64,000 nucleotides of DNA from Gammaproteobacteria bacterium (lineage in GTDB: Bacteria > Pseudomonadota > Gammaproteobacteria > SZUA-229): contig JAOULC010000011.1 in NCBI GenBank assembly GCA_029882215.1, positions 1 through 64,000 on the forward strand, given 5' to 3'. The notes beneath the pieces are model-generated. The model had not been told where the DNA came from and did no database searches. It saw only the letters and a program-made list of their open reading frames with translations. The translations under genes and the position numbers were made by a program. Below, one piece after another: positions 1 through 64,000 of the stretch (the first letter of the stretch is position 1; each line of letters begins with the position of its first letter).

Positions 1-38
1 TATACCGGGGTCTGGGCTCATCAATCACTGTTAAATAG
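1..38 (+). CDS. 3' end of an upstream gene (possibly an alpha-2-macroglobulin family protein)
   Basis: The third reading frame stays open from the left edge to a TAG at 36-38, five bases before the pbpC start. The last residues read YRGLGSSITVK, which would suit the C-terminal end of a bacterial alpha-2-macroglobulin. Bacterial alpha-2-macroglobulin genes commonly precede pbpC, so the context agrees. Only about eleven residues are visible and another frame is also open here to position 51, so this is a guess from synteny. Confidence 0.3.
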   Translation, partial: YRGLGSSITVK

Positions 39-43
39 ACTTT

Positions 44-2359
44 ATGAATAAGAAATTATTAAGCTGGCTGTTAGTCAGCTTGTTTTTATTTTTAGTTGTC
101 TGCTTTATCCCTAAGCCTGATATTTATAAAGATAAAGGTTTTTCCAGGGCTATATATGATCGCAATGGTGCATTGCTACGGCTTATTTTATCGCCTGATG
201 AAAAATACCGCTTAAGAATTAATATCAATAAAATAGCTCCTGTTTTTAAAAAAGCAACCCTGCTTTATGAAGACAAGTATTTTTATTCTCACTATGGTGT
301 GAATCCTGTTGCACTCCTAAAGGCTGCATGGACAACATACATTGCACAGTCGGCCAGAGTTGGTGCATCCACAATTACCATGCAACTTGCTCGGCTGAGT
401 TTTAATTTAAAGACCCAGACTATTAGCGGAAAGCTTAAGCAAATATTTCACAGCCTTCGTCTTGAAATACATTACAGTAAAAACGAAATTCTTGAAGCTT
501 ATTTTAATTTAGCACCTTATGGGGGAAATATAGAAGGCATAGAAGCAGCAAGTCTGATTTACTTTAACAAACCTGCTGATAAAATAAGCCTTAATGAAGC
601 ACTGGCACTTGCGGTTATTCCGCAAAGCCCTGTCTATCGGAGCCTTGATAAAGGAAGTAATAACCCCGGTCTGCTGCGCGCCCGTAAAGAGCTCATCATG
701 CGCTGGCTGGCTGAACACCACGATTCAGCTTACAGTGAAAATGAATTAAACCAGCCGCTGCAGGCAAGAAGTCGTAAAGACATGCCATTTTCGGCTCCCC
801 ATTTTGTTGAGGCCTATCTTCAGCATTCCACTTTAGTTCAAAACAACTACTCTTCTTTAGATATATCACTACAGACATTATTAGAAAGAAACATTAAGCA
901 ATATATTGAACAGAATAACTCAAAGGGAATTTATAATGCTTCAGCCATGTTGCTGGATTACCGTGATATGAGCATCAGGGCTATGGTTGGCTCGGCAGAC
1001 TATTTCAATGAATCCATCCATGGTCAGGTAAACGGTACAGCAGCAGCAAGATCACCCGGCTCCACCCTAAAGCCTTTTATTTATGCTCTTGCTATGCAGC
1101 AGGGTTTAATCCACACCCATTCACTGTTAAAAGATGCGCCTAAAAGTTTTGCGGCTTATAACCCGGAAAATTACGACCGCGATTTCGTCGGCCCTATTAA
1201 TGCCACCAGCGCGCTAATAAAGAGCCGAAACATTCCGGCTCTGTCTGTCGCATCTCAGCTAAAAGATACAGATTTATACGACTTTCTAAAACAGGCACAG
1301 ATTCCCCTGCCTCAAGATAAAAAATATTACGGGCTATCCCTTGTTTTAGGTGGTGCCGAATTATCAATGCAGTCGCTGGTTAAACTCTATGCCTTACTTG
1401 CAAATCAGGGAAAGCTACAGCAGATTAACTGGAGCAAGAACGATCCGTTAAAAGGAAATGAAACACTGCTATCAGCAGAATCAAGTTACCTTGCCCTTAA
1501 TATGCTGCGTCATAACCCGCGTCCAAAGCAAACCTATAACAGCAGCTGGCTGCGCAACCCTCTGCCAGTTTACTGGAAAACCGGCACATCCTACGGTTAT
1601 CGTGACGCCTGGAGCATTGGTGTCTTCGGGCCCTATGTACTGGCTGTCTGGGCGGGCAATTTTCAGGGCCATGGCAATCCTGTTTTAGCCGGCAGACGGG
1701 TTGCTGGGCCCTTATTTTTTAGCATTATAGATGCGATAAAAATTAAGCAGCCTGATATTTATAAAACCCGGATATTTAAACCCGACCCGGTTAAAGAGAT
1801 TAAAGTCTGCGCCATTTCAGGCCAGTTGCTCACACCGCATTGTAAAGTATCTGTTAGTGCCGGTTTTATTCCCGGTGTGTCACCCATCACCAAATGCAGC
1901 ATTCACCGCACTGTACATATTGATAATGATAGCGGCCTTCGTGCATGCTTTAAAAACAGCAACACAACGGAAAAACTCTATGAGTTCTGGCCATCAGATC
2001 TGCTCTCTGTATTCAAGCAGGCGGGTATATCCAGGCGATTACCGCCACCTTACCCTCCCGCTTGTAATAAACGTTCATATTCTGTTGATGCGCTTAAACC
2101 TGAAATTTCATCACCCCTCAACAATGTGACTTATATTTACAGAAGCCAGGAGACAAACCAACAGATCATTCCTTTCAGTGCAATTACGGATGCTCATATC
2201 CGTAAACTTTACTGGTTTTTAAATGAAAGCTATCTTGGCACAACAGCACCAGGCCAGCCATATTACTGGCACAGTAAGATCGGCAGTTATTTTTTACGGG
2301 TTATAGATGATCACGGCGGCTCTGATACTAAGGAGTTTAAAGTAAGCGGTAAACAATAG
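44..2359 (+). CDS. pbpC: Penicillin-binding protein 1C (bifunctional peptidoglycan synthase)
   Basis: The 771-residue protein has an N-terminal membrane anchor (about residues 7-25) and should act in the periplasm on peptidoglycan. A glycosyltransferase family 51 domain follows (about 45-220), with the E76-D77 pair in LLYEDKYFYSHYGVNP and the GASTITMQ block near 108-114. The transpeptidase domain has the active-site serine S340 in SPGSTLK, SRN at 394-396 and KTGTSYG at 512-518, so all three penicillin-binding motifs are intact. The last ~85 residues match the PBP1C-specific C-terminal domain. PBP1C is usually paired with a periplasmic alpha-2-macroglobulin thought to trap proteases when the wall is breached. 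Length is normal for the family. Confidence 0.95.
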   Translation: MNKKLLSWLLVSLFLFLVVCFIPKPDIYKDKGFSRAIYDRNGALLRLILSPDEKYRLRININKIAPVFKKATLLYEDKYFYSHYGVNPVALLKAAWTTYIAQSARVGASTITMQLARLSFNLKTQTISGKLKQIFHSLRLEIHYSKNEILEAYFNLAPYGGNIEGIEAASLIYFNKPADKISLNEALALAVIPQSPVYRSLDKGSNNPGLLRARKELIMRWLAEHHDSAYSENELNQPLQARSRKDMPFSAPHFVEAYLQHSTLVQNNYSSLDISLQTLLERNIKQYIEQNNSKGIYNASAMLLDYRDMSIRAMVGSADYFNESIHGQVNGTAAARSPGSTLKPFIYALAMQQGLIHTHSLLKDAPKSFAAYNPENYDRDFVGPINATSALIKSRNIPALSVASQLKDTDLYDFLKQAQIPLPQDKKYYGLSLVLGGAELSMQSLVKLYALLANQGKLQQINWSKNDPLKGNETLLSAESSYLALNMLRHNPRPKQTYNSSWLRNPLPVYWKTGTSYGYRDAWSIGVFGPYVLAVWAGNFQGHGNPVLAGRRVAGPLFFSIIDAIKIKQPDIYKTRIFKPDPVKEIKVCAISGQLLTPHCKVSVSAGFIPGVSPITKCSIHRTVHIDNDSGLRACFKNSNTTEKLYEFWPSDLLSVFKQAGISRRLPPPYPPACNKRSYSVDALKPEISSPLNNVTYIYRSQETNQQIIPFSAITDAHIRKLYWFLNESYLGTTAPGQPYYWHSKIGSYFLRVIDDHGGSDTKEFKVSGKQ

Positions 2360-2549
2360 TGAATTTTTTGAGGCGGAATTTTATGCAACACCGAGATCTG
2401 ATGTCACTGGCTGCAGCAGACCATTGATTATCCCGCTTCGCTATTTTTTATTATTATAATCAGCGACAAAGATCTATCACTCATGCTGGAAGACTTTGCG
2501 GTTATATGAATCTATTGTCTATTATTCCACATTCACTCTTTTTTAGGCA

Positions 2550-3485
2550 TTAATACTCTGCATAAGCAAGCGAGAATGCACCGGGGCCAACATTAATAGC
2601 TGCTGTGGTACTCATTACCGCAAGCATACACGGAAGCCCCTGTTCCTTTAAAAACGATTCAAACTCAATAAAAGGCTTCATTGCTTTGATTTCACTCAGG
2701 TTGCCGGCATAACTCATTGATATAACTTTAATCAGTAAACCTCGGTGAACCGCATCTTTGGCTTTAGAAAATAATAATTCCAGACCTTTTTCATAGCCCA
2801 TCACTTTATCAACCGGTGACGTTTCACCTTTGTAACACTGAATAACCGGCTTCACATTCAGCATCGTGCCGACCTGATAACTGAACCAGCCGACACTCTT
2901 GTCGCCTTTTTTACTCGCATTATTTTTTAAATGGTACAGGTCACGTGGCAGCACATAAGCAAACACCCTGTCTTTTATTGCTTCAAGTTTTTTAATGATT
3001 TCATGCGGGCGTTTATTTTCTTCCTTAATCATGCGCACCGCTTCATGCACCAGAATTGCCTGTCCGGTGAACATTGTTCCGGTATCGAAAACATGTATCT
3101 TAAACGGACTGCTTTTACCGGATGCCTCTCTGATGCTTTTAAATTTTGGTGTGCTGATAAACACTGCTTCCTGAATGTTCTTATAGATTTCACTGCGCGC
3201 AGAATTAATGGTCATTACCAGCACTTCATCCGCTTTCAGGATCAGTTCCTGCTCAATCCGTTCTGTCATTTCAGCTACGGTATAAGGCCTGGTTTCGGCT
3301 GAGAAACCTTTCGCCGCCATATCATTATCGTAAAATGTTGTGGTCAGATCCGGGTCTCTGACATCAACAAAAACATTATCAGCAGACTTAACACTGATAG
3401 GCAACACCTCTACTCCATTTTCCTCAATGACTGCAGCCGGCAAATCACAGGCCGAATCTATAGCGATACTCACAGAAATAGCCAC
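2550..3485 (-). CDS. DegV family protein (fatty-acid-binding fold)
   Basis: The 311-residue protein opens with the DegV signature SIAIDSACDLP and follows that family's two-domain layout to its end. DegV proteins bind a long-chain fatty acid; in Firmicutes the FakB members present fatty acids to the kinase FakA. No FakA-like kinase is visible here and gammaproteobacterial members have no settled role, so only binding of a lipid is a fair inference. The start is GTG, chosen because an AAGGGGA ribosome-binding site lies about seven bases upstream. It is transcribed alone, convergent with pbpC and downstream of the SulP gene's terminator. Confidence 0.85.
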   Translation of the reverse strand: MAISVSIAIDSACDLPAAVIEENGVEVLPISVKSADNVFVDVRDPDLTTTFYDNDMAAKGFSAETRPYTVAEMTERIEQELILKADEVLVMTINSARSEIYKNIQEAVFISTPKFKSIREASGKSSPFKIHVFDTGTMFTGQAILVHEAVRMIKEENKRPHEIIKKLEAIKDRVFAYVLPRDLYHLKNNASKKGDKSVGWFSYQVGTMLNVKPVIQCYKGETSPVDKVMGYEKGLELLFSKAKDAVHRGLLIKVISMSYAGNLSEIKAMKPFIEFESFLKEQGLPCMLAVMSTTAAINVGPGAFSLAYAEY

Positions 3486-3560
3486 TACATTCCCCTTATA
3501 TTTTATTATTTTCTATAAAGACTAAATCAAATGAGACTACTTTTCCAATATTAGGGCAAA

Positions 3561-3595
3561 AAAAAGCCCCGTCTTCTTCGACAGGGCTTTTCTTA
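3561..3595 (-). terminator. Rho-independent terminator of the SulP gene
   Basis: The arms AAAAGCCC and GGGCTTTT enclose a small loop and, read on the minus strand, are followed by a run of T. The hairpin lies just past the SulP stop codon at 3607. Confidence 0.85.
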
Positions 3596-3606
3596 GCAGT
3601 GAAAAT

Positions 3607-5130
3607 TTATGACAATTTATCATCCGCAACATGATAAGTCGGATCTTCCATTACATTCACTTCTATCAGATCACCGGCTTTGCTCATCAGCTCTTTGCAT
3701 TCAATACTTAAATGTCGCAGGTGTAAGGTTTTACCGGCTTTGATGTATTTTTCAGCCAGATTGTCGATTGCTTCTATGGCTGAGTGATCGGCTACGCGTG
3801 AGTTTTGAAACTCTATAATGACATCGTCGGGATCATTTTCCGGCGTAAACAGGTCAAGAAAGTTTTTAACCGAACCGAAGAAAAGCGGGCCATTCAGTTC
3901 ATAAACGCGTGAGCCGTCTTTATTGTCATAACTTTTAACATGAATATGACTGGCATGCTCCCATGCAAAGAACAGGGCAGAAACAATCACGCCGACGATA
4001 ACAGCCACGGCCAGATCAGTAAACACGGTCACACCTGATACCAGGATCAGTACAAAAGCATCTGTCTTTGGAATTTTGTCCATGATACGCAGGCTGGACC
4101 ATTCAAAGGTACCCATCACCACAATAAACATAACACCGACCAGCGCTGCCATCGGAATTTTTTCGATCAGGCCTGAGGCAAACATAATAAACATTAACAA
4201 GAACAGTGCCGCCGAGATACCAGACAAACGCTGATGACCACCAGAGTTTACATTGATCATACTCTGGCCGATCATTGCACAGCCGCCCATACCACCAAAG
4301 AATCCGGTAACAGTATTGGCAATACCCTGACCAACACATTCTTTATTACCGCGTCCGCGAGTGCCGGTAATGTCGTCTATTAACGTCAGGGTTAATAAGG
4401 ATTCTATCAAACCAACGGCGGCCAGAATAATGGCATAGGGGAATATAATACTCAGGGTTTCAAAGTTTAAAGGCACCATAGGTAAATGAAACTCCGGAAA
4501 ACCACCCTGTATCGAAGCCATATCTCCGACTGTATTGGTATCCATATCAAAGCCGATCACCAGCAATGAAACTACAATAATCGCTGCCAGTGATGATGGA
4601 ATAGCGGTGGTTAATTTAGGCAGGTAATGGATAATCGCCATCGTCAGTAAAATCAGCCCGCCAAAGATCGCCAACGACATGCCGGACATCCACTGACCAC
4701 CGCTGCCTGGAATTTGAAAGTGCGGGATCTGTGCCAGAAAGATTACGATGGCCAAACCATTTACAAAGCCAAGCATAACCGGATGCGGCACGATCCGGAT
4801 GTATTTGCCAAGGCGCAATATACCGGCAAGAATTTGCAGTAAGCCGGTTAAAACAACAGCAGCAAACAGGTATTCAACACCATGCTCTGCCACCAGAGCC
4901 ACCATCACTACAGCCATTGCACCGGTAGCACCTGAAATCATACCGGGACGACCGCCAAAAATTGAAGCCAGCAAACCCACCATAAAAGCCGCATATAAGC
5001 CTACCAGAGGATCAACACCAGCGACAAATGCAAAGGCCACCGCTTCCGGTACCAGCGCCAGCGCCACAGTAAGACCGGAAAGAATTTCATTTTGGAAACA
5101 GACCCGACTATTACAGCCTAACTGAAACAT
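3607..5130 (-). CDS. SulP family inorganic anion transporter with STAS domain
   Basis: This 507-residue inner-membrane protein has a long hydrophobic part (about residues 10-385, many membrane helices) starting with the SulP signature region around [20 protein letters not shown], then a cytoplasmic STAS domain (about 400-500). SulP proteins carry sulfate, bicarbonate or other anions, often with Na+ or H+. The cyanobacterial bicarbonate carrier BicA belongs to this superfamily, but substrate cannot be told from these motifs. No carbonic anhydrase or sulfate-assimilation gene is next to it. The gene stands alone, divergent from the DUF5666 lipoprotein gene. Confidence 0.9.
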
Positions 5131-5358
5131 GCAGCACCTTTAATGGGGAAGGAGAAACGGGCTCGAATCATATCAAATCTGGCCTGACTATTGAATCACT
5201 TGGCCTCTCATGTTGGTAATTAGGCCGGATTCAGCCCACATTATCTAACTCACAAGCCTCTAAAACTGAACTTTTTAGCTTTTTCAGGAACGTTTTCACC
5301 TGCTTCGCCGTTTACTAGGTTGTAGATAAATTAATAACAAATTAAAGAGGACTTACCA

Positions 5359-6723
5359 ATGACTTTCAAACACACAGGTTTATTTTCGGCGCTACTTGCC
5401 GCATCAATGGGCATGGCAGGCTGCTCTGGTTCCGGTACTACTTCTTCCGCGGCTGATGTTACCGGTCGTATTACTGGCTTCGGTAGCGTTTATGTTAATG
5501 GCGTTGAATATGAAACAGCCGGTACCAACATCGTCATTGATGGTGTTCCGGCTACTGAAGCTGACTTAGCCGTGGGTATGCTGGTCACTTTAAATGGTTC
5601 TGATAACGGCTCTAACGGAAATGCAACCAGTATCTCTTTCAATGACAACCTTGAAGGTGCCGTCACTCAGACAGTTGCTGGCGGTGGTCTTCAAGTAATG
5701 GGTTATAACATTACCGCCAATACACTCATCAACTTTGATAACATGACTGATACAAACGGTGACAATGTAATTACCCTAGATGACCTGCTGTTAGGCGACA
5801 TTGTAGAAATCAGCGGTTACTCAGATGGCCTTGGTGGTATTCAAGCGACCTATATTGAAATAAACCCAGCTGGCGGTGAGCTTGAAGTTAAAGGTGTCGT
5901 CGCTAATCTTACTGCCACTACATTTACCATTGGCTCTATGACTGTTGATTATTCATCGGCTAATCCGGCTGACGTTACTATTTTGACTGACGGCATGTTC
6001 GTTGAAGTAAAAGGTGATACAGCACCTGTAGGTAATATATTCACGGCAACAAAAGTAGAAGTTGAAGAACATGATGTGGACGGTAATGACGGTGATGAGC
6101 TTGAAGTTGAAGGCCTGATTGCAGCTATTGATATCAATTCTACTCCTAACACTATTACTATCGGTGACCAGTCATTTAACCTGCCTGCAGGTTTTGATCT
6201 CGGCAACTTTGCTGTGGGAGACATGGTTGAGTTAGAAATCAATGTAGTTGGTACTGAGCTGGTCGTTTCTGAAATCGAAGATGAAGATCACGATGATGAT
6301 AACCCTGGCAAAATTGAGGCTGAGGCATCTGTGACGTCGACTGACACCGTTAACAATACGATCTCTCTGGCAGGACTGACGATTTCTGTTAACCCTAACA
6401 CTACCATCATGATTGATTATTCTGCTTTAAGTGAGCATTACTTCAATCTGGGTAGTATTCAAGCAGGTGATCGCGTTGAAGTTAAAGCAATTCCTGATGG
6501 CCAAGGTGGTTATGTTGCCATCAGCATCGAACGCCAACCGACTAGCACCAGCACAACTGTTGAGCTTGAAGGCCCGGTGGTTAATGGTGTATTGAGTTTC
6601 CCTGGTATCACTCTTGATCTGTCAGCAGTTGATACTTCAGTGCTGACTAGTGCAAGCAAAGCTCATGTAAATGGCAGCTTTGCAGCTGGCACCCTCACCG
6701 TGACCTCATTAGAAGCTGAGTAA
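5359..6723 (+). CDS. DUF5666-repeat lipoprotein with an EF-hand-like loop
   Basis: The 454-residue product has a signal peptide ending in the lipobox-like MAGC (Cys22), so it is probably a membrane-anchored lipoprotein. The mature part looks like about six repeats of a small beta domain (DUF5666), each with a G-x-V/I...F/I-T-I...V-E-V pattern; the first contains ITGFGSVYVNGVE. Residues 131-142 (DTNGDNVITLDD) fit a calcium-binding EF-hand or dockerin-type loop, and 238-247 and 307-314 are strongly acidic. An AGAGGA ribosome-binding site eight bases upstream fixes the start. A shorter paralogue with nearly the same ITGFGS-VNGVE motif lies at 39242. Function is unknown. Confidence 0.85.
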   Translation: MTFKHTGLFSALLAASMGMAGCSGSGTTSSAADVTGRITGFGSVYVNGVEYETAGTNIVIDGVPATEADLAVGMLVTLNGSDNGSNGNATSISFNDNLEGAVTQTVAGGGLQVMGYNITANTLINFDNMTDTNGDNVITLDDLLLGDIVEISGYSDGLGGIQATYIEINPAGGELEVKGVVANLTATTFTIGSMTVDYSSANPADVTILTDGMFVEVKGDTAPVGNIFTATKVEVEEHDVDGNDGDELEVEGLIAAIDINSTPNTITIGDQSFNLPAGFDLGNFAVGDMVELEINVVGTELVVSEIEDEDHDDDNPGKIEAEASVTSTDTVNNTISLAGLTISVNPNTTIMIDYSALSEHYFNLGSIQAGDRVEVKAIPDGQGGYVAISIERQPTSTSTTVELEGPVVNGVLSFPGITLDLSAVDTSVLTSASKAHVNGSFAAGTLTVTSLEAE

Positions 6724-6770
6724 ACGTTTCGTGAGTTAGTTGTACAGCATATACTACTGTATAAGCCTAT

Positions 6771-6803
6771 AAAAAAGCCCGAACATAATTCGGGCTTTTT
6801 TTA
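6771..6803. terminator. Bidirectional terminator between converging genes
   Basis: AAAAAGCCCGAA and TTCGGGCTTTTT form a 12-bp stem around a five-base loop, with T runs in both directions. It ends the DUF5666 gene and overlaps the stop codon of the PilZ gene. Confidence 0.9.
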
Positions 6804-7082
6804 TTCATCAAATATAAATTTCAAGCCCACTCCGTGCTCATCCTGGCGCATCACTCTGGCACGGTTAACCGGCGCATCACTTCCATCCCCCATGGCCGAC
6901 ATAACCTGAACCTGTACTACACTATTAATCGCCGGCCTGTTTTCTACGGTTATCGTCACATACAAACCACAATCACTGACATTGCCTGAAACGGCTTTTT
7001 GCTCAACACCATTTTCGTCAATCAAACGAATTGCCACTTCAATAGGATGCCTTATATTAGTACGTTGATTATCCTGCACCAT
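6801..7082 (-). CDS. PilZ domain protein
   Basis: A single PilZ domain fills the 93-residue product. The c-di-GMP-binding motifs are present: RTNIR (RxxxR) near the N terminus and NVSDCG (a form of the D/N-x-S-x-x-G motif) about 30 residues later. Such proteins change partner binding when they hold c-di-GMP. The ATG at 7082 is chosen because the domain begins right after it; the frame extends to a GTG at 7157 that overlaps the hrpA stop, but the added 25 residues do not look like PilZ. It follows hrpA on the same strand. What it controls cannot be seen. Confidence 0.8.
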   Translation of the reverse strand: MVQDNQRTNIRHPIEVAIRLIDENGVEQKAVSGNVSDCGLYVTITVENRPAINSVVQVQVMSAMGDGSDAPVNRARVMRQDEHGVGLKFIFDE

Positions 7083-7149
7083 AAGCCTGTTTTCTGCCTG
7101 TAACGTTTTATCATTGAACAATATATAGCCTAAATAAGCAGAAGATGCA

Positions 7150-10100
7150 CTAAACACCCAGTTTTACTTGCTCCCACAGCTGATTCAGCCGCTTTTCAGA
7201 AACCGGCAGTGCTGTCTTTAATTGCTGCGCAAATAAGGAAACACGATACTCCTCAATCATCCATCTGAACTCATTTAGCACGTCTGATTGCCTTTTTTGC
7301 TGCTGCATGGCTTTTAGTCTGTTTTTATAATTATCCCAGTATGGCTGCACCTTAACTCTCAGCCCGCGATCTTTACTGCTGTCACTTTCCAGCTTATCCA
7401 GCCTGGTCACCATTGCTTTTAGATAACGCGGGTAATGCAGTAGTTTGTCCGCTTCGGTTTCGACTAGAAAGCGCCTGAACAAGAGATGCTGCAACTGATC
7501 CTGAATATCAGCACCGGCTTCTAGCCAGGACACCGGCAATTTTTTCAGTCTTTTTTGTATCACCTGATACAGCTCTAGTATCTCAGCACACAGTTTATAA
7601 CGATCAAGCAGACAGTCACTTAATCTCTCCCGGCCTGCTTTCAATAACTGGTTAAAGCTATCAGCAGTTGATGGTACGGGTTGCAAAATAAAAGCTTCCT
7701 GAATACTGCTATCGAGCAAATCATCAGCCAGCTCCTGACAACTGCCAATATTTCGATACAACAAACACATGGCCTGCAGACCTTTTTGTGTTTGCTGCAT
7801 ATTGCGCAATAATTCAGAGAGGTTAATACGAATTAACTGACGCAAGCCTTCCTGCATAGAGGCCCCGGCTTGCTGCTGGTTTTCAAACAATCTTAGCGCG
7901 ACTTTTTTTCCTTCTTTTTTTAGTGCAGGATAGAGCCTGATCTCAACGCCCGCCTGTTCGATCACTGTCTCTCCCTGCAAATCACCAAAATCCCAGCCAG
8001 TCACATTATCAATTTCATTTGCAGTCAAATCTTCCGGCAGCGCCTGTTCGCGTTCAGCCGTATCAAAACCATTTTGTAAGGCCAGCAGATCATTAGAATG
8101 TTTGATAACATTGCCGTTAGAATCCAGCAACTTAAAACTCATAAACAAATAATCATCCAGTAACTCCGGCTTCCACTCATCAAGCGGAATACTCACACCG
8201 GTGATACGTTTTAACTGTTCTGCCAGTTCAACGGTTAACGGTTTATCTCCGGCAACCATACTCTGCAAACAGGCATCGGCAAAATCCGGTACCGGTACAA
8301 AATTCCTGCGCAGATTTTTTGGCAGCGAACGAATTAATGCAATCACCTTTTCTCTCAGCATGCCGCTAACCAGCCACTCACAGCGGACAGCACTGACAGA
8401 ATTTAACGCCATCAGTGGCACGTGCAGACAAACACCATCATGCTTATGTTTCGGATCAAAAATATATTCCAGTTTTAACTTAAGCCCGTTGAAATTCATC
8501 TCATCAGGAAACTGCTCACCACTGATACCACTGGCATCATGCTGCATTAACGCATCACGGCTCATATTCAACAGTTCAGGCCGGTTCTTTACTTCTGTTT
8601 TCCACCATGACTCAAAAGCCGGACCATTATAAACACCGCTTTTTATGCGCTGATCATAAAAATCAAATAACACCTGTTCATCAACTAATACATCCTGCCT
8701 GCGTGACTTTGCTTCCAGTTTATGAATATCCGCCATGAGTCTTTTATTGTATTCAATAAATCCGGCTTTTGGTTCATATTCACCATTCACCAGCGCCCAG
8801 ATAAATATCTTTCTCGACGTCTCTGGATCAACCGGGCCGAAGTTTATTTTCCGTTTTGAATAAATCGTCAGCCCGTAAAGCAGCGCCGACTGCAGCGCGG
8901 ACACTTGCGATGATTTTTTTTGCCAGCTGGGTTCCGTGTACTGATACTTTAATAAATGTCTGGCTTTTTCTTCCAGCCATTCAGTTTTAATAATAGCATT
9001 TGTCCGTGCATACACTTTTTGCGTCTCTACAATCTCAGCTGCCATGATCAGTTTTGGTTTCTTCTTAAACAGGCAGGAACCGGGAAAGATAAAAAACTTT
9101 CGGCCACGCGGCCCTAGGTAATCCTCTTCTTCAGTTTTAAAGCCGATATGACCCAGCAGCCCGGTCAGTATCGAACGATGAATGGCATCGTAGTTGACTT
9201 CTTTTTCAGCATCAGTATTTGTCTTTATTTCGTTTGTTTTGTAAGACAACTGCTTTAGCTGATAGACAAGCTGCTCATGAACATCCTGCCATTCCCGCAT
9301 TCGCATATAAGCCAGATAATTTTTACTACACCACTGCCTGACTTTATTTTGCGACAACTCTTTTCTTTTTTGCTGATAGCTATTCCAGCAGTTTAAATAA
9401 AACAGAAAATCAGACTTTTTATTCTGAAAAACCTGATGCCGTTCATCTGCTGCCTGTTGCTTTTCTACCGGCCTTTCACGCGGATCCTGAATGGCCAGTG
9501 CCGACACAATTATCAGTAATTCACTCAGGCATGACTCCTTCTTTGCTTCTATCAGCATTCTGGATAGCTGAGGGTCAAGCGGAAATGCAGCCATTTCCCT
9601 GCCCGTCTTTGTGATCTCAGTGTCTTCGTAAGCGTGGAGTTCTTTCAGTAAGCGCATACCATCATTAATCAAACGCTGATCAGGCGCATCGACAAAAGGA
9701 AAGTTCTCCATCTCACCCATACCGGCATAGGCCATTTGTAAAATAACAGATGCCAAATTGGTACGATGAATTTCAGGCTCAGTAAATTCAGCCCTGGAGT
9801 TAAAATCATCTTCACTATATAGCCGGATACAAATACCATCAGACAATCGCCCGCATCTTCCCTTACGTTGATCTGCCGCCGCTCTTGATATATTTTCTAT
9901 CGGCAGCCGCTGCATCTTGCTGCGAAATGAATATCGCGAGATTCGGGCCAGCCCGCTGTCGACTACATAACGGATACCGGGTACTGTGAGTGATGTTTCA
10001 GCCACATTTGTGGCTAAGATGATTCGCCTTAATGCGCCCGGGTGAAAGATTTTACTCTGCTCTTTTGCGGACAGCCTTGCCAGTAACGGCAGTACCTCGG

Positions 10101-11040
10101 TATGACGGTATAACTTTTTATTAAGCTCATCGGTGGCATCGCGGATATCCCGTTCACCACTGAGGAAAACCAGGATATCACCGTCCTTTTCACGCATTAA
10201 CTCGTCCACTGCTTCGACAATGGCTTCACTCAGTGAGATGTCTTCATATGGCCGGTACCTGACCTCTACCGGATAGGTTCTTCCCGATACCAGAATAATA
10301 GGTGCATCATTAAAGTGCTTTGAGAATTTTTCGGGGTCTATCGTTGCTGAGGTGATAATCACTTTCAGATCAGGGCGCCTCGGTAATAGTCTTTTTAAGT
10401 AACCCAGTAAAAAATCAATATTAAGACTGCGCTCATGTGCCTCATCTATTATCAGCGTATCGTATTGTTTTAACAACGGGGATGCCTGTATCTCAGCCAG
10501 TAATATGCCGTCTGTCATTAGCTTAATATAGCTACTGTCCTGAGTCTGGTCTTTAAAGCGAACCTTATAGCCCACCGCGCTACCCAGTTCAGTATTTAAT
10601 TCTTCTGCTATCCGTGCAGCAACAGAGCGTGCGGCTAAACGACGGGGCTGAGTATGGCCGATTTGCCCGTCTATACCACGACCCATGCTGAGACATAATT
10701 TAGGCAGCTGCGTTGTTTTACCCGAGCCGGTTTCGCCACACAGAATCACCACCTGATGTTGATCGACTGCCGCAGCTATATCCTGCAGCTTTGCACTAAT
10801 CGGCAACTCATCGGAAAACGTTATTTTAGGCAGCTGCTGCTTTTTTTTCTGCAGGCTCAGAGCAGAACCTTCGGCTTGTTTTTTTAAGCGCAACAGGCTC
10901 TCATCAGCAACCTTATTTCCAGTCAATCTGGTCTGACTCTGAATTTTCTTTAGCCGGCGTTTAAAGCCAGCCTTATCTTTACTAAAACTATTTTTAATAT
11001 TTTCAGCTATATTCTTAATTTCTAAATCAATGTCTGTCAC
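7150..11040 (-). CDS. hrpA: ATP-dependent RNA helicase HrpA (DEAH box)
   Basis: At 1296 residues this matches full-length HrpA. Walker A is GETGSGKT at 102-109, the DEAH box is at 199-202, and helicase motifs SAT (ITSATID) and QRKGRCGR follow. The winged-helix, ratchet and OB-like parts and the long HrpA-specific C-terminal region (about 600-1296) are present. HrpA acts in the cytoplasm on mRNA, and in E. coli it has been tied to fimbrial mRNA processing and to resolving stalled ribosomes. The start is GTG with no strong ribosome-binding site. The gene lies between a small periplasmic-protein gene 11 bases upstream and the PilZ gene downstream. Confidence 0.95.
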   Translation of the reverse strand: MTDIDLEIKNIAENIKNSFSKDKAGFKRRLKKIQSQTRLTGNKVADESLLRLKKQAEGSALSLQKKKQQLPKITFSDELPISAKLQDIAAAVDQHQVVILCGETGSGKTTQLPKLCLSMGRGIDGQIGHTQPRRLAARSVAARIAEELNTELGSAVGYKVRFKDQTQDSSYIKLMTDGILLAEIQASPLLKQYDTLIIDEAHERSLNIDFLLGYLKRLLPRRPDLKVIITSATIDPEKFSKHFNDAPIILVSGRTYPVEVRYRPYEDISLSEAIVEAVDELMREKDGDILVFLSGERDIRDATDELNKKLYRHTEVLPLLARLSAKEQSKIFHPGALRRIILATNVAETSLTVPGIRYVVDSGLARISRYSFRSKMQRLPIENISRAAADQRKGRCGRLSDGICIRLYSEDDFNSRAEFTEPEIHRTNLASVILQMAYAGMGEMENFPFVDAPDQRLINDGMRLLKELHAYEDTEITKTGREMAAFPLDPQLSRMLIEAKKESCLSELLIIVSALAIQDPRERPVEKQQAADERHQVFQNKKSDFLFYLNCWNSYQQKRKELSQNKVRQWCSKNYLAYMRMREWQDVHEQLVYQLKQLSYKTNEIKTNTDAEKEVNYDAIHRSILTGLLGHIGFKTEEEDYLGPRGRKFFIFPGSCLFKKKPKLIMAAEIVETQKVYARTNAIIKTEWLEEKARHLLKYQYTEPSWQKKSSQVSALQSALLYGLTIYSKRKINFGPVDPETSRKIFIWALVNGEYEPKAGFIEYNKRLMADIHKLEAKSRRQDVLVDEQVLFDFYDQRIKSGVYNGPAFESWWKTEVKNRPELLNMSRDALMQHDASGISGEQFPDEMNFNGLKLKLEYIFDPKHKHDGVCLHVPLMALNSVSAVRCEWLVSGMLREKVIALIRSLPKNLRRNFVPVPDFADACLQSMVAGDKPLTVELAEQLKRITGVSIPLDEWKPELLDDYLFMSFKLLDSNGNVIKHSNDLLALQNGFDTAEREQALPEDLTANEIDNVTGWDFGDLQGETVIEQAGVEIRLYPALKKEGKKVALRLFENQQQAGASMQEGLRQLIRINLSELLRNMQQTQKGLQAMCLLYRNIGSCQELADDLLDSSIQEAFILQPVPSTADSFNQLLKAGRERLSDCLLDRYKLCAEILELYQVIQKRLKKLPVSWLEAGADIQDQLQHLLFRRFLVETEADKLLHYPRYLKAMVTRLDKLESDSSKDRGLRVKVQPYWDNYKNRLKAMQQQKRQSDVLNEFRWMIEEYRVSLFAQQLKTALPVSEKRLNQLWEQVKLGV

Positions 11041-11051
11041 TTACTTTTTAC

Positions 11052-11405
11052 TCAATTAATATCAACTTTACGATCAGTACTATCACCATGAATCTTGTCA
11101 TGCGCCCGTATATAAATAAACTGAACAGCTTCAGGTATCACAACATCATGCAGTGATCGTGTGAATGGCTGCTCGTTAACATGAGGATGATGTAATATTC
11201 GCTGTCCGATCACTTTCTTATTTTCATCTAATATTTTCCAGCCATCGGCATAGTGATCCCAGCCCGTGTCCTCATGTAACAATGTTACATTCACACGGTA
11301 ATGTTGCGCGCCTTTGCTAACCAGCGACACATCAACGATTTTCACTTCATTCGCCAGCACGATCTGGCTAAATACGGCTAAACAGATAATATAAAGTTTG
11401 TTCAT
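11052..11405 (-). CDS. Conserved small periplasmic protein, function unknown
   Basis: The 117-residue product starts with a cleavable-looking signal peptide (about residues 1-18, ending VLAN). The rest is predicted beta-rich, with a striking set of aspartates and histidines: HEDTGWDHYADGW, ILHHPHVNEQPF and HDKIHGD. The pattern resembles a small immunoglobulin-like export domain, and the histidines could bind a metal, but that is only inference. It is transcribed with hrpA, 11 bases apart, and divergent from the DUF2970 gene. Confidence 0.7.
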   Translation of the reverse strand: MNKLYIICLAVFSQIVLANEVKIVDVSLVSKGAQHYRVNVTLLHEDTGWDHYADGWKILDENKKVIGQRILHHPHVNEQPFTRSLHDVVIPEAVQFIYIRAHDKIHGDSTDRKVDIN

Positions 11406-11467
11406 GCGATTTCCTTGCTTATTCTGTAATTATCTCATCAGATGGTGCATAATCTCTCTGTCATAAC

Positions 11468-11704
11468 ATGCCAGCTGAGAATAATACAGTGAACGACAAT
11501 AATAAAAATAGTGCGTCTGTTTCTTTTTTACAGGTATTTAAAAGTGTTTTAGCTGCCATGTTTGGTGTTCAGTCAGAAGAAAACAGACAGCGTGATTTTA
11601 CTCAGGGAAAACTCTGGCATTATATATTAGGCGGGCTGATTTTTGCGGCTATCTTTATTGCTATTTTGATTACTGTTGTGCAAACGGTTTTATCCGGTTT
11701 ATAG
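11468..11704 (+). CDS. DUF2970 small membrane protein
   Basis: The 78-residue protein matches DUF2970: a conserved LQVFKSVLAAMFGVQSEENR block (about 22-41) followed by RDFTQGK and one membrane helix (about 52-74). The family is found in many gamma- and betaproteobacteria and has no known role. It is a lone gene, converging on the three-domain regulator gene nine bases downstream. Confidence 0.8.
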   Translation: MPAENNTVNDNNKNSASVSFLQVFKSVLAAMFGVQSEENRQRDFTQGKLWHYILGGLIFAAIFIAILITVVQTVLSGL

Positions 11705-11712
11705 AAACCTGT

Positions 11713-13362
11713 TCAAAGCGCCACAGATATCGACAGACAACGGCCGTCATCACTATAGCTGACGTCTTTGCATATGGCCTCAATCAGTGCCATGCCCCGG
11801 CCATACAAATCACCCTCGCATGCATTACTCTCGCTAACATCGAAGGTATTACCGTTATGTGACATTTCTATTTTCAGAACGGAAGCATCATCCTCTATAA
11901 CATGACTGATACTGACTTTTATAAAAACGCTCTTAACCTGCTGCAGTAATTTCTCCCTTTCTCTGTAATACTGATCAAAGCTTTCAGCGCAATGTTTCTC
12001 TGATCCATCCAGCCCCAAAATACCGTGATCCAGTGCATTGTTATACATTTCCATTAGCAATGTGTGCACAACGCCTTTCATATTTTTGATCGCTAAATCA
12101 CCTGCTATCATGTTGATAATATTCTGCACCGGTTCTTTTTTCAGCATATCATCCTCAATGATCATATGCGTACTCCATGGAATAGTCCCGTGATCAGCCT
12201 CGGTTGATTTACTCACCTCATTTCGTTTAACTTCAACACATGATAACTCAAGCAAGGAAATATCATCATGCCGTGCTACACCTTCACTGTATTCTTTGTA
12301 CTTATTTAATACACCCTCAGTAATATCGGCGCTGCCAATAATTGATTTTTTATACTCGTCACTGTCAATCATCCGGTTTTCTGTATTTATCGCTTCTGAC
12401 AGGCCATCCGTCATAACGATGAGCTTATTGTCTTCATTTACATAGAACAGCTGCACTTCATCACTAAAATCTTTATATCCACGCACACCAAGCGGTAAGT
12501 GCTGACTCTTAATAGTGATTATATCCTTGGTACGCTGGTTGTATAAATACGCATCCGGCATCCCGCCATGCCAGATCATTAAGCGATCACCTTTTGCCGA
12601 CAATTCGATAAGTGATGCTGCCAGAAACATTTCAACTGGCAACAGAAAGCTGATTTGCCGGTTGATTTCTTTTGCTATATCGCCAATATAGGCATTGTCC
12701 TCAAGCATCTTGAAAAATATCTGTGATACCGGCAATGTGCCGACTGCCGCCGCCAGCCCATGCCCTGTAAAATCACCTACGAGCATGGTTATGCCACCAT
12801 TCGGCCGGCGCCCTACCAGAACAGTATCACCGTTGAATGTTTCCATCGGCAGGCTTACCGACTTAATAACTCCCTCATCAAAAAAGCATTTTTTCCTTGC
12901 CTGATCAAAAAAATGTGAGACCAGTGTATGCTCTCTTTGCAGTCTTCTATTGTGCTCATTCAGCTCTTCATTCTGCCGGTTAACCTCCTTGTGAAGCTCT
13001 CTGATGCGCTGATGCGCTGATATTTTCGATATCAAGATACTAAAGCTCACCGGTTTGGTGATGTAATCATCGCCACCTGCTGCAAGTGCTTCTTCTAGTG
13101 CATCATCCTCTGATAGCGCGGAAACAAAAATGACAGGGAGATAATTAACCGAGCTGATACTTTTTATCTGACGTGCAGCCTCATAGCCATCCATATCGGG
13201 CATTTTAATATCCATTAAGATGAGGTCAATCTCCTGTTCTTTTACCAGCTCAATCGCCTCAGCACCTGAACTTGCCAGCAGTACATCATATGCTTTAGTT
13301 TTTAAATAGCGAGCCAGAAGCAGGCGATTTTTTTCTATATCATCGACAATGAGAACAAGCAT
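11713..13362 (-). CDS. Three-domain response regulator: receiver, PP2C phosphatase, HATPase anti-sigma kinase (CrsR/HsbR-like)
   Basis: The 549-residue protein has a receiver domain (1-120; acidic pair D7-D8, phospho-acceptor D51, K103), a short coiled coil (about 120-145), a SpoIIE-type PP2C phosphatase (about 155-375; DFTGHG and TDGLSE metal-binding motifs) and a C-terminal RsbW-like ATPase/kinase (about 395-549; N-box EMYNNALDHG, G-box GRGMAL). This layout is that of Shewanella CrsR and Pseudomonas HsbR, which phosphorylate and dephosphorylate a STAS partner to steer a sigma or anti-sigma factor. The STAS gene directly upstream overlaps it by one base (TAATG), pointing to coupled translation. 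Phosphorylation of D51 probably shifts the kinase/phosphatase balance. Confidence 0.9.
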   Translation of the reverse strand: MLVLIVDDIEKNRLLLARYLKTKAYDVLLASSGAEAIELVKEQEIDLILMDIKMPDMDGYEAARQIKSISSVNYLPVIFVSALSEDDALEEALAAGGDDYITKPVSFSILISKISAHQRIRELHKEVNRQNEELNEHNRRLQREHTLVSHFFDQARKKCFFDEGVIKSVSLPMETFNGDTVLVGRRPNGGITMLVGDFTGHGLAAAVGTLPVSQIFFKMLEDNAYIGDIAKEINRQISFLLPVEMFLAASLIELSAKGDRLMIWHGGMPDAYLYNQRTKDIITIKSQHLPLGVRGYKDFSDEVQLFYVNEDNKLIVMTDGLSEAINTENRMIDSDEYKKSIIGSADITEGVLNKYKEYSEGVARHDDISLLELSCVEVKRNEVSKSTEADHGTIPWSTHMIIEDDMLKKEPVQNIINMIAGDLAIKNMKGVVHTLLMEMYNNALDHGILGLDGSEKHCAESFDQYYREREKLLQQVKSVFIKVSISHVIEDDASVLKIEMSHNGNTFDVSESNACEGDLYGRGMALIEAICKDVSYSDDGRCLSISVAL

Positions 13363-13667
13363 TATTGAATCGAGAACATCAGGTCAAATTTAGCAATTTT
13401 TAAAATCTTTTCCACATCATTGCTACAATTTGTAATTACGATTTCACCATCTGCCAGGTTCAGACTTCTCTTCATTTTTAGCAACATACCCAGCGCCGAG
13501 CTATCAATCATCTCTACTGCACGCATATCAATCGCATATTTTTTTGCTTTAGCTGGTGCATTTTCATAAGCATCTCTGAATTCTGACAGTTGAGAGAAAT
13601 CGAACCGCCCGGACAGAATTACCTGATACTCTTGTGCTTCATCTAAAAACCGACTTGTAATACTCAT
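13362..13667 (-). CDS. STAS domain anti-sigma factor antagonist (CrsA/HsbA-like)
   Basis: The 101-residue protein is one STAS domain. The phosphorylation site is the serine in MIDSSALGML (S56, by analogy with SpoIIAA Ser58). It should be phosphorylated by the C-terminal kinase domain and dephosphorylated by the PP2C domain of the next gene product, whose start codon overlaps its stop. In the known systems the unphosphorylated form binds a target such as an anti-sigma factor or a regulator of biofilm genes. No target gene is adjacent, so it is probably encoded elsewhere. Confidence 0.88.
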   Translation of the reverse strand: MSITSRFLDEAQEYQVILSGRFDFSQLSEFRDAYENAPAKAKKYAIDMRAVEMIDSSALGMLLKMKRSLNLADGEIVITNCSNDVEKILKIAKFDLMFSIQ

Positions 13668-13683
13668 ACTAAGTTCTCTTTAA

Positions 13684-14856
13684 TTAAAAAAGATCCACAT
13701 CACCTGATTCTACCGATGTAGACTGAATACTTTCATGCAATGCCATCGCTAACTGCCTGTCTATATTTCTTAACATTTCATTAACTGTCATTAGGGTATC
13801 CAGTGCTCCATTATTACCGGTACCTGATTCTACGGCTCTTATTTTTTCTTTAATACCATTTTGCAGGTTTTCTATATGACTCGCCAGCTGTGTTACCACA
13901 TCCTCGTACTGCAACGCCATCACAGCTGATGACACATGCCCGCCTATTTCCACGGCAATGCCAGCCGTATTATCTATGACATTAGCGACCTGTTCATTAA
14001 CCTGATCAATTTTTAATATCATGTCATTAATATGGTCCTTTGCATTCAGCGCTGAGCTCATATCCATTTGTGCAATCTCACCAACCACGCCATTCAGTGC
14101 AACAAGCCCGGCCTTGGCAGCCACGGCTCTTTCCTGTACTCCCTCATTAAGAATGCGTGTTTGTTGTGCAAGCTCACGCACCTCATCAGCGACGACAGCA
14201 AATCCTCGCCCTACTTCACCGGCTCTTGCCGCTTCGATTGCCGCATTTAGTGCCAGTAAGTTGGTTTTAGAGGCTATTTTTTGTACGCCAACAAGACGTT
14301 CAAAGACCTCATCCATAATATTGATCATGTCCTGCATCTTATAGGCTGCTTCGACGCCTTTATCACTGACATTTACAATGATATCAACAAAGTTTCTCAA
14401 GACTTCATCAAGTTCAACCGTAAATTCTTTAAATGACACCTCGTCATCATTCTCACTAAAATGACTGGTGAGAATACCTATTTCTGACTTTTGCCGTGCA
14501 GACAAGTCACCCAGCGCCATAAAGCTGGTATTTAATTTTACGACCGAGTCTGAAACAATCTGTTTTATTTGCGCAACAGCCTCGAGCGATGGATTAACTT
14601 CATCCTCAACCCGGCAGAACTCCGTCGCAAAATCACTGACTTCATTACTATATATGGAATCCATTTCTTGCTGCTTTTCTTCTGAGTTGATTAATTTCAG
14701 ATACCGCCTGAAGCTGATTAGCCAGATGATGATGCTTAGTAACAAGATACTCACCTTCAGCCAGGCACTGGTTACGATAATAATTAAGCCACATAGAATG
14801 ATACTCATTATGATTGCTGGCATAAAAAATCGTAGATATGGTTTTTCTGTAACCAT
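13684..14856 (-). CDS. Methyl-accepting chemotaxis-like protein with short membrane hairpin
   Basis: The 390-residue protein has two closely spaced membrane helices (about residues 10-48) with almost no periplasmic loop, then a cytoplasmic coiled coil. The MCP signalling tip is intact: [18 protein letters not shown] and [17 protein letters not shown] (about 200-235). It lies 16 bases upstream of the STAS gene in what looks like one transcript with the partner-switch genes. Without a ligand-binding domain it would have to sense something in the membrane or cytoplasm. No che genes are nearby, so it may feed the partner switch and not a flagellar motor, which is inference. Confidence 0.85.
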
Positions 14857-14939
14857 TTAGTAACATAACCCCGGCTCGAATATATTATTGAATATGACTA
14901 ACTAAGACTATAGATCAAAATAAGCATAACTGAGGTCAA

Positions 14940-16304
14940 TTACTCATCATTTTTGTCTACCAGAACCACTTCCTTATGAATATCGTTCAATTCAACTTTT
15001 TCTATGCTGATAAACTGCCGGTTTATCTTGTCTGCCGTAACTTTTACATCACCGACATCTTTATGTGCCTGCCCAATATGTCTGGACAAACTCTCCATTC
15101 TCTTGCCGAAGCGGTCAAACTCCACTGACAACTTAGACAGATGCTCCTGTATTAAATGCACCTGCTGACGTGTCGCATCATCCTTGATCACCGCCCTTGC
15201 CGTTGACAGCACTGCCATAAGCGTTGTCGGTGACACCATCCAGACTCGCTTTCTCTGTGATTCTTCAACCAGATCAGGATGATGTGCGTGTATTTCTGAA
15301 AAAACAGACTCTGCGGGAATAAACATAACAGCACCTTCTGCCGTCTCACCGGGGATAATGTATTTTTCTGATATATCTCTGATGTGTTTTTTAATATCGG
15401 CTTTGAACTGTCTTTCCGCTTTTAGCTTATCGGCATCAAGCACATCAAATGCCGTCATCTTTTGATAGTTTTCCAGCGGAAACTTGGAATCGACCGCTAT
15501 ATTCCCACTGGGCTGCGGTAAAAACAGCATGCAATCAACCCGGGTGTTGTTTGATAATACATGCTGCAGGGCATAGCTCTTCTCCGGCATAACATTACCT
15601 ACTAGCGCCGAAAGCTGCACCTCACCAAAGGCCCCTCTTGATCGTTTATCCGCCAGCACTTCCTGCAAGCTCACCACGTTAGTTGATAATTCTGTTATTT
15701 TTTTCTGTGCTTCATCTATTAATGTCAGGCGCTTTAATACACTGGCAAATGTTTCCGTCGTTTTATCAAAACCCTCGCCTAATTTTTTCTCGACCTGACC
15801 GCTTATTTCCTTAAGTCGCTGATCAGTTTTATCTGTCAGGCTTTCAACACGTTTACCAAATTCATCACCGTATATCTTCAGCGAAACAGCAATCTGCTCG
15901 TTTTGAGATTTACTATTAGCGGACAAGGTTTCATTCAGCGCCTTTAATGACTCTGCCGTATTTTTCAGAACTGTCTCGTTATTTCTGAATTGCAGAGCCG
16001 TCATGTCTGTTTTAAATTCATTAAAATTTGTGCTCAGATGATTCTGTAACTCAGACACTCTCTTTGCCTGATTTTCTCTGTTTTCAAGATCAGTGATTTT
16101 TAACTGGCCCTGAAACTCTCTCATTGATTCAAGCATTTGAGATACTTTTTTCTCAACTACAGCCCGCATGCTTTCAAACTGCCTCGCCTGCTCATCAGCC
16201 CGTCCTGACATTACATCCTGCCTTCTGAGCTGAGAAATTAACAGTATCATCAGCACAACACTGATAATGGTGATTACAACTAATAGTATTTGCTCTAGTG
16301 TCAT
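14940..16304 (-). CDS. rmuC: DNA recombination protein RmuC
   Basis: The 454-residue protein has an N-terminal membrane helix (about 5-22), a long coiled coil (about 35-205) and the RmuC nuclease-like domain (about 215-400), with the conserved stretches DCMLFLPQPSGNIAVDSKFPLENY (quoted in part: VDSKFPLENY), GTAEGAVMFIPAESVF-like GETAEGAVMFIPAES and SPTTLMAVL. RmuC limits inversions at short inverted repeats in E. coli. Length is normal. It is divergent from the Rieske gene and 83 bases upstream of the MCP start. Confidence 0.93.
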   Translation of the reverse strand: MTLEQILLVVITIISVVLMILLISQLRRQDVMSGRADEQARQFESMRAVVEKKVSQMLESMREFQGQLKITDLENRENQAKRVSELQNHLSTNFNEFKTDMTALQFRNNETVLKNTAESLKALNETLSANSKSQNEQIAVSLKIYGDEFGKRVESLTDKTDQRLKEISGQVEKKLGEGFDKTTETFASVLKRLTLIDEAQKKITELSTNVVSLQEVLADKRSRGAFGEVQLSALVGNVMPEKSYALQHVLSNNTRVDCMLFLPQPSGNIAVDSKFPLENYQKMTAFDVLDADKLKAERQFKADIKKHIRDISEKYIIPGETAEGAVMFIPAESVFSEIHAHHPDLVEESQRKRVWMVSPTTLMAVLSTARAVIKDDATRQQVHLIQEHLSKLSVEFDRFGKRMESLSRHIGQAHKDVGDVKVTADKINRQFISIEKVELNDIHKEVVLVDKNDE

Positions 16305-16371
16305 TTTCTTCTGTTATTATAAGTTTAAGTAATACACTATTATCACACCGTCCTTGACTATAGAGCAATGA

Positions 16372-16719
16372 ATGAGACATAAGCTTTGTCATATAAACGA
16401 TATTTCTGACCCGGGATCTCGCGAGTTCAGTTTGCAGTTAGCGAACTGTGCTTTAGATTTTTTTGTGGTACACAAAGACGGCCAGTTTTTTGCCTATAAG
16501 AACAGCTGCCCACACACCGGTGCAAGCCTTAACTGGCAGGAAAACCAGTTTCTCGATATGGATAATGCATTTATACAGTGCAGTGTACATAATGCTTTAT
16601 TTGAAGTGGACAGCGGTTACTGTATTGCCGGCCCCTGCAGTGGCAGTAGTATGGAAGAGCTCACGCTTATTATTGAGAATAATGAACTGTATTTGAAATT
16701 ATCTGACGTTGCATCATAG
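16372..16719 (+). CDS. Rieske [2Fe-2S] ferredoxin-like protein
   Basis: The 115-residue protein is a single soluble Rieske domain. The cluster ligands are C46 and H48 (CPHTGASL) and C70 and H73 (CSVHNALF), spaced as in small Rieske proteins related to NirD and dioxygenase ferredoxins. Such proteins pass electrons in the cytoplasm. No oxygenase or reductase partner gene is adjacent, so its partner is not known. It is divergent from rmuC. Confidence 0.88.
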   Translation: MRHKLCHINDISDPGSREFSLQLANCALDFFVVHKDGQFFAYKNSCPHTGASLNWQENQFLDMDNAFIQCSVHNALFEVDSGYCIAGPCSGSSMEELTLIIENNELYLKLSDVAS

Positions 16720-16740
16720 CCGCTTAAGCAGCTATGATGC
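16711..16740. terminator. Perfect 10-bp hairpin between converging genes, possible terminator
   Basis: GCATCATAGC and GCTATGATGC pair perfectly around a ten-base loop that itself contains the palindrome GCTTAAGC. It overlaps the last codons of the Rieske gene and lies ten bases before the DUF2189 stop. There is no T run, so termination is uncertain. Confidence 0.45.
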
Positions 16741-16749
16741 TGTGCAAAA

Positions 16750-17559
16750 TTAAGCTGCCTGCTCTGTTGTAATCAGATCTCTATACGCATGCCAGGTAGC
16801 ATGGCCAATCAGTGGCATGGTCACAATCAAGCCTACTCCTAACGTCAGCATACCAATTCCGGTAAAGGCCACAATCAATCCCGCCCAGTAGAACATAGCC
16901 ATTTTATTCTTCATAACCGCTTTAAAGCTGGTGATTGAGGTGGTGATGCAATCCATTTCTTTATCCATAATCATTGGAATTGAAATAGCACTGATAGAAA
17001 ACACAAAGAACGCAATAACGGCACCGGTCACAATGTACAAGGTTAAAAACCCGACACTGTTTTCAGAATACAATAATTCCATTACCGACATATCATGCGA
17101 TGTTAGTAAAGCAGAATTGAAAAATAATGCCGCCAGAATAGCTGACAAACGAACCCACGCCACAGTAATAATACCTAACATCAGCGCATACATGGCAATG
17201 CAGTCAGGGTTACCGCAGCCGGCTTTTATACCCAACAAAAACGACATCTTTGTTTCACACCGGGCAAGGTCTTGTGAGTTTCTGCTGATGGCATATAGAC
17301 CCACTGCAAGAAAGGGTCCCAGCAGAAGAAAACCCGTAGTAATGGCAAACACCAGATGAGATGAACTTGAATAGGCATAAACCAGCAACATCCCAATGAC
17401 TGCAAACAACGCACCATAGGACAGGCTTGCAAGCGGTGTCGTCTTGATATCATTCCAGCCAGCTTTTATCCACTTACCAGGGCTGGACATATCAACTTTA
17501 TTTATTGTGATGATCTGCCGTCTAAGTTCTTCTGTATGATCAATTGTTGTATCGTTCAT
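16750..17559 (-). CDS. DUF2189 multi-spanning membrane protein
   Basis: The 269-residue product has about six membrane helices and the DUF2189 opening block around PGKWIKAGWNDIKTTPLASL (about 26-45), followed by GPFLAVGLYAISR. The family is widespread in proteobacteria, often near cytochrome oxidase genes, but its role is not known. Here the cytochrome oxidase assembly cluster begins 424 bases upstream on the same strand. Confidence 0.8.
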   Translation of the reverse strand: MNDTTIDHTEELRRQIITINKVDMSSPGKWIKAGWNDIKTTPLASLSYGALFAVIGMLLVYAYSSSSHLVFAITTGFLLLGPFLAVGLYAISRNSQDLARCETKMSFLLGIKAGCGNPDCIAMYALMLGIITVAWVRLSAILAALFFNSALLTSHDMSVMELLYSENSVGFLTLYIVTGAVIAFFVFSISAISIPMIMDKEMDCITTSITSFKAVMKNKMAMFYWAGLIVAFTGIGMLTLGVGLIVTMPLIGHATWHAYRDLITTEQAA

Positions 17560-17983
17560 AGTAGCTTCCTTTATTCCTCGTTAGGCTTACAGACTCTTCA
17601 ATGAACGTTTTGATAAAACAACAATGCAATCGTTATTTATATTTTTTGTTAACTTTGCAAAATTTTATTTCATCGATACTGACATACAACGTTCAAAAGC
17701 CTGGTCGGGAAAACGAAATACACCAGATCAAAAACCCGGTTATCACGTTTATTTTATGAGGCATTTTTTAAAAAATTAAAAACCCTCACTTAAAGTATAT
17801 GAAAAATATCAAATGAATCAAATTCTTTTTTGTATATTAGAGTAGTAGTGGAATCTAATAAATAAAACATCTACACCCCCCTGAAATAACACACTAAAAT
17901 AAATCATCACAGCGATGCCACTGCCTTTTTTATAAAAGAATTATTCGCAAATAGCGCAATATTTTTATCGTCAAAAATTGTAT
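17560..17983. other. AT-rich intergenic gap, no gene seen
   Basis: This 424-base gap separates the SCO gene from the DUF2189 gene, both on the minus strand. It is rich in A and T, with stops in all frames, and should hold the DUF2189 promoter. No strong terminator or RNA gene is visible. Confidence 0.5.
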
Positions 17984-18634
17984 TTATTTATCGTTATAAA
18001 ACCCGGTTATCTTTTGTAAACCATCAACTATGCCCAGTTTATTATGCGGCGCTGTAAAAACAGCCTGCAATTGTGCTTTTGGGTTAATCAGTAAAATCGA
18101 TGCACTATGATCAAACAAGTAATCATCATTTTTTATATCACCACTGCTGCCAGCAGCGCGTAAATAAACCGAACTGAGTTGTTTAACAACATTATCTATC
18201 TCAGACTTCTCTCCGCTGAGACCCATAAACGATGGATCAAAATAATACATATAGTCACCAAGAATTTCTGGCTCATCGCGCTGCGGGTCAATAGAAACAA
18301 ATACCACCTGTGGCAGCTCCATCTTTAGTGCTTTCATGTCAATATATGCCTGCCTCAGCACACTCAGTGTAGCGGGACAAACATCCGGGCAGTTTGTATA
18401 ACCGATAAATATCAATGACCATTTGTTTTTTAATTGCTGCAGGCCAAACTCATGCCGCCTCTGGTCTATCAACTCAAAATCACTTAATTGTCTTGGCGGA
18501 TTGAGAAATGTACCTTCAATAACAGGAACCTGCTGCCCGGACTCCATCATACTGCTTAGCTTGAATCCGGCCCACATGGAGGCTATAGACAAAGCCAGCA
18601 CCATCCCCAGTTTTATTAAATTACTTTTATTCAT
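17984..18634 (-). CDS. SCO1/SenC family copper chaperone for cytochrome c oxidase
   Basis: This 216-residue membrane-anchored, periplasm-facing protein has an N-terminal helix (about 7-25) and a thioredoxin fold with the copper-binding CxxxC in TNCPDVCP and the conserved histidine in LFDHSAS. SCO proteins deliver or reduce copper for the CuA site of subunit II. It is the last gene of the ctaA-ctaB-sco run. A second SCO-like protein is encoded at 20543. Confidence 0.92.
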   Translation of the reverse strand: MNKSNLIKLGMVLALSIASMWAGFKLSSMMESGQQVPVIEGTFLNPPRQLSDFELIDQRRHEFGLQQLKNKWSLIFIGYTNCPDVCPATLSVLRQAYIDMKALKMELPQVVFVSIDPQRDEPEILGDYMYYFDPSFMGLSGEKSEIDNVVKQLSSVYLRAAGSSGDIKNDDYLFDHSASILLINPKAQLQAVFTAPHNKLGIVDGLQKITGFYNDK

Positions 18635-18637
18635 TTT

Positions 18638-19543
18638 TTAACTCAAAATATAATGATCAGCAACAAGTGCGATAAACAATAACATTAGATAATTTATCGA
18701 ATAGACAAATGTTTGTATCGCGGCTTTTTCACGCTCTGTAAAAAACAGTTCGAGTGACTTATACATAAAGAAACCACCCAGCAAGACTGCCGCTGATAAA
18801 TAAATCCAGCCGGCAAAATAGGCAAGATATGGCAGCAAGGTAACAATCACCATCAGGATCGTATAGGCCACAATGGCAAGCTTTGTGTACTTAATACCAT
18901 GTGTTACCGGCAACATCGGGATCGACACTTTTGCATAATCATCACGCCGGTGGATGGCCAGCGCCCAAAAATGCGGCGGCGTCCAGGTAAAGATGATCAG
19001 CACCAGTAACAGACCATACGGATCGATTGAGTTTGTTACCGCTGTCCAGCCCAGTAATGGTGGCATTGCACCGGCCAGACCACCGATAACAATATTTTGC
19101 GGCGTCGCGCGTTTTAAATACATGGTATAAATCACGGCATAGCCAATTAAACTGGCAAATGTTAATACCGCTGTTAACACATTTATATAGACAACCAGTA
19201 TCACCATCGACAGCGCTGAGATACTCATAGCAAACATAATGGCATTGCTTAAACTCACGCGGCCACTCGCTAACGGACGGTCCTCCGTGCGTTTCATCCC
19301 TGCATCCGATTTCCATTCAACAATGTGATTAACCGCTGCGCCACCCGCTGCCGCCAGTGCAATCCCAATATTCGCTATGATTAAAACATCCCATTGAATA
19401 CCCCAGGCAGGGCTGGCCAGTACAGTACCCACTACCGATGTCAGTATTAATAATGCCACCACTTTTGGTTTACACATTTCAAAATAATCACGCCAGCTCC
19501 CACGGCCAGTGTGTTCCATTACGACGGACTCAGCTTTACTCAT
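18638..19543 (-). CDS. ctaB: Protoheme IX farnesyltransferase (heme O synthase)
   Basis: The enzyme adds a farnesyl group to heme b to make heme O. It is a UbiA-type prenyltransferase with about nine membrane helices; the aspartate-rich signature NHIVEWKSDAGMKRTEDRPL lies near residues 72-91, with RTEDRPLASGR typical of CyoE/CtaB. The ATG at 19543, two bases after the ctaA stop, is preferred over the in-frame TTG at 19549. It sits between ctaA and sco, as expected for heme A synthesis serving an aa3 oxidase. Confidence 0.95.
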   Translation of the reverse strand: MSKAESVVMEHTGRGSWRDYFEMCKPKVVALLILTSVVGTVLASPAWGIQWDVLIIANIGIALAAAGGAAVNHIVEWKSDAGMKRTEDRPLASGRVSLSNAIMFAMSISALSMVILVVYINVLTAVLTFASLIGYAVIYTMYLKRATPQNIVIGGLAGAMPPLLGWTAVTNSIDPYGLLLVLIIFTWTPPHFWALAIHRRDDYAKVSIPMLPVTHGIKYTKLAIVAYTILMVIVTLLPYLAYFAGWIYLSAAVLLGGFFMYKSLELFFTEREKAAIQTFVYSINYLMLLFIALVADHYILS

Positions 19544-19545
19544 GA

Positions 19546-20538
19546 TCAAAATCTCTCTTTTGGTAACGACATATAATGGAATAACGTAACCAGACTCAGT
19601 AATAGCAATACGGCCACTCCATTATGCGCCAGTGCAACAGCCATTGGTATCGACAGTAGTACATTACTGATACCCAATACAACCTGAATTGTCATCAGCC
19701 CGGCAATTATTTTTACAAAGTTTCTGAAGCGCTTGTAACGCCACACTTTTACCATCATGGCGATCAACACGGCCACTGTAATATAGGCACCTAAGCGATG
19801 AGTCCACTGTATGGTCACGCGCGCATCATTACCCAAAATACCGAACTCATAATTATCTACACCGTGACCCCATAACTGAAAAGCACTGACAAAATCCATC
19901 GGCGGCAACATACTGCCCTGACAAGTTGGAAAATCAGAGCAGATAATGGCCGCATAATTTGAGCTGGTCCAGCCGCCCAGAAATATCTGCCCAAGCACCA
20001 CAAGCATTGCGAATCTGACCCAGCCGGTTAACTCATGCGGGAACTGATCATGTTTTCGATCACGTAATCGTAGTGTGATATACCAAAGCAGATTCAGTGT
20101 TATGAAGCCACCCAGCAAATGCCCCATAACAGTCACAGGCCACAAACCCAATGTCACCGTCCACATTCCTAATAGTGCCTGGAAAATAATTAAGCCACCC
20201 AATCCCACTGCGAGCGGCGTCATGTTTTTTAATTCTTCTCTGTATTTGATCAGCAAATAACAGACTGTAAATACCAGCAGACCCAGCGCACCGGCAAAAT
20301 AGCGATGAATCATTTCAGGCCATGCCTTTGCCGCTACTACTTGATGATCCGGAAACAGTTCCAGTGCTTTGGATAGAGCCTGTTCTGTTTGCGGCACACT
20401 TAAATGGCCATAACAACCCGGCCAGTCCGGACATCCCAGCCCCGCATCAGACAGCCTGGTAAAAGCACCCAGCAAAATAACTACCAGCGCAAGAACCGCA
20501 GTAGCAAATGTGAATTTGTGTGTTAGTAATTTTTTCAT
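19546..20538 (-). CDS. ctaA: Heme A synthase (COX15/CtaA family)
   Basis: CtaA oxidises heme O to heme A in the inner membrane. The protein (about 330 residues) has eight predicted membrane helices and the conserved GAFTRLSDAGLGCPDWPGCYG block near the N terminus and a related GGWTSSNYAAIICSDFPTC block in the second half, plus heme-ligand histidines in EMIHRYFAG and QWTHRLGAY. The ATG at 20538 is preferred; a TTG at 20550 is in frame but lies inside the previous gene. A GGTGAG ribosome-binding site precedes the ATG. Confidence 0.93.
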   Translation of the reverse strand: MKKLLTHKFTFATAVLALVVILLGAFTRLSDAGLGCPDWPGCYGHLSVPQTEQALSKALELFPDHQVVAAKAWPEMIHRYFAGALGLLVFTVCYLLIKYREELKNMTPLAVGLGGLIIFQALLGMWTVTLGLWPVTVMGHLLGGFITLNLLWYITLRLRDRKHDQFPHELTGWVRFAMLVVLGQIFLGGWTSSNYAAIICSDFPTCQGSMLPPMDFVSAFQLWGHGVDNYEFGILGNDARVTIQWTHRLGAYITVAVLIAMMVKVWRYKRFRNFVKIIAGLMTIQVVLGISNVLLSIPMAVALAHNGVAVLLLLSLVTLFHYMSLPKERF

Positions 20539-20542
20539 CCTC

Positions 20543-21157
20543 TCACCCAATATGAGATGCCTTCAACAGGCGTTTAATGTCACTGATAATATCCTTAGCC
20601 GTTTTTTCATTGTTATACTTCAGAATCACGTTTCCAATCGGATCAACAATAAACACAATATTCTTTTCAGTCAGCTCATTACCTGCGTAACCCAGTGCCT
20701 GATTAAAAACTTCTTTATCTGCATAATAACGATCGAAGTTTGCATAATGTGTTTTAATCTTCCCTCTGAATTCACTGTTTATATTTTTATCAAAATGTAT
20801 TAATACATTGGTAATACGCGGAGATTCTTTATGAAATGAGGTCTTTATCTGACGCATAGTATATATTGTTTCTTCACATTTTTTATCGCAGTCAGAATCC
20901 ATAAAATACATCATATGCCAGTGACCATAGACTTTATTTTTCTCAGCCTTACTGCCATCCAGTGTCAGCAAACCCAGGTCCATCATCTGTACACCGACTT
21001 TAACAAACTCCCCACGGTTAACCGTCTCGTCGGTTCCACCACTGCTATAAAGCCAGTACGCAGCACCAATAGGCGCAATAAAAGTTAATATCAACAGCCA
21101 CAACATATAAGACTTCAAGTTATTATTATTTTTTATTTCTTCATTCATCATCTTCAT
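20543..21157 (-). CDS. Second SCO-like cytochrome oxidase assembly protein
   Basis: The 204-residue protein has one N-terminal membrane helix (about 17-40) and a thioredoxin-like periplasmic domain with a CxxxC motif (SDCDKKCEE). It is a diverged relative of SCO found between SURF1 and ctaA genes in many gammaproteobacteria. The sequence around the motif differs from classical SCO and the distal histidine is not obvious, so a redox and not a copper-carrying role is possible. Its start overlaps the SURF1 stop region by 17 bases. Confidence 0.78.
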   Translation of the reverse strand: MKMMNEEIKNNNNLKSYMLWLLILTFIAPIGAAYWLYSSGGTDETVNRGEFVKVGVQMMDLGLLTLDGSKAEKNKVYGHWHMMYFMDSDCDKKCEETIYTMRQIKTSFHKESPRITNVLIHFDKNINSEFRGKIKTHYANFDRYYADKEVFNQALGYAGNELTEKNIVFIVDPIGNVILKYNNEKTAKDIISDIKRLLKASHIG

Positions 21158-21905
21158 TTCTTTTTGTATTAACTATAAAAAATATACCCAGCAGGGCACA
21201 AAATAAACCAAACCACTGCACGGCATAACCAATATGTTTATCACTGTCCAGCTTGTATGCTGGCCAGTTCCGGTTAAACCCCGCAACAGAATCCTGATCA
21301 AGCATCATCACAAACGGTTTTAATCTGGTATTTAACACTTTCTCCAGTTCTTTTATGTTTATGCTCTGGATGATAACCGGCCACTGCTGCAGATCATATT
21401 GCTGATCCTCCAGCATAAATACTTTTTCATATGGCGTACGTACAAACCCGCTTAACGTAACCACACCATCCGGCGTCACAAACACCGGCAAATCTTTTCT
21501 ATATTTTGTTCTTGTTATCCAGCCACGGTTAACTAATAAATTATTGCCATTTTCACTTTCAAAAACAGAGATGACATGATAGCCAGCCAGCTGACCCATA
21601 ACCTTATTATCCAGCAGAAAACTCTTACCCGCCACAAAGTGACCTTTAACCAGAACAGGCATAAACTGTTTTTCATCATCCGGCTCCGGCAGCAAATCCA
21701 GTTCACTAGCTTTTAACTCACTACGTGACTGAATATTTTGTTTGAGAATTAATTTGGCTTCGGCGCGTGACAATTGCCACTGCCCTAAAGAATACAGCAA
21801 GGTTAACAACAACAGTGTTACCACTGTCGGTATCAGTTTCGGACTAAAAGTATAGGACCCGAGCCTGATTGTAAATAATCGTAAATCCAGCATAGTTCGA
21901 GTCAT
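21141..21905 (-). CDS. SURF1 family cytochrome oxidase assembly protein
   Basis: The protein (about 254 residues) has the SURF1 topology of one helix at each end (about 24-45 and 228-248) around a periplasmic domain. Family motifs visible are LGQWQLSRAEAK, LLVNRGWI and HIGYAVQWFG. SURF1 helps insert heme A into subunit I. The ATG at 21905 is used; an in-frame TTG at 21908 adds one residue. It belongs to the run SURF1, SCO-like, ctaA, ctaB, sco. Confidence 0.92.
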   Translation of the reverse strand: MTRTMLDLRLFTIRLGSYTFSPKLIPTVVTLLLLTLLYSLGQWQLSRAEAKLILKQNIQSRSELKASELDLLPEPDDEKQFMPVLVKGHFVAGKSFLLDNKVMGQLAGYHVISVFESENGNNLLVNRGWITRTKYRKDLPVFVTPDGVVTLSGFVRTPYEKVFMLEDQQYDLQQWPVIIQSINIKELEKVLNTRLKPFVMMLDQDSVAGFNRNWPAYKLDSDKHIGYAVQWFGLFCALLGIFFIVNTKRNEDDE

Positions 21906-21956
21906 CAAGTATCTATATAATCAGCTAACTTCAACTGATTTTAAAACGGTACAGCC

Positions 21957-22163
21957 ATGTTATTCAAAGCCATCATTATTATTCTTTTGCTCCTGATCAT
22001 TTTTAGCTTAGGCCAGGCCTTGTATCATATGATGCGCAAGGAGAATAATCCCGACGGAGTTGTAAACTCTCTGACAGTTCGTATCTCACTCTCTGTCTTA
22101 TTATTTTTTCTTATTCTATTCGGAACTTACATGGGATGGATCACACCCCATGCAATTACCTAA
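21957..22163 (+). CDS. DUF2909 twin-transmembrane protein
   Basis: The 68-residue protein has two membrane helices (about 3-23 and 43-63) joined by a short polar loop with MMRKENNPDGVVNSLTVRIS, which is the DUF2909 pattern. Such genes commonly sit inside cytochrome oxidase clusters between the subunit III and SURF1 genes, facing the other way as here. The role is not known; help with oxidase assembly is a guess from synteny. Confidence 0.85.
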   Translation: MLFKAIIIILLLLIIFSLGQALYHMMRKENNPDGVVNSLTVRISLSVLLFFLILFGTYMGWITPHAIT

Positions 22164-22246
22164 CTTCACTCACATTAAGTGAAGACTGTAAATGAGAGCT
22201 GGCATATATAAATCATTTAACACCGCTCTCACCCACAAATCCTTTC

Positions 22247-23116
22247 TTATAATATGTAAACGAAGATAAACAAGCCCAACCATACCACATCAACAAAATG
22301 CCAGTACCAGGCAGCCGCTTCGAATGCGAAGTGATTGTCAGCGGTAAAGTGCCCTTTCAGACAACGAACCAGCATAACAGCAATCATGATGCCACCGATT
22401 GTTACATGGAAACCATGAAAACCGGTCAGCATAAAGAAGGTACTACCATAAATACCTGAAGCCAGCGTTAAACCCATTGACTCATCGTATGCATGCATAT
22501 ACTCGATAACCTGCAATACCAGAAATCCCACACCTAATGCCAGCGTGATAACCATCCATAAGTTTAACTTTGCACGTTCACCTTTACGTAAAGCATGATG
22601 CGCAATAGTTAAAGTAACAGATGATGTTAACAGTAGTAAGGTATTAATTGCTGGCAGACCCCATGCACCCATTGCTTCTTTAGGTGCAACAAAAGCTGTA
22701 TTGTCTGGATTTGTCAGAACTGGCCATACTGCCTCAAACGTAGGCCATAGAATTTCATGCGTCATCGCGTTATTACCTGCACCACCCAGCCATGGCATAA
22801 CCAGTACACGTGCGTAGAATAATGCACCAAAGAAAGCAGCAAAAAACATCACTTCTGAAAGGATGAACCACATCATACCCATCCGAAATGACACATCGAC
22901 CTGTCCGTTATAGCTCGGTGATTCTGCAACCACTGTACTAAACCAGCCATACATCATAGCCAGAACAGATATGAGACCAATCATCAGAACCGGCATACCA
23001 ATGCTTGTTCCATGAATTGTATTGACTGCTCCGAACACCGTGACAAATAATGTAAGACTTGCGATTATCGGCCATTTACTGGGTTCAGGAATATAATATC
23101 CATCATTTGTAGACAT
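22247..23116 (-). CDS. ctaE: Cytochrome c oxidase subunit III
   Basis: The 289-residue inner-membrane protein has seven predicted helices and subunit III blocks such as MMWFILSEVMFFAAFFGA (about 80-97) and GFHGFHVTIGG (about 233-243), then WYWHFVDVVWLGLF near the C terminus. Subunit III stabilises subunit I in the aa3 complex. It is the fourth gene of the coxB-coxA-cox11-coxC run. Confidence 0.96.
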   Translation of the reverse strand: MSTNDGYYIPEPSKWPIIASLTLFVTVFGAVNTIHGTSIGMPVLMIGLISVLAMMYGWFSTVVAESPSYNGQVDVSFRMGMMWFILSEVMFFAAFFGALFYARVLVMPWLGGAGNNAMTHEILWPTFEAVWPVLTNPDNTAFVAPKEAMGAWGLPAINTLLLLTSSVTLTIAHHALRKGERAKLNLWMVITLALGVGFLVLQVIEYMHAYDESMGLTLASGIYGSTFFMLTGFHGFHVTIGGIMIAVMLVRCLKGHFTADNHFAFEAAAWYWHFVDVVWLGLFIFVYIL

Positions 23117-23128
23117 AATACTTACCCT

Positions 23129-23704
23129 TTATTTATTTGCCATCGACACTTTAGATTTCTCTTTAGTTGCCGCTGGACTATTAAAGAATGTATAAGAAAG
23201 TGTCACTGTATTTATTCGCTTTGGAATATTTTTATCCACGATAAACACCACTGGCATTTCCTTTTCTTCACCTGACTTTAATTCCTGCTGCGTAAAACAA
23301 AAACACTCTGTCTTTGTAAAGTACTTTGCAGCCTGTCCAGGCGATACACTAGGAACAGCATTCCCAACAATAGAGTTTGAGGACACATTCTTAGCAATAT
23401 AATTGACTCGACTTGGCTCACCAGGACGTACTTTCATTTTTGAAACAGCCGGCTTGAATTTCCATGGCATGTTGTCATTGAGACTGCCTGTAAACTCAAC
23501 CGTGATCCAGCGATTCATATCGATATCAACAGGTTTAACTTCTGCTGCCTTATCGCTGGTTCGGCCATTCAGACCGGTTATGTCACAAAAAATGTCATAC
23601 AGGGGAACCAATGCATAACCAAAACCAAACATAAACACGGTGGCCAGCAGTAATTTTTTAACTACCTTTCTGTTAGCGTCTTTTTGCTGGTTCTGATCAG
23701 ACAT
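23129..23704 (-). CDS. ctaG: Cytochrome c oxidase assembly protein CtaG/Cox11
   Basis: The 191-residue protein has one N-terminal helix (about 17-35) and a periplasmic immunoglobulin-like domain. The copper-binding CFCF motif is present in TECFCFTQQ (about 131-139). Cox11 loads the CuB centre of subunit I. It lies between the genes for subunits I and III with gaps of about ten bases, so co-transcription is likely. Confidence 0.94.
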   Translation of the reverse strand: MSDQNQQKDANRKVVKKLLLATVFMFGFGYALVPLYDIFCDITGLNGRTSDKAAEVKPVDIDMNRWITVEFTGSLNDNMPWKFKPAVSKMKVRPGEPSRVNYIAKNVSSNSIVGNAVPSVSPGQAAKYFTKTECFCFTQQELKSGEEKEMPVVFIVDKNIPKRINTVTLSYTFFNSPAATKEKSKVSMANK

Positions 23705-23714
23705 TGTCGTTTCC

Positions 23715-25280
23715 TTATTTCACTTCTGGTGCTTCAGTAAAGCTATGGAATGGTGCTGGAGATGGCAATTGCTCAAACTCCAGACCTTCCGCACCTTCCC
23801 AAACCCGGTCAGTTGCTTTCTCACCACCGCGGATACACTTGATCACGATGTAAAGGAATAACAACTGAATACCACCGAATACAAACGCACCGATTGACGC
23901 CATCTGGTTAAAGTCTGTGAACTGCAATGCATAATCAGGAATACGGCGAGGCATACCTGCCAATCCTAAGAAGTGCATCGGGAAGAACAGAACGTTAACC
24001 GACACCAGTGAAATCCAGAAATGAATTTTACCCAGTGTTTCGTCATACATATTACCGGTCCATTTTGGCAGCCAGTAGTACGCGCCAGCAAAGATCGCAA
24101 ACAGAGCACCGGTAACCAGAACGTAATGGAAGTGAGCCACGATGAAATAAGTATCGTGATACTGGAAGTCAACCGGCGTGATTGACATCATCAGACCTGA
24201 GAAACCACCGATGGTGAACAGGATAATGAAGGCAATCGCAAACATCATAGGCGTTTCGAAAGTTAATGATCCGCGCCACATGGTTGCCGTCCAGTTAAAA
24301 ACCTTAACCCCGGTGGGTACAGCGATCAGCATGGTTGCCAGCATAAAGAACAGCTCGCCTGCCAGTGGCATACCAACTGTGTACATATGGTGAGCCCAGA
24401 CGATGAATGACAAGATCGCGATAGACGATGTTGCATAAACCATTGAACTGTAACCAAACAGCTTCTTACGTGAGAACGTAGGAATGATCTGCGAGATAAT
24501 ACCGAATGACGGTAAAATCATAATGTACACTTCAGGATGACCGAAGAACCAGAACACATGCTGGAACATAACCGGATCACCGCCACCAGATGCTTCGAAG
24601 AACGACGTACCAAAGTTACGATCAGTTAGCATCATGGTTACCACACCGGCAAGAACCGGCATAACCGCGATCAATAAGAAAGCCGTGATTAACCAGGTCC
24701 ATACGAAGATCGGCATCTTCATCAGTGTCATGCCAGGCGCACGCATATTCAGGATGGTTACGATCACATTGATAGAACCCATAATGGAAGAGATTCCCAT
24801 TAAGTGAACACCAAAGATAAAGTAATCCGTCGATGCTGGCCCGTAGGTCGTCGATAGCGGCGCATAGAAAGTCCAGCCGAAGTTTGGCGCAGAACCTTCC
24901 ATAAACAGCGTGCTAATCAACGTACCAAAAGCAAACGGAAGTATCCAGAAGCTCATGTTATTCATCCGTGGTAAAGCCATATCCGGTGCACCAATCATCA
25001 TTGGTACTAACCAGTTTGCAAAACCCACAAATGCCGGCATGATCACACCGAACACCATTATCAACCCATGCAAGGTTGTCATTTGATTAAAGAAATCCGG
25101 CTCTATCAGCTGCATACCAGGCTGATATAACTCGGCGCGAATTATCATGGCCATACCACCACCAATGAACAGCATTAAGAAGCTGAACCATAGATACATC
25201 GTACCTATGTCTTTGTGGTTGGTACTGAATAACCAGCGGCCAATACCCGTAGGCTTGTGATCGTGATGATCTTCACTCAT
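23715..25280 (-). CDS. ctaD: Cytochrome c oxidase subunit I (aa3 type)
   Basis: This is the catalytic subunit (about 521 residues, 12 helices) that reduces oxygen at heme a3-CuB and pumps protons. Visible marks include the heme a ligand in TTLHGLIMVFG, the CuB/Tyr block HVFWFFGHPEVYIMILPSFG (about 236-255), WAHHMYTVG and the histidine pair in DTYFIVAHFHYVL. The ATG at 25280 with a GGGGGA ribosome-binding site is preferred; an in-frame TTG at 25295 would abut the coxB stop. Confidence 0.97.
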   Translation of the reverse strand: MSEDHHDHKPTGIGRWLFSTNHKDIGTMYLWFSFLMLFIGGGMAMIIRAELYQPGMQLIEPDFFNQMTTLHGLIMVFGVIMPAFVGFANWLVPMMIGAPDMALPRMNNMSFWILPFAFGTLISTLFMEGSAPNFGWTFYAPLSTTYGPASTDYFIFGVHLMGISSIMGSINVIVTILNMRAPGMTLMKMPIFVWTWLITAFLLIAVMPVLAGVVTMMLTDRNFGTSFFEASGGGDPVMFQHVFWFFGHPEVYIMILPSFGIISQIIPTFSRKKLFGYSSMVYATSSIAILSFIVWAHHMYTVGMPLAGELFFMLATMLIAVPTGVKVFNWTATMWRGSLTFETPMMFAIAFIILFTIGGFSGLMMSITPVDFQYHDTYFIVAHFHYVLVTGALFAIFAGAYYWLPKWTGNMYDETLGKIHFWISLVSVNVLFFPMHFLGLAGMPRRIPDYALQFTDFNQMASIGAFVFGGIQLLFLYIVIKCIRGGEKATDRVWEGAEGLEFEQLPSPAPFHSFTEAPEVK

Positions 25281-25295
25281 TTGAGTATCCCCCAA

Positions 25296-26426
25296 TTATT
25301 GTCGAGCCGCTTTTACGTCGGCAGGTTGAACGGCATCACCAGTATTATTACCAAAAGCATTACGCTCATAAGTAATCACTGCTGCAAGATCGCTATCAGA
25401 CATATAACCAAAGGCAGCCATGGCCGGATTAACCTTACTACCATTGATAACCATGTCTAAGTGAGCAGCAACAGGACCTGTTGCAATGGCACTGCCTTTA
25501 AGTGCAGGGAAACCTGCAGCAGGGATACCTGAGCCGTCGGCCATATGACAAGATGCACACTGTGCATAAACCTGTTCGCCTTTCGCCATTAGCTCATCTT
25601 TAGTCCAGACTTTGTTGTCGCCAGCTGCTGCAGTCATAGCCGCACCTTTCTTCTCGCTAACCCATGCAGCGTAATCTTCTGCAGACTTAACTTCGACAAC
25701 AATCGGCATAAAACCATGATCTTTACCACAAAGCTCGGCACACTGACCACGGTAAACTCCAGGCTCAGGAACAATTGTCCAGGCTTCATTGATATAACCA
25801 GGAATAGCATCTTTCTTAACGGCAAACGCAGGAATCCACCAGGAGTGAATAACGTCATTTGAAGTCATCAGGAAACGCACTTTTTTACCGGCTGGTAAAA
25901 CCATACGGTTATCCACATCCAGCAAGTAATTAATGCCTTCCCTGTCTTTATTATTTTCAGCATAAATAACATCCCGGCTACTTTTTGCCAGATTACTGAA
26001 GAAATCAAAGCCTTCGTGCATGTAATCGTAATTCCATTTCCATTGATAACCCGTGATCTTAATCGTCACTTCAGCATCATCGGCAGGTGTTTCCATTCTG
26101 ATTAAGGTCTTGGCAGCTGGAATAGCCATACCAATCAGAATCAAAAACGGTATAACCGTCCATAAGACTTCTACTGTCATGTTATCGTGGAAGTTCGCCG
26201 CAACGGCGCCTTTAGATTTTCTATGTTTGAACATAGATATAAAAATCATACCGAAGACACCGGCGCCGATGATTACACAAATCCACAATATGAGCGTGTG
26301 GAGTTCGTAAACCTCTTGACTGATTGCAGTCACGCCAGGTGTCAGGTCCATTTGCGCTGCCGCAAACAGTTCGGTACTAACGAACATAAGGCTTATTGCC
26401 TTAACTGTACGGAGTAGTACTGACAT
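25296..26426 (-). CDS. ctaC: Cytochrome c oxidase subunit II with fused cytochrome c domain
   Basis: The precursor (about 376 residues) has a signal peptide, two membrane helices, a cupredoxin domain with the CuA ligands in GQCAELCGKDHGFM (about 230-243) and a C-terminal cytochrome c domain with the heme motif CASCH (about 287-291). The fused cytochrome marks the caa3-like subtype. The ATG at 26426, preceded by GGGGGA, is preferred over an upstream ATG at 26438 that lacks a ribosome-binding site. It heads the oxidase operon. Confidence 0.95.
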   Translation of the reverse strand: MSVLLRTVKAISLMFVSTELFAAAQMDLTPGVTAISQEVYELHTLILWICVIIGAGVFGMIFISMFKHRKSKGAVAANFHDNMTVEVLWTVIPFLILIGMAIPAAKTLIRMETPADDAEVTIKITGYQWKWNYDYMHEGFDFFSNLAKSSRDVIYAENNKDREGINYLLDVDNRMVLPAGKKVRFLMTSNDVIHSWWIPAFAVKKDAIPGYINEAWTIVPEPGVYRGQCAELCGKDHGFMPIVVEVKSAEDYAAWVSEKKGAAMTAAAGDNKVWTKDELMAKGEQVYAQCASCHMADGSGIPAAGFPALKGSAIATGPVAAHLDMVINGSKVNPAMAAFGYMSDSDLAAVITYERNAFGNNTGDAVQPADVKAARQ

Positions 26427-26818
26427 GCCATCCCCCATTTATTATTAATGTTTTTTGTACTTAAAGGGATCACACACATAATCAGCATTGTTAACCATAC
26501 TTTATACGCGGGATTTCTAACTTTAAGCCATCGCAGAATAATTGATTTTTATCCCGTTGCCTACAAAGAACACAAAAAAGCCCATAAAAAGTATTTTAGC
26601 TGGCAACATTAAAAATTATAAAGAGAGGAAGTCGCCTGAGAGGCTTATATAGCGGGGACTTTAATCTGAGAACTTGCTAATAATCGAATAGAATAATACA
26701 CAAAGATAACAATATAACTAATTAATTAAGGCATTCATTGGCATCAGTTAATTTGCTAAAACTGATATTAGCATGCGTTTATTTAATAATACTTAACACA
26801 AATCAATTTATCTCTGTT
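26427..26818. other. Control region upstream of the cytochrome oxidase operon
   Basis: This gap of about 390 bases between the subunit II gene and ychJ is AT-rich. It must hold the promoter of the oxidase operon. A small hairpin GCCTGAGAGGC is at 26634-26644. No RNA gene or clear known operator is visible, and the open frame on the plus strand here has no family resemblance. Confidence 0.5.
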
Positions 26819-27277
26819 TTACTTATTTCGACAACAGCGTTTATATTTTTTCCCGCTACCACAAGGGCAAGACTGGTTCATACTAAGCACTTCTGCAGGC
26901 TGATCAAACAGCAAGCCACCGTAATAAACCCAGCGCCCTTGCTGACGAATAAAGTCGCTCTTTTCATGTAAACAGGCCAGCTTATCATTTTCAATAAACC
27001 AGGCTTTAAACTCTACGGTCCCCTGCGCGTTTTCACGCTGACCAGCGCTGGTTGAAATGATCTCCAGTTTTATCCATTTAATTTTCTCATCCAGTATCAG
27101 CTCTTGCGGACAGCCGGAGCTGTCCCAGGTTCGCCTCAGATAGTCTTCATTCGCAAGCACATAAGCACTGTATCTCGAGCGCATTAACTGCTCTGCGGTT
27201 TCAGCTGGCAGTATTGAGTCGTGATATGGCTGACAACAACGATCAAATGGGATGAATGAATTACAAAAACATCTCAA
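26819..27277 (-). CDS. YchJ family protein with SEC-C zinc motifs
   Basis: The 152-residue protein has cysteine clusters at both ends: CFCNSFIPFDRCC at the N terminus and the classic SEC-C motif CPCGSGKKYKRCC at the C terminus, around an NTF2-like middle (AEQLMRSRYSAYV). The family is conserved in proteobacteria without a firm function; SEC-C motifs bind zinc. The start is TTG, supported by an AGAGGA ribosome-binding site eight bases upstream and by the cysteine motif right after it. Confidence 0.88.
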   Translation of the reverse strand: MRCFCNSFIPFDRCCQPYHDSILPAETAEQLMRSRYSAYVLANEDYLRRTWDSSGCPQELILDEKIKWIKLEIISTSAGQRENAQGTVEFKAWFIENDKLACLHEKSDFIRQQGRWVYYGGLLFDQPAEVLSMNQSCPCGSGKKYKRCCRNK

Positions 27278-27517
27278 CCAACAATTCCTCTTATGTTTCT
27301 TAGCTTTAAATTAATATCAAAGCTAAATTAAATAATGCCCGATTTATAAATAACACAGAAATAAACATGCTTTACCCGGCGTATGCTAACAGCCCTATCA
27401 GCTTTTAGCAGGGCATAGAGACAAGCCAGTGACAGGTTATTTGAGCATATGACTGCACAAGAGAGACTCAGCCGCGCTTGAATAAAACACCCGGCGTTAA
27501 GCAAAGCGACCACAGAG

Positions 27518-29104
27518 TTATTGCTGCGAGAAGTACTGATCCAGAAACCGGGAGAACTCAGGCTGCTCACTGGCCTCAAGCTCAGCCTGTTTTGCCAATG
27601 ACTCGGTAGCCAGCTGACGATAAAAATCAGTTTTTTCTGCCAGTACACTCAGCTGATTAAAATACTCATGATGCTTATCAGACATCAGCTTGGAAAAATG
27701 ATAAAAGCCCAGTCTTTCTTCATCCATGGTATTTAATATTCTGGCCGACGGTGTTTTTTCTGCATCGGCAAATAATTCCGTCTGCGCCAGACAGGCATCT
27801 CGGTAAGGCTGATCAGTAACCTCCCGATCCAGCACATCCGCCACAACCAGTATTTGCTCGACCAGTTCCTGACCCCAGTCGGCCAGCACCTTATCACCCG
27901 CAGGCGTTTGTAATTTAAGACCGGGCTCACGTCCACGGTGTGCTGTGGCCAATAAATTATTATCAATCATTTTACGCTCAGCATCATCAACTGCCGGACT
28001 TTCCTGTAAGCTGCAAAATATAATAAAGGCCTGTATAAAACGCAGCTGTGCTTCATTAACGCCGGTCGGATCAAAAGGACTGATATCAACCGAACGTAAT
28101 TCTATATACCGGACGCCACGATCTCGCAAAGCGTTAACCGGCTTTTCCAGCCCCTGTAAAATTTGCTTGGGTCGCACGCTGCTGTAATACTCATTTTCAA
28201 TCTGCAAAATATTGCTATTAAGCTGCTGATAAACGCCGTCTTTTACTAACCCAATTTCTTCATAACCTTCATAAGGCGTCTGAATAGCACAGCGCAGGCA
28301 GTCTATGTATTCCTGCAAACTATTGTAGTTGGCCGTCACCCCCACTTCACTTTCACGTGAATTGCGGTAGCCGATTTCACCTAAGCGCAGCGAGGTAGCA
28401 TAAGGCTCGTAAAACGTACTCTCATTGTATTCATCCAGCGTGGTTTCCTGGCCATTTAAAAATGATTTACAGATGGCCGGTGACGCGCCAAACAAATACG
28501 GAATGATCCAGCCATATCGCTGCAGATTTCGTAAAATATCAAAGTATTTTTCTGAGATGAAGTCCTGCATTGGCGCATTGTCATTTTCCAGCTTTTGATA
28601 ATGCCGCCAGAAACTATCTTTGAATGAGTAGTTGAAATGCACACCGGCAATCACCTGCATCACCCGTCCGTAGCGATGCCCCAAACCACGACGGTAAACT
28701 GTTTTCATCTGACCCAGATTTGATGAGCCGTATTTTGCCAGTGGAATACTGGTTTCCCCGGCCACCACGCAAGGCATACTGGCAGACCAGAGCAGTTCAT
28801 CATCTAACTTACCGTACACAAACTGCTGTGTGTCTCTTAAAAAGCCCATGGCCTGAGTGACATCGGCAAAAGGCGGCGTAATAAACTCCAGCAACGCTTC
28901 TGAATAATCGGTGGTGATATAGGGATGGGTTAATGCCGAGCCTAATACAGCCGGATGGGGCGTTTGCGCCAGGGTTCCGGTTTTCGATACTCTCAGACTC
29001 TCTTTTTCAAGCCCGATACCGCCACACTGAAAAATATCCGCCGGGGCAGTTGCCAGCATAGCACTTAAACGTTGATGAAATTTTGAATACAAATCTGATG
29101 CCAC
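27518..29104 (-). CDS. gshA: Glutamate-cysteine ligase (glutathione synthesis, first step)
   Basis: The enzyme joins glutamate and cysteine to gamma-glutamylcysteine using ATP. At 528 residues it matches the gammaproteobacterial class; visible blocks are GIGLEKESLRV (about 28-38), the ITTDYSEALLEFITPP metal/substrate block (about 63-78) and RGVRYIELRSVDISPFDPTG. The start is GTG with no clear ribosome-binding site; the next Met (residue 15) would cut the N terminus. Its product is needed by the formaldehyde enzymes at 34.9-36.9 kb. It is transcribed alone. Confidence 0.95.
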   Translation of the reverse strand: MASDLYSKFHQRLSAMLATAPADIFQCGGIGLEKESLRVSKTGTLAQTPHPAVLGSALTHPYITTDYSEALLEFITPPFADVTQAMGFLRDTQQFVYGKLDDELLWSASMPCVVAGETSIPLAKYGSSNLGQMKTVYRRGLGHRYGRVMQVIAGVHFNYSFKDSFWRHYQKLENDNAPMQDFISEKYFDILRNLQRYGWIIPYLFGASPAICKSFLNGQETTLDEYNESTFYEPYATSLRLGEIGYRNSRESEVGVTANYNSLQEYIDCLRCAIQTPYEGYEEIGLVKDGVYQQLNSNILQIENEYYSSVRPKQILQGLEKPVNALRDRGVRYIELRSVDISPFDPTGVNEAQLRFIQAFIIFCSLQESPAVDDAERKMIDNNLLATAHRGREPGLKLQTPAGDKVLADWGQELVEQILVVADVLDREVTDQPYRDACLAQTELFADAEKTPSARILNTMDEERLGFYHFSKLMSDKHHEYFNQLSVLAEKTDFYRQLATESLAKQAELEASEQPEFSRFLDQYFSQQ

Positions 29105-29681
29105 TGACTATTTAGTGTAAAACCCCAATCCACACAGAGCGAATTGAGCGCAAAAAAATTAAAAAGCAAGCTTACACCATGCTCATGAAAATGACACCGC
29201 TAATTAAACATATCCATGTTTTTTGTAATGCCATCGATAACCGCCTCTCCCTACTTACTGTCACTTGAAGGTACGAGACTGAACTGTTTGCCGCAATATG
29301 ACCGAAAGACTCAACGCTGAACGACTGCACCGGGACCTGTCAATAAAGCATAACTATCGCTCACCAGCAAAGAGAGCGCTTGTTACACTGTCCATACACC
29401 AATATCACAATCAAACTCATTTACCAGCGGCATAATAAAATGTTTCCCTCAGTATTATCACTATGACTGTCGAGTATCAAACTTGATCATTCATGCTATT
29501 AACCCCTTACTCTTTTATACTTTTAAGTGAGCAGTTGTTTTAAAGCAGTGACTGGAGAACGACAATGACAGCTGCATCTTCCGTAACACTGAGCAACCAT
29601 TGTTAAACATTGAATTATTTCTAACGAGTGACGTCTTAATTATTTTATTCACCTTTTAACTATCAATGGTCAGAAAATATA
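29105..29681. other. Divergent intergenic region without a recognised gene
   Basis: The 577-base gap between gshA and the DUF255 gene holds their promoters. No conserved gene or RNA is recognised. One minimal open frame of 13 codons at 29565-29606 follows a GGAG eight bases upstream; it is too short to judge. Confidence 0.5.
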
Positions 29682-31589
29682 ATGCGCATAATCAGTTTTA
29701 TATTATTACTAAATATCACCTGTATTGCTTTTGCCTCTGACAACAAAACCAGCAATCAGCTGATTAACGAGTCCAGTCCTTACCTGTTACAACATGCCTA
29801 TAATCCGGTCAACTGGTACCCTTGGGGAGCGGCTGCATTCACAAAAGCCCGGCAGCAAAACAAACCCCTGTTTATTTCTATCGGCTATTCAACCTGCCAC
29901 TGGTGCCATGTCATGGCACATGAATCATTTGAAAATAACAAAATTGCTAAACTTCTCAACGACAACTTTATCAGCATAAAAGTTGACCGCGAAGAAAGAC
30001 CGGACATTGATCGTATCTACCTGACAGCCTCTGAAGTACTCGCCGGCTATGGCGGCTGGCCAACCACTATTATTGCCACCACCGAACTAAAACCCTTTTT
30101 TGCCACTACCTATCTTCCACCCTTTGCAGCCGATGGACGCAAGGGTCTTGAGGATATTTTAAACAGTGCCACTGCGCTCTGGCATGAGGACAGACAAAAA
30201 ATAAACACAGTCGCCGATGAAGTGACCGAGATCTTACGCACTCAGCTACAAAGCAAAGTCACTAAAGGTAAAGTCAGTGCATCCAGTCTGGAAAAAACAT
30301 ACCGGCAATTTGTATCAAGCTTTGATACAGAACACGGCGGATTTGGTCATGCGCCTAAATTCCCCCGCACATCGGTTTTTGATTTTTTATTACTATATGA
30401 CAAGCACAATCCATCCGGCAAAGCCAAAGCAATGGTCATTAACACTCTGGATACGATGCTTCGCGCCGGTATTTACGATCAGGTCGGTGGTGGCTTTCAC
30501 CGTTATGCCGTCGATGCTCAATGGAAAGTACCGCATTTTGAAAAAATGCTTTATGACCAGGGCTTAATCATTAACACTCTGCTGGATGCCAGTCAGGCGA
30601 CTGATTCTCAGCGCTATCATGCAGCCATTACACAAAGCCTGGACTTTGTACTTGAGCGAATGCGCAGTGACAATGGCGGGTTTTATTCGGCCTATGATGC
30701 CGACAGTATCCGCCCGGACAACCCAGAGGAGCATGGCGAAGGCGCATACTATGTATGGAATAAAGCCGAGCTTGACCGGCTGCTAAGCACAGCGGAAAAG
30801 AAAGTTTTCTATGAGCACTTTAATATCCAGAAAAAAGGCAATGTTGATAGCGACCCGCAAAATGAATTCCTCAAACTGAACATCCTGCACGCTGAATACA
30901 GCTTACAAAGAACCGCAAATGATCTGTCACTAAAGCTTTCGGAAGCTAAGACATTATTAGCTTCCAGTATGACCAAACTAAAGCAGCAGCGTAGCAAGCG
31001 ACCACTGCCGCATCTCGACGATAAAATCATCACCTCATGGAATGCCCTTATGCTAAAAGCACTGACAAAAGCGGCCAGCCAGCTTAAAAGAGACGATTAT
31101 CAAGCCGCCGCTGAAAAGGCAGCCCGCTTTATACACCGCCAGCTCTATAACCCGGTCTCAAAACAGCTTTATCGCAGCGTTCGCAATGGTAAACAATCCG
31201 GTGAAGCATATCTGGATGACTACGCCTACCTGATAAACGCTCTGCTCAGCCTTTATCAGTCCAGCAATGATCGACAATGGCTGATCTGGGCAAATGAGCT
31301 AATGGACCAGCAAATCAGTGTCTTTTATGACCGCAGTCATCATGGTTTTTTTGACAACAGCGGCAATGACAAAAACATACTCTTTCGTTCGAAGCATCTG
31401 TACGACGGCTCTCTGCCTTCTGCCAACGCTGTCTCAGTTGAAAACCTGATTCTTTTATCCCGCCTGATAAAACGGCCCGATTGGATTACTATGGCCAGCA
31501 ATAGCCTGCACTCATTTCATAGTGAACTTAACGACTTATTTGGCAATCACCCGCAAATGTTCAGGAGCTTACTATTGCTGAACGAGTAA
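29682..31589 (+). CDS. Exported DUF255 thioredoxin-domain protein (YyaL/SPATA20 family)
   Basis: The 635-residue product has an N-terminal signal peptide (about 1-19, ending AFAS). A thioredoxin-like domain (DUF255) follows, with NPVNWYPWG and the CxxC motif STCHWCHVM (C72, C75), then a long alpha/alpha barrel related to N-acylglucosamine epimerase folds (about 230-635). The family spans bacteria to mammals (spermatogenesis-associated protein 20) and its substrate is unknown. A signal peptide suggests a periplasmic redox role. The gene is not obviously in an operon. Confidence 0.88.
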
Positions 31590-31593
31590 TCGC

Positions 31594-31890
31594 TTATGCC
31601 TTACGGTACGCCTTAACCGCTTTCAGAAGCTGATCAAACCGCCCTTGCTCATATTGACCCATTACCTCTATACGCAGACTCATCTCATTTATCACTTGAT
31701 GCAAGACTTTTACTTCGGTTAAAACCCTGGACTCCTCATATGTCATATATTGCTCAAGTGCATCTCGTACAACCTGACTACGACTACAACCGGCTTTTAG
31801 CGACTCTTTTGTTATAAAATCGGCCATTTTCTGACTGACTTTCGCTCTTTCGAGTACACTAAATCGACCTTTTGTCTGTTTTTCTATCAT
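31594..31890 (-). CDS. Ribbon-helix-helix-like DNA-binding protein
   Basis: The 98-residue protein has a CopG/Arc-like N-terminal part: a strand-like RFSVLERAKVSQ, a helix, then GCSRSQVVRDALEQYM (about 34-49), which is the usual second helix of ribbon-helix-helix repressors. The C-terminal half is a likely coiled coil. No toxin gene is next to it, so it is probably a stand-alone regulator. It ends five bases from the DUF255 stop (convergent) and faces away from the duplicated-domain protein gene at 32179 across an AT-rich gap. Confidence 0.62.
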   Translation of the reverse strand: MIEKQTKGRFSVLERAKVSQKMADFITKESLKAGCSRSQVVRDALEQYMTYEESRVLTEVKVLHQVINEMSLRIEVMGQYEQGRFDQLLKAVKAYRKA

Positions 31891-32178
31891 TCCAAATAAA
31901 ACCTATATAAATCAATCAGATAGTTTTTTAATGCCATGTCTTTAAATCTTATAATTCAAGATCATAGTATATTTTGGTGGCCTAAAAATTACTATTTATA
32001 GATTAATTATAAACATAATCTTTAAAATCAAAAAGTTAGTGTAGTTTTATTTGATATAATCTTATACAAAATGATTTTTATAATAACAATATACTGAAAT
32101 ATATTTATTCTTATTTATTTGAATACTGATACATTAGCCGCACTTTTTAAAGTCATTCAAACAGGGTTTTAGACAAAC
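31891..32178. promoter_or_regulatory. Very AT-rich divergent control region
   Basis: This 288-base gap lies between two divergent genes for small DNA-binding-like proteins. It is markedly AT-rich compared with its neighbours and contains TTTATA-N7-TATAAA at 31995-32013. Promoters in both directions are expected; the specific elements are inference. Confidence 0.4.
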
Positions 32179-32700
32179 ATGAAAGTGGTTAAGAACCGTT
32201 TCGAGCAACTCATCAAAGCCAAAGGCATAAAAACCAACGCATCTCATCAGATCGCGATCAGTCTTGAAGCGTTCGATAAGCTGGCAGAGTGGGCTATTTC
32301 CGAGGGGATTTACGACAAACAAATGTTTTTTGTTCGGGTCAGTGAGTGGTTAAGTAAACACAAACTACCCAGAGCTGCTAAAAAAAGCAATCTCATCGAG
32401 GATGACCGCAAATTTAAAGACATTGACGACTTATTAAAGGAAATTAAGCAACATCAGATTGATAAATCACAAAAAGTAGCCATGTTAAAGCTGAATGACG
32501 AAGCGTATCAGGTTATTATACGCTGGGCTGTACAGCAGGGAGCCACCGGCAAAGAAGAGATGTCTATTTTATTTAGCGACAGCATCATGAAAGCCACTCT
32601 GCCGGGACAACGCAGCCAGGATAAGACGGAACTTAAAAATACAAAGACTACACCTGAATCAGCCGCTAGCGACACGTCATATGTCACCGCAGTTGCCTGA
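32179..32700 (+). CDS. Unknown protein with an internal duplication
   Basis: No family is recognised. The 173-residue sequence contains two related segments, about 25-60 and 103-138, that align without gaps at an offset of 78 residues: EAFDKLAEWAISEGIYDK against EAYQVIIRWAVQQGATGK. Each looks like a strand followed by two helices, as in ribbon-helix-helix proteins, with a charged linker between (about 70-95). The last 30 residues are polar and probably disordered. The ribosome-binding site is weak. It precedes the desaturase by 71 bases on the same strand, which suggests a link to lipid desaturation, by context only. Confidence 0.55.
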   Translation: MKVVKNRFEQLIKAKGIKTNASHQIAISLEAFDKLAEWAISEGIYDKQMFFVRVSEWLSKHKLPRAAKKSNLIEDDRKFKDIDDLLKEIKQHQIDKSQKVAMLKLNDEAYQVIIRWAVQQGATGKEEMSILFSDSIMKATLPGQRSQDKTELKNTKTTPESAASDTSYVTAVA

Positions 32701-32771
32701 TTCGGCCCGATTTTTATCCGTTTTGAAACATTCAAAGCAGAATTGTTACTCTCGTAAAGGAGACATAAAAC

Positions 32772-33953
32772 ATGTGGTATAACGGTCTATTAGACTTAAG
32801 CGTCTGGCAATTAGTCGGCGTCACTTTGCTGTTTACTCATATAACTATTGTAAGCGTTACCGTTTACCTGCATCGCTACTCTGCACATCGAGGCCTGGAA
32901 CTCGGCCCGATCCTGAGACATTTTTTCCGCTTCTGGCTATGGTCCACAACCGGTATGGCCACTAAAGGCTGGACAGCACTTCATCGCAAACACCATGCAA
33001 AATGTGAAACCAAAGAAGACCCTCATAGCCCGGTTGTTTTGGGTATTGGTAAGGTATTACGTGAAGGCGCCGAACTTTACCGTGAAGGCCTGACCGATGA
33101 AACGCTTGAAAAATACGGCAAAGGTACACCTGAAGACTGGCTGGAAACAAAAGTCTACCGTCCACATGGTCGTATCGGCATCATGATGTTTTTAGTTGTT
33201 GATGTCTTATTATTCGGTACAGCGGGTATCACTATCTGGGCTGTGCAAATGGCCTGGATTCCGATTTTTGCTGCCGGTGTCATTAATGGCATTGGGCACT
33301 ACTGGGGCTACCGCAACTACGAGTGTGCAGATGCATCAACCAATATCGTGCCATGGGGCATCCTGATTGGCGGCGAAGAACTGCATAACAATCACCACAC
33401 ATTCCCAAGCTCTTCCAAGCTGTCGAATAAATGGTATGAATTTGATATTGGCTGGATGTATATCAACATCTTCAAAATGTTGGGACTGCTAAAAATTAAG
33501 CGCGTGGCACCTAAAGCGCAGACGGATACCAGCAAAAACATTATCGATACCGATACGCTCACCGCTATTTTTGACAACCGCTTCCAGGTAATGGCCACTT
33601 ATGCGAAAAAAGTAATGGCGCCACTGGTCGATCAGGAAGCCGCTCAGGCCGATGAGAGTATAAAACATCTGTTTAATAAAGCCGCCAAGATCCTTTCTCG
33701 CGAAGAGTCTCTGGTTACTGAGCAGGATCGTCAGCGAATTCAGCAAATCATTGAACATAATGCGGTACTGAAGACGATTTACGAAAAACGCAAAGAGCTA
33801 CAAAATGTTTGGAAAACACAGGTGACGAATAACGACGAACTGGTTAAGGCATTAAAAGAATGGATTGCTAAGGCAGAAGCCACCGGCATCCAGTCTCTGA
33901 AAGAGTTTGCTGACAGTCTGGCGCATTACACTACCCAGCCTAAAGCCGCATAA
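32772..33953 (+). CDS. desA: Membrane fatty-acid (acyl) delta-9 desaturase
   Basis: The 393-residue di-iron enzyme introduces a double bond into membrane acyl chains. All three histidine boxes are present: HRYSAH (34-39), HRKHH (71-75) and HNNHH (205-209), between hydrophobic segments. The length and the helical, charged C-terminal ~140 residues resemble Pseudomonas DesA. An AAGGAG ribosome-binding site nine bases upstream fixes the start. Phospholipid-linked against CoA-linked substrate cannot be told from the sequence. It probably shares a transcript with the unknown gene upstream. Confidence 0.92.
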   Translation: MWYNGLLDLSVWQLVGVTLLFTHITIVSVTVYLHRYSAHRGLELGPILRHFFRFWLWSTTGMATKGWTALHRKHHAKCETKEDPHSPVVLGIGKVLREGAELYREGLTDETLEKYGKGTPEDWLETKVYRPHGRIGIMMFLVVDVLLFGTAGITIWAVQMAWIPIFAAGVINGIGHYWGYRNYECADASTNIVPWGILIGGEELHNNHHTFPSSSKLSNKWYEFDIGWMYINIFKMLGLLKIKRVAPKAQTDTSKNIIDTDTLTAIFDNRFQVMATYAKKVMAPLVDQEAAQADESIKHLFNKAAKILSREESLVTEQDRQRIQQIIEHNAVLKTIYEKRKELQNVWKTQVTNNDELVKALKEWIAKAEATGIQSLKEFADSLAHYTTQPKAA

Positions 33954-33986
33954 CCGGTGCTACCGCAAACCACTTTGTGGTTAAAT

Positions 33987-34014
33987 AAAAAAGGAGCTTA
34001 ATGCTCCTTTTTTA
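33987..34014 (+). terminator. Terminator after the desaturase gene
   Basis: AAAAAAGGAGC and GCTCCTTTTTT pair around TTAAT and end in a T run, 33 bases after the desaturase stop. Confidence 0.9.
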
Positions 34015-34046
34015 TTGCCTGAGTTTTATAATAAAGCTTCCGCTCC

Positions 34047-34622
34047 TCAATGAGACACTAAAGCCGCCCCCAGCTCAGCAAATGTTCTTGCCCGTACATC
34101 TATATCAACAGCCTCACCAATTAAGCGTGCCACCGTGGTCGATGAAAATAATCCCCGCACGCAATCCTTTTCAACCACCAGTACATGCTGCCGCCCTACA
34201 TTGTGCAAGGTAGCCACAATATCGCCCACACAAGCCCGCACGACCTCAGGGTAGCTAATCGCCTCAATAGCGTCTCTGTGCGTCATGATCTCCTGCACCA
34301 TAATGCCATCACGACTGCCACCGTGTTCGCGCAGATAATTGAGTGAGCGTTTACCGAGTATATCTGTTGCAGTGATCAAGCCGCTCAGCTCATCGTTCAT
34401 ATCGGTAACAAATAACAACTTTACACTACATAAGATCATTTTATTTTCAGCTTCTGTAATCGATGCCGTCGGCTTGATCGTGTATGCAGCGGCATGCTGC
34501 AAATCGGTCATTACTTCGGTCGCCGGTGAATGCCTGGAAACCCGTGCGCGATCAGCCTCTGATTTTAATATCGTGCCCTGATGTAGTTTTGAATGTTGCA
34601 GAGAGGTAAAGTGACTGGCCAT
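34047..34622 (-). CDS. CBS-domain pair protein
   Basis: The 191-residue cytoplasmic protein consists mainly of two CBS domains (about 35-100 and 108-180), recognisable from ITEAENKMILCSVKLLFVTD-type and VGRQHVLVVEKDCVRGLFS segments. CBS pairs bind adenine nucleotides and serve as energy or signal sensors. No partner domain is fused to it. An AGGAGA ribosome-binding site supports the start. It converges on the desaturase and is divergent from frmA. Confidence 0.85.
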   Translation of the reverse strand: MASHFTSLQHSKLHQGTILKSEADRARVSRHSPATEVMTDLQHAAAYTIKPTASITEAENKMILCSVKLLFVTDMNDELSGLITATDILGKRSLNYLREHGGSRDGIMVQEIMTHRDAIEAISYPEVVRACVGDIVATLHNVGRQHVLVVEKDCVRGLFSSTTVARLIGEAVDIDVRARTFAELGAALVSH

Positions 34623-34939
34623 AACTTTTTCTCCTAAATTAATTTATTGAATGCAATGAATACACTATAGGCGAGAGATGAGACACTATACCAAGTAAAT
34701 TTATTTATCAGCCCTTATCATAATTACCTATAAAAGCCAGACAGGCTGCTACGACTGACCTTTACCTATTTAAATCAGCATTATTAGCGTATGCTTTATA
34801 CTCACTTAAATAAAACACTGCCTTTATATCAGGCCTGCTTTCACCTGAGGTGCTAGAACTACCCCTCAATATTGATTATCATACAAGCACCTTACCTACC
34901 TTTCATTACCACCCTACAAGTTAATAAGAGAGACATATC
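34623..34939. promoter_or_regulatory. Divergent control region of the CBS gene and frmA
   Basis: The 317-base gap holds promoters for both directions. A short perfect inverted repeat CACCT-G-AGGTG is at 34842-34852, about 90 bases before frmA. No FrmR-like G-tract operator is visible here. Confidence 0.45.
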
Positions 34940-36049
34940 ATGAAAGCCAGAGCCGCTGTTGCATGGGAGGCTAAAAAGCCCCTTGAAATTGAAGAAGTTG
35001 AAGTGATGGGCCCAAAATTCGGTGAAGTCCTGCTAAAAGTGATCGCCTCCGGTGTCTGCCATACCGATGCCTTCACTCTTTCCGGTGATGACCCTGAAGG
35101 CGTCTTTCCCGCTATCCTCGGCCATGAAGGTGGCTGTGAAGTCGTTGAACTGGGGCCGGGCGTTAAAGATTTAAAAGTGGGCGACCACGTTATCCCTTTA
35201 TACATTCCTGAATGCGGCGAATGCGAATACTGCAAATCACCTAAAACAAATCTGTGCCAGTCCATTGCGTCAACAGTATGGACCGGTTATATGCCGGATG
35301 GCACCCGACGCTTCTCTAAAAACGGTAAAGATATTTTCCATTACATGGGGTGCTCAACTTTTTCTGAGTACACTGTGGTGCCGGAAATTGCACTAGCTAA
35401 AATCAACAAAGCCGCACCGCTCGACAAAGTCTGTTTATTAGGCTGCGGTGTCACCACCGGTATCGGTGCCGTATTGAATACAGCCAAAGTTGAAGCTGGC
35501 TCAACCGTTGCCGTGTTTGGACTTGGCGGTATTGGTTTATCTTGCGTTCAAGGTGCGGTAATGGCCGGTGCTACACGTATTATCGCGATCGACATTAATC
35601 CCGATAAATTTGAATTTGCCAAACAACTTGGCGCGACAGATTTTGTTAACCCGAATGAGATTGATGGCTCGTTTGTAGAATACATGCAGGACACGTTTAA
35701 CGGTGGCCCGGATTATTCTTTTGAATGCATCGGCAACGTACACGTGATGCGCGATGCTCTCGAATGCACACACATGGGCTGGGGAGTCTCCACCGTTATC
35801 GGTGTGGCCGGTGGTGGTCAGGTTATTCAAACCCGTCCTTTCAATCTGGTAGTGGGTCGTACCTGGAAAGGCACAGCTTTCGGCGGCGTTAAAGGCCGCA
35901 CCGAGTTACCCGGTTATGTTGATCGTTATATGGCCGGTCAAATTGAACTCGACAGTCTGGTCACTCACACCATGCCGCTTGAGGATATCAATCGCGCTTT
36001 TGATCTAATGCACAGCGGCGAAAGCATTCGCTCAGTGATTATTTTTTAA
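34940..36049 (+). CDS. frmA: S-(hydroxymethyl)glutathione dehydrogenase / class III alcohol dehydrogenase
   Basis: The enzyme oxidises the glutathione adduct of formaldehyde to S-formylglutathione with NAD+; it also reduces S-nitrosoglutathione. At 369 residues it is a typical zinc-dependent medium-chain dehydrogenase: [12 protein letters not shown] and GHEGGCEV supply catalytic zinc ligands, [15 protein letters not shown] the structural zinc, and [14 protein letters not shown] the nucleotide fold. The next gene, frmB, lies 16 bases downstream and completes the pathway. Confidence 0.97.
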
Positions 36050-36065
36050 GGACGGTACGATCACT

Positions 36066-36905
36066 ATGCAACAAATAGAAAACATCAAAGAATCCGGTGG
36101 CTTTCTGAATCGTTACATACACGATTCAGAAACCTGTCATTGTGAAATGACCTTCTCAGTGTATTTACCGCCACAGGCAGAAGCCGGCAATGTACCGGCC
36201 TTGTACTGGTTATCCGGTCTCACCTGCAATGATGATAACGCCCGCGTTAAAGCCGGCGCTCAGCGCTATGCCGCCGAGCACGGTATTGCAATCATATTTC
36301 CGGACACCAGTCCGCGCGGGGATGATGTCGCCGATGCAGAAGAGCGCTATGATCTTGGTAAAGGTGCCGGCTTTTATGTCAACGCAACACAAGAGCCCTG
36401 GTTAGCGCATTATCAGATGTACGATTACATCACTAAAGAGCTGCCGGCATTACTGGAGAAAAACTTACCGCTGATTCCCGGTATGAAATCCATTTCCGGA
36501 CACTCAATGGGTGGCCACGGCGCATTAATTTGCGCTCTTAAAAACCCTGACAGCTATAAATCTGTCTCGGCTTTTTCACCGATTTGCAATCCGCTTAACT
36601 GCGGCTGGGGGCAGGGTTGTTTCAGTGCCTATTTAGGCGAAGATACTAATAGCTGGAAGAATTATGACGCCACCTCTTTAATCGAAGCCGGTGCAAATGT
36701 GACTGATATCCTGATAGATCAGGGCACAGCCGATGAGTTTTACGACGAACAACAATTGCTGCCGGAAAACCTTAAAGCCGCCTGTGATAAATCAGGACAG
36801 GCACTAACGCTGCGCATGCAGGATGGTTATGATCACAGCTATCATTTTATCGCCAGCTTTATTGGTGAGCACATTGCCTATCATGCAAAGGCATTAAAAA
36901 CTTAA
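36066..36905 (+). CDS. frmB: S-formylglutathione hydrolase
   Basis: This 279-residue esterase-D family enzyme releases formate and glutathione from S-formylglutathione. The nucleophile is S147 in GHSMGGHGAL, with family blocks YWLSGLTCND, PDTSPRGDD and the catalytic histidine in YDHSYHFI. It forms an operon with frmA (16-base gap) and ends at a terminator. Confidence 0.96.
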   Translation: MQQIENIKESGGFLNRYIHDSETCHCEMTFSVYLPPQAEAGNVPALYWLSGLTCNDDNARVKAGAQRYAAEHGIAIIFPDTSPRGDDVADAEERYDLGKGAGFYVNATQEPWLAHYQMYDYITKELPALLEKNLPLIPGMKSISGHSMGGHGALICALKNPDSYKSVSAFSPICNPLNCGWGQGCFSAYLGEDTNSWKNYDATSLIEAGANVTDILIDQGTADEFYDEQQLLPENLKAACDKSGQALTLRMQDGYDHSYHFIASFIGEHIAYHAKALKT

Positions 36906-36920
36906 CAATTAGCTACATTT

Positions 36921-36950
36921 AAAGTGCCCTGCTCTGGGGGTACTTTTTTT
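36921..36950 (+). terminator. Terminator of the frmA-frmB operon
   Basis: AAAGTGCCC pairs with GGGTACTTT (one G-T pair) around an eight-base loop, followed by T residues, 16 bases after the frmB stop. Confidence 0.8.
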
Positions 36951-36999
36951 AAAGCAAGATCTTTTTACCGGCCACTTAGGCGCCTTTGTTTCCTGCCGA

Positions 37000-37782
37000 T
37001 TAAAAACTGTTCGTCAAACTAAAACCAATGCCAGAATCCGCCACCGAATCCGACAAACCGTTCAGCAGGTAAATATTAGAGAACCAGTTGTCATTAAACA
37101 CTCTGCCAATACCCAGTCCCAATATCTGAGCGTCGTCGTCACCATCAATTGTTGCCTGAGTATAATCATAGGACAGGCTAACCGAGGTCTTTGCATTCAC
37201 TTGATAATTAAAACCTGCCGTTGCAAAAAACACATCATTGAAATTAATTGTGTCAGTATCACCAACAAGCGTATATCCAATTGATAAAAATGGCTTCACC
37301 GGGTTTTTCTCATACGAACTATACAGACTCATGGAATAGTCATTTTCACCGGTACCCAGATTATTTTCCACACTGGCTGCTCCCAGCTTAACGCCAGCGG
37401 ACAGCTCGTAGTACATGAAACTGTTTTCTGGCAGTATCGAATAAGCGATGCCTGCTGAAACATCACCCAGCCCTGTTTCTGTGGTAATCGCAGATCCTGT
37501 TGTCCCACCAAAGCCTCCCATACCTCCGCCACCGCCACTTGGAATAACACTGCCATCACCCGTCACACTAATCAGGGGAGCGCTCAGCTTATAACTCCAG
37601 GCATCGCTCATATACTTCATACTTAATTGCACGGTCGTACTGTTTGTTTCATTTGTCAGGCCATAATTACCGCTGGTTTGCTCATAGCCAATACTGACAC
37701 TTGCCCGGCTATCAGCCAGCGCATGTTCAGATATGAATATCATCGCTGACAGATTTATAAGAAGTAAAACATGGCTTTTCAT
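37000..37782 (-). CDS. Predicted outer-membrane beta-barrel protein
   Basis: The product (about 260 residues) has a signal peptide (ending HALAD) followed by alternating amphipathic strands such as ASVSIGYEQTSG and TSVSLSYDYTQA, and it ends in phenylalanine, as outer-membrane barrels do. A glycine-rich loop (GGGGGMGGFGG) lies near the middle of the first half. The ATG at 37782 with a GAGAG ribosome-binding site directly precedes the signal peptide; an upstream in-frame ATG at 37812 is less likely. Specific function is unknown. It lies 126 bases downstream of the small exported protein gene on the same strand. Confidence 0.7.
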   Translation of the reverse strand: MKSHVLLLINLSAMIFISEHALADSRASVSIGYEQTSGNYGLTNETNSTTVQLSMKYMSDAWSYKLSAPLISVTGDGSVIPSGGGGGMGGFGGTTGSAITTETGLGDVSAGIAYSILPENSFMYYELSAGVKLGAASVENNLGTGENDYSMSLYSSYEKNPVKPFLSIGYTLVGDTDTINFNDVFFATAGFNYQVNAKTSVSLSYDYTQATIDGDDDAQILGLGIGRVFNDNWFSNIYLLNGLSDSVADSGIGFSLTNSF

Positions 37783-37908
37783 TTTCTCTCTCTTAAACAT
37801 AATTGAACACATCTGATACTAAACGGGTGAAACAAATCTGGCAGACATCAAACCAATTTACTTGCCGTGATATATAGCAGATAACCTCACCCGGTAGTGC
37901 AATCGTTC

Positions 37909-38235
37909 TTAACGGTTTCCACTCATAGGACGATTCATCATACCCTGACGCATCATAGAACCGGTATTATCCATACGTGATTGCATTCTATTCTGGTTTT
38001 CATTACGAATTTCACTTTGGCTCTGTTCCTTGTTCTGCTCCATTTTTTGCTCCATCTTCTGTTCACGAACACGTAGCTTCGCCTGCTCATTCTCAGGCGC
38101 ATTCAGGCTAAGCTCAGTACGAACCTGCTCTTGTGTACCCAGCTGCGTCATATCTGCCTCTGCTGCCGAAACAGAACCCATAGCAACTGAAAGTAATAAA
38201 GTTGCGCTTAAACCAACTGCTGTATTAATAGACAT
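37909..38235 (-). CDS. Small exported Met/Gln/Glu-rich protein, function unknown
   Basis: The 108-residue product has a clear signal peptide (about 1-24, ending SVSAAEA) and a charged, probably helical mature part dominated by E, Q, K, R, N and M, including KMEQKMEQNKEQSQSE and ending in MMRQGMMNRPMSGNR. Methionine-rich tails can bind copper or silver, but no proof exists here. The ATG at 38235 is supported by GGAG about nine bases upstream and by the signal peptide. Two 17-bp inverted repeats lie between it and the divergent DUF6502 gene. Confidence 0.68.
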   Translation of the reverse strand: MSINTAVGLSATLLLSVAMGSVSAAEADMTQLGTQEQVRTELSLNAPENEQAKLRVREQKMEQKMEQNKEQSQSEIRNENQNRMQSRMDNTGSMMRQGMMNRPMSGNR

Positions 38236-38263
38236 AATGTAAATCTCCGATAAAGTTAATAAT

Positions 38264-38280
38264 GTGGGATTAATTCCCAC
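38264..38280. promoter_or_regulatory. Operator-like inverted repeat, copy 1
   Basis: GTGGGATTAATTCCCAC has perfect six-base arms GTGGGA/TCCCAC around five bases. It matches copy 2 at 14 of 17 positions, with centres 32 bases apart, about three helical turns, in a divergent promoter region. Confidence 0.65.
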
Positions 38281-38295
38281 ATGCAGTCATTATGC

Positions 38296-38312
38296 GTGGT
38301 AATATTTCCCAC
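38296..38312. promoter_or_regulatory. Operator-like inverted repeat, copy 2
   Basis: GTGGTAATATTTCCCAC repeats the pattern of copy 1 with arms GTGG/CCAC (CGTGG/CCACG counting one flanking base). The pair lies between the small exported protein gene and the DUF6502 gene. The binding protein is unknown. Confidence 0.62.
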
Positions 38313-38402
38313 GTCAATATATAATCAGCAAAAGTTATAACCACAGACAAGATTGTGAAGCAGCTCTCAATCAACAGCGGACGAATCAAGGTACCGACAA
38401 AC

Positions 38403-39242
38403 ATGAGCCAGAACGGATACACCAAAACACAGCTAGCACTGATCAAAGCCATAAAAATGCTTTGCCGGCCTTTAATTCGGCTGTTAATAGAGAAAGGCAT
38501 CTCTTTCACGCAGTTTCGTGACTTAATCAAAGCCCTTTATGTAGAAGTCGCCGATGAGCATTTCGCCCTCGACCAAAAAAAGCCCAGTGACAGCCGGATT
38601 TTTGTGCTGACAGGGGTACATCGCAAAGACATCAAGCGCATCCGCCAGCAATCGGAACAGGAAGAGCAGGCGATCAGTAGTTCTGCCTCATTGACGGGTG
38701 AGATCGTCGCGCGCTGGAGCAGCATGCCACAGTACCTTGATAAAGCGGGCAAACCAAGGTCATTACTTCGCTCTGATAAAGAGAATATTTCAGGGTTTGA
38801 CCAGCTGGTCAGCAGCGTTAACAAAGACGTCAGGCCAAAAGTCATCCTTGATGAATGGTTACGCCTTAATATTGTGCACATCAGGGATGACTATATTGTG
38901 CTCAATCAATCCGCATTTGTCAGCAACAAAGAATTTAACGAAATGGCCTACTACCTTGGGCACAACATGCATGACCATATGGCAAGCTGTGTGAATAACA
39001 TTTTAGAAGAAGATCGGCCAATGTTAGAACGCAGCGTTTATTACAGCGACCTGAGCAAGGACTCAGTGACAAAACTACGGACGATGGCGAGCGAAAAAGG
39101 CAATGAACTGCTGCAGTATTTAAACAAACAGGCGATTGTTTTTTATGATGCTGATAAGGATAAAGCCGATGCAAACCAGCGCATACGTTTAGGCGTTTAC
39201 TGGTATCAAACACAGCTTAATGATAACGGAGAAGCGAAATAA
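38403..39242 (+). CDS. DUF6502 family protein
   Basis: The product (about 279 residues) matches the DUF6502 pattern: an N-terminal helical part with LCRPLIRLLIEKGISFTQFRDL and ALYVEVA, then LTGVHRKDIKRIR (about 60-72), which looks like a winged-helix or helix-turn-helix segment. No membrane helix or signal is seen, so it is probably cytoplasmic and may bind DNA, by inference. The ATG at 38403 starts just before the conserved part; a GTG at 38355 is also in frame. Its stop overlaps the next start (TAATG), so DUF6502 and DUF5666 are translationally coupled. Confidence 0.75.
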   Translation: MSQNGYTKTQLALIKAIKMLCRPLIRLLIEKGISFTQFRDLIKALYVEVADEHFALDQKKPSDSRIFVLTGVHRKDIKRIRQQSEQEEQAISSSASLTGEIVARWSSMPQYLDKAGKPRSLLRSDKENISGFDQLVSSVNKDVRPKVILDEWLRLNIVHIRDDYIVLNQSAFVSNKEFNEMAYYLGHNMHDHMASCVNNILEEDRPMLERSVYYSDLSKDSVTKLRTMASEKGNELLQYLNKQAIVFYDADKDKADANQRIRLGVYWYQTQLNDNGEAK

Positions 39243-40117
39243 TGATTCATCTATACCGGGTATTTATTTTTCTCCTGATAACCAGTGTCAGCGCTTGTGT
39301 CTCAACACAAACGAACATCGCTGGCGGCAATGATGAAGACCGAGATATCGGTTTAGGTGGCACAGGCATGCTGGCCAATACGGGCGCAGGGCTGGGAGGC
39401 ACCGGCATTCACGGTGTCATAACCGGCTTCGGCAGCATCTTTGTCAACGGTGTTGAGATTGAATACAACAACGCCACGCCTTTCACGATTGATGGTACAG
39501 CAGCCACTCATCAAGCACTGCAAATGGGTGACGTTGTTGAAGTACTGACGAGCAATACACAACAACATACTCATGCCCGTATCATTAACCTCCGACATGA
39601 AGTCATTGGTAAAGTGGAATCGGTAAGTCCCGAAACAGCAAGCTTTACCGTGCTCGGGCAAACCATTATTCAGGCATTAGACACGCCCTTACCACAGCCG
39701 GGATCAAACGTTGCAATAAGTGGCTTCCGGACGAATGATAAAACCATACAGGCAACCAGAGTAAAGCCGGCAACGCATATGAAAAGCTTATTGCGCAGCC
39801 GTACCGAGTTACCGTTTAGCCAACAGACAAGTCGCTGGCTGATACAGACCTATGCAGAAAAAAATCAAATAACTTTAACGACTGGTGAGCAGTCAACTGT
39901 ATTGACACAATCGCCCAATACGACAGCAACGCAATCTCAAATTAAAATATTACAGCTGCATAAAACAAAAGCCGGTGAGCTTGTTTTTGATCGTGAAGTT
40001 GATATGAATAGTTTACCGCGTGGCAGACAAAGCATTAAACCGGAGGCAGGTACAGACAGACGAATTGGTCCGCTTCATATGAACAATAGAACAAGCATAC
40101 CGGTAATGAGACGATAG
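39242..40117 (+). CDS. DUF5666 lipoprotein coupled to the DUF6502 gene
   Basis: The 291-residue product has a signal peptide with lipobox VSAC (Cys19). After a glycine-rich stretch (GLGGTGMLANTGAGLGGTG, about 37-55) comes a DUF5666 domain with ITGFGSIFVNGVEIEY (about 60-75), FTIDG and GDVVEV, and a second, weaker unit to about residue 175. The C-terminal third is polar with basic ends. It shares its motif with the larger lipoprotein at 5359. Its start overlaps the DUF6502 stop by one base. Function is unknown; the pairing points to an envelope role under the control of, or assembled with, DUF6502. Confidence 0.78.
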   Translation: MIHLYRVFIFLLITSVSACVSTQTNIAGGNDEDRDIGLGGTGMLANTGAGLGGTGIHGVITGFGSIFVNGVEIEYNNATPFTIDGTAATHQALQMGDVVEVLTSNTQQHTHARIINLRHEVIGKVESVSPETASFTVLGQTIIQALDTPLPQPGSNVAISGFRTNDKTIQATRVKPATHMKSLLRSRTELPFSQQTSRWLIQTYAEKNQITLTTGEQSTVLTQSPNTTATQSQIKILQLHKTKAGELVFDREVDMNSLPRGRQSIKPEAGTDRRIGPLHMNNRTSIPVMRR

Positions 40118-40149
40118 AACACCGATTTTAATGGCCTTGCAGGCTCTGT

Positions 40150-40174
40150 TTTACGGCAGCCGAGCTGCCGTAAA
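40150..40174. terminator. Perfect 11-bp hairpin between converging genes
   Basis: TTTACGGCAGC and GCTGCCGTAAA pair fully around a three-base loop. It lies between the DUF5666 gene and the RimK-like gene. The T runs are short, so it is a possible bidirectional terminator. Confidence 0.55.
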
Positions 40175-40183
40175 CACACTGCA

Positions 40184-41590
40184 TTACTCTGTTTCAGATC
40201 CGCTGGTCAGCTCTCGTTTCCATTTAAGCTTTTTTTCTATGGCGCTAATGATCATACCCGCAATGTCTTTACCGGTTGCCGACTCAACACCTTCAAGACC
40301 CGGTGATGAATTCACTTCCAGCAATAACGGTCCGTCTTTAGACCTGATGATATCAACCCCGGCAATTTGTAACCCCAGTACTTTTGCCGCTTTTATTGCC
40401 AGTGCTTTTTCTTCTGCTGTGGGCTTAGCAACTAATGCAGAACCACCCTGATGAAGATTGGCACGAAACTCACCCGGTGCCGCTGTTCTTTCAATAGTAG
40501 CGACCACTTTTCCATCGATCACAAAGCATCTCAAATCCTTGCCATCTGCCTCTTTTACAAACTTCTGAACCAGCAGATTAGCCCTTAAAGATTTAAACGC
40601 ATTAATCACACTTTCCGCTGCTTTTTGTGTTTCTGCTAAAACCACACCCCGGCCCTGAGTGCCTTCCAGTAACTTTACAATCAAAGGAGCCCCACCGACC
40701 ATTTCAATAATATCATTGGTATCCATTGGCGAGTTTGCAAAGCCTGTGGTCGGAATATTAATTCCATTCTTAAGCATGAGCTGTAAGGAAAACAGTTTAT
40801 CTCTTGACTGTGATATAGCTCTGGATGAATTAGTTGTATAGATACCCATACTTTCAAACTGTCGCGCTAAAGAAGTTCCGTAAAAGGTAACGCTCGGTCT
40901 GATCCGGGTAATCACCGCATCAAGGTCATTCAGTATTTTACCGCCGCGATAATGTGCTTCGGGCTCGCTGGCATCCAGTTTCATATAACATTGCGTGGCA
41001 TTTAAGAATATCATTTCATGTCCGCGCTCATCTCCCGCTTCCAGTAAGCGTTGATTGCTGTATAAACTTTCATCACTGGCAAGCAGGCCTATTTTCAGTC
41101 CGCTGCTTGCACCCTCAGCCGTACCGTAAAATGAATTCAGCTCATCTTTACTGACTGTGCCAAGCGTACATACCATCGAAGGGTCAACAATCAGGCGATC
41201 AATCATAGCCTCACGCCCCAGTAACATACGAAAGCCCATCGAGTCCCTGTTTGCCAGTGTTAGTTCAATATCCCAGATATTATCGGCAAATTTTATTGGT
41301 ACGCTGACCACATAACGTGTCTCACCCAGTCCGCTCGAACTTTTTACAATCCGTTTATCAACAACGGGCTGTTCACAGCGGATAACAATCCTGCGATTAT
41401 TCTGTACGGGATGAATTTCAAAACTCACCCAGAGCGTGCCTGCCCTGCGAAAAGTCTGAATATTAAAAGCATGTATCGATGAAGTTTTAGCTCCTGAATC
41501 CACTCTGGCTTTGATTGCGGGGATCCCCAGCTGAGGAAAAGAGCACCACTCTTCACTTCCGATGATCAGTTTAGAATTAGCCGTATTCAT
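40184..41590 (-). CDS. Fusion of RimB-like retropepsin/zinc protease domain and RimK ATP-grasp ligase
   Basis: The 468-residue protein has two parts. Residues about 5-140 are an ATP-dependent zinc protease/RimB-like domain (PF05618 type) with the retropepsin-style [12 protein letters not shown] and LLGREAM. Residues about 165-455 are a RimK-type ATP-grasp domain with [31 protein letters not shown] and [15 protein letters not shown]. RimK adds glutamates to the C terminus of ribosomal protein S6; in Pseudomonas the protease RimB trims them. Here ligase and protease-like activities would be on one chain. The substrate is not proven by sequence. Confidence 0.85.
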
Positions 41591-41787
41591 TTGTGTTTTC
41601 CCGCAGCAGTATAAAGTATGGCTGGATTATAATTTCGAACCGGCATGAATAACAGAATTATGATATACAATTAACCTGTATCACGATCTACCGCTCAATA
41701 TTTCAAGTGTAGCCCGCTTTTTTCTGTCTACCATGAGCATATACATTTGCAGAACGATTCACAGCAATAACGCTTATGACAGACTCT

Positions 41788-41806
41788 GATCTTTTACATA
41801 AAGATC
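41788..41806 (-). terminator. Possible weak terminator after the GFA gene
   Basis: GATCTTT and AAAGATC pair around five bases, directly downstream of the GFA gene on the minus strand. It lacks a T run, so function is doubtful. Confidence 0.35.
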
Positions 41807-41810
41807 ATCA

Positions 41811-42164
41811 TTACAGGCTTTTTCCATTAAACACATCAACCGTTAAGGCATTTGTATCAATCTCATCAATACAGCCAAGATTAACTCGGTAGTGCCCCGG
41901 CATCCGGATAGTTTCATGAAAAGGGTAAATCCCGCAGGTTTTACAAAAGTGATGCTTAGCTATTTTTGTATCGAACTGATACAGGCCCAGCGCATCATTA
42001 TCCACTTTGATCTCTAGCTCTTGCGGTGAAAGTGTAAAGGACGACATGACTGCTCCTTTTCTCCGGCAGATAGAGCAATTACACCTTAAACCTTTCTCGA
42101 TGTCATCATGCTCAAATGAAAATGATATATCACCGCAATGACAGCTGCCTTTAAATATTTTCAT
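41811..42164 (-). CDS. GFA family zinc protein
   Basis: The 117-residue protein matches the Gfa/CENP-V fold with its zinc-binding cysteines: CHC at 8-10, C28, C30 and C33 (CNCSIC), and FCKTCG (about 73-78). The founding member was reported to help formaldehyde react with glutathione, though that activity is disputed and many members have other roles. Presence of frmA and frmB 5 kb away fits formaldehyde metabolism but does not prove it. Confidence 0.85.
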   Translation of the reverse strand: MKIFKGSCHCGDISFSFEHDDIEKGLRCNCSICRRKGAVMSSFTLSPQELEIKVDNDALGLYQFDTKIAKHHFCKTCGIYPFHETIRMPGHYRVNLGCIDEIDTNALTVDVFNGKSL

Positions 42165-42319
42165 ACAAACTCCCGTGTATTAACCTCAGAGAGAGCTCTG
42201 CATAACACAGCGCTGCTGACATCTAATCTGAGGCTCAATGAATTATCATTTTATAGCATACCGCTCTACAGCACATACCGGTACTATTAATGTGTCTTTC
42301 AGCATGAGCTGAATCTTAA

Positions 42320-43189
42320 TTACTTTTTATAGCTCTCAAGATGATGATTTACAAAGTCAGCCATCCGCTGAATGGCGTCTTTTGATGCCAGATCATCGGC
42401 AAATGTTCTTACATGTGGCGGCCTGAAATCAAAACCTCTGCCAATACCCGGGTATATAATCAGGTTCGCTTCTACTTGATTCTTTTTGAGTATATCAATA
42501 CTGGTTTCAATCACACGCCGGCGCTGATATTGCTCCTGTTCACCGATAAAAATTAAAACGGGTAATGTTAACTTTTCAATTTCAGGCGCATAACCATAAA
42601 CCTGTGCAGGTTCAGGTGCATTCGGATCCTGCCAGTGCGGGTAATATGAAACATAGCATGCCAGGTTGTTTTCCTGATGTTTAAATGTGACGGCTGTTTT
42701 CAGTGAATAATAGCCTCCACGTGTATGTGAAACAATGCAGGCCTTGGTAGAACTGATATCTTCTCTTGCCAGCAATACATCAATCACGCCAGCCGCATCT
42801 TTTTCCAGTTCATAATCATGCGCATAGGGATGCGTACCGATAAAATTTGCCTGATAAATATCAGGCGCCAGTACAACAAAACCACGCGCAGCAATTCGTT
42901 TTACCTGCAGCTGTAATAAGTCACTTAAGCCTGCACGACCGTGCTGAAAAATAACAGCGGGGTATTTTTTATTGTCTGCAGGCCGTGCCACCATTGCCGG
43001 CACGGTCACTTCATCACGTTCATACTCTGTCCACTCGATCTTTACTTTATGGTTTTTCACTTCACGTAACTGACCACCATCCCACCAGTTTGCCTTCCAC
43101 CAGAATGATTTATCTTCTTTTGCTTCTTCGTGAGCCAGGCTATTAAAGCTCAGCATTAATATCAGGCAGCCATATACAAACCTGTTCAT
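42320..43189 (-). CDS. Exported dienelactone-hydrolase-like protein with altered nucleophile
   Basis: The product (289 residues) has a signal peptide (about 1-20, ending SLAHEEA) and an alpha/beta-hydrolase fold close to dienelactone hydrolases: PAVIFQHGRAGLS, FVVLAPDIYQ and the histidine-side block GIGRGFDFRPPH. At the nucleophile elbow, where a Cys or Ser is expected (G-x-C/S-x-G-G), the sequence reads SHTRGG, placing Thr156 there. The enzyme may be inactive or use another chemistry. GAGGAAG eight bases upstream supports the ATG at 43189 over one at 43222. It lies just beyond the fba terminator. Confidence 0.78.
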   Translation of the reverse strand: MNRFVYGCLILMLSFNSLAHEEAKEDKSFWWKANWWDGGQLREVKNHKVKIEWTEYERDEVTVPAMVARPADNKKYPAVIFQHGRAGLSDLLQLQVKRIAARGFVVLAPDIYQANFIGTHPYAHDYELEKDAAGVIDVLLAREDISSTKACIVSHTRGGYYSLKTAVTFKHQENNLACYVSYYPHWQDPNAPEPAQVYGYAPEIEKLTLPVLIFIGEQEQYQRRRVIETSIDILKKNQVEANLIIYPGIGRGFDFRPPHVRTFADDLASKDAIQRMADFVNHHLESYKK

Positions 43190-43229
43190 TTTTCTTCCTC
43201 TTGCTGCAATCATTACATTCATCTCTGAT

Positions 43230-43260
43230 AAAAAAAGGGAGCTAAATAGCTCCCTTTTTA
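43230..43260 (-). terminator. Terminator of the fba end of the glycolytic cluster
   Basis: AAAAAGGGAGCT and AGCTCCCTTTTT form a long stem with a T run on the minus strand, 45 bases past the fba stop. Confidence 0.9.
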
Positions 43261-43304
43261 TCAGGCTCTGCTACAAACAGCAGGCCCAGCTTTTAAAGTA
43301 ATAG

Positions 43305-44342
43305 TTACTTGTAAAAACCAATCATAGCTTCTAATGATTTAGCTTTGATTTTATCTGCATTACCCGCTGAACCAAAGGCTTCAAAACGTGCCTTACAGAT
43401 ATCTTTCATTGCCTTGGTAGACTCCTTGAGGAATTTACGCGGGTCAAAGTTGCTTGGGTTCTCAGACAGGTGCTTACGAACTGCACCGGTAGATGCCATA
43501 CGCAAATCAGTATCAATATTAACTTTACGCACACCAGATTTGATACCGTTAACAATTTCTTCAACCGGTACACCAAAAGTCTGACCCATGTCACCGCCGT
43601 AGTTGTTAATGATTTCCAACCAGTCCTGTGGCACAGAAGAAGAACCGTGCATTACCAGGTGAGTATTAGGCAGACGTGCATGAATGTCACGGATACGGTC
43701 AATGCGCAATACCTCGCCGGTAGGCTCTTTAGTGAATTTGTAAGCGCCGTGTGATGTACCAATTGCAATTGCTAAGGCATCAACACCGGTTGCTTCAACG
43801 AAGTCAGCCGCTTCTTCAACGCTTGTTAACAGCATATCCAGATCAAGCTGACCTTCAGCACCGTGACCGTCTTCTTCGCCCATCATGCCTGTTTCTAATG
43901 AACCAAGGCAACCTAACTCACCTTCAACAGATACACCGCCAGCGTGTGCCATTTTTACAACTTCTTTAGTAACAGCAACGTTGTACTCAAATGAACCCGG
44001 AGTTTTCATGTCAGCCATTAAAGAGCCGTCCATCATTACTGATGAGAAGCCTGACTGGATAGAGCGCAGACATACAGCTGGCTCTGAACCGTGATCCTGA
44101 TGCATAACAACTGGAATGTGCGGATACATTTCGATCGCGGCTGCGATCAGGTGACGCAGGAATGGTTCACCTGCATAAGAACGTGCACCAGCAGAACCCT
44201 GCATGATTACCGGGCTGTTAGCTTCGTCAGCTGCTTGCATGATAGCGTGAACCTGCTCCATGTTATTTACATTAAATGCTGGCATGCCGTAGCTGTTTTC
44301 TGCTGCATGATCCAGTAATTGGCGTAGTGAAATCAGAGCCAT
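43305..44342 (-). CDS. fba: Class II fructose-bisphosphate aldolase
   Basis: The zinc enzyme splits or forms fructose-1,6-bisphosphate, and in Calvin-type organisms also sedoheptulose bisphosphate. The 345-residue sequence has the class II marks: [10 protein letters not shown], the zinc site HQDHG (about 80-84), [12 protein letters not shown] and HGSSSVP. It resembles the CbbA (IIB) subgroup. It is the last gene of tkt-gap-pgk-pyk-fba, 67 bases after pyk, and ends at a strong terminator. Confidence 0.96.
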
Positions 44343-44409
44343 TTCTGCTTCTCCTGTTTTTAATAGTTTAAAATTTGTAACACGTTATATATCGAGACGC
44401 GCTATACAA

Positions 44410-45837
44410 TCAAGCCCCGATACGGACAATCTTCATGGAATTGGTGCCACCATCAACGCCGACTTTGTCACCCTTGGTGATAATAATCAGATCATCATTC
44501 TTAACAACACCTTTTTCCAGCAATACTTTCTGCGCATGAGCACTTAACTGATACTGCTTAATATCATCAATGTTAATGCTCATCGGATAAACACCACGAT
44601 ACAAGGTCATACGACGTTTTGTATGCTCATGTTGTGTCATCGCAAAAATCGGAATACCCGAGCTGATACGAGACATCCATAATGGGGTCGAGCCAGACTC
44701 TGTCATTGCTGCAATACCATCTACTTTAAGATGATTGGCCGTGTACATAGTCGCCATAGCAATGGCCTCATCCGCCCGCCCAAACGTCAGGTGGACGCGG
44801 TGATCTGATACCAGTGTAGAACGCTGTTTTTCAGCTTCTTCACAAATCCGTCCCATCGACTCAACCACTTTAGCAGGGTACTTACCCGCCGCTGTTTCTC
44901 CCGACAGCATCACCGCATCGGTACCATCAAGTACAGCGTTAGCGACATCAAACACTTCTGCACGTGTCGGAATCGGATTTTCAATCATTGACTCCATCAT
45001 CTGCGTCGCGGTAATAACCACTCTGTCCATTTCACGTGCACGCTTAATCAGGTCTTTCTGGATAGCGGGTAATTCCGCGTCACCAATTTCAACACCCAGA
45101 TCACCACGCGCCACCATGATCACTTCAGAAGCTTCAATGATTTCATCTATCTTATCCAGTGCTTCAGCACGCTCAATTTTTGCAACGATGGCCGCTGAGC
45201 CGCCAGCATCATGCAGTAACTTGCGACACTCAATAATATCACTGGCTGAACGCGGGAATGACACGGCCACAAAATCTGCTTCAATTTTTGCTGCAGATTT
45301 AATATCTTCTTTATCTTTATCCGTTAATGCCGGTGCAGATAAACCACCACCTTGTAAATTAATGCCTTTATTATTCGATAAAGGCCCGGTGTGCATCACC
45401 TTGGTATGTACTTCCTGACCGACAACCGCCGTTACTTCAAGAATCATTCGGCCGTCATCGAGCAACAAAGTATTACCGGCATGAACATCATCCGGCAAGC
45501 GTTTATAGGTAATACCGACACGATCATTAGTGCCTTCATTATCACCCAGTGCTGCATCCAGAATAAAAGCATCGCCTTCAACCAGATTAACTTTACCCTC
45601 TTTAAATTTACAGGTCCGAATTTTAGGCCCCTGTAAATCTACCAGTACGCCAATTGCTCTGTCGTGCTTTTCTGCAAACGCTCTGATATTATCGGCGCGC
45701 CACTTCTGCTCTTCAAAAGAGCCGTGTGAAAAATTCAAACGTACTACATCAACACCGGCTACTACCAGTGATTCCAATACTTTCAGGTCGTCAGTTGCCG
45801 GCCCTAGAGTCGCGACAATCTTTGTTCTGCGCAACAT
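44410..45837 (-). CDS. pyk: Pyruvate kinase
   Basis: The enzyme makes ATP and pyruvate from phosphoenolpyruvate and ADP. The 475-residue chain starts with RRTKIVATLGPAT, has the active-site block IVAKIERAEALDKIDEI (about 219-235), MVARGDLGVEIG and VMLSGETAAGKYP, and ends with the alpha/beta C-terminal domain. It follows pgk with a 139-base gap that holds two hairpins. Confidence 0.97.
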   Translation of the reverse strand: MLRRTKIVATLGPATDDLKVLESLVVAGVDVVRLNFSHGSFEEQKWRADNIRAFAEKHDRAIGVLVDLQGPKIRTCKFKEGKVNLVEGDAFILDAALGDNEGTNDRVGITYKRLPDDVHAGNTLLLDDGRMILEVTAVVGQEVHTKVMHTGPLSNNKGINLQGGGLSAPALTDKDKEDIKSAAKIEADFVAVSFPRSASDIIECRKLLHDAGGSAAIVAKIERAEALDKIDEIIEASEVIMVARGDLGVEIGDAELPAIQKDLIKRAREMDRVVITATQMMESMIENPIPTRAEVFDVANAVLDGTDAVMLSGETAAGKYPAKVVESMGRICEEAEKQRSTLVSDHRVHLTFGRADEAIAMATMYTANHLKVDGIAAMTESGSTPLWMSRISSGIPIFAMTQHEHTKRRMTLYRGVYPMSINIDDIKQYQLSAHAQKVLLEKGVVKNDDLIIITKGDKVGVDGGTNSMKIVRIGA

Positions 45838-45862
45838 ACTCTCCTAAATGATAACTAATAAT

Positions 45863-45880
45863 GGAGACCCCCTGGCCTCC
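45863..45880 (-). other. Small hairpin in the pyk leader
   Basis: GGAGACC and GGCCTCC pair (one G-T) around four bases, about 25 bases upstream of the pyk start. Reading on the minus strand no T run follows. It may affect mRNA stability or translation. Confidence 0.35.
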
Positions 45881-45957
45881 GGGAATTTCTTTTTTCTCTA
45901 CCTACTATCTTCATGACACGAGCTATCACTCAATGTTACTGTTTTAAAATTCCACTG

Positions 45958-45976
45958 AATGAACCATTCGTTCATT
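45958..45976 (-). other. Hairpin immediately after the pgk stop codon
   Basis: AATGAAC and GTTCATT pair around five bases and abut the pgk stop at 45977. There is no T run; it could protect or mark the end of a processed transcript. Confidence 0.4.
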
Positions 45977-47155
45977 TTATTTTGCGCGATTTTCCAGCAT
46001 AGCAACAGCCGGTAAAGTTTTTCCTTCCAGATATTCAAGGAAGGCACCACCTGCTGTTGAGATATATGACACTTTATCGAAGATATCATACTTTTGAATC
46101 GCCGCAATTGTGTCACCACCACCGGCCAGACTAAAGCCACTGCCATTGGCAATCGCCATAGAAATCGCTTTAGTTCCTTCACCGAACTGATCAAACTCAA
46201 AAACGCCAACCGGGCCATTCCAGACAATAGTGCCTGCTTTTGAAATAATATCTGTCAGTACCTTCGCCGAGTCAGGGCCGATATCAAAAATCATATCGTC
46301 ATCAGCCACTTCACTGGCATCTTTTGATGTAGCTTCAGCAGACTCAGAAAATTCTTTTGCGCAAACCACATCGCTTGCGATTGGAATGCTCGCACCACGT
46401 GCTTCCATTTTTGCAATCAGCGCTTTAGCCGTATCAACAAGATCAGGCTCATATAAAGATTTACCTACATTAAAGCCCTTAGCCGCCAGGAAAGTATTCG
46501 CAATACCACCACCCACAACCAGCTGATCAACCTTTTCAGAAAGTGCTTCAAGCACAGTCAGTTTAGTAGAAACTTTTGAGCCTCCAACAATGGCAACCAT
46601 TGGACGGGCAGGCTCAGCCAGTGCTTTTGCCAGGCTATCTAGCTCGTTAGATAACAACATACCGGCACACGCTGTTGGCGCATGAACACCTACACCATGA
46701 GTAGAGGCCTGAGCACGGTGAGCGGTACCAAATGCATCCATCACAAAGATGTCACATAATGCAGCATATTTTTTAGATAGGGCTTCGTCGTCTTTCTTTT
46801 CACCGGCATTAAAACGTACGTTTTCCAGTAAAACACATTCTCCGGCAGCCACATCAAAACCGCCATCCAGATAATCTTTTACTAAACGGACTTCTTTGCC
46901 CAGTTTTTCAGACATGGTTGCCGCGATAGGTGCCAGAGAGTTTTCCTCATCAGCAACACCTTCTGCAGGACGACCACGATGCGACATAACCATGACAGAA
47001 GCTCCGGCTTTCATCGCATGCTCGATAGTTGGCATCGATGCTGTAATACGCGCATCAGACGTTACTTTGCCATCTTTAACAGGTACGTTTAAGTCAGCGC
47101 GAACCAATACGCGCTTGCCAGCAAGATCCAGATCGGTCAGCTTGATAAAAGCCAT
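45977..47155 (-). CDS. pgk: Phosphoglycerate kinase
   Basis: The enzyme interconverts 1,3-bisphosphoglycerate and 3-phosphoglycerate with ADP/ATP. The 392-residue chain has the N-terminal signature [13 protein letters not shown] (about 13-25), substrate-binding [15 protein letters not shown] and the C-terminal nucleotide loop GGGDTIAAI. It follows gap across an unusually long, structured 353-base gap. Confidence 0.97.
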
Positions 47156-47196
47156 GGTGAAACTCCTAAATAATATTTAATTAATCTTAAAAATTG

Positions 47197-47247
47197 TTTG
47201 TTAAGTCACAGCTCAGGTAGCAACAGCAGCCGGCAAAACTTAACAAA
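47197..47247 (-). promoter_or_regulatory. Leader hairpin upstream of pgk, terminator-like
   Basis: TTTGTTAAGT and ACTTAACAAA are perfect ten-base arms around a 31-base loop. On the minus strand the stem is followed by CAATTTTTAAG and lies about 40 bases before the pgk start, which resembles an attenuator or a weak terminator. Confidence 0.45.
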
Positions 47248-47412
47248 AAACTTTCAATAACTGGTATAAAAAATGTAGAAAGGGCCAGCCATTTGCAGCT
47301 CACCCTCTTTTGTTTGTTGGACCCCGCAGCACCGGTGTCAACCTACATCTAATTCTTCGAAAGTTGCTTAAAAAACCAAACAACTGTCAGTAATTAAGAG
47401 AGATTTTTTCAA

Positions 47413-47494
47413 CTAGCTGGGCGCGGTGCGAATTTAAAAGCGGAGTGTGCAAATAGCACATGAGCATTTTAAATTCGTGCCGCAACAACGCTAG
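47413..47494 (-). promoter_or_regulatory. Long stem-loop just downstream of gap
   Basis: A 17-bp stem (47423-47439 with 47467-47483, two wobble pairs) encloses an inner hairpin with GTGTGC/GCACAT, and an outer CTAGC/GCTAG pair extends it. It begins 15 bases after the gap stop. No T run follows on the minus strand, so protection of the gap mRNA end is likelier than termination. Confidence 0.5.
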
Positions 47495-47508
47495 CCGGAA
47501 AAAGATCC

Positions 47509-48531
<1,023 letters not shown>

Positions 48532-48546
48532 TTAAAATTTCCTAAA

Positions 48547-48571
48547 GCCTGAACACCCTAAGCATTCAGGC
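48547..48571 (-). other. Hairpin between tkt and gap
   Basis: GCCTGAA and TTCAGGC pair perfectly around eleven bases, a few bases after the tkt stop at 48580. It lacks a strong T run, so it may mark a processed mRNA end. Confidence 0.4.
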
Positions 48572-48579
48572 CTCATTTA

Positions 48580-50553
48580 TTACATTACAGATTCAACAGC
48601 CTTCACAACGTTTTCTACCGTGAAGCCGAACTCTTTAAACAGCTCGCCAGCTGGTGCTGATTCACCAAAGTGATCAATACCAACAACAACGTCCGCATAC
48701 TTGTACCAGCCCGTTGTAACCGCTGCTTCAACAGCAACCGTTGGGATACCATCACCCAGAACAGCCGTCTGATAAGCATCATCCTGACGTTCAAACGCAT
48801 CAACCGATGGCATTGAAACAACGCGGATGTTTTTGCCTGTCATCGCTGCTGCAGCGCCAGTCGCCAGATCAACTTCTGAACCGGTTGAAATAATGACGGC
48901 GTCCGGAGTACCGGCACAATCTTTCAGGATGTAACCGCCCTTAGCGATGTTAGCAATCTGCTCATCAGTACGTTCGTTATGATTCAGGTTTTGACGTGAG
49001 AAGATCAGAGTAGACGGACCGTCTTTACGCTCTGCCGCCTGCTGCCAGCATACTGCTGCTTCTACTGCATCACATGGACGCCATACAGCCATATTTGGAA
49101 TCATACGCAGGGTTGGAATTTGCTCAACAGGCTGATGCGTAGGACCATCTTCACCCAGACCGATTGAGTCATGAGTAAATACGAAGATGCTTTGAATTTT
49201 CATCAGAGCGGCCATACGCAGGGCATTACGTGCATACTCAGAGAACATCAGGAAGGTTGAACCGAAGGGCACTAACCCGCCGTGTAGGGTAATACCGTTC
49301 ATGATGGCAGACATACCGAACTCACGCACACCGTAGCGAACATAATTAGGTACTTCATTGGCATCCATCGGCTTATAACCAGACCACTCAGTCAGGTTTG
49401 AACAACCCAAATCTGCTGAACCACCAAACAATTCTGGTAATAATGGCGAGTACGCTTCAATAGCGGCTAAAGACGCCTGACGTGTTGCCGGACTTTTCGC
49501 ATCGGCATTAACCTGCGCAATATAAGCCGCTGATTTAGCTGCCCAGTCAGCAGGCATTTCACCAGCCATACGACGCTCGTATTCGGCTGCTAATTCCGGG
49601 AATGCTGCTTTATAAGCGGCAAACTTGTCGTTCCAGGCTGCTTCTTTAGCGGCGCCTTTTTCTTTTGCATCCCAACCAGCATAAACATCAGCAGGCACTT
49701 CAAACGGGCCATGATCCCAGCCTAAAGCCGCTTTAGTCAGGTTAATTTCTTCTTCACCTAATGGCGCACCGTGGCAAGCGTGCGAGCCTGCTTTATTTGG
49801 CGAACCAAAACCGATCGTGGTTTTGCAGCAAATCATGGTTGGCTTGTCAGTCATGGCTTTCGCCGTTTCAATTGCCTTCGCAATGGCATCTGAATCATGG
49901 CCATCAACATCAGCAATTACATGCCAGCCGTATGCTTCAAAACGTTTAGGAGTATTATCGGTGAACCAGCCTTCAACATGGCCATCGATCGAAATACCGT
50001 TATCATCCCAGAACGCGATCAGCTTACCCAAACCTAAAGTACCGGCAAGTGAACAGGCTTCATGAGAGATACCTTCCATCAAACAACCATCACCGAGGAA
50101 TACATAAGTGTGGTGATCAACAATGTCATGACCTTTCTGGTTGAACTGGGCTGCCAGTGCTTTTTCAGCAATCGCCATACCAACACCGTTGGTAATACCC
50201 TGTCCTAGCGGGCCAGTGGTTGTTTCAACACCTGGCGCATAGCCGTACTCTGGATGACCCGGTGTTTTAGAATGTAACTGACGGAACTGCTTCAGATCAT
50301 CAATTGACAGGTCGTAGCCTGTTAAATGAAGTAACGAGTAAATAAGCATGGAGCCGTGACCATTCGACAGAATGAAACGGTCGCGGTTACTCCATTTTGG
50401 ATTGGTAGGATTGTGGTTCATGTTGTCGTTCCACAAAACTTCAGCGATATCTGCCATACCCATTGGTGCACCTGGGTGGCCTGAATTTGCTTTTTGTACT
50501 GCATCCATACTTAATGCACGGACTGCATTAGCTAGGTTTTTACGAGAAGGCAT
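48580..50553 (-). CDS. tkt: Transketolase
   Basis: The thiamine-diphosphate enzyme moves two-carbon units between sugar phosphates in the pentose phosphate or Calvin pathways. The 657-residue chain has the N-terminal signature [20 protein letters not shown], the ThDP-binding GDGCLMEG...N region (about 153-185) and the conserved [16 protein letters not shown]. It is the first gene of the tkt-gap-pgk-pyk-fba cluster and has a long leader region upstream. Confidence 0.97.
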
Positions 50554-51146
50554 CGTTGTGTCTCTCCATTAAAGTTTTAAAAATTTATTAAATATCTGTT
50601 GCGAGACTCTAAAGTTACACGAGTCTCAACGCTCATTCTGTTGTTCTATTCAGTGTCCACTGATGCACAATAACAAGGGAAACAAAGAGCCGAAATACAT
50701 GTACACCCCAGTGCGCAAGGCCCAGCATTTTCTCCCAATCAAGCCACTTCGGCAACCAAAAGCAGCTAATAGCCCCATAAACTGGACTATAGCCTGAGAG
50801 AAAACACCTATCAGAGCGAGCTTTCAAGCCTGTTCTTTCTACACTGAACCGTCTTATCCTGAATATATACTGAAGCAGAGTGGTTTATCATCAATCACCC
50901 TGCTGTCGTTAATTCCGACATAACACACTTAACTGCAAAGGCATTACGCGGCTATCAACTCGCCTTTTGGCACCTCAAAGGGGCACAAATCATAACCAGA
51001 GCATGAGCAAACCGACATACCCCCTTCAGGGGGGTAGCTTAAAAAGCAGCTCGGCAGGCCCTGACATAAATTAATTCCGGCCATTTCACATCAGTACAAC
51101 CAGATAAAGACTTTAGTGTAGTGCTTTCACCCAGCCATTGTGTATT
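50554..51146. promoter_or_regulatory. Long upstream region of tkt with two inverted repeats
   Basis: This 593-base gap has no convincing gene. GAGACTC and GAGTCTC (50603-50609 and 50621-50627) can form a hairpin in the tkt leader. Further up, 51018-51036 holds a striking C-tract/G-tract palindrome, listed separately. The tkt promoter must lie here. Confidence 0.5.
51018..51036. promoter_or_regulatory. C-tract/G-tract palindrome, CsoR/FrmR-like operator shape
   Basis: TACCCCC and GGGGGTA flank TTCAG. The CsoR/RcnR/FrmR repressor family binds G-tract palindromes of this general form. No gene for such a repressor is visible in the window, and the site could also be a terminator-like hairpin after the thioredoxin-fold gene. 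Confidence 0.4.
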
Positions 51147-51707
51147 CTAATGGTCAGTTAGCCATTTAATTGAACAGCCCATACTTGGAATCTGCTCCGC
51201 AGGGCCTTCGCCACTAGCCGCCACCTGAACCATTGCCTCAAACAAATCACGGCGCACATCCGGTGCAGCCGCATCTTTGCGGCTTTCATCCAGGCGCCCG
51301 CGATACTGCAATTTGAATTGATTATTATAACCAAAGAAGTCCGGTGTACAGACCGCCCCGTAGGCTTTTGCAACCTCCTGCGTTAAATCCATTAAGTATG
51401 GAAACGGAAATGCAAACTGATCTGAGATTTTTTTCATATTCTCAAACGAGTCTTCTTCGTACTCATGAGGATCATTCGACATGATCGCAACGCAATTCAC
51501 CCCGTGTGCTTTAAGCTCATTCGCATCACGAACTATCCGTTCACGAATCGATTTAACATAAGGACAGTGATTACAAATAAACATCACCAGTAACCCGTTC
51601 TCTCCCATGCAGTCCTTTAAACGCCAGTACTTGCCATCGACACCTGGCAAATCAAAATCCTCTGCCTGTGCCCCAAAATCACACACTGGTGGCTGTAAAC
51701 TTGCCAT
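51147..51707 (-). CDS. Thioredoxin-fold protein (peroxiredoxin-like/AhpC-TSA type)
   Basis: The 186-residue cytoplasmic protein has a TlpA/AhpC-like fold: DFDLPGVDGKYWRLKD, then LLVMFICNHCPYVKSI (about 39-54) with a CxxC (CNHC), DPHEYEEDSFENM and QFAFPFPYLMDLTQEVAKAYGAVCTPDFF. This subgroup (often annotated thioredoxin family protein) is conserved and of unknown substrate. It is divergent from rpoD and probably has its own promoter. Confidence 0.87.
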   Translation of the reverse strand: MASLQPPVCDFGAQAEDFDLPGVDGKYWRLKDCMGENGLLVMFICNHCPYVKSIRERIVRDANELKAHGVNCVAIMSNDPHEYEEDSFENMKKISDQFAFPFPYLMDLTQEVAKAYGAVCTPDFFGYNNQFKLQYRGRLDESRKDAAAPDVRRDLFEAMVQVAASGEGPAEQIPSMGCSIKWLTDH

Positions 51708-51903
51708 TTTAAACCCCGTTATTTCATCATCACTATTGATAATCTAATTTAACACACCATGATAATATGGCCATTTGTCGATAATTTAACCCGATAAATC
51801 ACTGTATTAACCTTAATCATATGGCTGCTATTGTCAATGCGTGGTAAAATACGCGATTGTATGAAGCAAACATTCGACGTTTAATCTTTTAGCCAGGTAA
51901 ATA

Positions 51904-53751
<1,848 letters not shown>

Positions 53752-53754
53752 TAA

Positions 53755-53784
53755 ACAAGGCCCTCGTAAGAGGGCCTTGTTTTA
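53755..53784 (+). terminator. Terminator of rpoD
   Basis: ACAAGGCCCTC and GAGGGCCTTGT form an 11-bp stem with a four-base loop and a following T run, four bases past the rpoD stop. Confidence 0.92.
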
Positions 53785-53910
53785 TATCACTCACAATGTT
53801 CAATTCAATGGCCAAGCCATTCAGTTTTATATATAATCGCTGCTGCTTTTGCAGGCTACCTTTAATTAATTGTTAAAGTAGCTATCCAATAGCAAGATTA
53901 ATACGCCTAG

Positions 53911-54032
53911 CGGCATTATTGATTTACGTGTCACCGTCACACGCTTTAAAGATAACGTGTCAGCCGTCACACGCTTTAAAGATAATCGGTATGCCTGACG
54001 GCATTATTGATTTACGTGTCACCGTCACACGC
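53911..54032. repeat. Short repeats upstream of the tRNA gene
   Basis: A 34-base sequence beginning CGGCATTATTGATTTACGTG occurs identically at 53911-53944 and 53999-54032, with about 12 more similar bases upstream of each copy. Overlapping it, a 29-30-base unit (CGTGTCA, CCGTCACACGC, TTTAAAGATAA) is tandemly repeated at 53927-53955 and 53956-53985, and its first part recurs at 54015-54032. The last copy ends six bases before the tRNA. Confidence 0.85.
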
Positions 54033-54037
54033 AAGAC

Positions 54038-54114
54038 GGGCCTGTAGCTCAGTTGGTTAGAGCATCCGACTCATAATCGGCAGGTCGAAGGTTCGAGTCC
54101 TTCCAGGCCCACCA
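54038..54114 (+). tRNA. tRNA-Ile2 (anticodon CAU, lysidine type)
   Basis: A full 77-base cloverleaf: acceptor stem GGGCCTG/CAGGCCC, D arm AGCTCAGTTGGTTAGAGC, anticodon loop CTCATAA with CAT at 54072-54074, T arm GGTTCGAGTCC and encoded CCA. The CAU anticodon also fits elongator tRNA-Met. Ile2 is preferred because the stem around the loop reads CGA-CTCATAA-TCG as in E. coli ileX, acceptor positions 4 and 5 are C paired with G as TilS prefers, and ileX also neighbours rpoD in E. coli. The first anticodon-stem pair is T-C, a mismatch. Confidence 0.85.
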
Positions 54115-54320
54115 TTTCAAAGCAAGTAACCATGGCATCATTCTTTGGTGTGTTTTTAACAAGAATACTTCGCATGATCTATTTGTATGTCGCCCAAACC
54201 ACCTATCAACGACCAGTAAGATTGCTACTGTCATTCAAGCACATCATAGCCTTGTCGGCTTTGGGTTTAACCTGACGATTAACTCATAGTATAATTAGTT
54301 TCTTTTACCGGTATTTCTCC

Positions 54321-54692
54321 ATGCTTTTAAAACTACTCCGTAATGGTCTTGGTCTGTTAATTGTTTTTATCAGCTCTATCACCCTGCCCAAACAAATCCA
54401 GCGCCCGGAAGAGCAGCAAAAAGCTGCCCAGCAACTGGCAAACAAGCTATCTCTCTATCAGTTTTATGGCTGTCCCTTCTGTGTTAAGACAAGGCGTGCA
54501 ATTCATGCATTAAACATTAAGATTGAATACAGGGATGCGGCAAACAACAAACAACACAGATCGGAATTACTAGAACAAGGCGGTGAGATTAAAGTACCCT
54601 GCCTGAGAATTGAAGAAGCAGGCACTTCTCGCTGGCTTTATGAGTCGTCCGACATTATTAACTATCTGAACAAGCAGTTTGCGAACAGTTAA
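54321..54692 (+). CDS. Membrane-anchored glutaredoxin
   Basis: The 123-residue protein has an N-terminal membrane helix (about 6-22) and a glutaredoxin domain (about 42-118) with the dithiol motif CPFC (C51, C54), the cis-proline block VPCLRI and YESSDIINYL. It would use glutathione to reduce disulfides at the membrane; the charge pattern suggests the domain stays in the cytoplasm. Its 3' end overlaps that of the convergent receiver gene by four bases. Confidence 0.87.
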   Translation: MLLKLLRNGLGLLIVFISSITLPKQIQRPEEQQKAAQQLANKLSLYQFYGCPFCVKTRRAIHALNIKIEYRDAANNKQHRSELLEQGGEIKVPCLRIEEAGTSRWLYESSDIINYLNKQFANS

Positions 54693-55078
54693 ACTTTTCT
54701 CTTTTGCCAGATTTGTCTCAGTAAATCTGGCAAAGTCATGGGATTAAACGGTTTACTGATAACCTCTATTGCACCCAGATCTTTATAAAACTGCACTTCA
54801 TTGACTTGTACTTTTGCCGTCATAAAGATAACCGGCGTCGCATTATATTCCTTCATTTCTTTCAGCGCAGTGAATGTTGAAACGCCATCCATAACAGGCA
54901 TCATGACATCTAATAAGATTAAATCAGGCGCATAATCGGCGTATTCTTGTAGCAGCTCTTCACCTGATGAGCACACCTTCAGTTCAAAGCCACCGAGTTC
55001 AATCAGGCTGATTTTTACAATTTCCTGAATATCTACTTCATCTTCAGCATAAATTATTCGTTTTAATTCGTCAGACAT
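54689..55078 (-). CDS. Stand-alone response regulator receiver
   Basis: The 129-residue protein is a receiver domain with no output domain: acidic pair E12-D13, phospho-acceptor D57 in LILLDVMMPVMDG, the threonine in VIFMTAK and lysine in VISKPF. It resembles CheY-like and phosphorelay shuttle proteins. A gene for an Hpt phosphotransfer protein starts 88 bases away on the other strand, so they may exchange phosphate. Confidence 0.9.
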   Translation of the reverse strand: MSDELKRIIYAEDEVDIQEIVKISLIELGGFELKVCSSGEELLQEYADYAPDLILLDVMMPVMDGVSTFTALKEMKEYNATPVIFMTAKVQVNEVQFYKDLGAIEVISKPFNPMTLPDLLRQIWQKRKV

Positions 55079-55166
55079 GGTTCAATCACTTCTTAATAGA
55101 TAGTAGTATTATAGGCACTAATCTCTCATATATACTATTTTTAAAACACACCAACGGAAGGTTGAT

Positions 55167-55493
55167 ATGGCAGATATAAAAGAAATAGAAGACAAACTCA
55201 CCGTTCTTAAGCATAAATATATAAACGCTCTGCCTGATAAAATGACAGATATCCTCACAGAATGGGCCGATTGTACTGACAAAAAAGCTATCACCAGCCC
55301 TGCTTTGGCATCCTTTCTTCACAAGCTCGCCGGATCAGCCGGTTTATATGATCTTTTTATACTGGGTGAAAGAGCACGATCTGTTGAACTACTCATACTC
55401 GAAGTTGACGGCACCCTGAGCAATGAAATGATTTTTGAAATTGATACCCGGCTGACCCAGTTAAAAGAGATGGTTACTGAACTCTGCCAGTAA
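55167..55493 (+). CDS. Hpt domain phosphotransfer protein
   Basis: The 108-residue helical protein has the Hpt signature FLHKLAGSAGLYDL with the phospho-accepting H52. Hpt proteins pass phosphoryl groups between receivers in multi-step relays. No kinase gene is adjacent. It is divergent from a receiver gene and upstream of the DUF3301 gene by 43 bases. Confidence 0.85.
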   Translation: MADIKEIEDKLTVLKHKYINALPDKMTDILTEWADCTDKKAITSPALASFLHKLAGSAGLYDLFILGERARSVELLILEVDGTLSNEMIFEIDTRLTQLKEMVTELCQ

Positions 55494-55536
55494 TCACTGT
55501 TATACTTTATCTTCAGTTAACTTATTCAGCCCTATC

Positions 55537-55860
55537 ATGCAGCAGCTTTTTATTCTTTTCTTTCTTTTTCTTGTAACCGCTTACTGGATCGACTCAGTCA
55601 AAGTAAAAGAACTGGCAAGAAAAGCCGGCGCACTCGCCTGTAAAAAGCACGACGTTCAGTTTCTTGATAATACCGTGGTCAAATGTAAAACAGGCCTCAG
55701 AAAACACCATGCGAATTTAGTTACTATCGAGCGCCAGTACACCTTTGACTTTAGCACGGATGGTGAGCAGCGGGAATCAGGTATTATTATCATGGCAGGC
55801 CACCACCTTATCGAGGTACATATGGACTTTCATACCTACGATAACCAGAACAGCGCATGA
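55537..55860 (+). CDS. DUF3301 membrane-anchored protein
   Basis: The 107-residue protein fits DUF3301: an N-terminal helix (about 2-19), ARKAGALACKKHDVQFLDNTVV (quoted: ACKKHDVQFLD) and the histidine-rich MAGHHLIEVHMD end. Function is unknown. The stop overlaps the start of the hydrolase gene (ATGA), so the two are translationally coupled. Confidence 0.85.
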   Translation: MQQLFILFFLFLVTAYWIDSVKVKELARKAGALACKKHDVQFLDNTVVKCKTGLRKHHANLVTIERQYTFDFSTDGEQRESGIIIMAGHHLIEVHMDFHTYDNQNSA

Positions 55861-56621
55861 AAAACTTTGTCACTCTCGATATCCGCTTTAAGAACTCCCG
55901 TAACATCACATTAGCCGGAAAACTGGAGCTGCCTGCCAGTCCTCAGTATTTCGCTATTTTTTCGCCCTGCTTCACCTGCACCAAAGAGACTCTGGCAACA
56001 TACAGAATCAGCCAGCAGCTAGCAAAAAAACACGCTGCTGTCTTACGCCTGGATTTTACCGGTCTTGGTGAAAGCGAAGGAGACTTTGCAGACAGCAACT
56101 TCAGTACCATGATTGATGACATCATCTGTGCCAATAATTATTTAACAGAACACTATCAACAGGCCTCTGTTTTATTGGGTCACAGCATGGGTGGCACGGC
56201 CTCTTATGCCGCAGCCGCTGTGCTGAATGAGATAAAAGCCATCGTCAGCATTGCTTCACCATCAACACCGTCGCATGTGCTTCATCACTTTGGCGACGCA
56301 CTGGACAAACTGAAAGCCGGCATTACCTCAGAGTTTTTTGTTGCCGGCAAAGCTTATGGCATCAAGCCACAGTTTCTGCACGACCTGGAAAAGCACAGGC
56401 TCGATACCGACATTGCGACACTTAAGAAAGCCATTCTTATTTTTCATGCAGAAGGTGACAAACTGGTCGGCATTGAACATGCCGAGCATTTATTTCTAAA
56501 CGCCAGACACCCCAAAAGTTTTATCTCGCTTGATAGTGCAGATCATGTGTTAACTGAGCGCAGTGATGCACTCTATGTCGCCGGCCTGATTGACAGCTGG
56601 TGTCGCCGTTACCTGCCTTAA
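55857..56621 (+). CDS. Alpha/beta hydrolase
   Basis: The 254-residue protein has the hydrolase fold with the nucleophile S110 in GHSMGG, the acid in LIFHAEGDKLVG and the histidine in SADHVL. It resembles the hydrolase half of proteins that are fused to an OsmC domain in other bacteria; no OsmC part is present. Substrate is unknown. It overlaps the DUF3301 gene by four bases and probably forms an operon with it and the Hpt gene. Confidence 0.88.
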   Translation: MKNFVTLDIRFKNSRNITLAGKLELPASPQYFAIFSPCFTCTKETLATYRISQQLAKKHAAVLRLDFTGLGESEGDFADSNFSTMIDDIICANNYLTEHYQQASVLLGHSMGGTASYAAAAVLNEIKAIVSIASPSTPSHVLHHFGDALDKLKAGITSEFFVAGKAYGIKPQFLHDLEKHRLDTDIATLKKAILIFHAEGDKLVGIEHAEHLFLNARHPKSFISLDSADHVLTERSDALYVAGLIDSWCRRYLP

Positions 56622-56637
56622 ACAGACAAAGCGTCAG

Positions 56638-57078
56638 CTAATCGTCAAGCTGACCCGTATCTCTCAGCATTGCTTTGTAGTCCGCCCACTCCGGATCCTG
56701 ATCAACTAACAGTTCAATCGGGTATTTTTCATGACCCACTAATGCACCACTGATTTCTTCATTAACACGCTCTAAGTCAGAACAATAAGCCGTCCATTCT
56801 TTGATGCCGTTATGTAAATATATACTGTAAAAAATACACAGCGGCTCTCTTTCCAGAGTCTCAAACATCACCTGTTCAAAAACAGCCATTTTTTTAATCA
56901 CCTCAATGGATGGCATACCCGTTTTCTCGTCCGCCGCATAGCTCCAGCGTATTTTCAGCAGGTTAGGGTGTGATTTTATCGCAATCAGGTTTTGCAGCTG
57001 TCCACGGCCTCGTAGCAGCACCGGTAAATCATCATTTTTTGCTTCCGCAGCAAACCAGTTGTCATTTATTTCAATCAT
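56638..57078 (-). CDS. DUF695-like protein
   Basis: The 146-residue cytoplasmic protein resembles the DUF695 family: an N-terminal WFAAEAKNDDLPVLLRGRG block, IRWSYAADEKTGMPS, and EWTAYCSD, with YPIELLVDQDPEWADY near the end. Its role is not known. It converges on the alpha/beta hydrolase gene and lies downstream of sucD on the same strand. Confidence 0.72.
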   Translation of the reverse strand: MIEINDNWFAAEAKNDDLPVLLRGRGQLQNLIAIKSHPNLLKIRWSYAADEKTGMPSIEVIKKMAVFEQVMFETLEREPLCIFYSIYLHNGIKEWTAYCSDLERVNEEISGALVGHEKYPIELLVDQDPEWADYKAMLRDTGQLDD

Positions 57079-57143
57079 AATTTCTCAAAACTTTTTCTAA
57101 ATTTTATTGTCTGGGCAGATTCACGTACATTAGCGCTGGCCGC

Positions 57144-57179
57144 CTGACAGTCCCAAAGCCATTACAGGTAACCTGTCAG
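57144..57179 (-). other. Inverted repeats after sucD
   Basis: A 13-base palindrome ACAGGT-A-ACCTGT (57164-57176) and an outer CTGACAG/CTGTCAG pair (57144-57150, 57173-57179) offer two competing hairpins about 20-55 bases past the sucD stop. No T run follows on the minus strand, so a role in termination is uncertain. Confidence 0.4.
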
Positions 57180-57199
57180 CTGCATGGTAAGGCATGGAC

Positions 57200-58075
57200 T
57201 TATTTCCAGCCGGTAGCTTGCTGAATACCTTTACCCAGATCTGCCGGAGAACGCACGGTATAGACACCGGCCGCTTCCAGTGCTGCGTATTTTTCAGATG
57301 CGGTTCCTTTACCTCCGGCAATGATAGCGCCTGCATGTCCCATGCGCTTACCTTTAGGGGCAGTGCCACCGGCAATAAAAGAAACAACCGGTTTTGTAAC
57401 ATTACTCTTTATATATTCCGCCGCTTCTTCTTCTGATGTACCGCCGATTTCACCGACCATTAAAATGGCTTCGGTTTGCGGGTCATTCTGAAACAGCTCA
57501 AGCGTGTCGATAAAACTGGTGCCCGGAATCGGATCACCGCCGATACCAATACAGGTACTCTGACCAAAGCCCAGATCCGTAGTTTGCTTAACGGCTTCGT
57601 AGGTTAATGTACCTGAACGTGACACCACACCGACCCGGCCTGGCAAATGAATATGCCCCGGCATAATGCCGATTTTGCATTCACCTGGCGTGATAATGCC
57701 CGGGCAGTTTGGCCCGATTAAACGCGCACAGACATCATCCACCACGATTTTTGCTTGCAGCATATCAAGCGTCGGCATGCCTTCAGTAATACAGACAATC
57801 AGTTCAATACCAGCATCAGCCGCCTCAAGAATGGAATCCTTACAAAATGCGGCCGGTACATAGATTACCGACGCGGTTGCTCCGGTTTCAGCCACCGCCT
57901 CTTTTACAGTATTGAATACCGGTAAACCCAGATGCTGCTGACCACCTTTACCCGGTGTCACACCACCCACCATCTGTGTGCCGTAAGCAATGGCCTGCTC
58001 TGAATGAAAAGTACCTTGCTTGCCGGTAAAGCCCTGACAAATCACTTTGCTATTTTTATTAACTAAAACGCTCAT
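57200..58075 (-). CDS. sucD: Succinyl-CoA ligase (ADP-forming), alpha subunit
   Basis: The alpha subunit carries the phosphohistidine of succinyl-CoA synthetase in the TCA cycle. The 291-residue chain has the CoA-binding [19 protein letters not shown] start, [11 protein letters not shown] and the active-site GHAGAII (near residue 246). It is the last gene of the suc operon, nine bases after sucC. Confidence 0.97.
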
Positions 58076-58084
58076 TGTCTGCTC

Positions 58085-59248
58085 CTATGCCTTTGCCACT
58101 TCAACGGCTTTTTGTGCCGCTTCGGTAAGACCTGAAGCAGTGATTAAATTCAGCCCGCTGTCTGCAATGATTTGCAAACCCAGCTCGGCATTATTACCTT
58201 CAAGCCGGACCACCACCGGAATGGTAATACCGACTTCTTTAATCGCACCGATCACACCCTCGGCAATCAAATCGCAACGCACAATACCGCCAAAGATATT
58301 AACCAGAACGGTTTTTACATTTTCATCCGACAGAATCAGTTTAAACGCTGCAGCCACCCGTTCTTTGGTTGCCGCGCCACCGACATCTAAAAAGTTAGCC
58401 GGCTCGCCGCCACTTAATTTAATCAGATCCATTGTCGCCATGGCCAGGCCGGCACCGTTCACCATGCAGCCAATCTGGCCATCAAGTGCAATGTAATTTA
58501 AATCCCATTCCTTGGCTTCATTTTCTTTTTCGTTTTCCTGAGTGGCATCATGTAATGCCTCGAGGTCTTTATGACGATAAAGCGCATTATCATCAATATT
58601 AATTTTCCCGTCCAGACAAAGCAGATCACCTTCTTTCGTTACCACCAGCGGATTGATTTCTACCAGACTCAGATCTTTTTCAACAAATAACTTTGCCAGT
58701 CCGGCCACCAGCTTGGCAAACTGTTTTATCTGCTCTCCCGCAAGACCCAGACCAAAGGCCAGTTCTCTTGCCTGAAACGGCATTAAACCCAGCAGCGGGT
58801 TGATTTGAACTTTCAGAATTTTTTCCGGCGTTTCATGTGCAACCGTTTCGATGTCCATGCCACCTTCGGTTGAAGCCATGATCACTACCCGCTGCGCTGC
58901 ACGATCAACAACCGCACCTAAATACAGTTCTTTTTCTATATTGCAGGTTTCTTCAACTAACACCTGATGAACCGGCTGGCCATTTTCATCGGTCTGAAAG
59001 GTAACAAGGTTCGTTCCCAGCATAGCACTGACAATGCTTTTGACTTCAGCCACATCACTGCTCAGCTTGACACCACCGGCTTTACCACGGCCGCCCGCAT
59101 GAACCTGCGCTTTAACGACCCAGGTATTACCCTGTAACGCGCTGATGGCTGCATCAACATCAGCGACATCACGCACCACCACATTATTGGGCACAGGCAT
59201 ACCAAACGATTTAAACAATCCTTTGGCCTGATATTCATGTAGGTTCAT
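58085..59248 (-). CDS. sucC: Succinyl-CoA ligase (ADP-forming), beta subunit
   Basis: The beta subunit has the ATP-grasp domain that binds nucleotide. The 387-residue chain starts with [20 protein letters not shown] and has [15 protein letters not shown], the metal site EINPLVVT and the C-terminal [11 protein letters not shown]. It pairs with sucD. Confidence 0.97.
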
Positions 59249-59284
59249 TTTTTATACCTTTTTATTGTCCATATTTTTATGACC

Positions 59285-59300
59285 GGTGCATCAACGCACC
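59285..59300. repeat. Small palindrome between lpd and sucC, dispersed-repeat-like
   Basis: GGTGC-ATCAAC-GCACC lies ten bases after the lpd stop. Its minus-strand flank (TAGGGTGCGTTGATGCACC) looks like a common dispersed palindrome in proteobacterial genomes. Only one copy is seen here. Confidence 0.45.
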
Positions 59301-59309
59301 CTACACTAT

Positions 59310-61977
<2,668 letters not shown>

Positions 61978-62022
61978 ATTTTTTCCACTGCTGCGTAAAA
62001 ACTGCGCTCAAATTTATCTTTG

Positions 62023-64000
62023 TTAATCTTCATCAAGCGGCAAGCCTAATGCTTTTGCCACTAGCTCATGTTGCTGTTTTGCATGCATAACAGCCGAACC
62101 TACCGCCGGGGCAGCTGAAGGAGGACGACCTGCAAATATAATTTTGGGCGACTCTTTATCTTCATACAGCCGCTCGAACCTCGGTTTACAAAAATCCCAC
62201 GCTCCCTGATTTTTTGGCTCTTCCTGACACCAGATCAGTTCACTGACATGCGAGTACTCGGCCATTATTTTTCCCAGTGTTTTGAACGGGAAGGGGTACA
62301 GTTGCTCAAGCCTGATCACTGCCACATCATCTCTGCCGGCTTCATCCCGCTTCTGAATCAGCTCAAAATATATTTTCCCGCTGCATAACACAACACGTGT
62401 TATTTTTGAGGCATCCTGCTGATGAATTTCTTTTATCACCGTTTTAAAGCCACGGCCCTGAGTAAAGTCTTCAAGCTGACTAACCGCCAGTTTATGCCGT
62501 AATAAACTTTTCGGGCTCATGCAAATTAACGGCTTACGACTCGGACGAATCACCTGCCGGCGCAGCATGTGAAACACTTGCGCAGGGGTACTGGGTATGC
62601 AAACCTGCATATTATCTTCAGCGCAAAGTTGCAGGTAACGTTCAAGCCGGGCCGATGAATGTTCAGGCCCCTGGCCTTCATAGCCATGCGGCAGTAACAT
62701 CACCAGACCACACATCCTGCCCCACTTTTGTTCACCGGCACTGATAAACTGATCAATCACCACCTGCGCACCGTTAGCAAAGTCACCAAACTGTGCTTCC
62801 CAGATAACCAGCGAGGCAGGGTCGGCAGATGAGTAGCCGTATTCAAATGCAAGCACCGCCTCTTCAGAGAGCAGTGAGTCGATCACCAGAAAATTCCCCT
62901 GTGTTTCCGAAATATTACGCAAAGGAACATAGGCGCCGATTTTTAACTGATTATGATACACCGCATGGCGATGAAAAAATGTGCCGCGACCGCAATCCTG
63001 ACCGGATAAACGCACGTTATAGCCTTCATCAACCAGTGAAGCATAAGCCATGATCTCTGCAAAACCCCAGTCTATGGGCTTGGCTCCCACACTCATTTTC
63101 ATCCGGTCATTTCTAATTTTCGCAACCCGTGGGTGCAGCTCGAATTCTTGCGGTAATTTATCCAGCGCCTCAGCCAGCTGCTTCAGTTGCTGCGCCGTAA
63201 TATTCGTTTTGAAATATGTACGGCTGAATGTTTTATCGAAGCGATCCCACTCCACACCATGAAAGTAAGAATGTGAGGTGTTATCCAGCATATTGGGCAC
63301 CACACAATAACCCGCATCCAGATCATCACGGTAAGCATGTTTGATTTGCTCTGCTGTCTGCTCGCTGAGTACCTGTTCATTAATTAAGGTGTTGGCATAC
63401 AGTGAAGGCGTCGTTTCAAGCTGACGTATAGTGGCGTACATCATCGGCTGGGTTGCCGCCGGCTCATCCGCTTCATTATGACCGTGACGGCGATAACACA
63501 CCATATCGATCACCACATCTTTTTTAAATGTCATGCGATAGTCGAGCGCAATTTGCGTGACCAACAACACCGCTTCAGGGTCATCGGCATTGACATGAAA
63601 TATCGGTGCATTCACCATTTTTGCAACATCAGTACAATAATAGGTTGAACGCGCATCCTGCTGATTACTGGTGGTAAAGCCAACCTGATTATTAATAATG
63701 ATGTGTATCGTACCTTTGGTTGAATAACCTCTGGACTGCGACATCTGCAAGGTTTCCATCACCACACCCTGACCGGAAAATGCCGCATCACCATGAATTT
63801 GTATCGGTATAATTTTATTACCCTGCAAATCATTATTGCGTTCCTGACGAGCCCGCACAGCTCCTTCTACAACCGGCGCAACAATTTCGAGGTGTGACGG
63901 GTTAAATGCCAGTGCCAGATGCACACTGCCGCCCGGGGTTTCTACATCTGAGGAAAAGCCCTGATGGTATTTCACATCACCGGAATATTCACCATGAGCC
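62023..64000 (-). CDS. sucA: 2-oxoglutarate dehydrogenase E1, 3' part (runs off the right edge)
   Basis: About 659 C-terminal residues of the thiamine-diphosphate-dependent E1 are present, roughly the last 70% of the usual ~940. Near the edge the chain reads EYSGDVKYHQGFSSDV, then IPIQIHGDAAFSGQGVV, GFTTSNQQDARST and the C-terminal QEEPKNQGAWDF. The frame is open to the end of the window, so the start lies beyond it. E1 decarboxylates 2-oxoglutarate and is the first gene of sucA-sucB-lpd-sucC-sucD. Confidence 0.97.
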   Translation of the reverse strand, partial: AHGEYSGDVKYHQGFSSDVETPGGSVHLALAFNPSHLEIVAPVVEGAVRARQERNNDLQGNKIIPIQIHGDAAFSGQGVVMETLQMSQSRGYSTKGTIHIIINNQVGFTTSNQQDARSTYYCTDVAKMVNAPIFHVNADDPEAVLLVTQIALDYRMTFKKDVVIDMVCYRRHGHNEADEPAATQPMMYATIRQLETTPSLYANTLINEQVLSEQTAEQIKHAYRDDLDAGYCVVPNMLDNTSHSYFHGVEWDRFDKTFSRTYFKTNITAQQLKQLAEALDKLPQEFELHPRVAKIRNDRMKMSVGAKPIDWGFAEIMAYASLVDEGYNVRLSGQDCGRGTFFHRHAVYHNQLKIGAYVPLRNISETQGNFLVIDSLLSEEAVLAFEYGYSSADPASLVIWEAQFGDFANGAQVVIDQFISAGEQKWGRMCGLVMLLPHGYEGQGPEHSSARLERYLQLCAEDNMQVCIPSTPAQVFHMLRRQVIRPSRKPLICMSPKSLLRHKLAVSQLEDFTQGRGFKTVIKEIHQQDASKITRVVLCSGKIYFELIQKRDEAGRDDVAVIRLEQLYPFPFKTLGKIMAEYSHVSELIWCQEEPKNQGAWDFCKPRFERLYEDKESPKIIFAGRPPSAAPAVGSAVMHAKQQHELVAKALGLPLDED

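Follow-up and report, generated by a model that had tools for sequence, protein, structure and literature searches.

The closest described counterparts of the locus reported here are one-component autorepressors of the TetR, MarR, and LacI types, in which the regulator gene is adjacent to a divergent promoter, inverted-repeat operators lie over promoter elements, and paired operators are ∼3 helical turns apart. The same arrangement was found beside a DUF6502 gene in the window (the whole 64,000-nucleotide stretch of gammaproteobacterial DNA that was analyzed). DUF6502 differs from those repressors, however, in having neither a helix-turn-helix match in Pfam above cut-off nor a solved structure recognizable by sequence, and in a TGGGA half-site whose spacing, N5 or N6, is fixed per protein clade. 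MraZ boxes consist of GTGGG units arranged as direct repeats. A GTGGG-type half-site is common to both, but the units here are inverted, with 5 or 6 nt between them, which bears out the contrast with mraZ boxes drawn in an earlier reading made from the letters of this DNA alone (the sequence-only reading). Operators of the MerR family are characterized by a lengthened spacer of 19–20 bp. The palindrome in the −35/−10 spacer, and the copper-related genes beside two relatives, are reminiscent of members of this family such as CueR; in contrast, the spacer here has the normal 17 bp, and the locus has a second operator after the −10 box.

Results

Two inverted repeats occupy a divergent promoter

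The first site, O1 (GTGGGATTAATTCCCAC, 38264–38280), is a perfect 6-bp inverted repeat flanking N5; the second, O2 (GTGGTAATATTTCCCAC, 38296–38312), has a single arm mismatch (GTGGTA/TCCCAC). As previously noted, the two agree at 14 of 17 positions, their centers (38272 and 38304) are 32 bp apart, and the pair lies between divergent genes, one for a small exported protein (minus strand) and one for DUF6502 (plus strand). The features of the locus are:

37000–37812, minus strand: outer-membrane beta-barrel-like protein (OMP_b-brl, 23.8 bits, short of the 28.7 cut-off)
37909–38235, minus strand: small exported Gln/Arg/Met-rich protein, 108 aa, putative divergent target gene (ORF; counterpart in relatives)
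38264–38280, no strand: candidate operator O1, GTGGGA-N5-TCCCAC (match, promoter position, kept in relatives)
38289–38294, minus strand: −10 box CATAAT of the small-exported-protein promoter (promoter scan; relatives)
38296–38312, no strand: candidate operator O2, GTGGTA-N5-TCCCAC (match, promoter position, kept in relatives)
38312–38317, minus strand: −35 box TTGACG of the small-exported-protein promoter (consensus match; same place in 9/10 loci)
38320–38325, plus strand: −10 box TATAAT of the DUF6502-DUF5666 operon (7 bp after O2; TATAAT/TATACT in 10/10 loci)
38403–39242, plus strand: DUF6502 gene (PF20112), proposed repressor (108.3 bits, cut-off 27, residues 12–271)
38583–38660, plus strand: putative helix-turn-helix of DUF6502, codons 61–86, with the invariant R74 (alignment, low-confidence model)
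39242–40117, plus strand: DUF5666 gene, proposed operon partner (42.7 bits, cut-off 27)

Scored against TGGGA-N5-TCCCA, O1 matches at 10/10 and O2 at 9/10 positions, which places the window in the DUF6502 operator class as defined here (TGGGA-N5/6-TCCCA within ∼250 bp upstream of DUF6502); the window protein itself scores above the curated Pfam cut-off for DUF6502 (PF20112). The start codon of the small exported protein ends at 38235 on the minus strand, and the DUF6502 ATG is at 38403 on the plus strand; an earlier in-frame GTG exists at 38355, but relatives align from the ATG. The start of the DUF5666 gene overlaps the DUF6502 stop codon, and its product has, by eye, a lipoprotein-like N-terminus. 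The small exported protein (108 aa) matched no family over the cut-off in family searches; loci L007 and L027 have a 36% identical protein at the corresponding place. The beta-barrel-like gene, which comes next on the same strand, is a possible further target that would be co-regulated.

The near-consensus divergent promoter, TTGACG-N17-CATAAT on the minus strand, matches the consensus at 10 of 12 positions. Its 17-bp spacer is filled by O2, and the TATAAT box of DUF6502 starts 7 bp past the end of O2 on the plus strand. O1 begins 8 bp after the CATAAT box, so that, counted from a presumed start point, it would span roughly positions +2 to +18 of the divergent transcript. That O2 overlaps promoter elements of both divergent genes supports the earlier proposal that one regulator could control both.

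With up to three mismatches allowed, a merged pattern gave four strand-matches in the window, all of them at O1 and O2, whereas shuffled windows gave a mean of 0.72 (SD 0.83) and none of 100 reached four; thus, the window alone already exceeds chance. When the whole genome was searched with GTGGKAWWWWWTMCCAC, a 17-bp pattern with alternatives at variable places, two sites were found at zero mismatches (O1 and O2) and none at one; the other 20 sites, at two mismatches, correspond to background (22 in total versus 23 for the reversed pattern). This genome-wide uniqueness is as for a local regulator.

Genes for formaldehyde detoxification lie near the locus (34940–36905 and 41811–42164). Judged by eye, one ORF of 369 aa resembles glutathione-dependent formaldehyde dehydrogenase and another resembles S-formylglutathione hydrolase; a Pfam search added a GFA-family protein. 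On the minus strand at 40184–41590, a single ORF fuses a putative ATP-dependent zinc protease domain (PF05618) to a RimK-type ATP-grasp ligase (PF18030, PF08443).

The site pair is conserved among close relatives

DUF6502 (PF20112) is encoded in 23 of the 54 genomes of the window's family and falls into two subfamilies, scoring ∼100 and ∼180 bits. Conservation upstream of orthologous loci, on which the sequence-only reading had made itself depend, was found at every intact close ortholog: the sites are present at 10/10 loci of the window's DUF6502 clade in which the upstream region is intact, the window included. At all 10, TATAAT or TATACT follows O2 after 7 bp, and at nine, O2 lies between an opposite-strand TTGACG and a −10-like hexamer spaced by 17 bp. 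At the remaining locus, L029, only one O2 precedes DUF6502, and the complete cassette, with the pair, is found 0.5 kb upstream, facing another small exported protein.

The pattern GTGGKAWWWWWTMCCAC occurs in 12 of the 54 family genomes, with 37 sites versus one for the reversed pattern. Among the 11 genomes with window-type DUF6502, 10 contain it, and in the 11th (G016), the gene is cut at a contig end. Only two of the remaining 43 (G030 and G046) contain it, at one site each and inside ORFs; same-genus genomes lacking DUF6502 (G035 and G036) have no such site. The single matches in G030, G046, and G000:C22 were set aside as chance, since they lie inside ORFs. At L057 (G008:C332, ∼2905–3240 and upstream), a second DUF6502 copy is seemingly broken (an in-frame fragment of 111 aa), with its operator pair intact.

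The half-site recurs across the DUF6502 family

Upstream regions of 142 DUF6502 genes (140 distinct) were collected from the family and from a class sample, which together form a large but incomplete sample. DUF6502 was detected in 99 of the 369 class genomes; 80 stretches from them were picked by hand (L177 comprising 61 bases, and L138 and L159 two genes each), with most of the fragments, the rows interrupted by stop codons, and certain other rows omitted. This search of other DUF6502 promoters, which had been suggested together with the sequence-only reading, found the same half-site across the family. In an unbiased count of 4-bp dyads over the 142 regions, for which no motif was named, forms of this half-site ranked first: TGGG-N8 (55) and GGGA-N6-TCCC (54), which are the same sites, and GGGA-N5-TCCC (26). 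In the coding control, the counts were zero for both GGGA-N6 and GGGA-N5, and zero or one across the top forms; the first dyads unrelated to the half-site occurred in at most nine regions each. Perfect TGGGA-N4..7-TCCCA sites were present in 66 of the 140 distinct regions (shuffle mean 0.3; own coding sequences 0), and sites matching at 9/10 positions or better in 87 (shuffle mean 4.6; coding 1). Variants altered in both arms were seen in several of the rest, for example, CGGGA..TCCCG (L122), AGGGA..TCCCT (L105 and L149), and GTGTGA..TCACAC (L150).

Across the class sample of 369 genomes, 12 contained the motif GTGGGAW5TCCCAC, and DUF6502 was detected in 11 of these (Fisher P = 3e-6, uncorrected for relatedness); 22 contained TTGGGAW6TCCCAA, and 19 of these were DUF6502-positive (Fisher P = 3e-9, likewise uncorrected). 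Operator sites are rare in genomes without DUF6502. The four class genomes with a full motif and no detected DUF6502 are G279, G121, G151, and G238; the site in G279 lies ∼75 bp upstream of a lipoprotein-like ORF, although it shares bases with the end of a short ORF that is itself uncertain.

Outside the class, 74 plasmid records had a DUF6502 match, and four of these were inspected. Azospirillum lipoferum has GTGGGAAAATTTCCCAC upstream of DUF6502. Of the three sites in Methylocystis iwaonis, one is perfect and the others have one or two core mismatches. No site was found upstream of DUF6502 in Rhizobium johnstonii 3841 and R. etli; both loci have one site just after DUF5666, before the next gene. 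That on pRL12 of R. johnstonii 3841 (TGGGAAATTTTCCCA, L198:5404–5418) precedes a small hypothetical gene, and its R. etli counterpart is at L201:5368.

Operator spacing follows the protein clade

A tree was built from 138 of the 140 proteins, after two shorter than 200 residues had been dropped; 25 belong to genes with N5 sites, 61 to genes with N6 sites, and 52 to genes without an upstream site at 9/10 or better. The last number speaks against DUF6502 as the binding protein. On this tree, N5 versus N6 is a single change. A second tree of the 86 labeled proteins, from which the helix-turn-helix columns had been removed, again required one change (support 100), versus a mean of ∼22 after shuffling. 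The window protein (row L004) falls in the N5 clade, in agreement with its spacing. Four genomes (G012, G050, G052, and G053) hold both paralogs, and in each, the N5-clade gene has an N5 site and the N6-clade gene an N6 site; the N5 gene of G053 has the same sequence as L005. Because paralogs within one genome keep the spacing of their own clade, an unlinked host regulator is hard to reconcile with these data. DUF6502 had been put forward as a candidate autoregulator, and this proposal is strengthened by a half-site that is family-wide and a spacing that tracks the protein clade.

Spacing is also accompanied by a difference at residue 73, the putative start of the recognition helix, which is His in 25/25 N5 proteins and 0/61 N6 proteins; the latter have Ser, Thr, Asn, Tyr, or Asp at this position (61/61). 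The neighboring R74 is invariant (138/138), and the outer pair is G..C in the sites of 20 of the 25 N5 proteins. Because the clade split is statistically one event, the link between residue 73 and spacing is suggestive only.

The two clades differ in promoter architecture as well. A second site at a distance of 25–45 bp is present at 14 of 25 N5 loci versus 8 of 61 N6 loci; the pair spaced by ∼3 helical turns is typical of the window's own clade only. In the N6 clade, TTGA[CA] upstream is combined with TANNNT inside the operator core at 28 of 61 loci, a combination seen in 3 of 244 control windows. At 26 of 61 loci, exactly 3 nt separate the operator from the first start codon in frame. This arrangement suggests that N6-clade DUF6502 transcripts may be leaderless, with the operator on the −10 box. 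At individual N6 loci, such as L012, L014, and L024, the start codon follows the operator containing the −10 box after 3–4 nt.

The DUF6502 protein

In Pfam, DUF6502 matched no helix-turn-helix family above cut-off. A conserved stretch at residues ∼64–79, in which TG-x-x-RK[DE] marks the turn and the beginning of the helix, resembles a turn with its recognition helix. Two AlphaFold2 models, based on five sequences (the window protein and four relatives), were of low confidence (mean pLDDT 46.5 and 59.1). Only residues ∼100–170 were confident in the first, with a winged-helix-like H-H-H-E-E order; the second had helices at 35–49, 63–70, and 74–86, with pLDDT 72–77 for the blocks at 61–80 and lower values for most of the rest. 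Foldseek returned no match at E 0.001 or better; VIA-align gave nothing at Z 5 or more, an outcome taken as evidence neither for nor against a fold; a PDB profile search (73 of the 86 diverse DUF6502 proteins) gave nothing below E 0.15.

Two known regulator families were considered and rejected. Membership in the CRP/FNR family was dismissed, as neither a cyclic-nucleotide-binding nor a Crp helix-turn-helix match was found in Pfam, and the weak CRP rows in Foldseek (E 0.29 or worse) came from a poor model. For the MerR family, no Pfam match was found in DUF6502 up to E 1.

Proposed targets and a possible inducer

A DUF5666-like ORF lies beside DUF6502 at 56 of the 58 loci whose flanks are long enough. 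Relatives have further sites before genes for a beta-propeller lipoprotein and for Gln/Arg-rich small exported proteins, and at a divergent gene pair, one for a TPR protein and the other for a small exported protein rich in His and Asp. Exported proteins are the common theme of the targets. When 10 such candidate target places were examined, TTGACG, operator, and −10-like hexamer were in register at nine, like the cassette of the window; at the 10th (L060), the promoter is present, with a spacer lacking a good operator. At this same place (G052:C11, 3758–4585), an operator-like site lies by a gene for a CRP/FNR-type regulator, which is followed by a molybdopterin oxidoreductase gene.

At the second DUF6502 locus of G008 (L057), an outer-membrane efflux gene is present together with a gene for a copper storage protein of the Csp1 family (TIGR04401, 111.9 bits, cut-off 100). 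In G012, genes for an outer-membrane efflux protein and for an RND protein similar to CusA/CzcA come after the operon; the RND match is 345.1 bits for a fragment cut by the stretch, with a cut-off of 701. No copper-type neighbors were found at the window locus in the stretch examined. Copper as the inducer, suggested by these neighbors only, is kept as a weak lead because it comes from two loci, neither of them the window.

Discussion

The DNA itself shows the sites, where they lie within the promoters, that they are conserved, and that they are inherited together with the DUF6502 clade. With considerable confidence, we take O1 and O2 to be operators of the adjacent DUF6502 protein, which would most likely be a dimeric helix-turn-helix repressor that shuts both promoters. 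A DUF6502 dimer bound to O2 would come to lie in the −35/−10 spacer of the divergent promoter and immediately before the −10 box of its own operon, so that both promoters would be shut. O1, which is three helical turns away and covers the predicted start of the divergent transcript, would bind a further dimer that tightens repression, perhaps cooperatively. A signal, probably from the cell envelope (heavy metals being one weak lead), would then release the repressor. That DUF6502 binds, that it represses and does not activate, that its dimers cooperate, and what induces release are the inferred parts of this scheme. Speaking against it are the 52 proteins without an upstream site, the two Rhizobium promoters, the four class genomes with a motif and no detected DUF6502, and the low-confidence structure models with no convincing relative.

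It is improbable that an unlinked regulator binds the sites and has the DUF6502-DUF5666 operon as merely one target, since the spacing within one genome follows the DUF6502 paralog and not the genome, co-segregates with the protein tree in one change, and belongs to a motif nearly absent where DUF6502 is absent; beside the mapped DUF6502 loci, ORF maps and a few Pfam scans revealed no other candidate DNA-binding gene. Such a regulator would account for the sites that, in some relatives, precede genes far from DUF6502, for the motif in the four class genomes in which DUF6502 was not detected, and for the two Rhizobium DUF6502 promoters without it. A role of the palindromes at the RNA level, forming hairpins or attenuators in a 5′ leader, is suggested by the predicted position of O1 in the divergent leader and by a simple scan that reads O1 as terminator-like. 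Such a role is very hard to uphold, as O2 lies in the promoter spacer, outside the divergent transcript, the N6-clade operator covers a −10 box upstream of the transcript, and one motif serves both strands and many genes.

A more serious, although still unlikely, alternative retains binding by DUF6502 and differs in its outcome: from O2, the protein would activate its own operon while repressing the divergent gene. O2 does occupy the −35 place, leaving by eye no good −35 box for the DUF6502 promoter, and its distance to the −10 box is fixed in 10/10 loci. However, the promoter of the N6 clade has a consensus-like −35 box while its −10 box lies under the operator, which fits repression, and the divergent promoter, judged by its sequence, needs no activator. 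The promoter arrangement thus points to repression by DUF6502.

O1 and O2 are therefore very probably operators of an undescribed regulator family, and the interpretation given in the sequence-only reading stands in a broadened form. No paper naming DUF6502 or PF20112 was found in the literature; among the matches listed for the half-site combined with operator, repressor, or regulator themes, titles and abstract openings mentioned no such operator. On balance, we lean toward a still wider reading, in which DUF6502 would be an undescribed repressor family, coupled in operons to DUF5666 envelope proteins and occurring in two or more classes of proteobacteria. Operator spacing (N5 or N6) would have changed together with the residue that opens the recognition helix (His73 or Ser/Thr/Asn), as a readable specificity code, and a regulon of exported proteins would be controlled through a stereotyped repressible promoter, TTGAC-[GTGGGA-N5-TMCCAC]-CATAAT-[GTGGGA-N5-TCCCAC].

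A protein family of no assigned function, present in 99 of 369 class genomes, would thereby gain a specific role and its own DNA target, and the operator would be a handle for finding the DUF6502 regulon in any genome. Cultured hosts of DUF6502 include Rhizobium johnstonii 3841, with the gene RL_RS33240, and Azospirillum lipoferum 4B, with AZOLI_RS20800. The two spacing classes, together with the difference at residue 73, may represent a natural case of repressor and operator changing together, and the promoter cassette could be put to use where tight repression by a small, orthogonal repressor is wanted.
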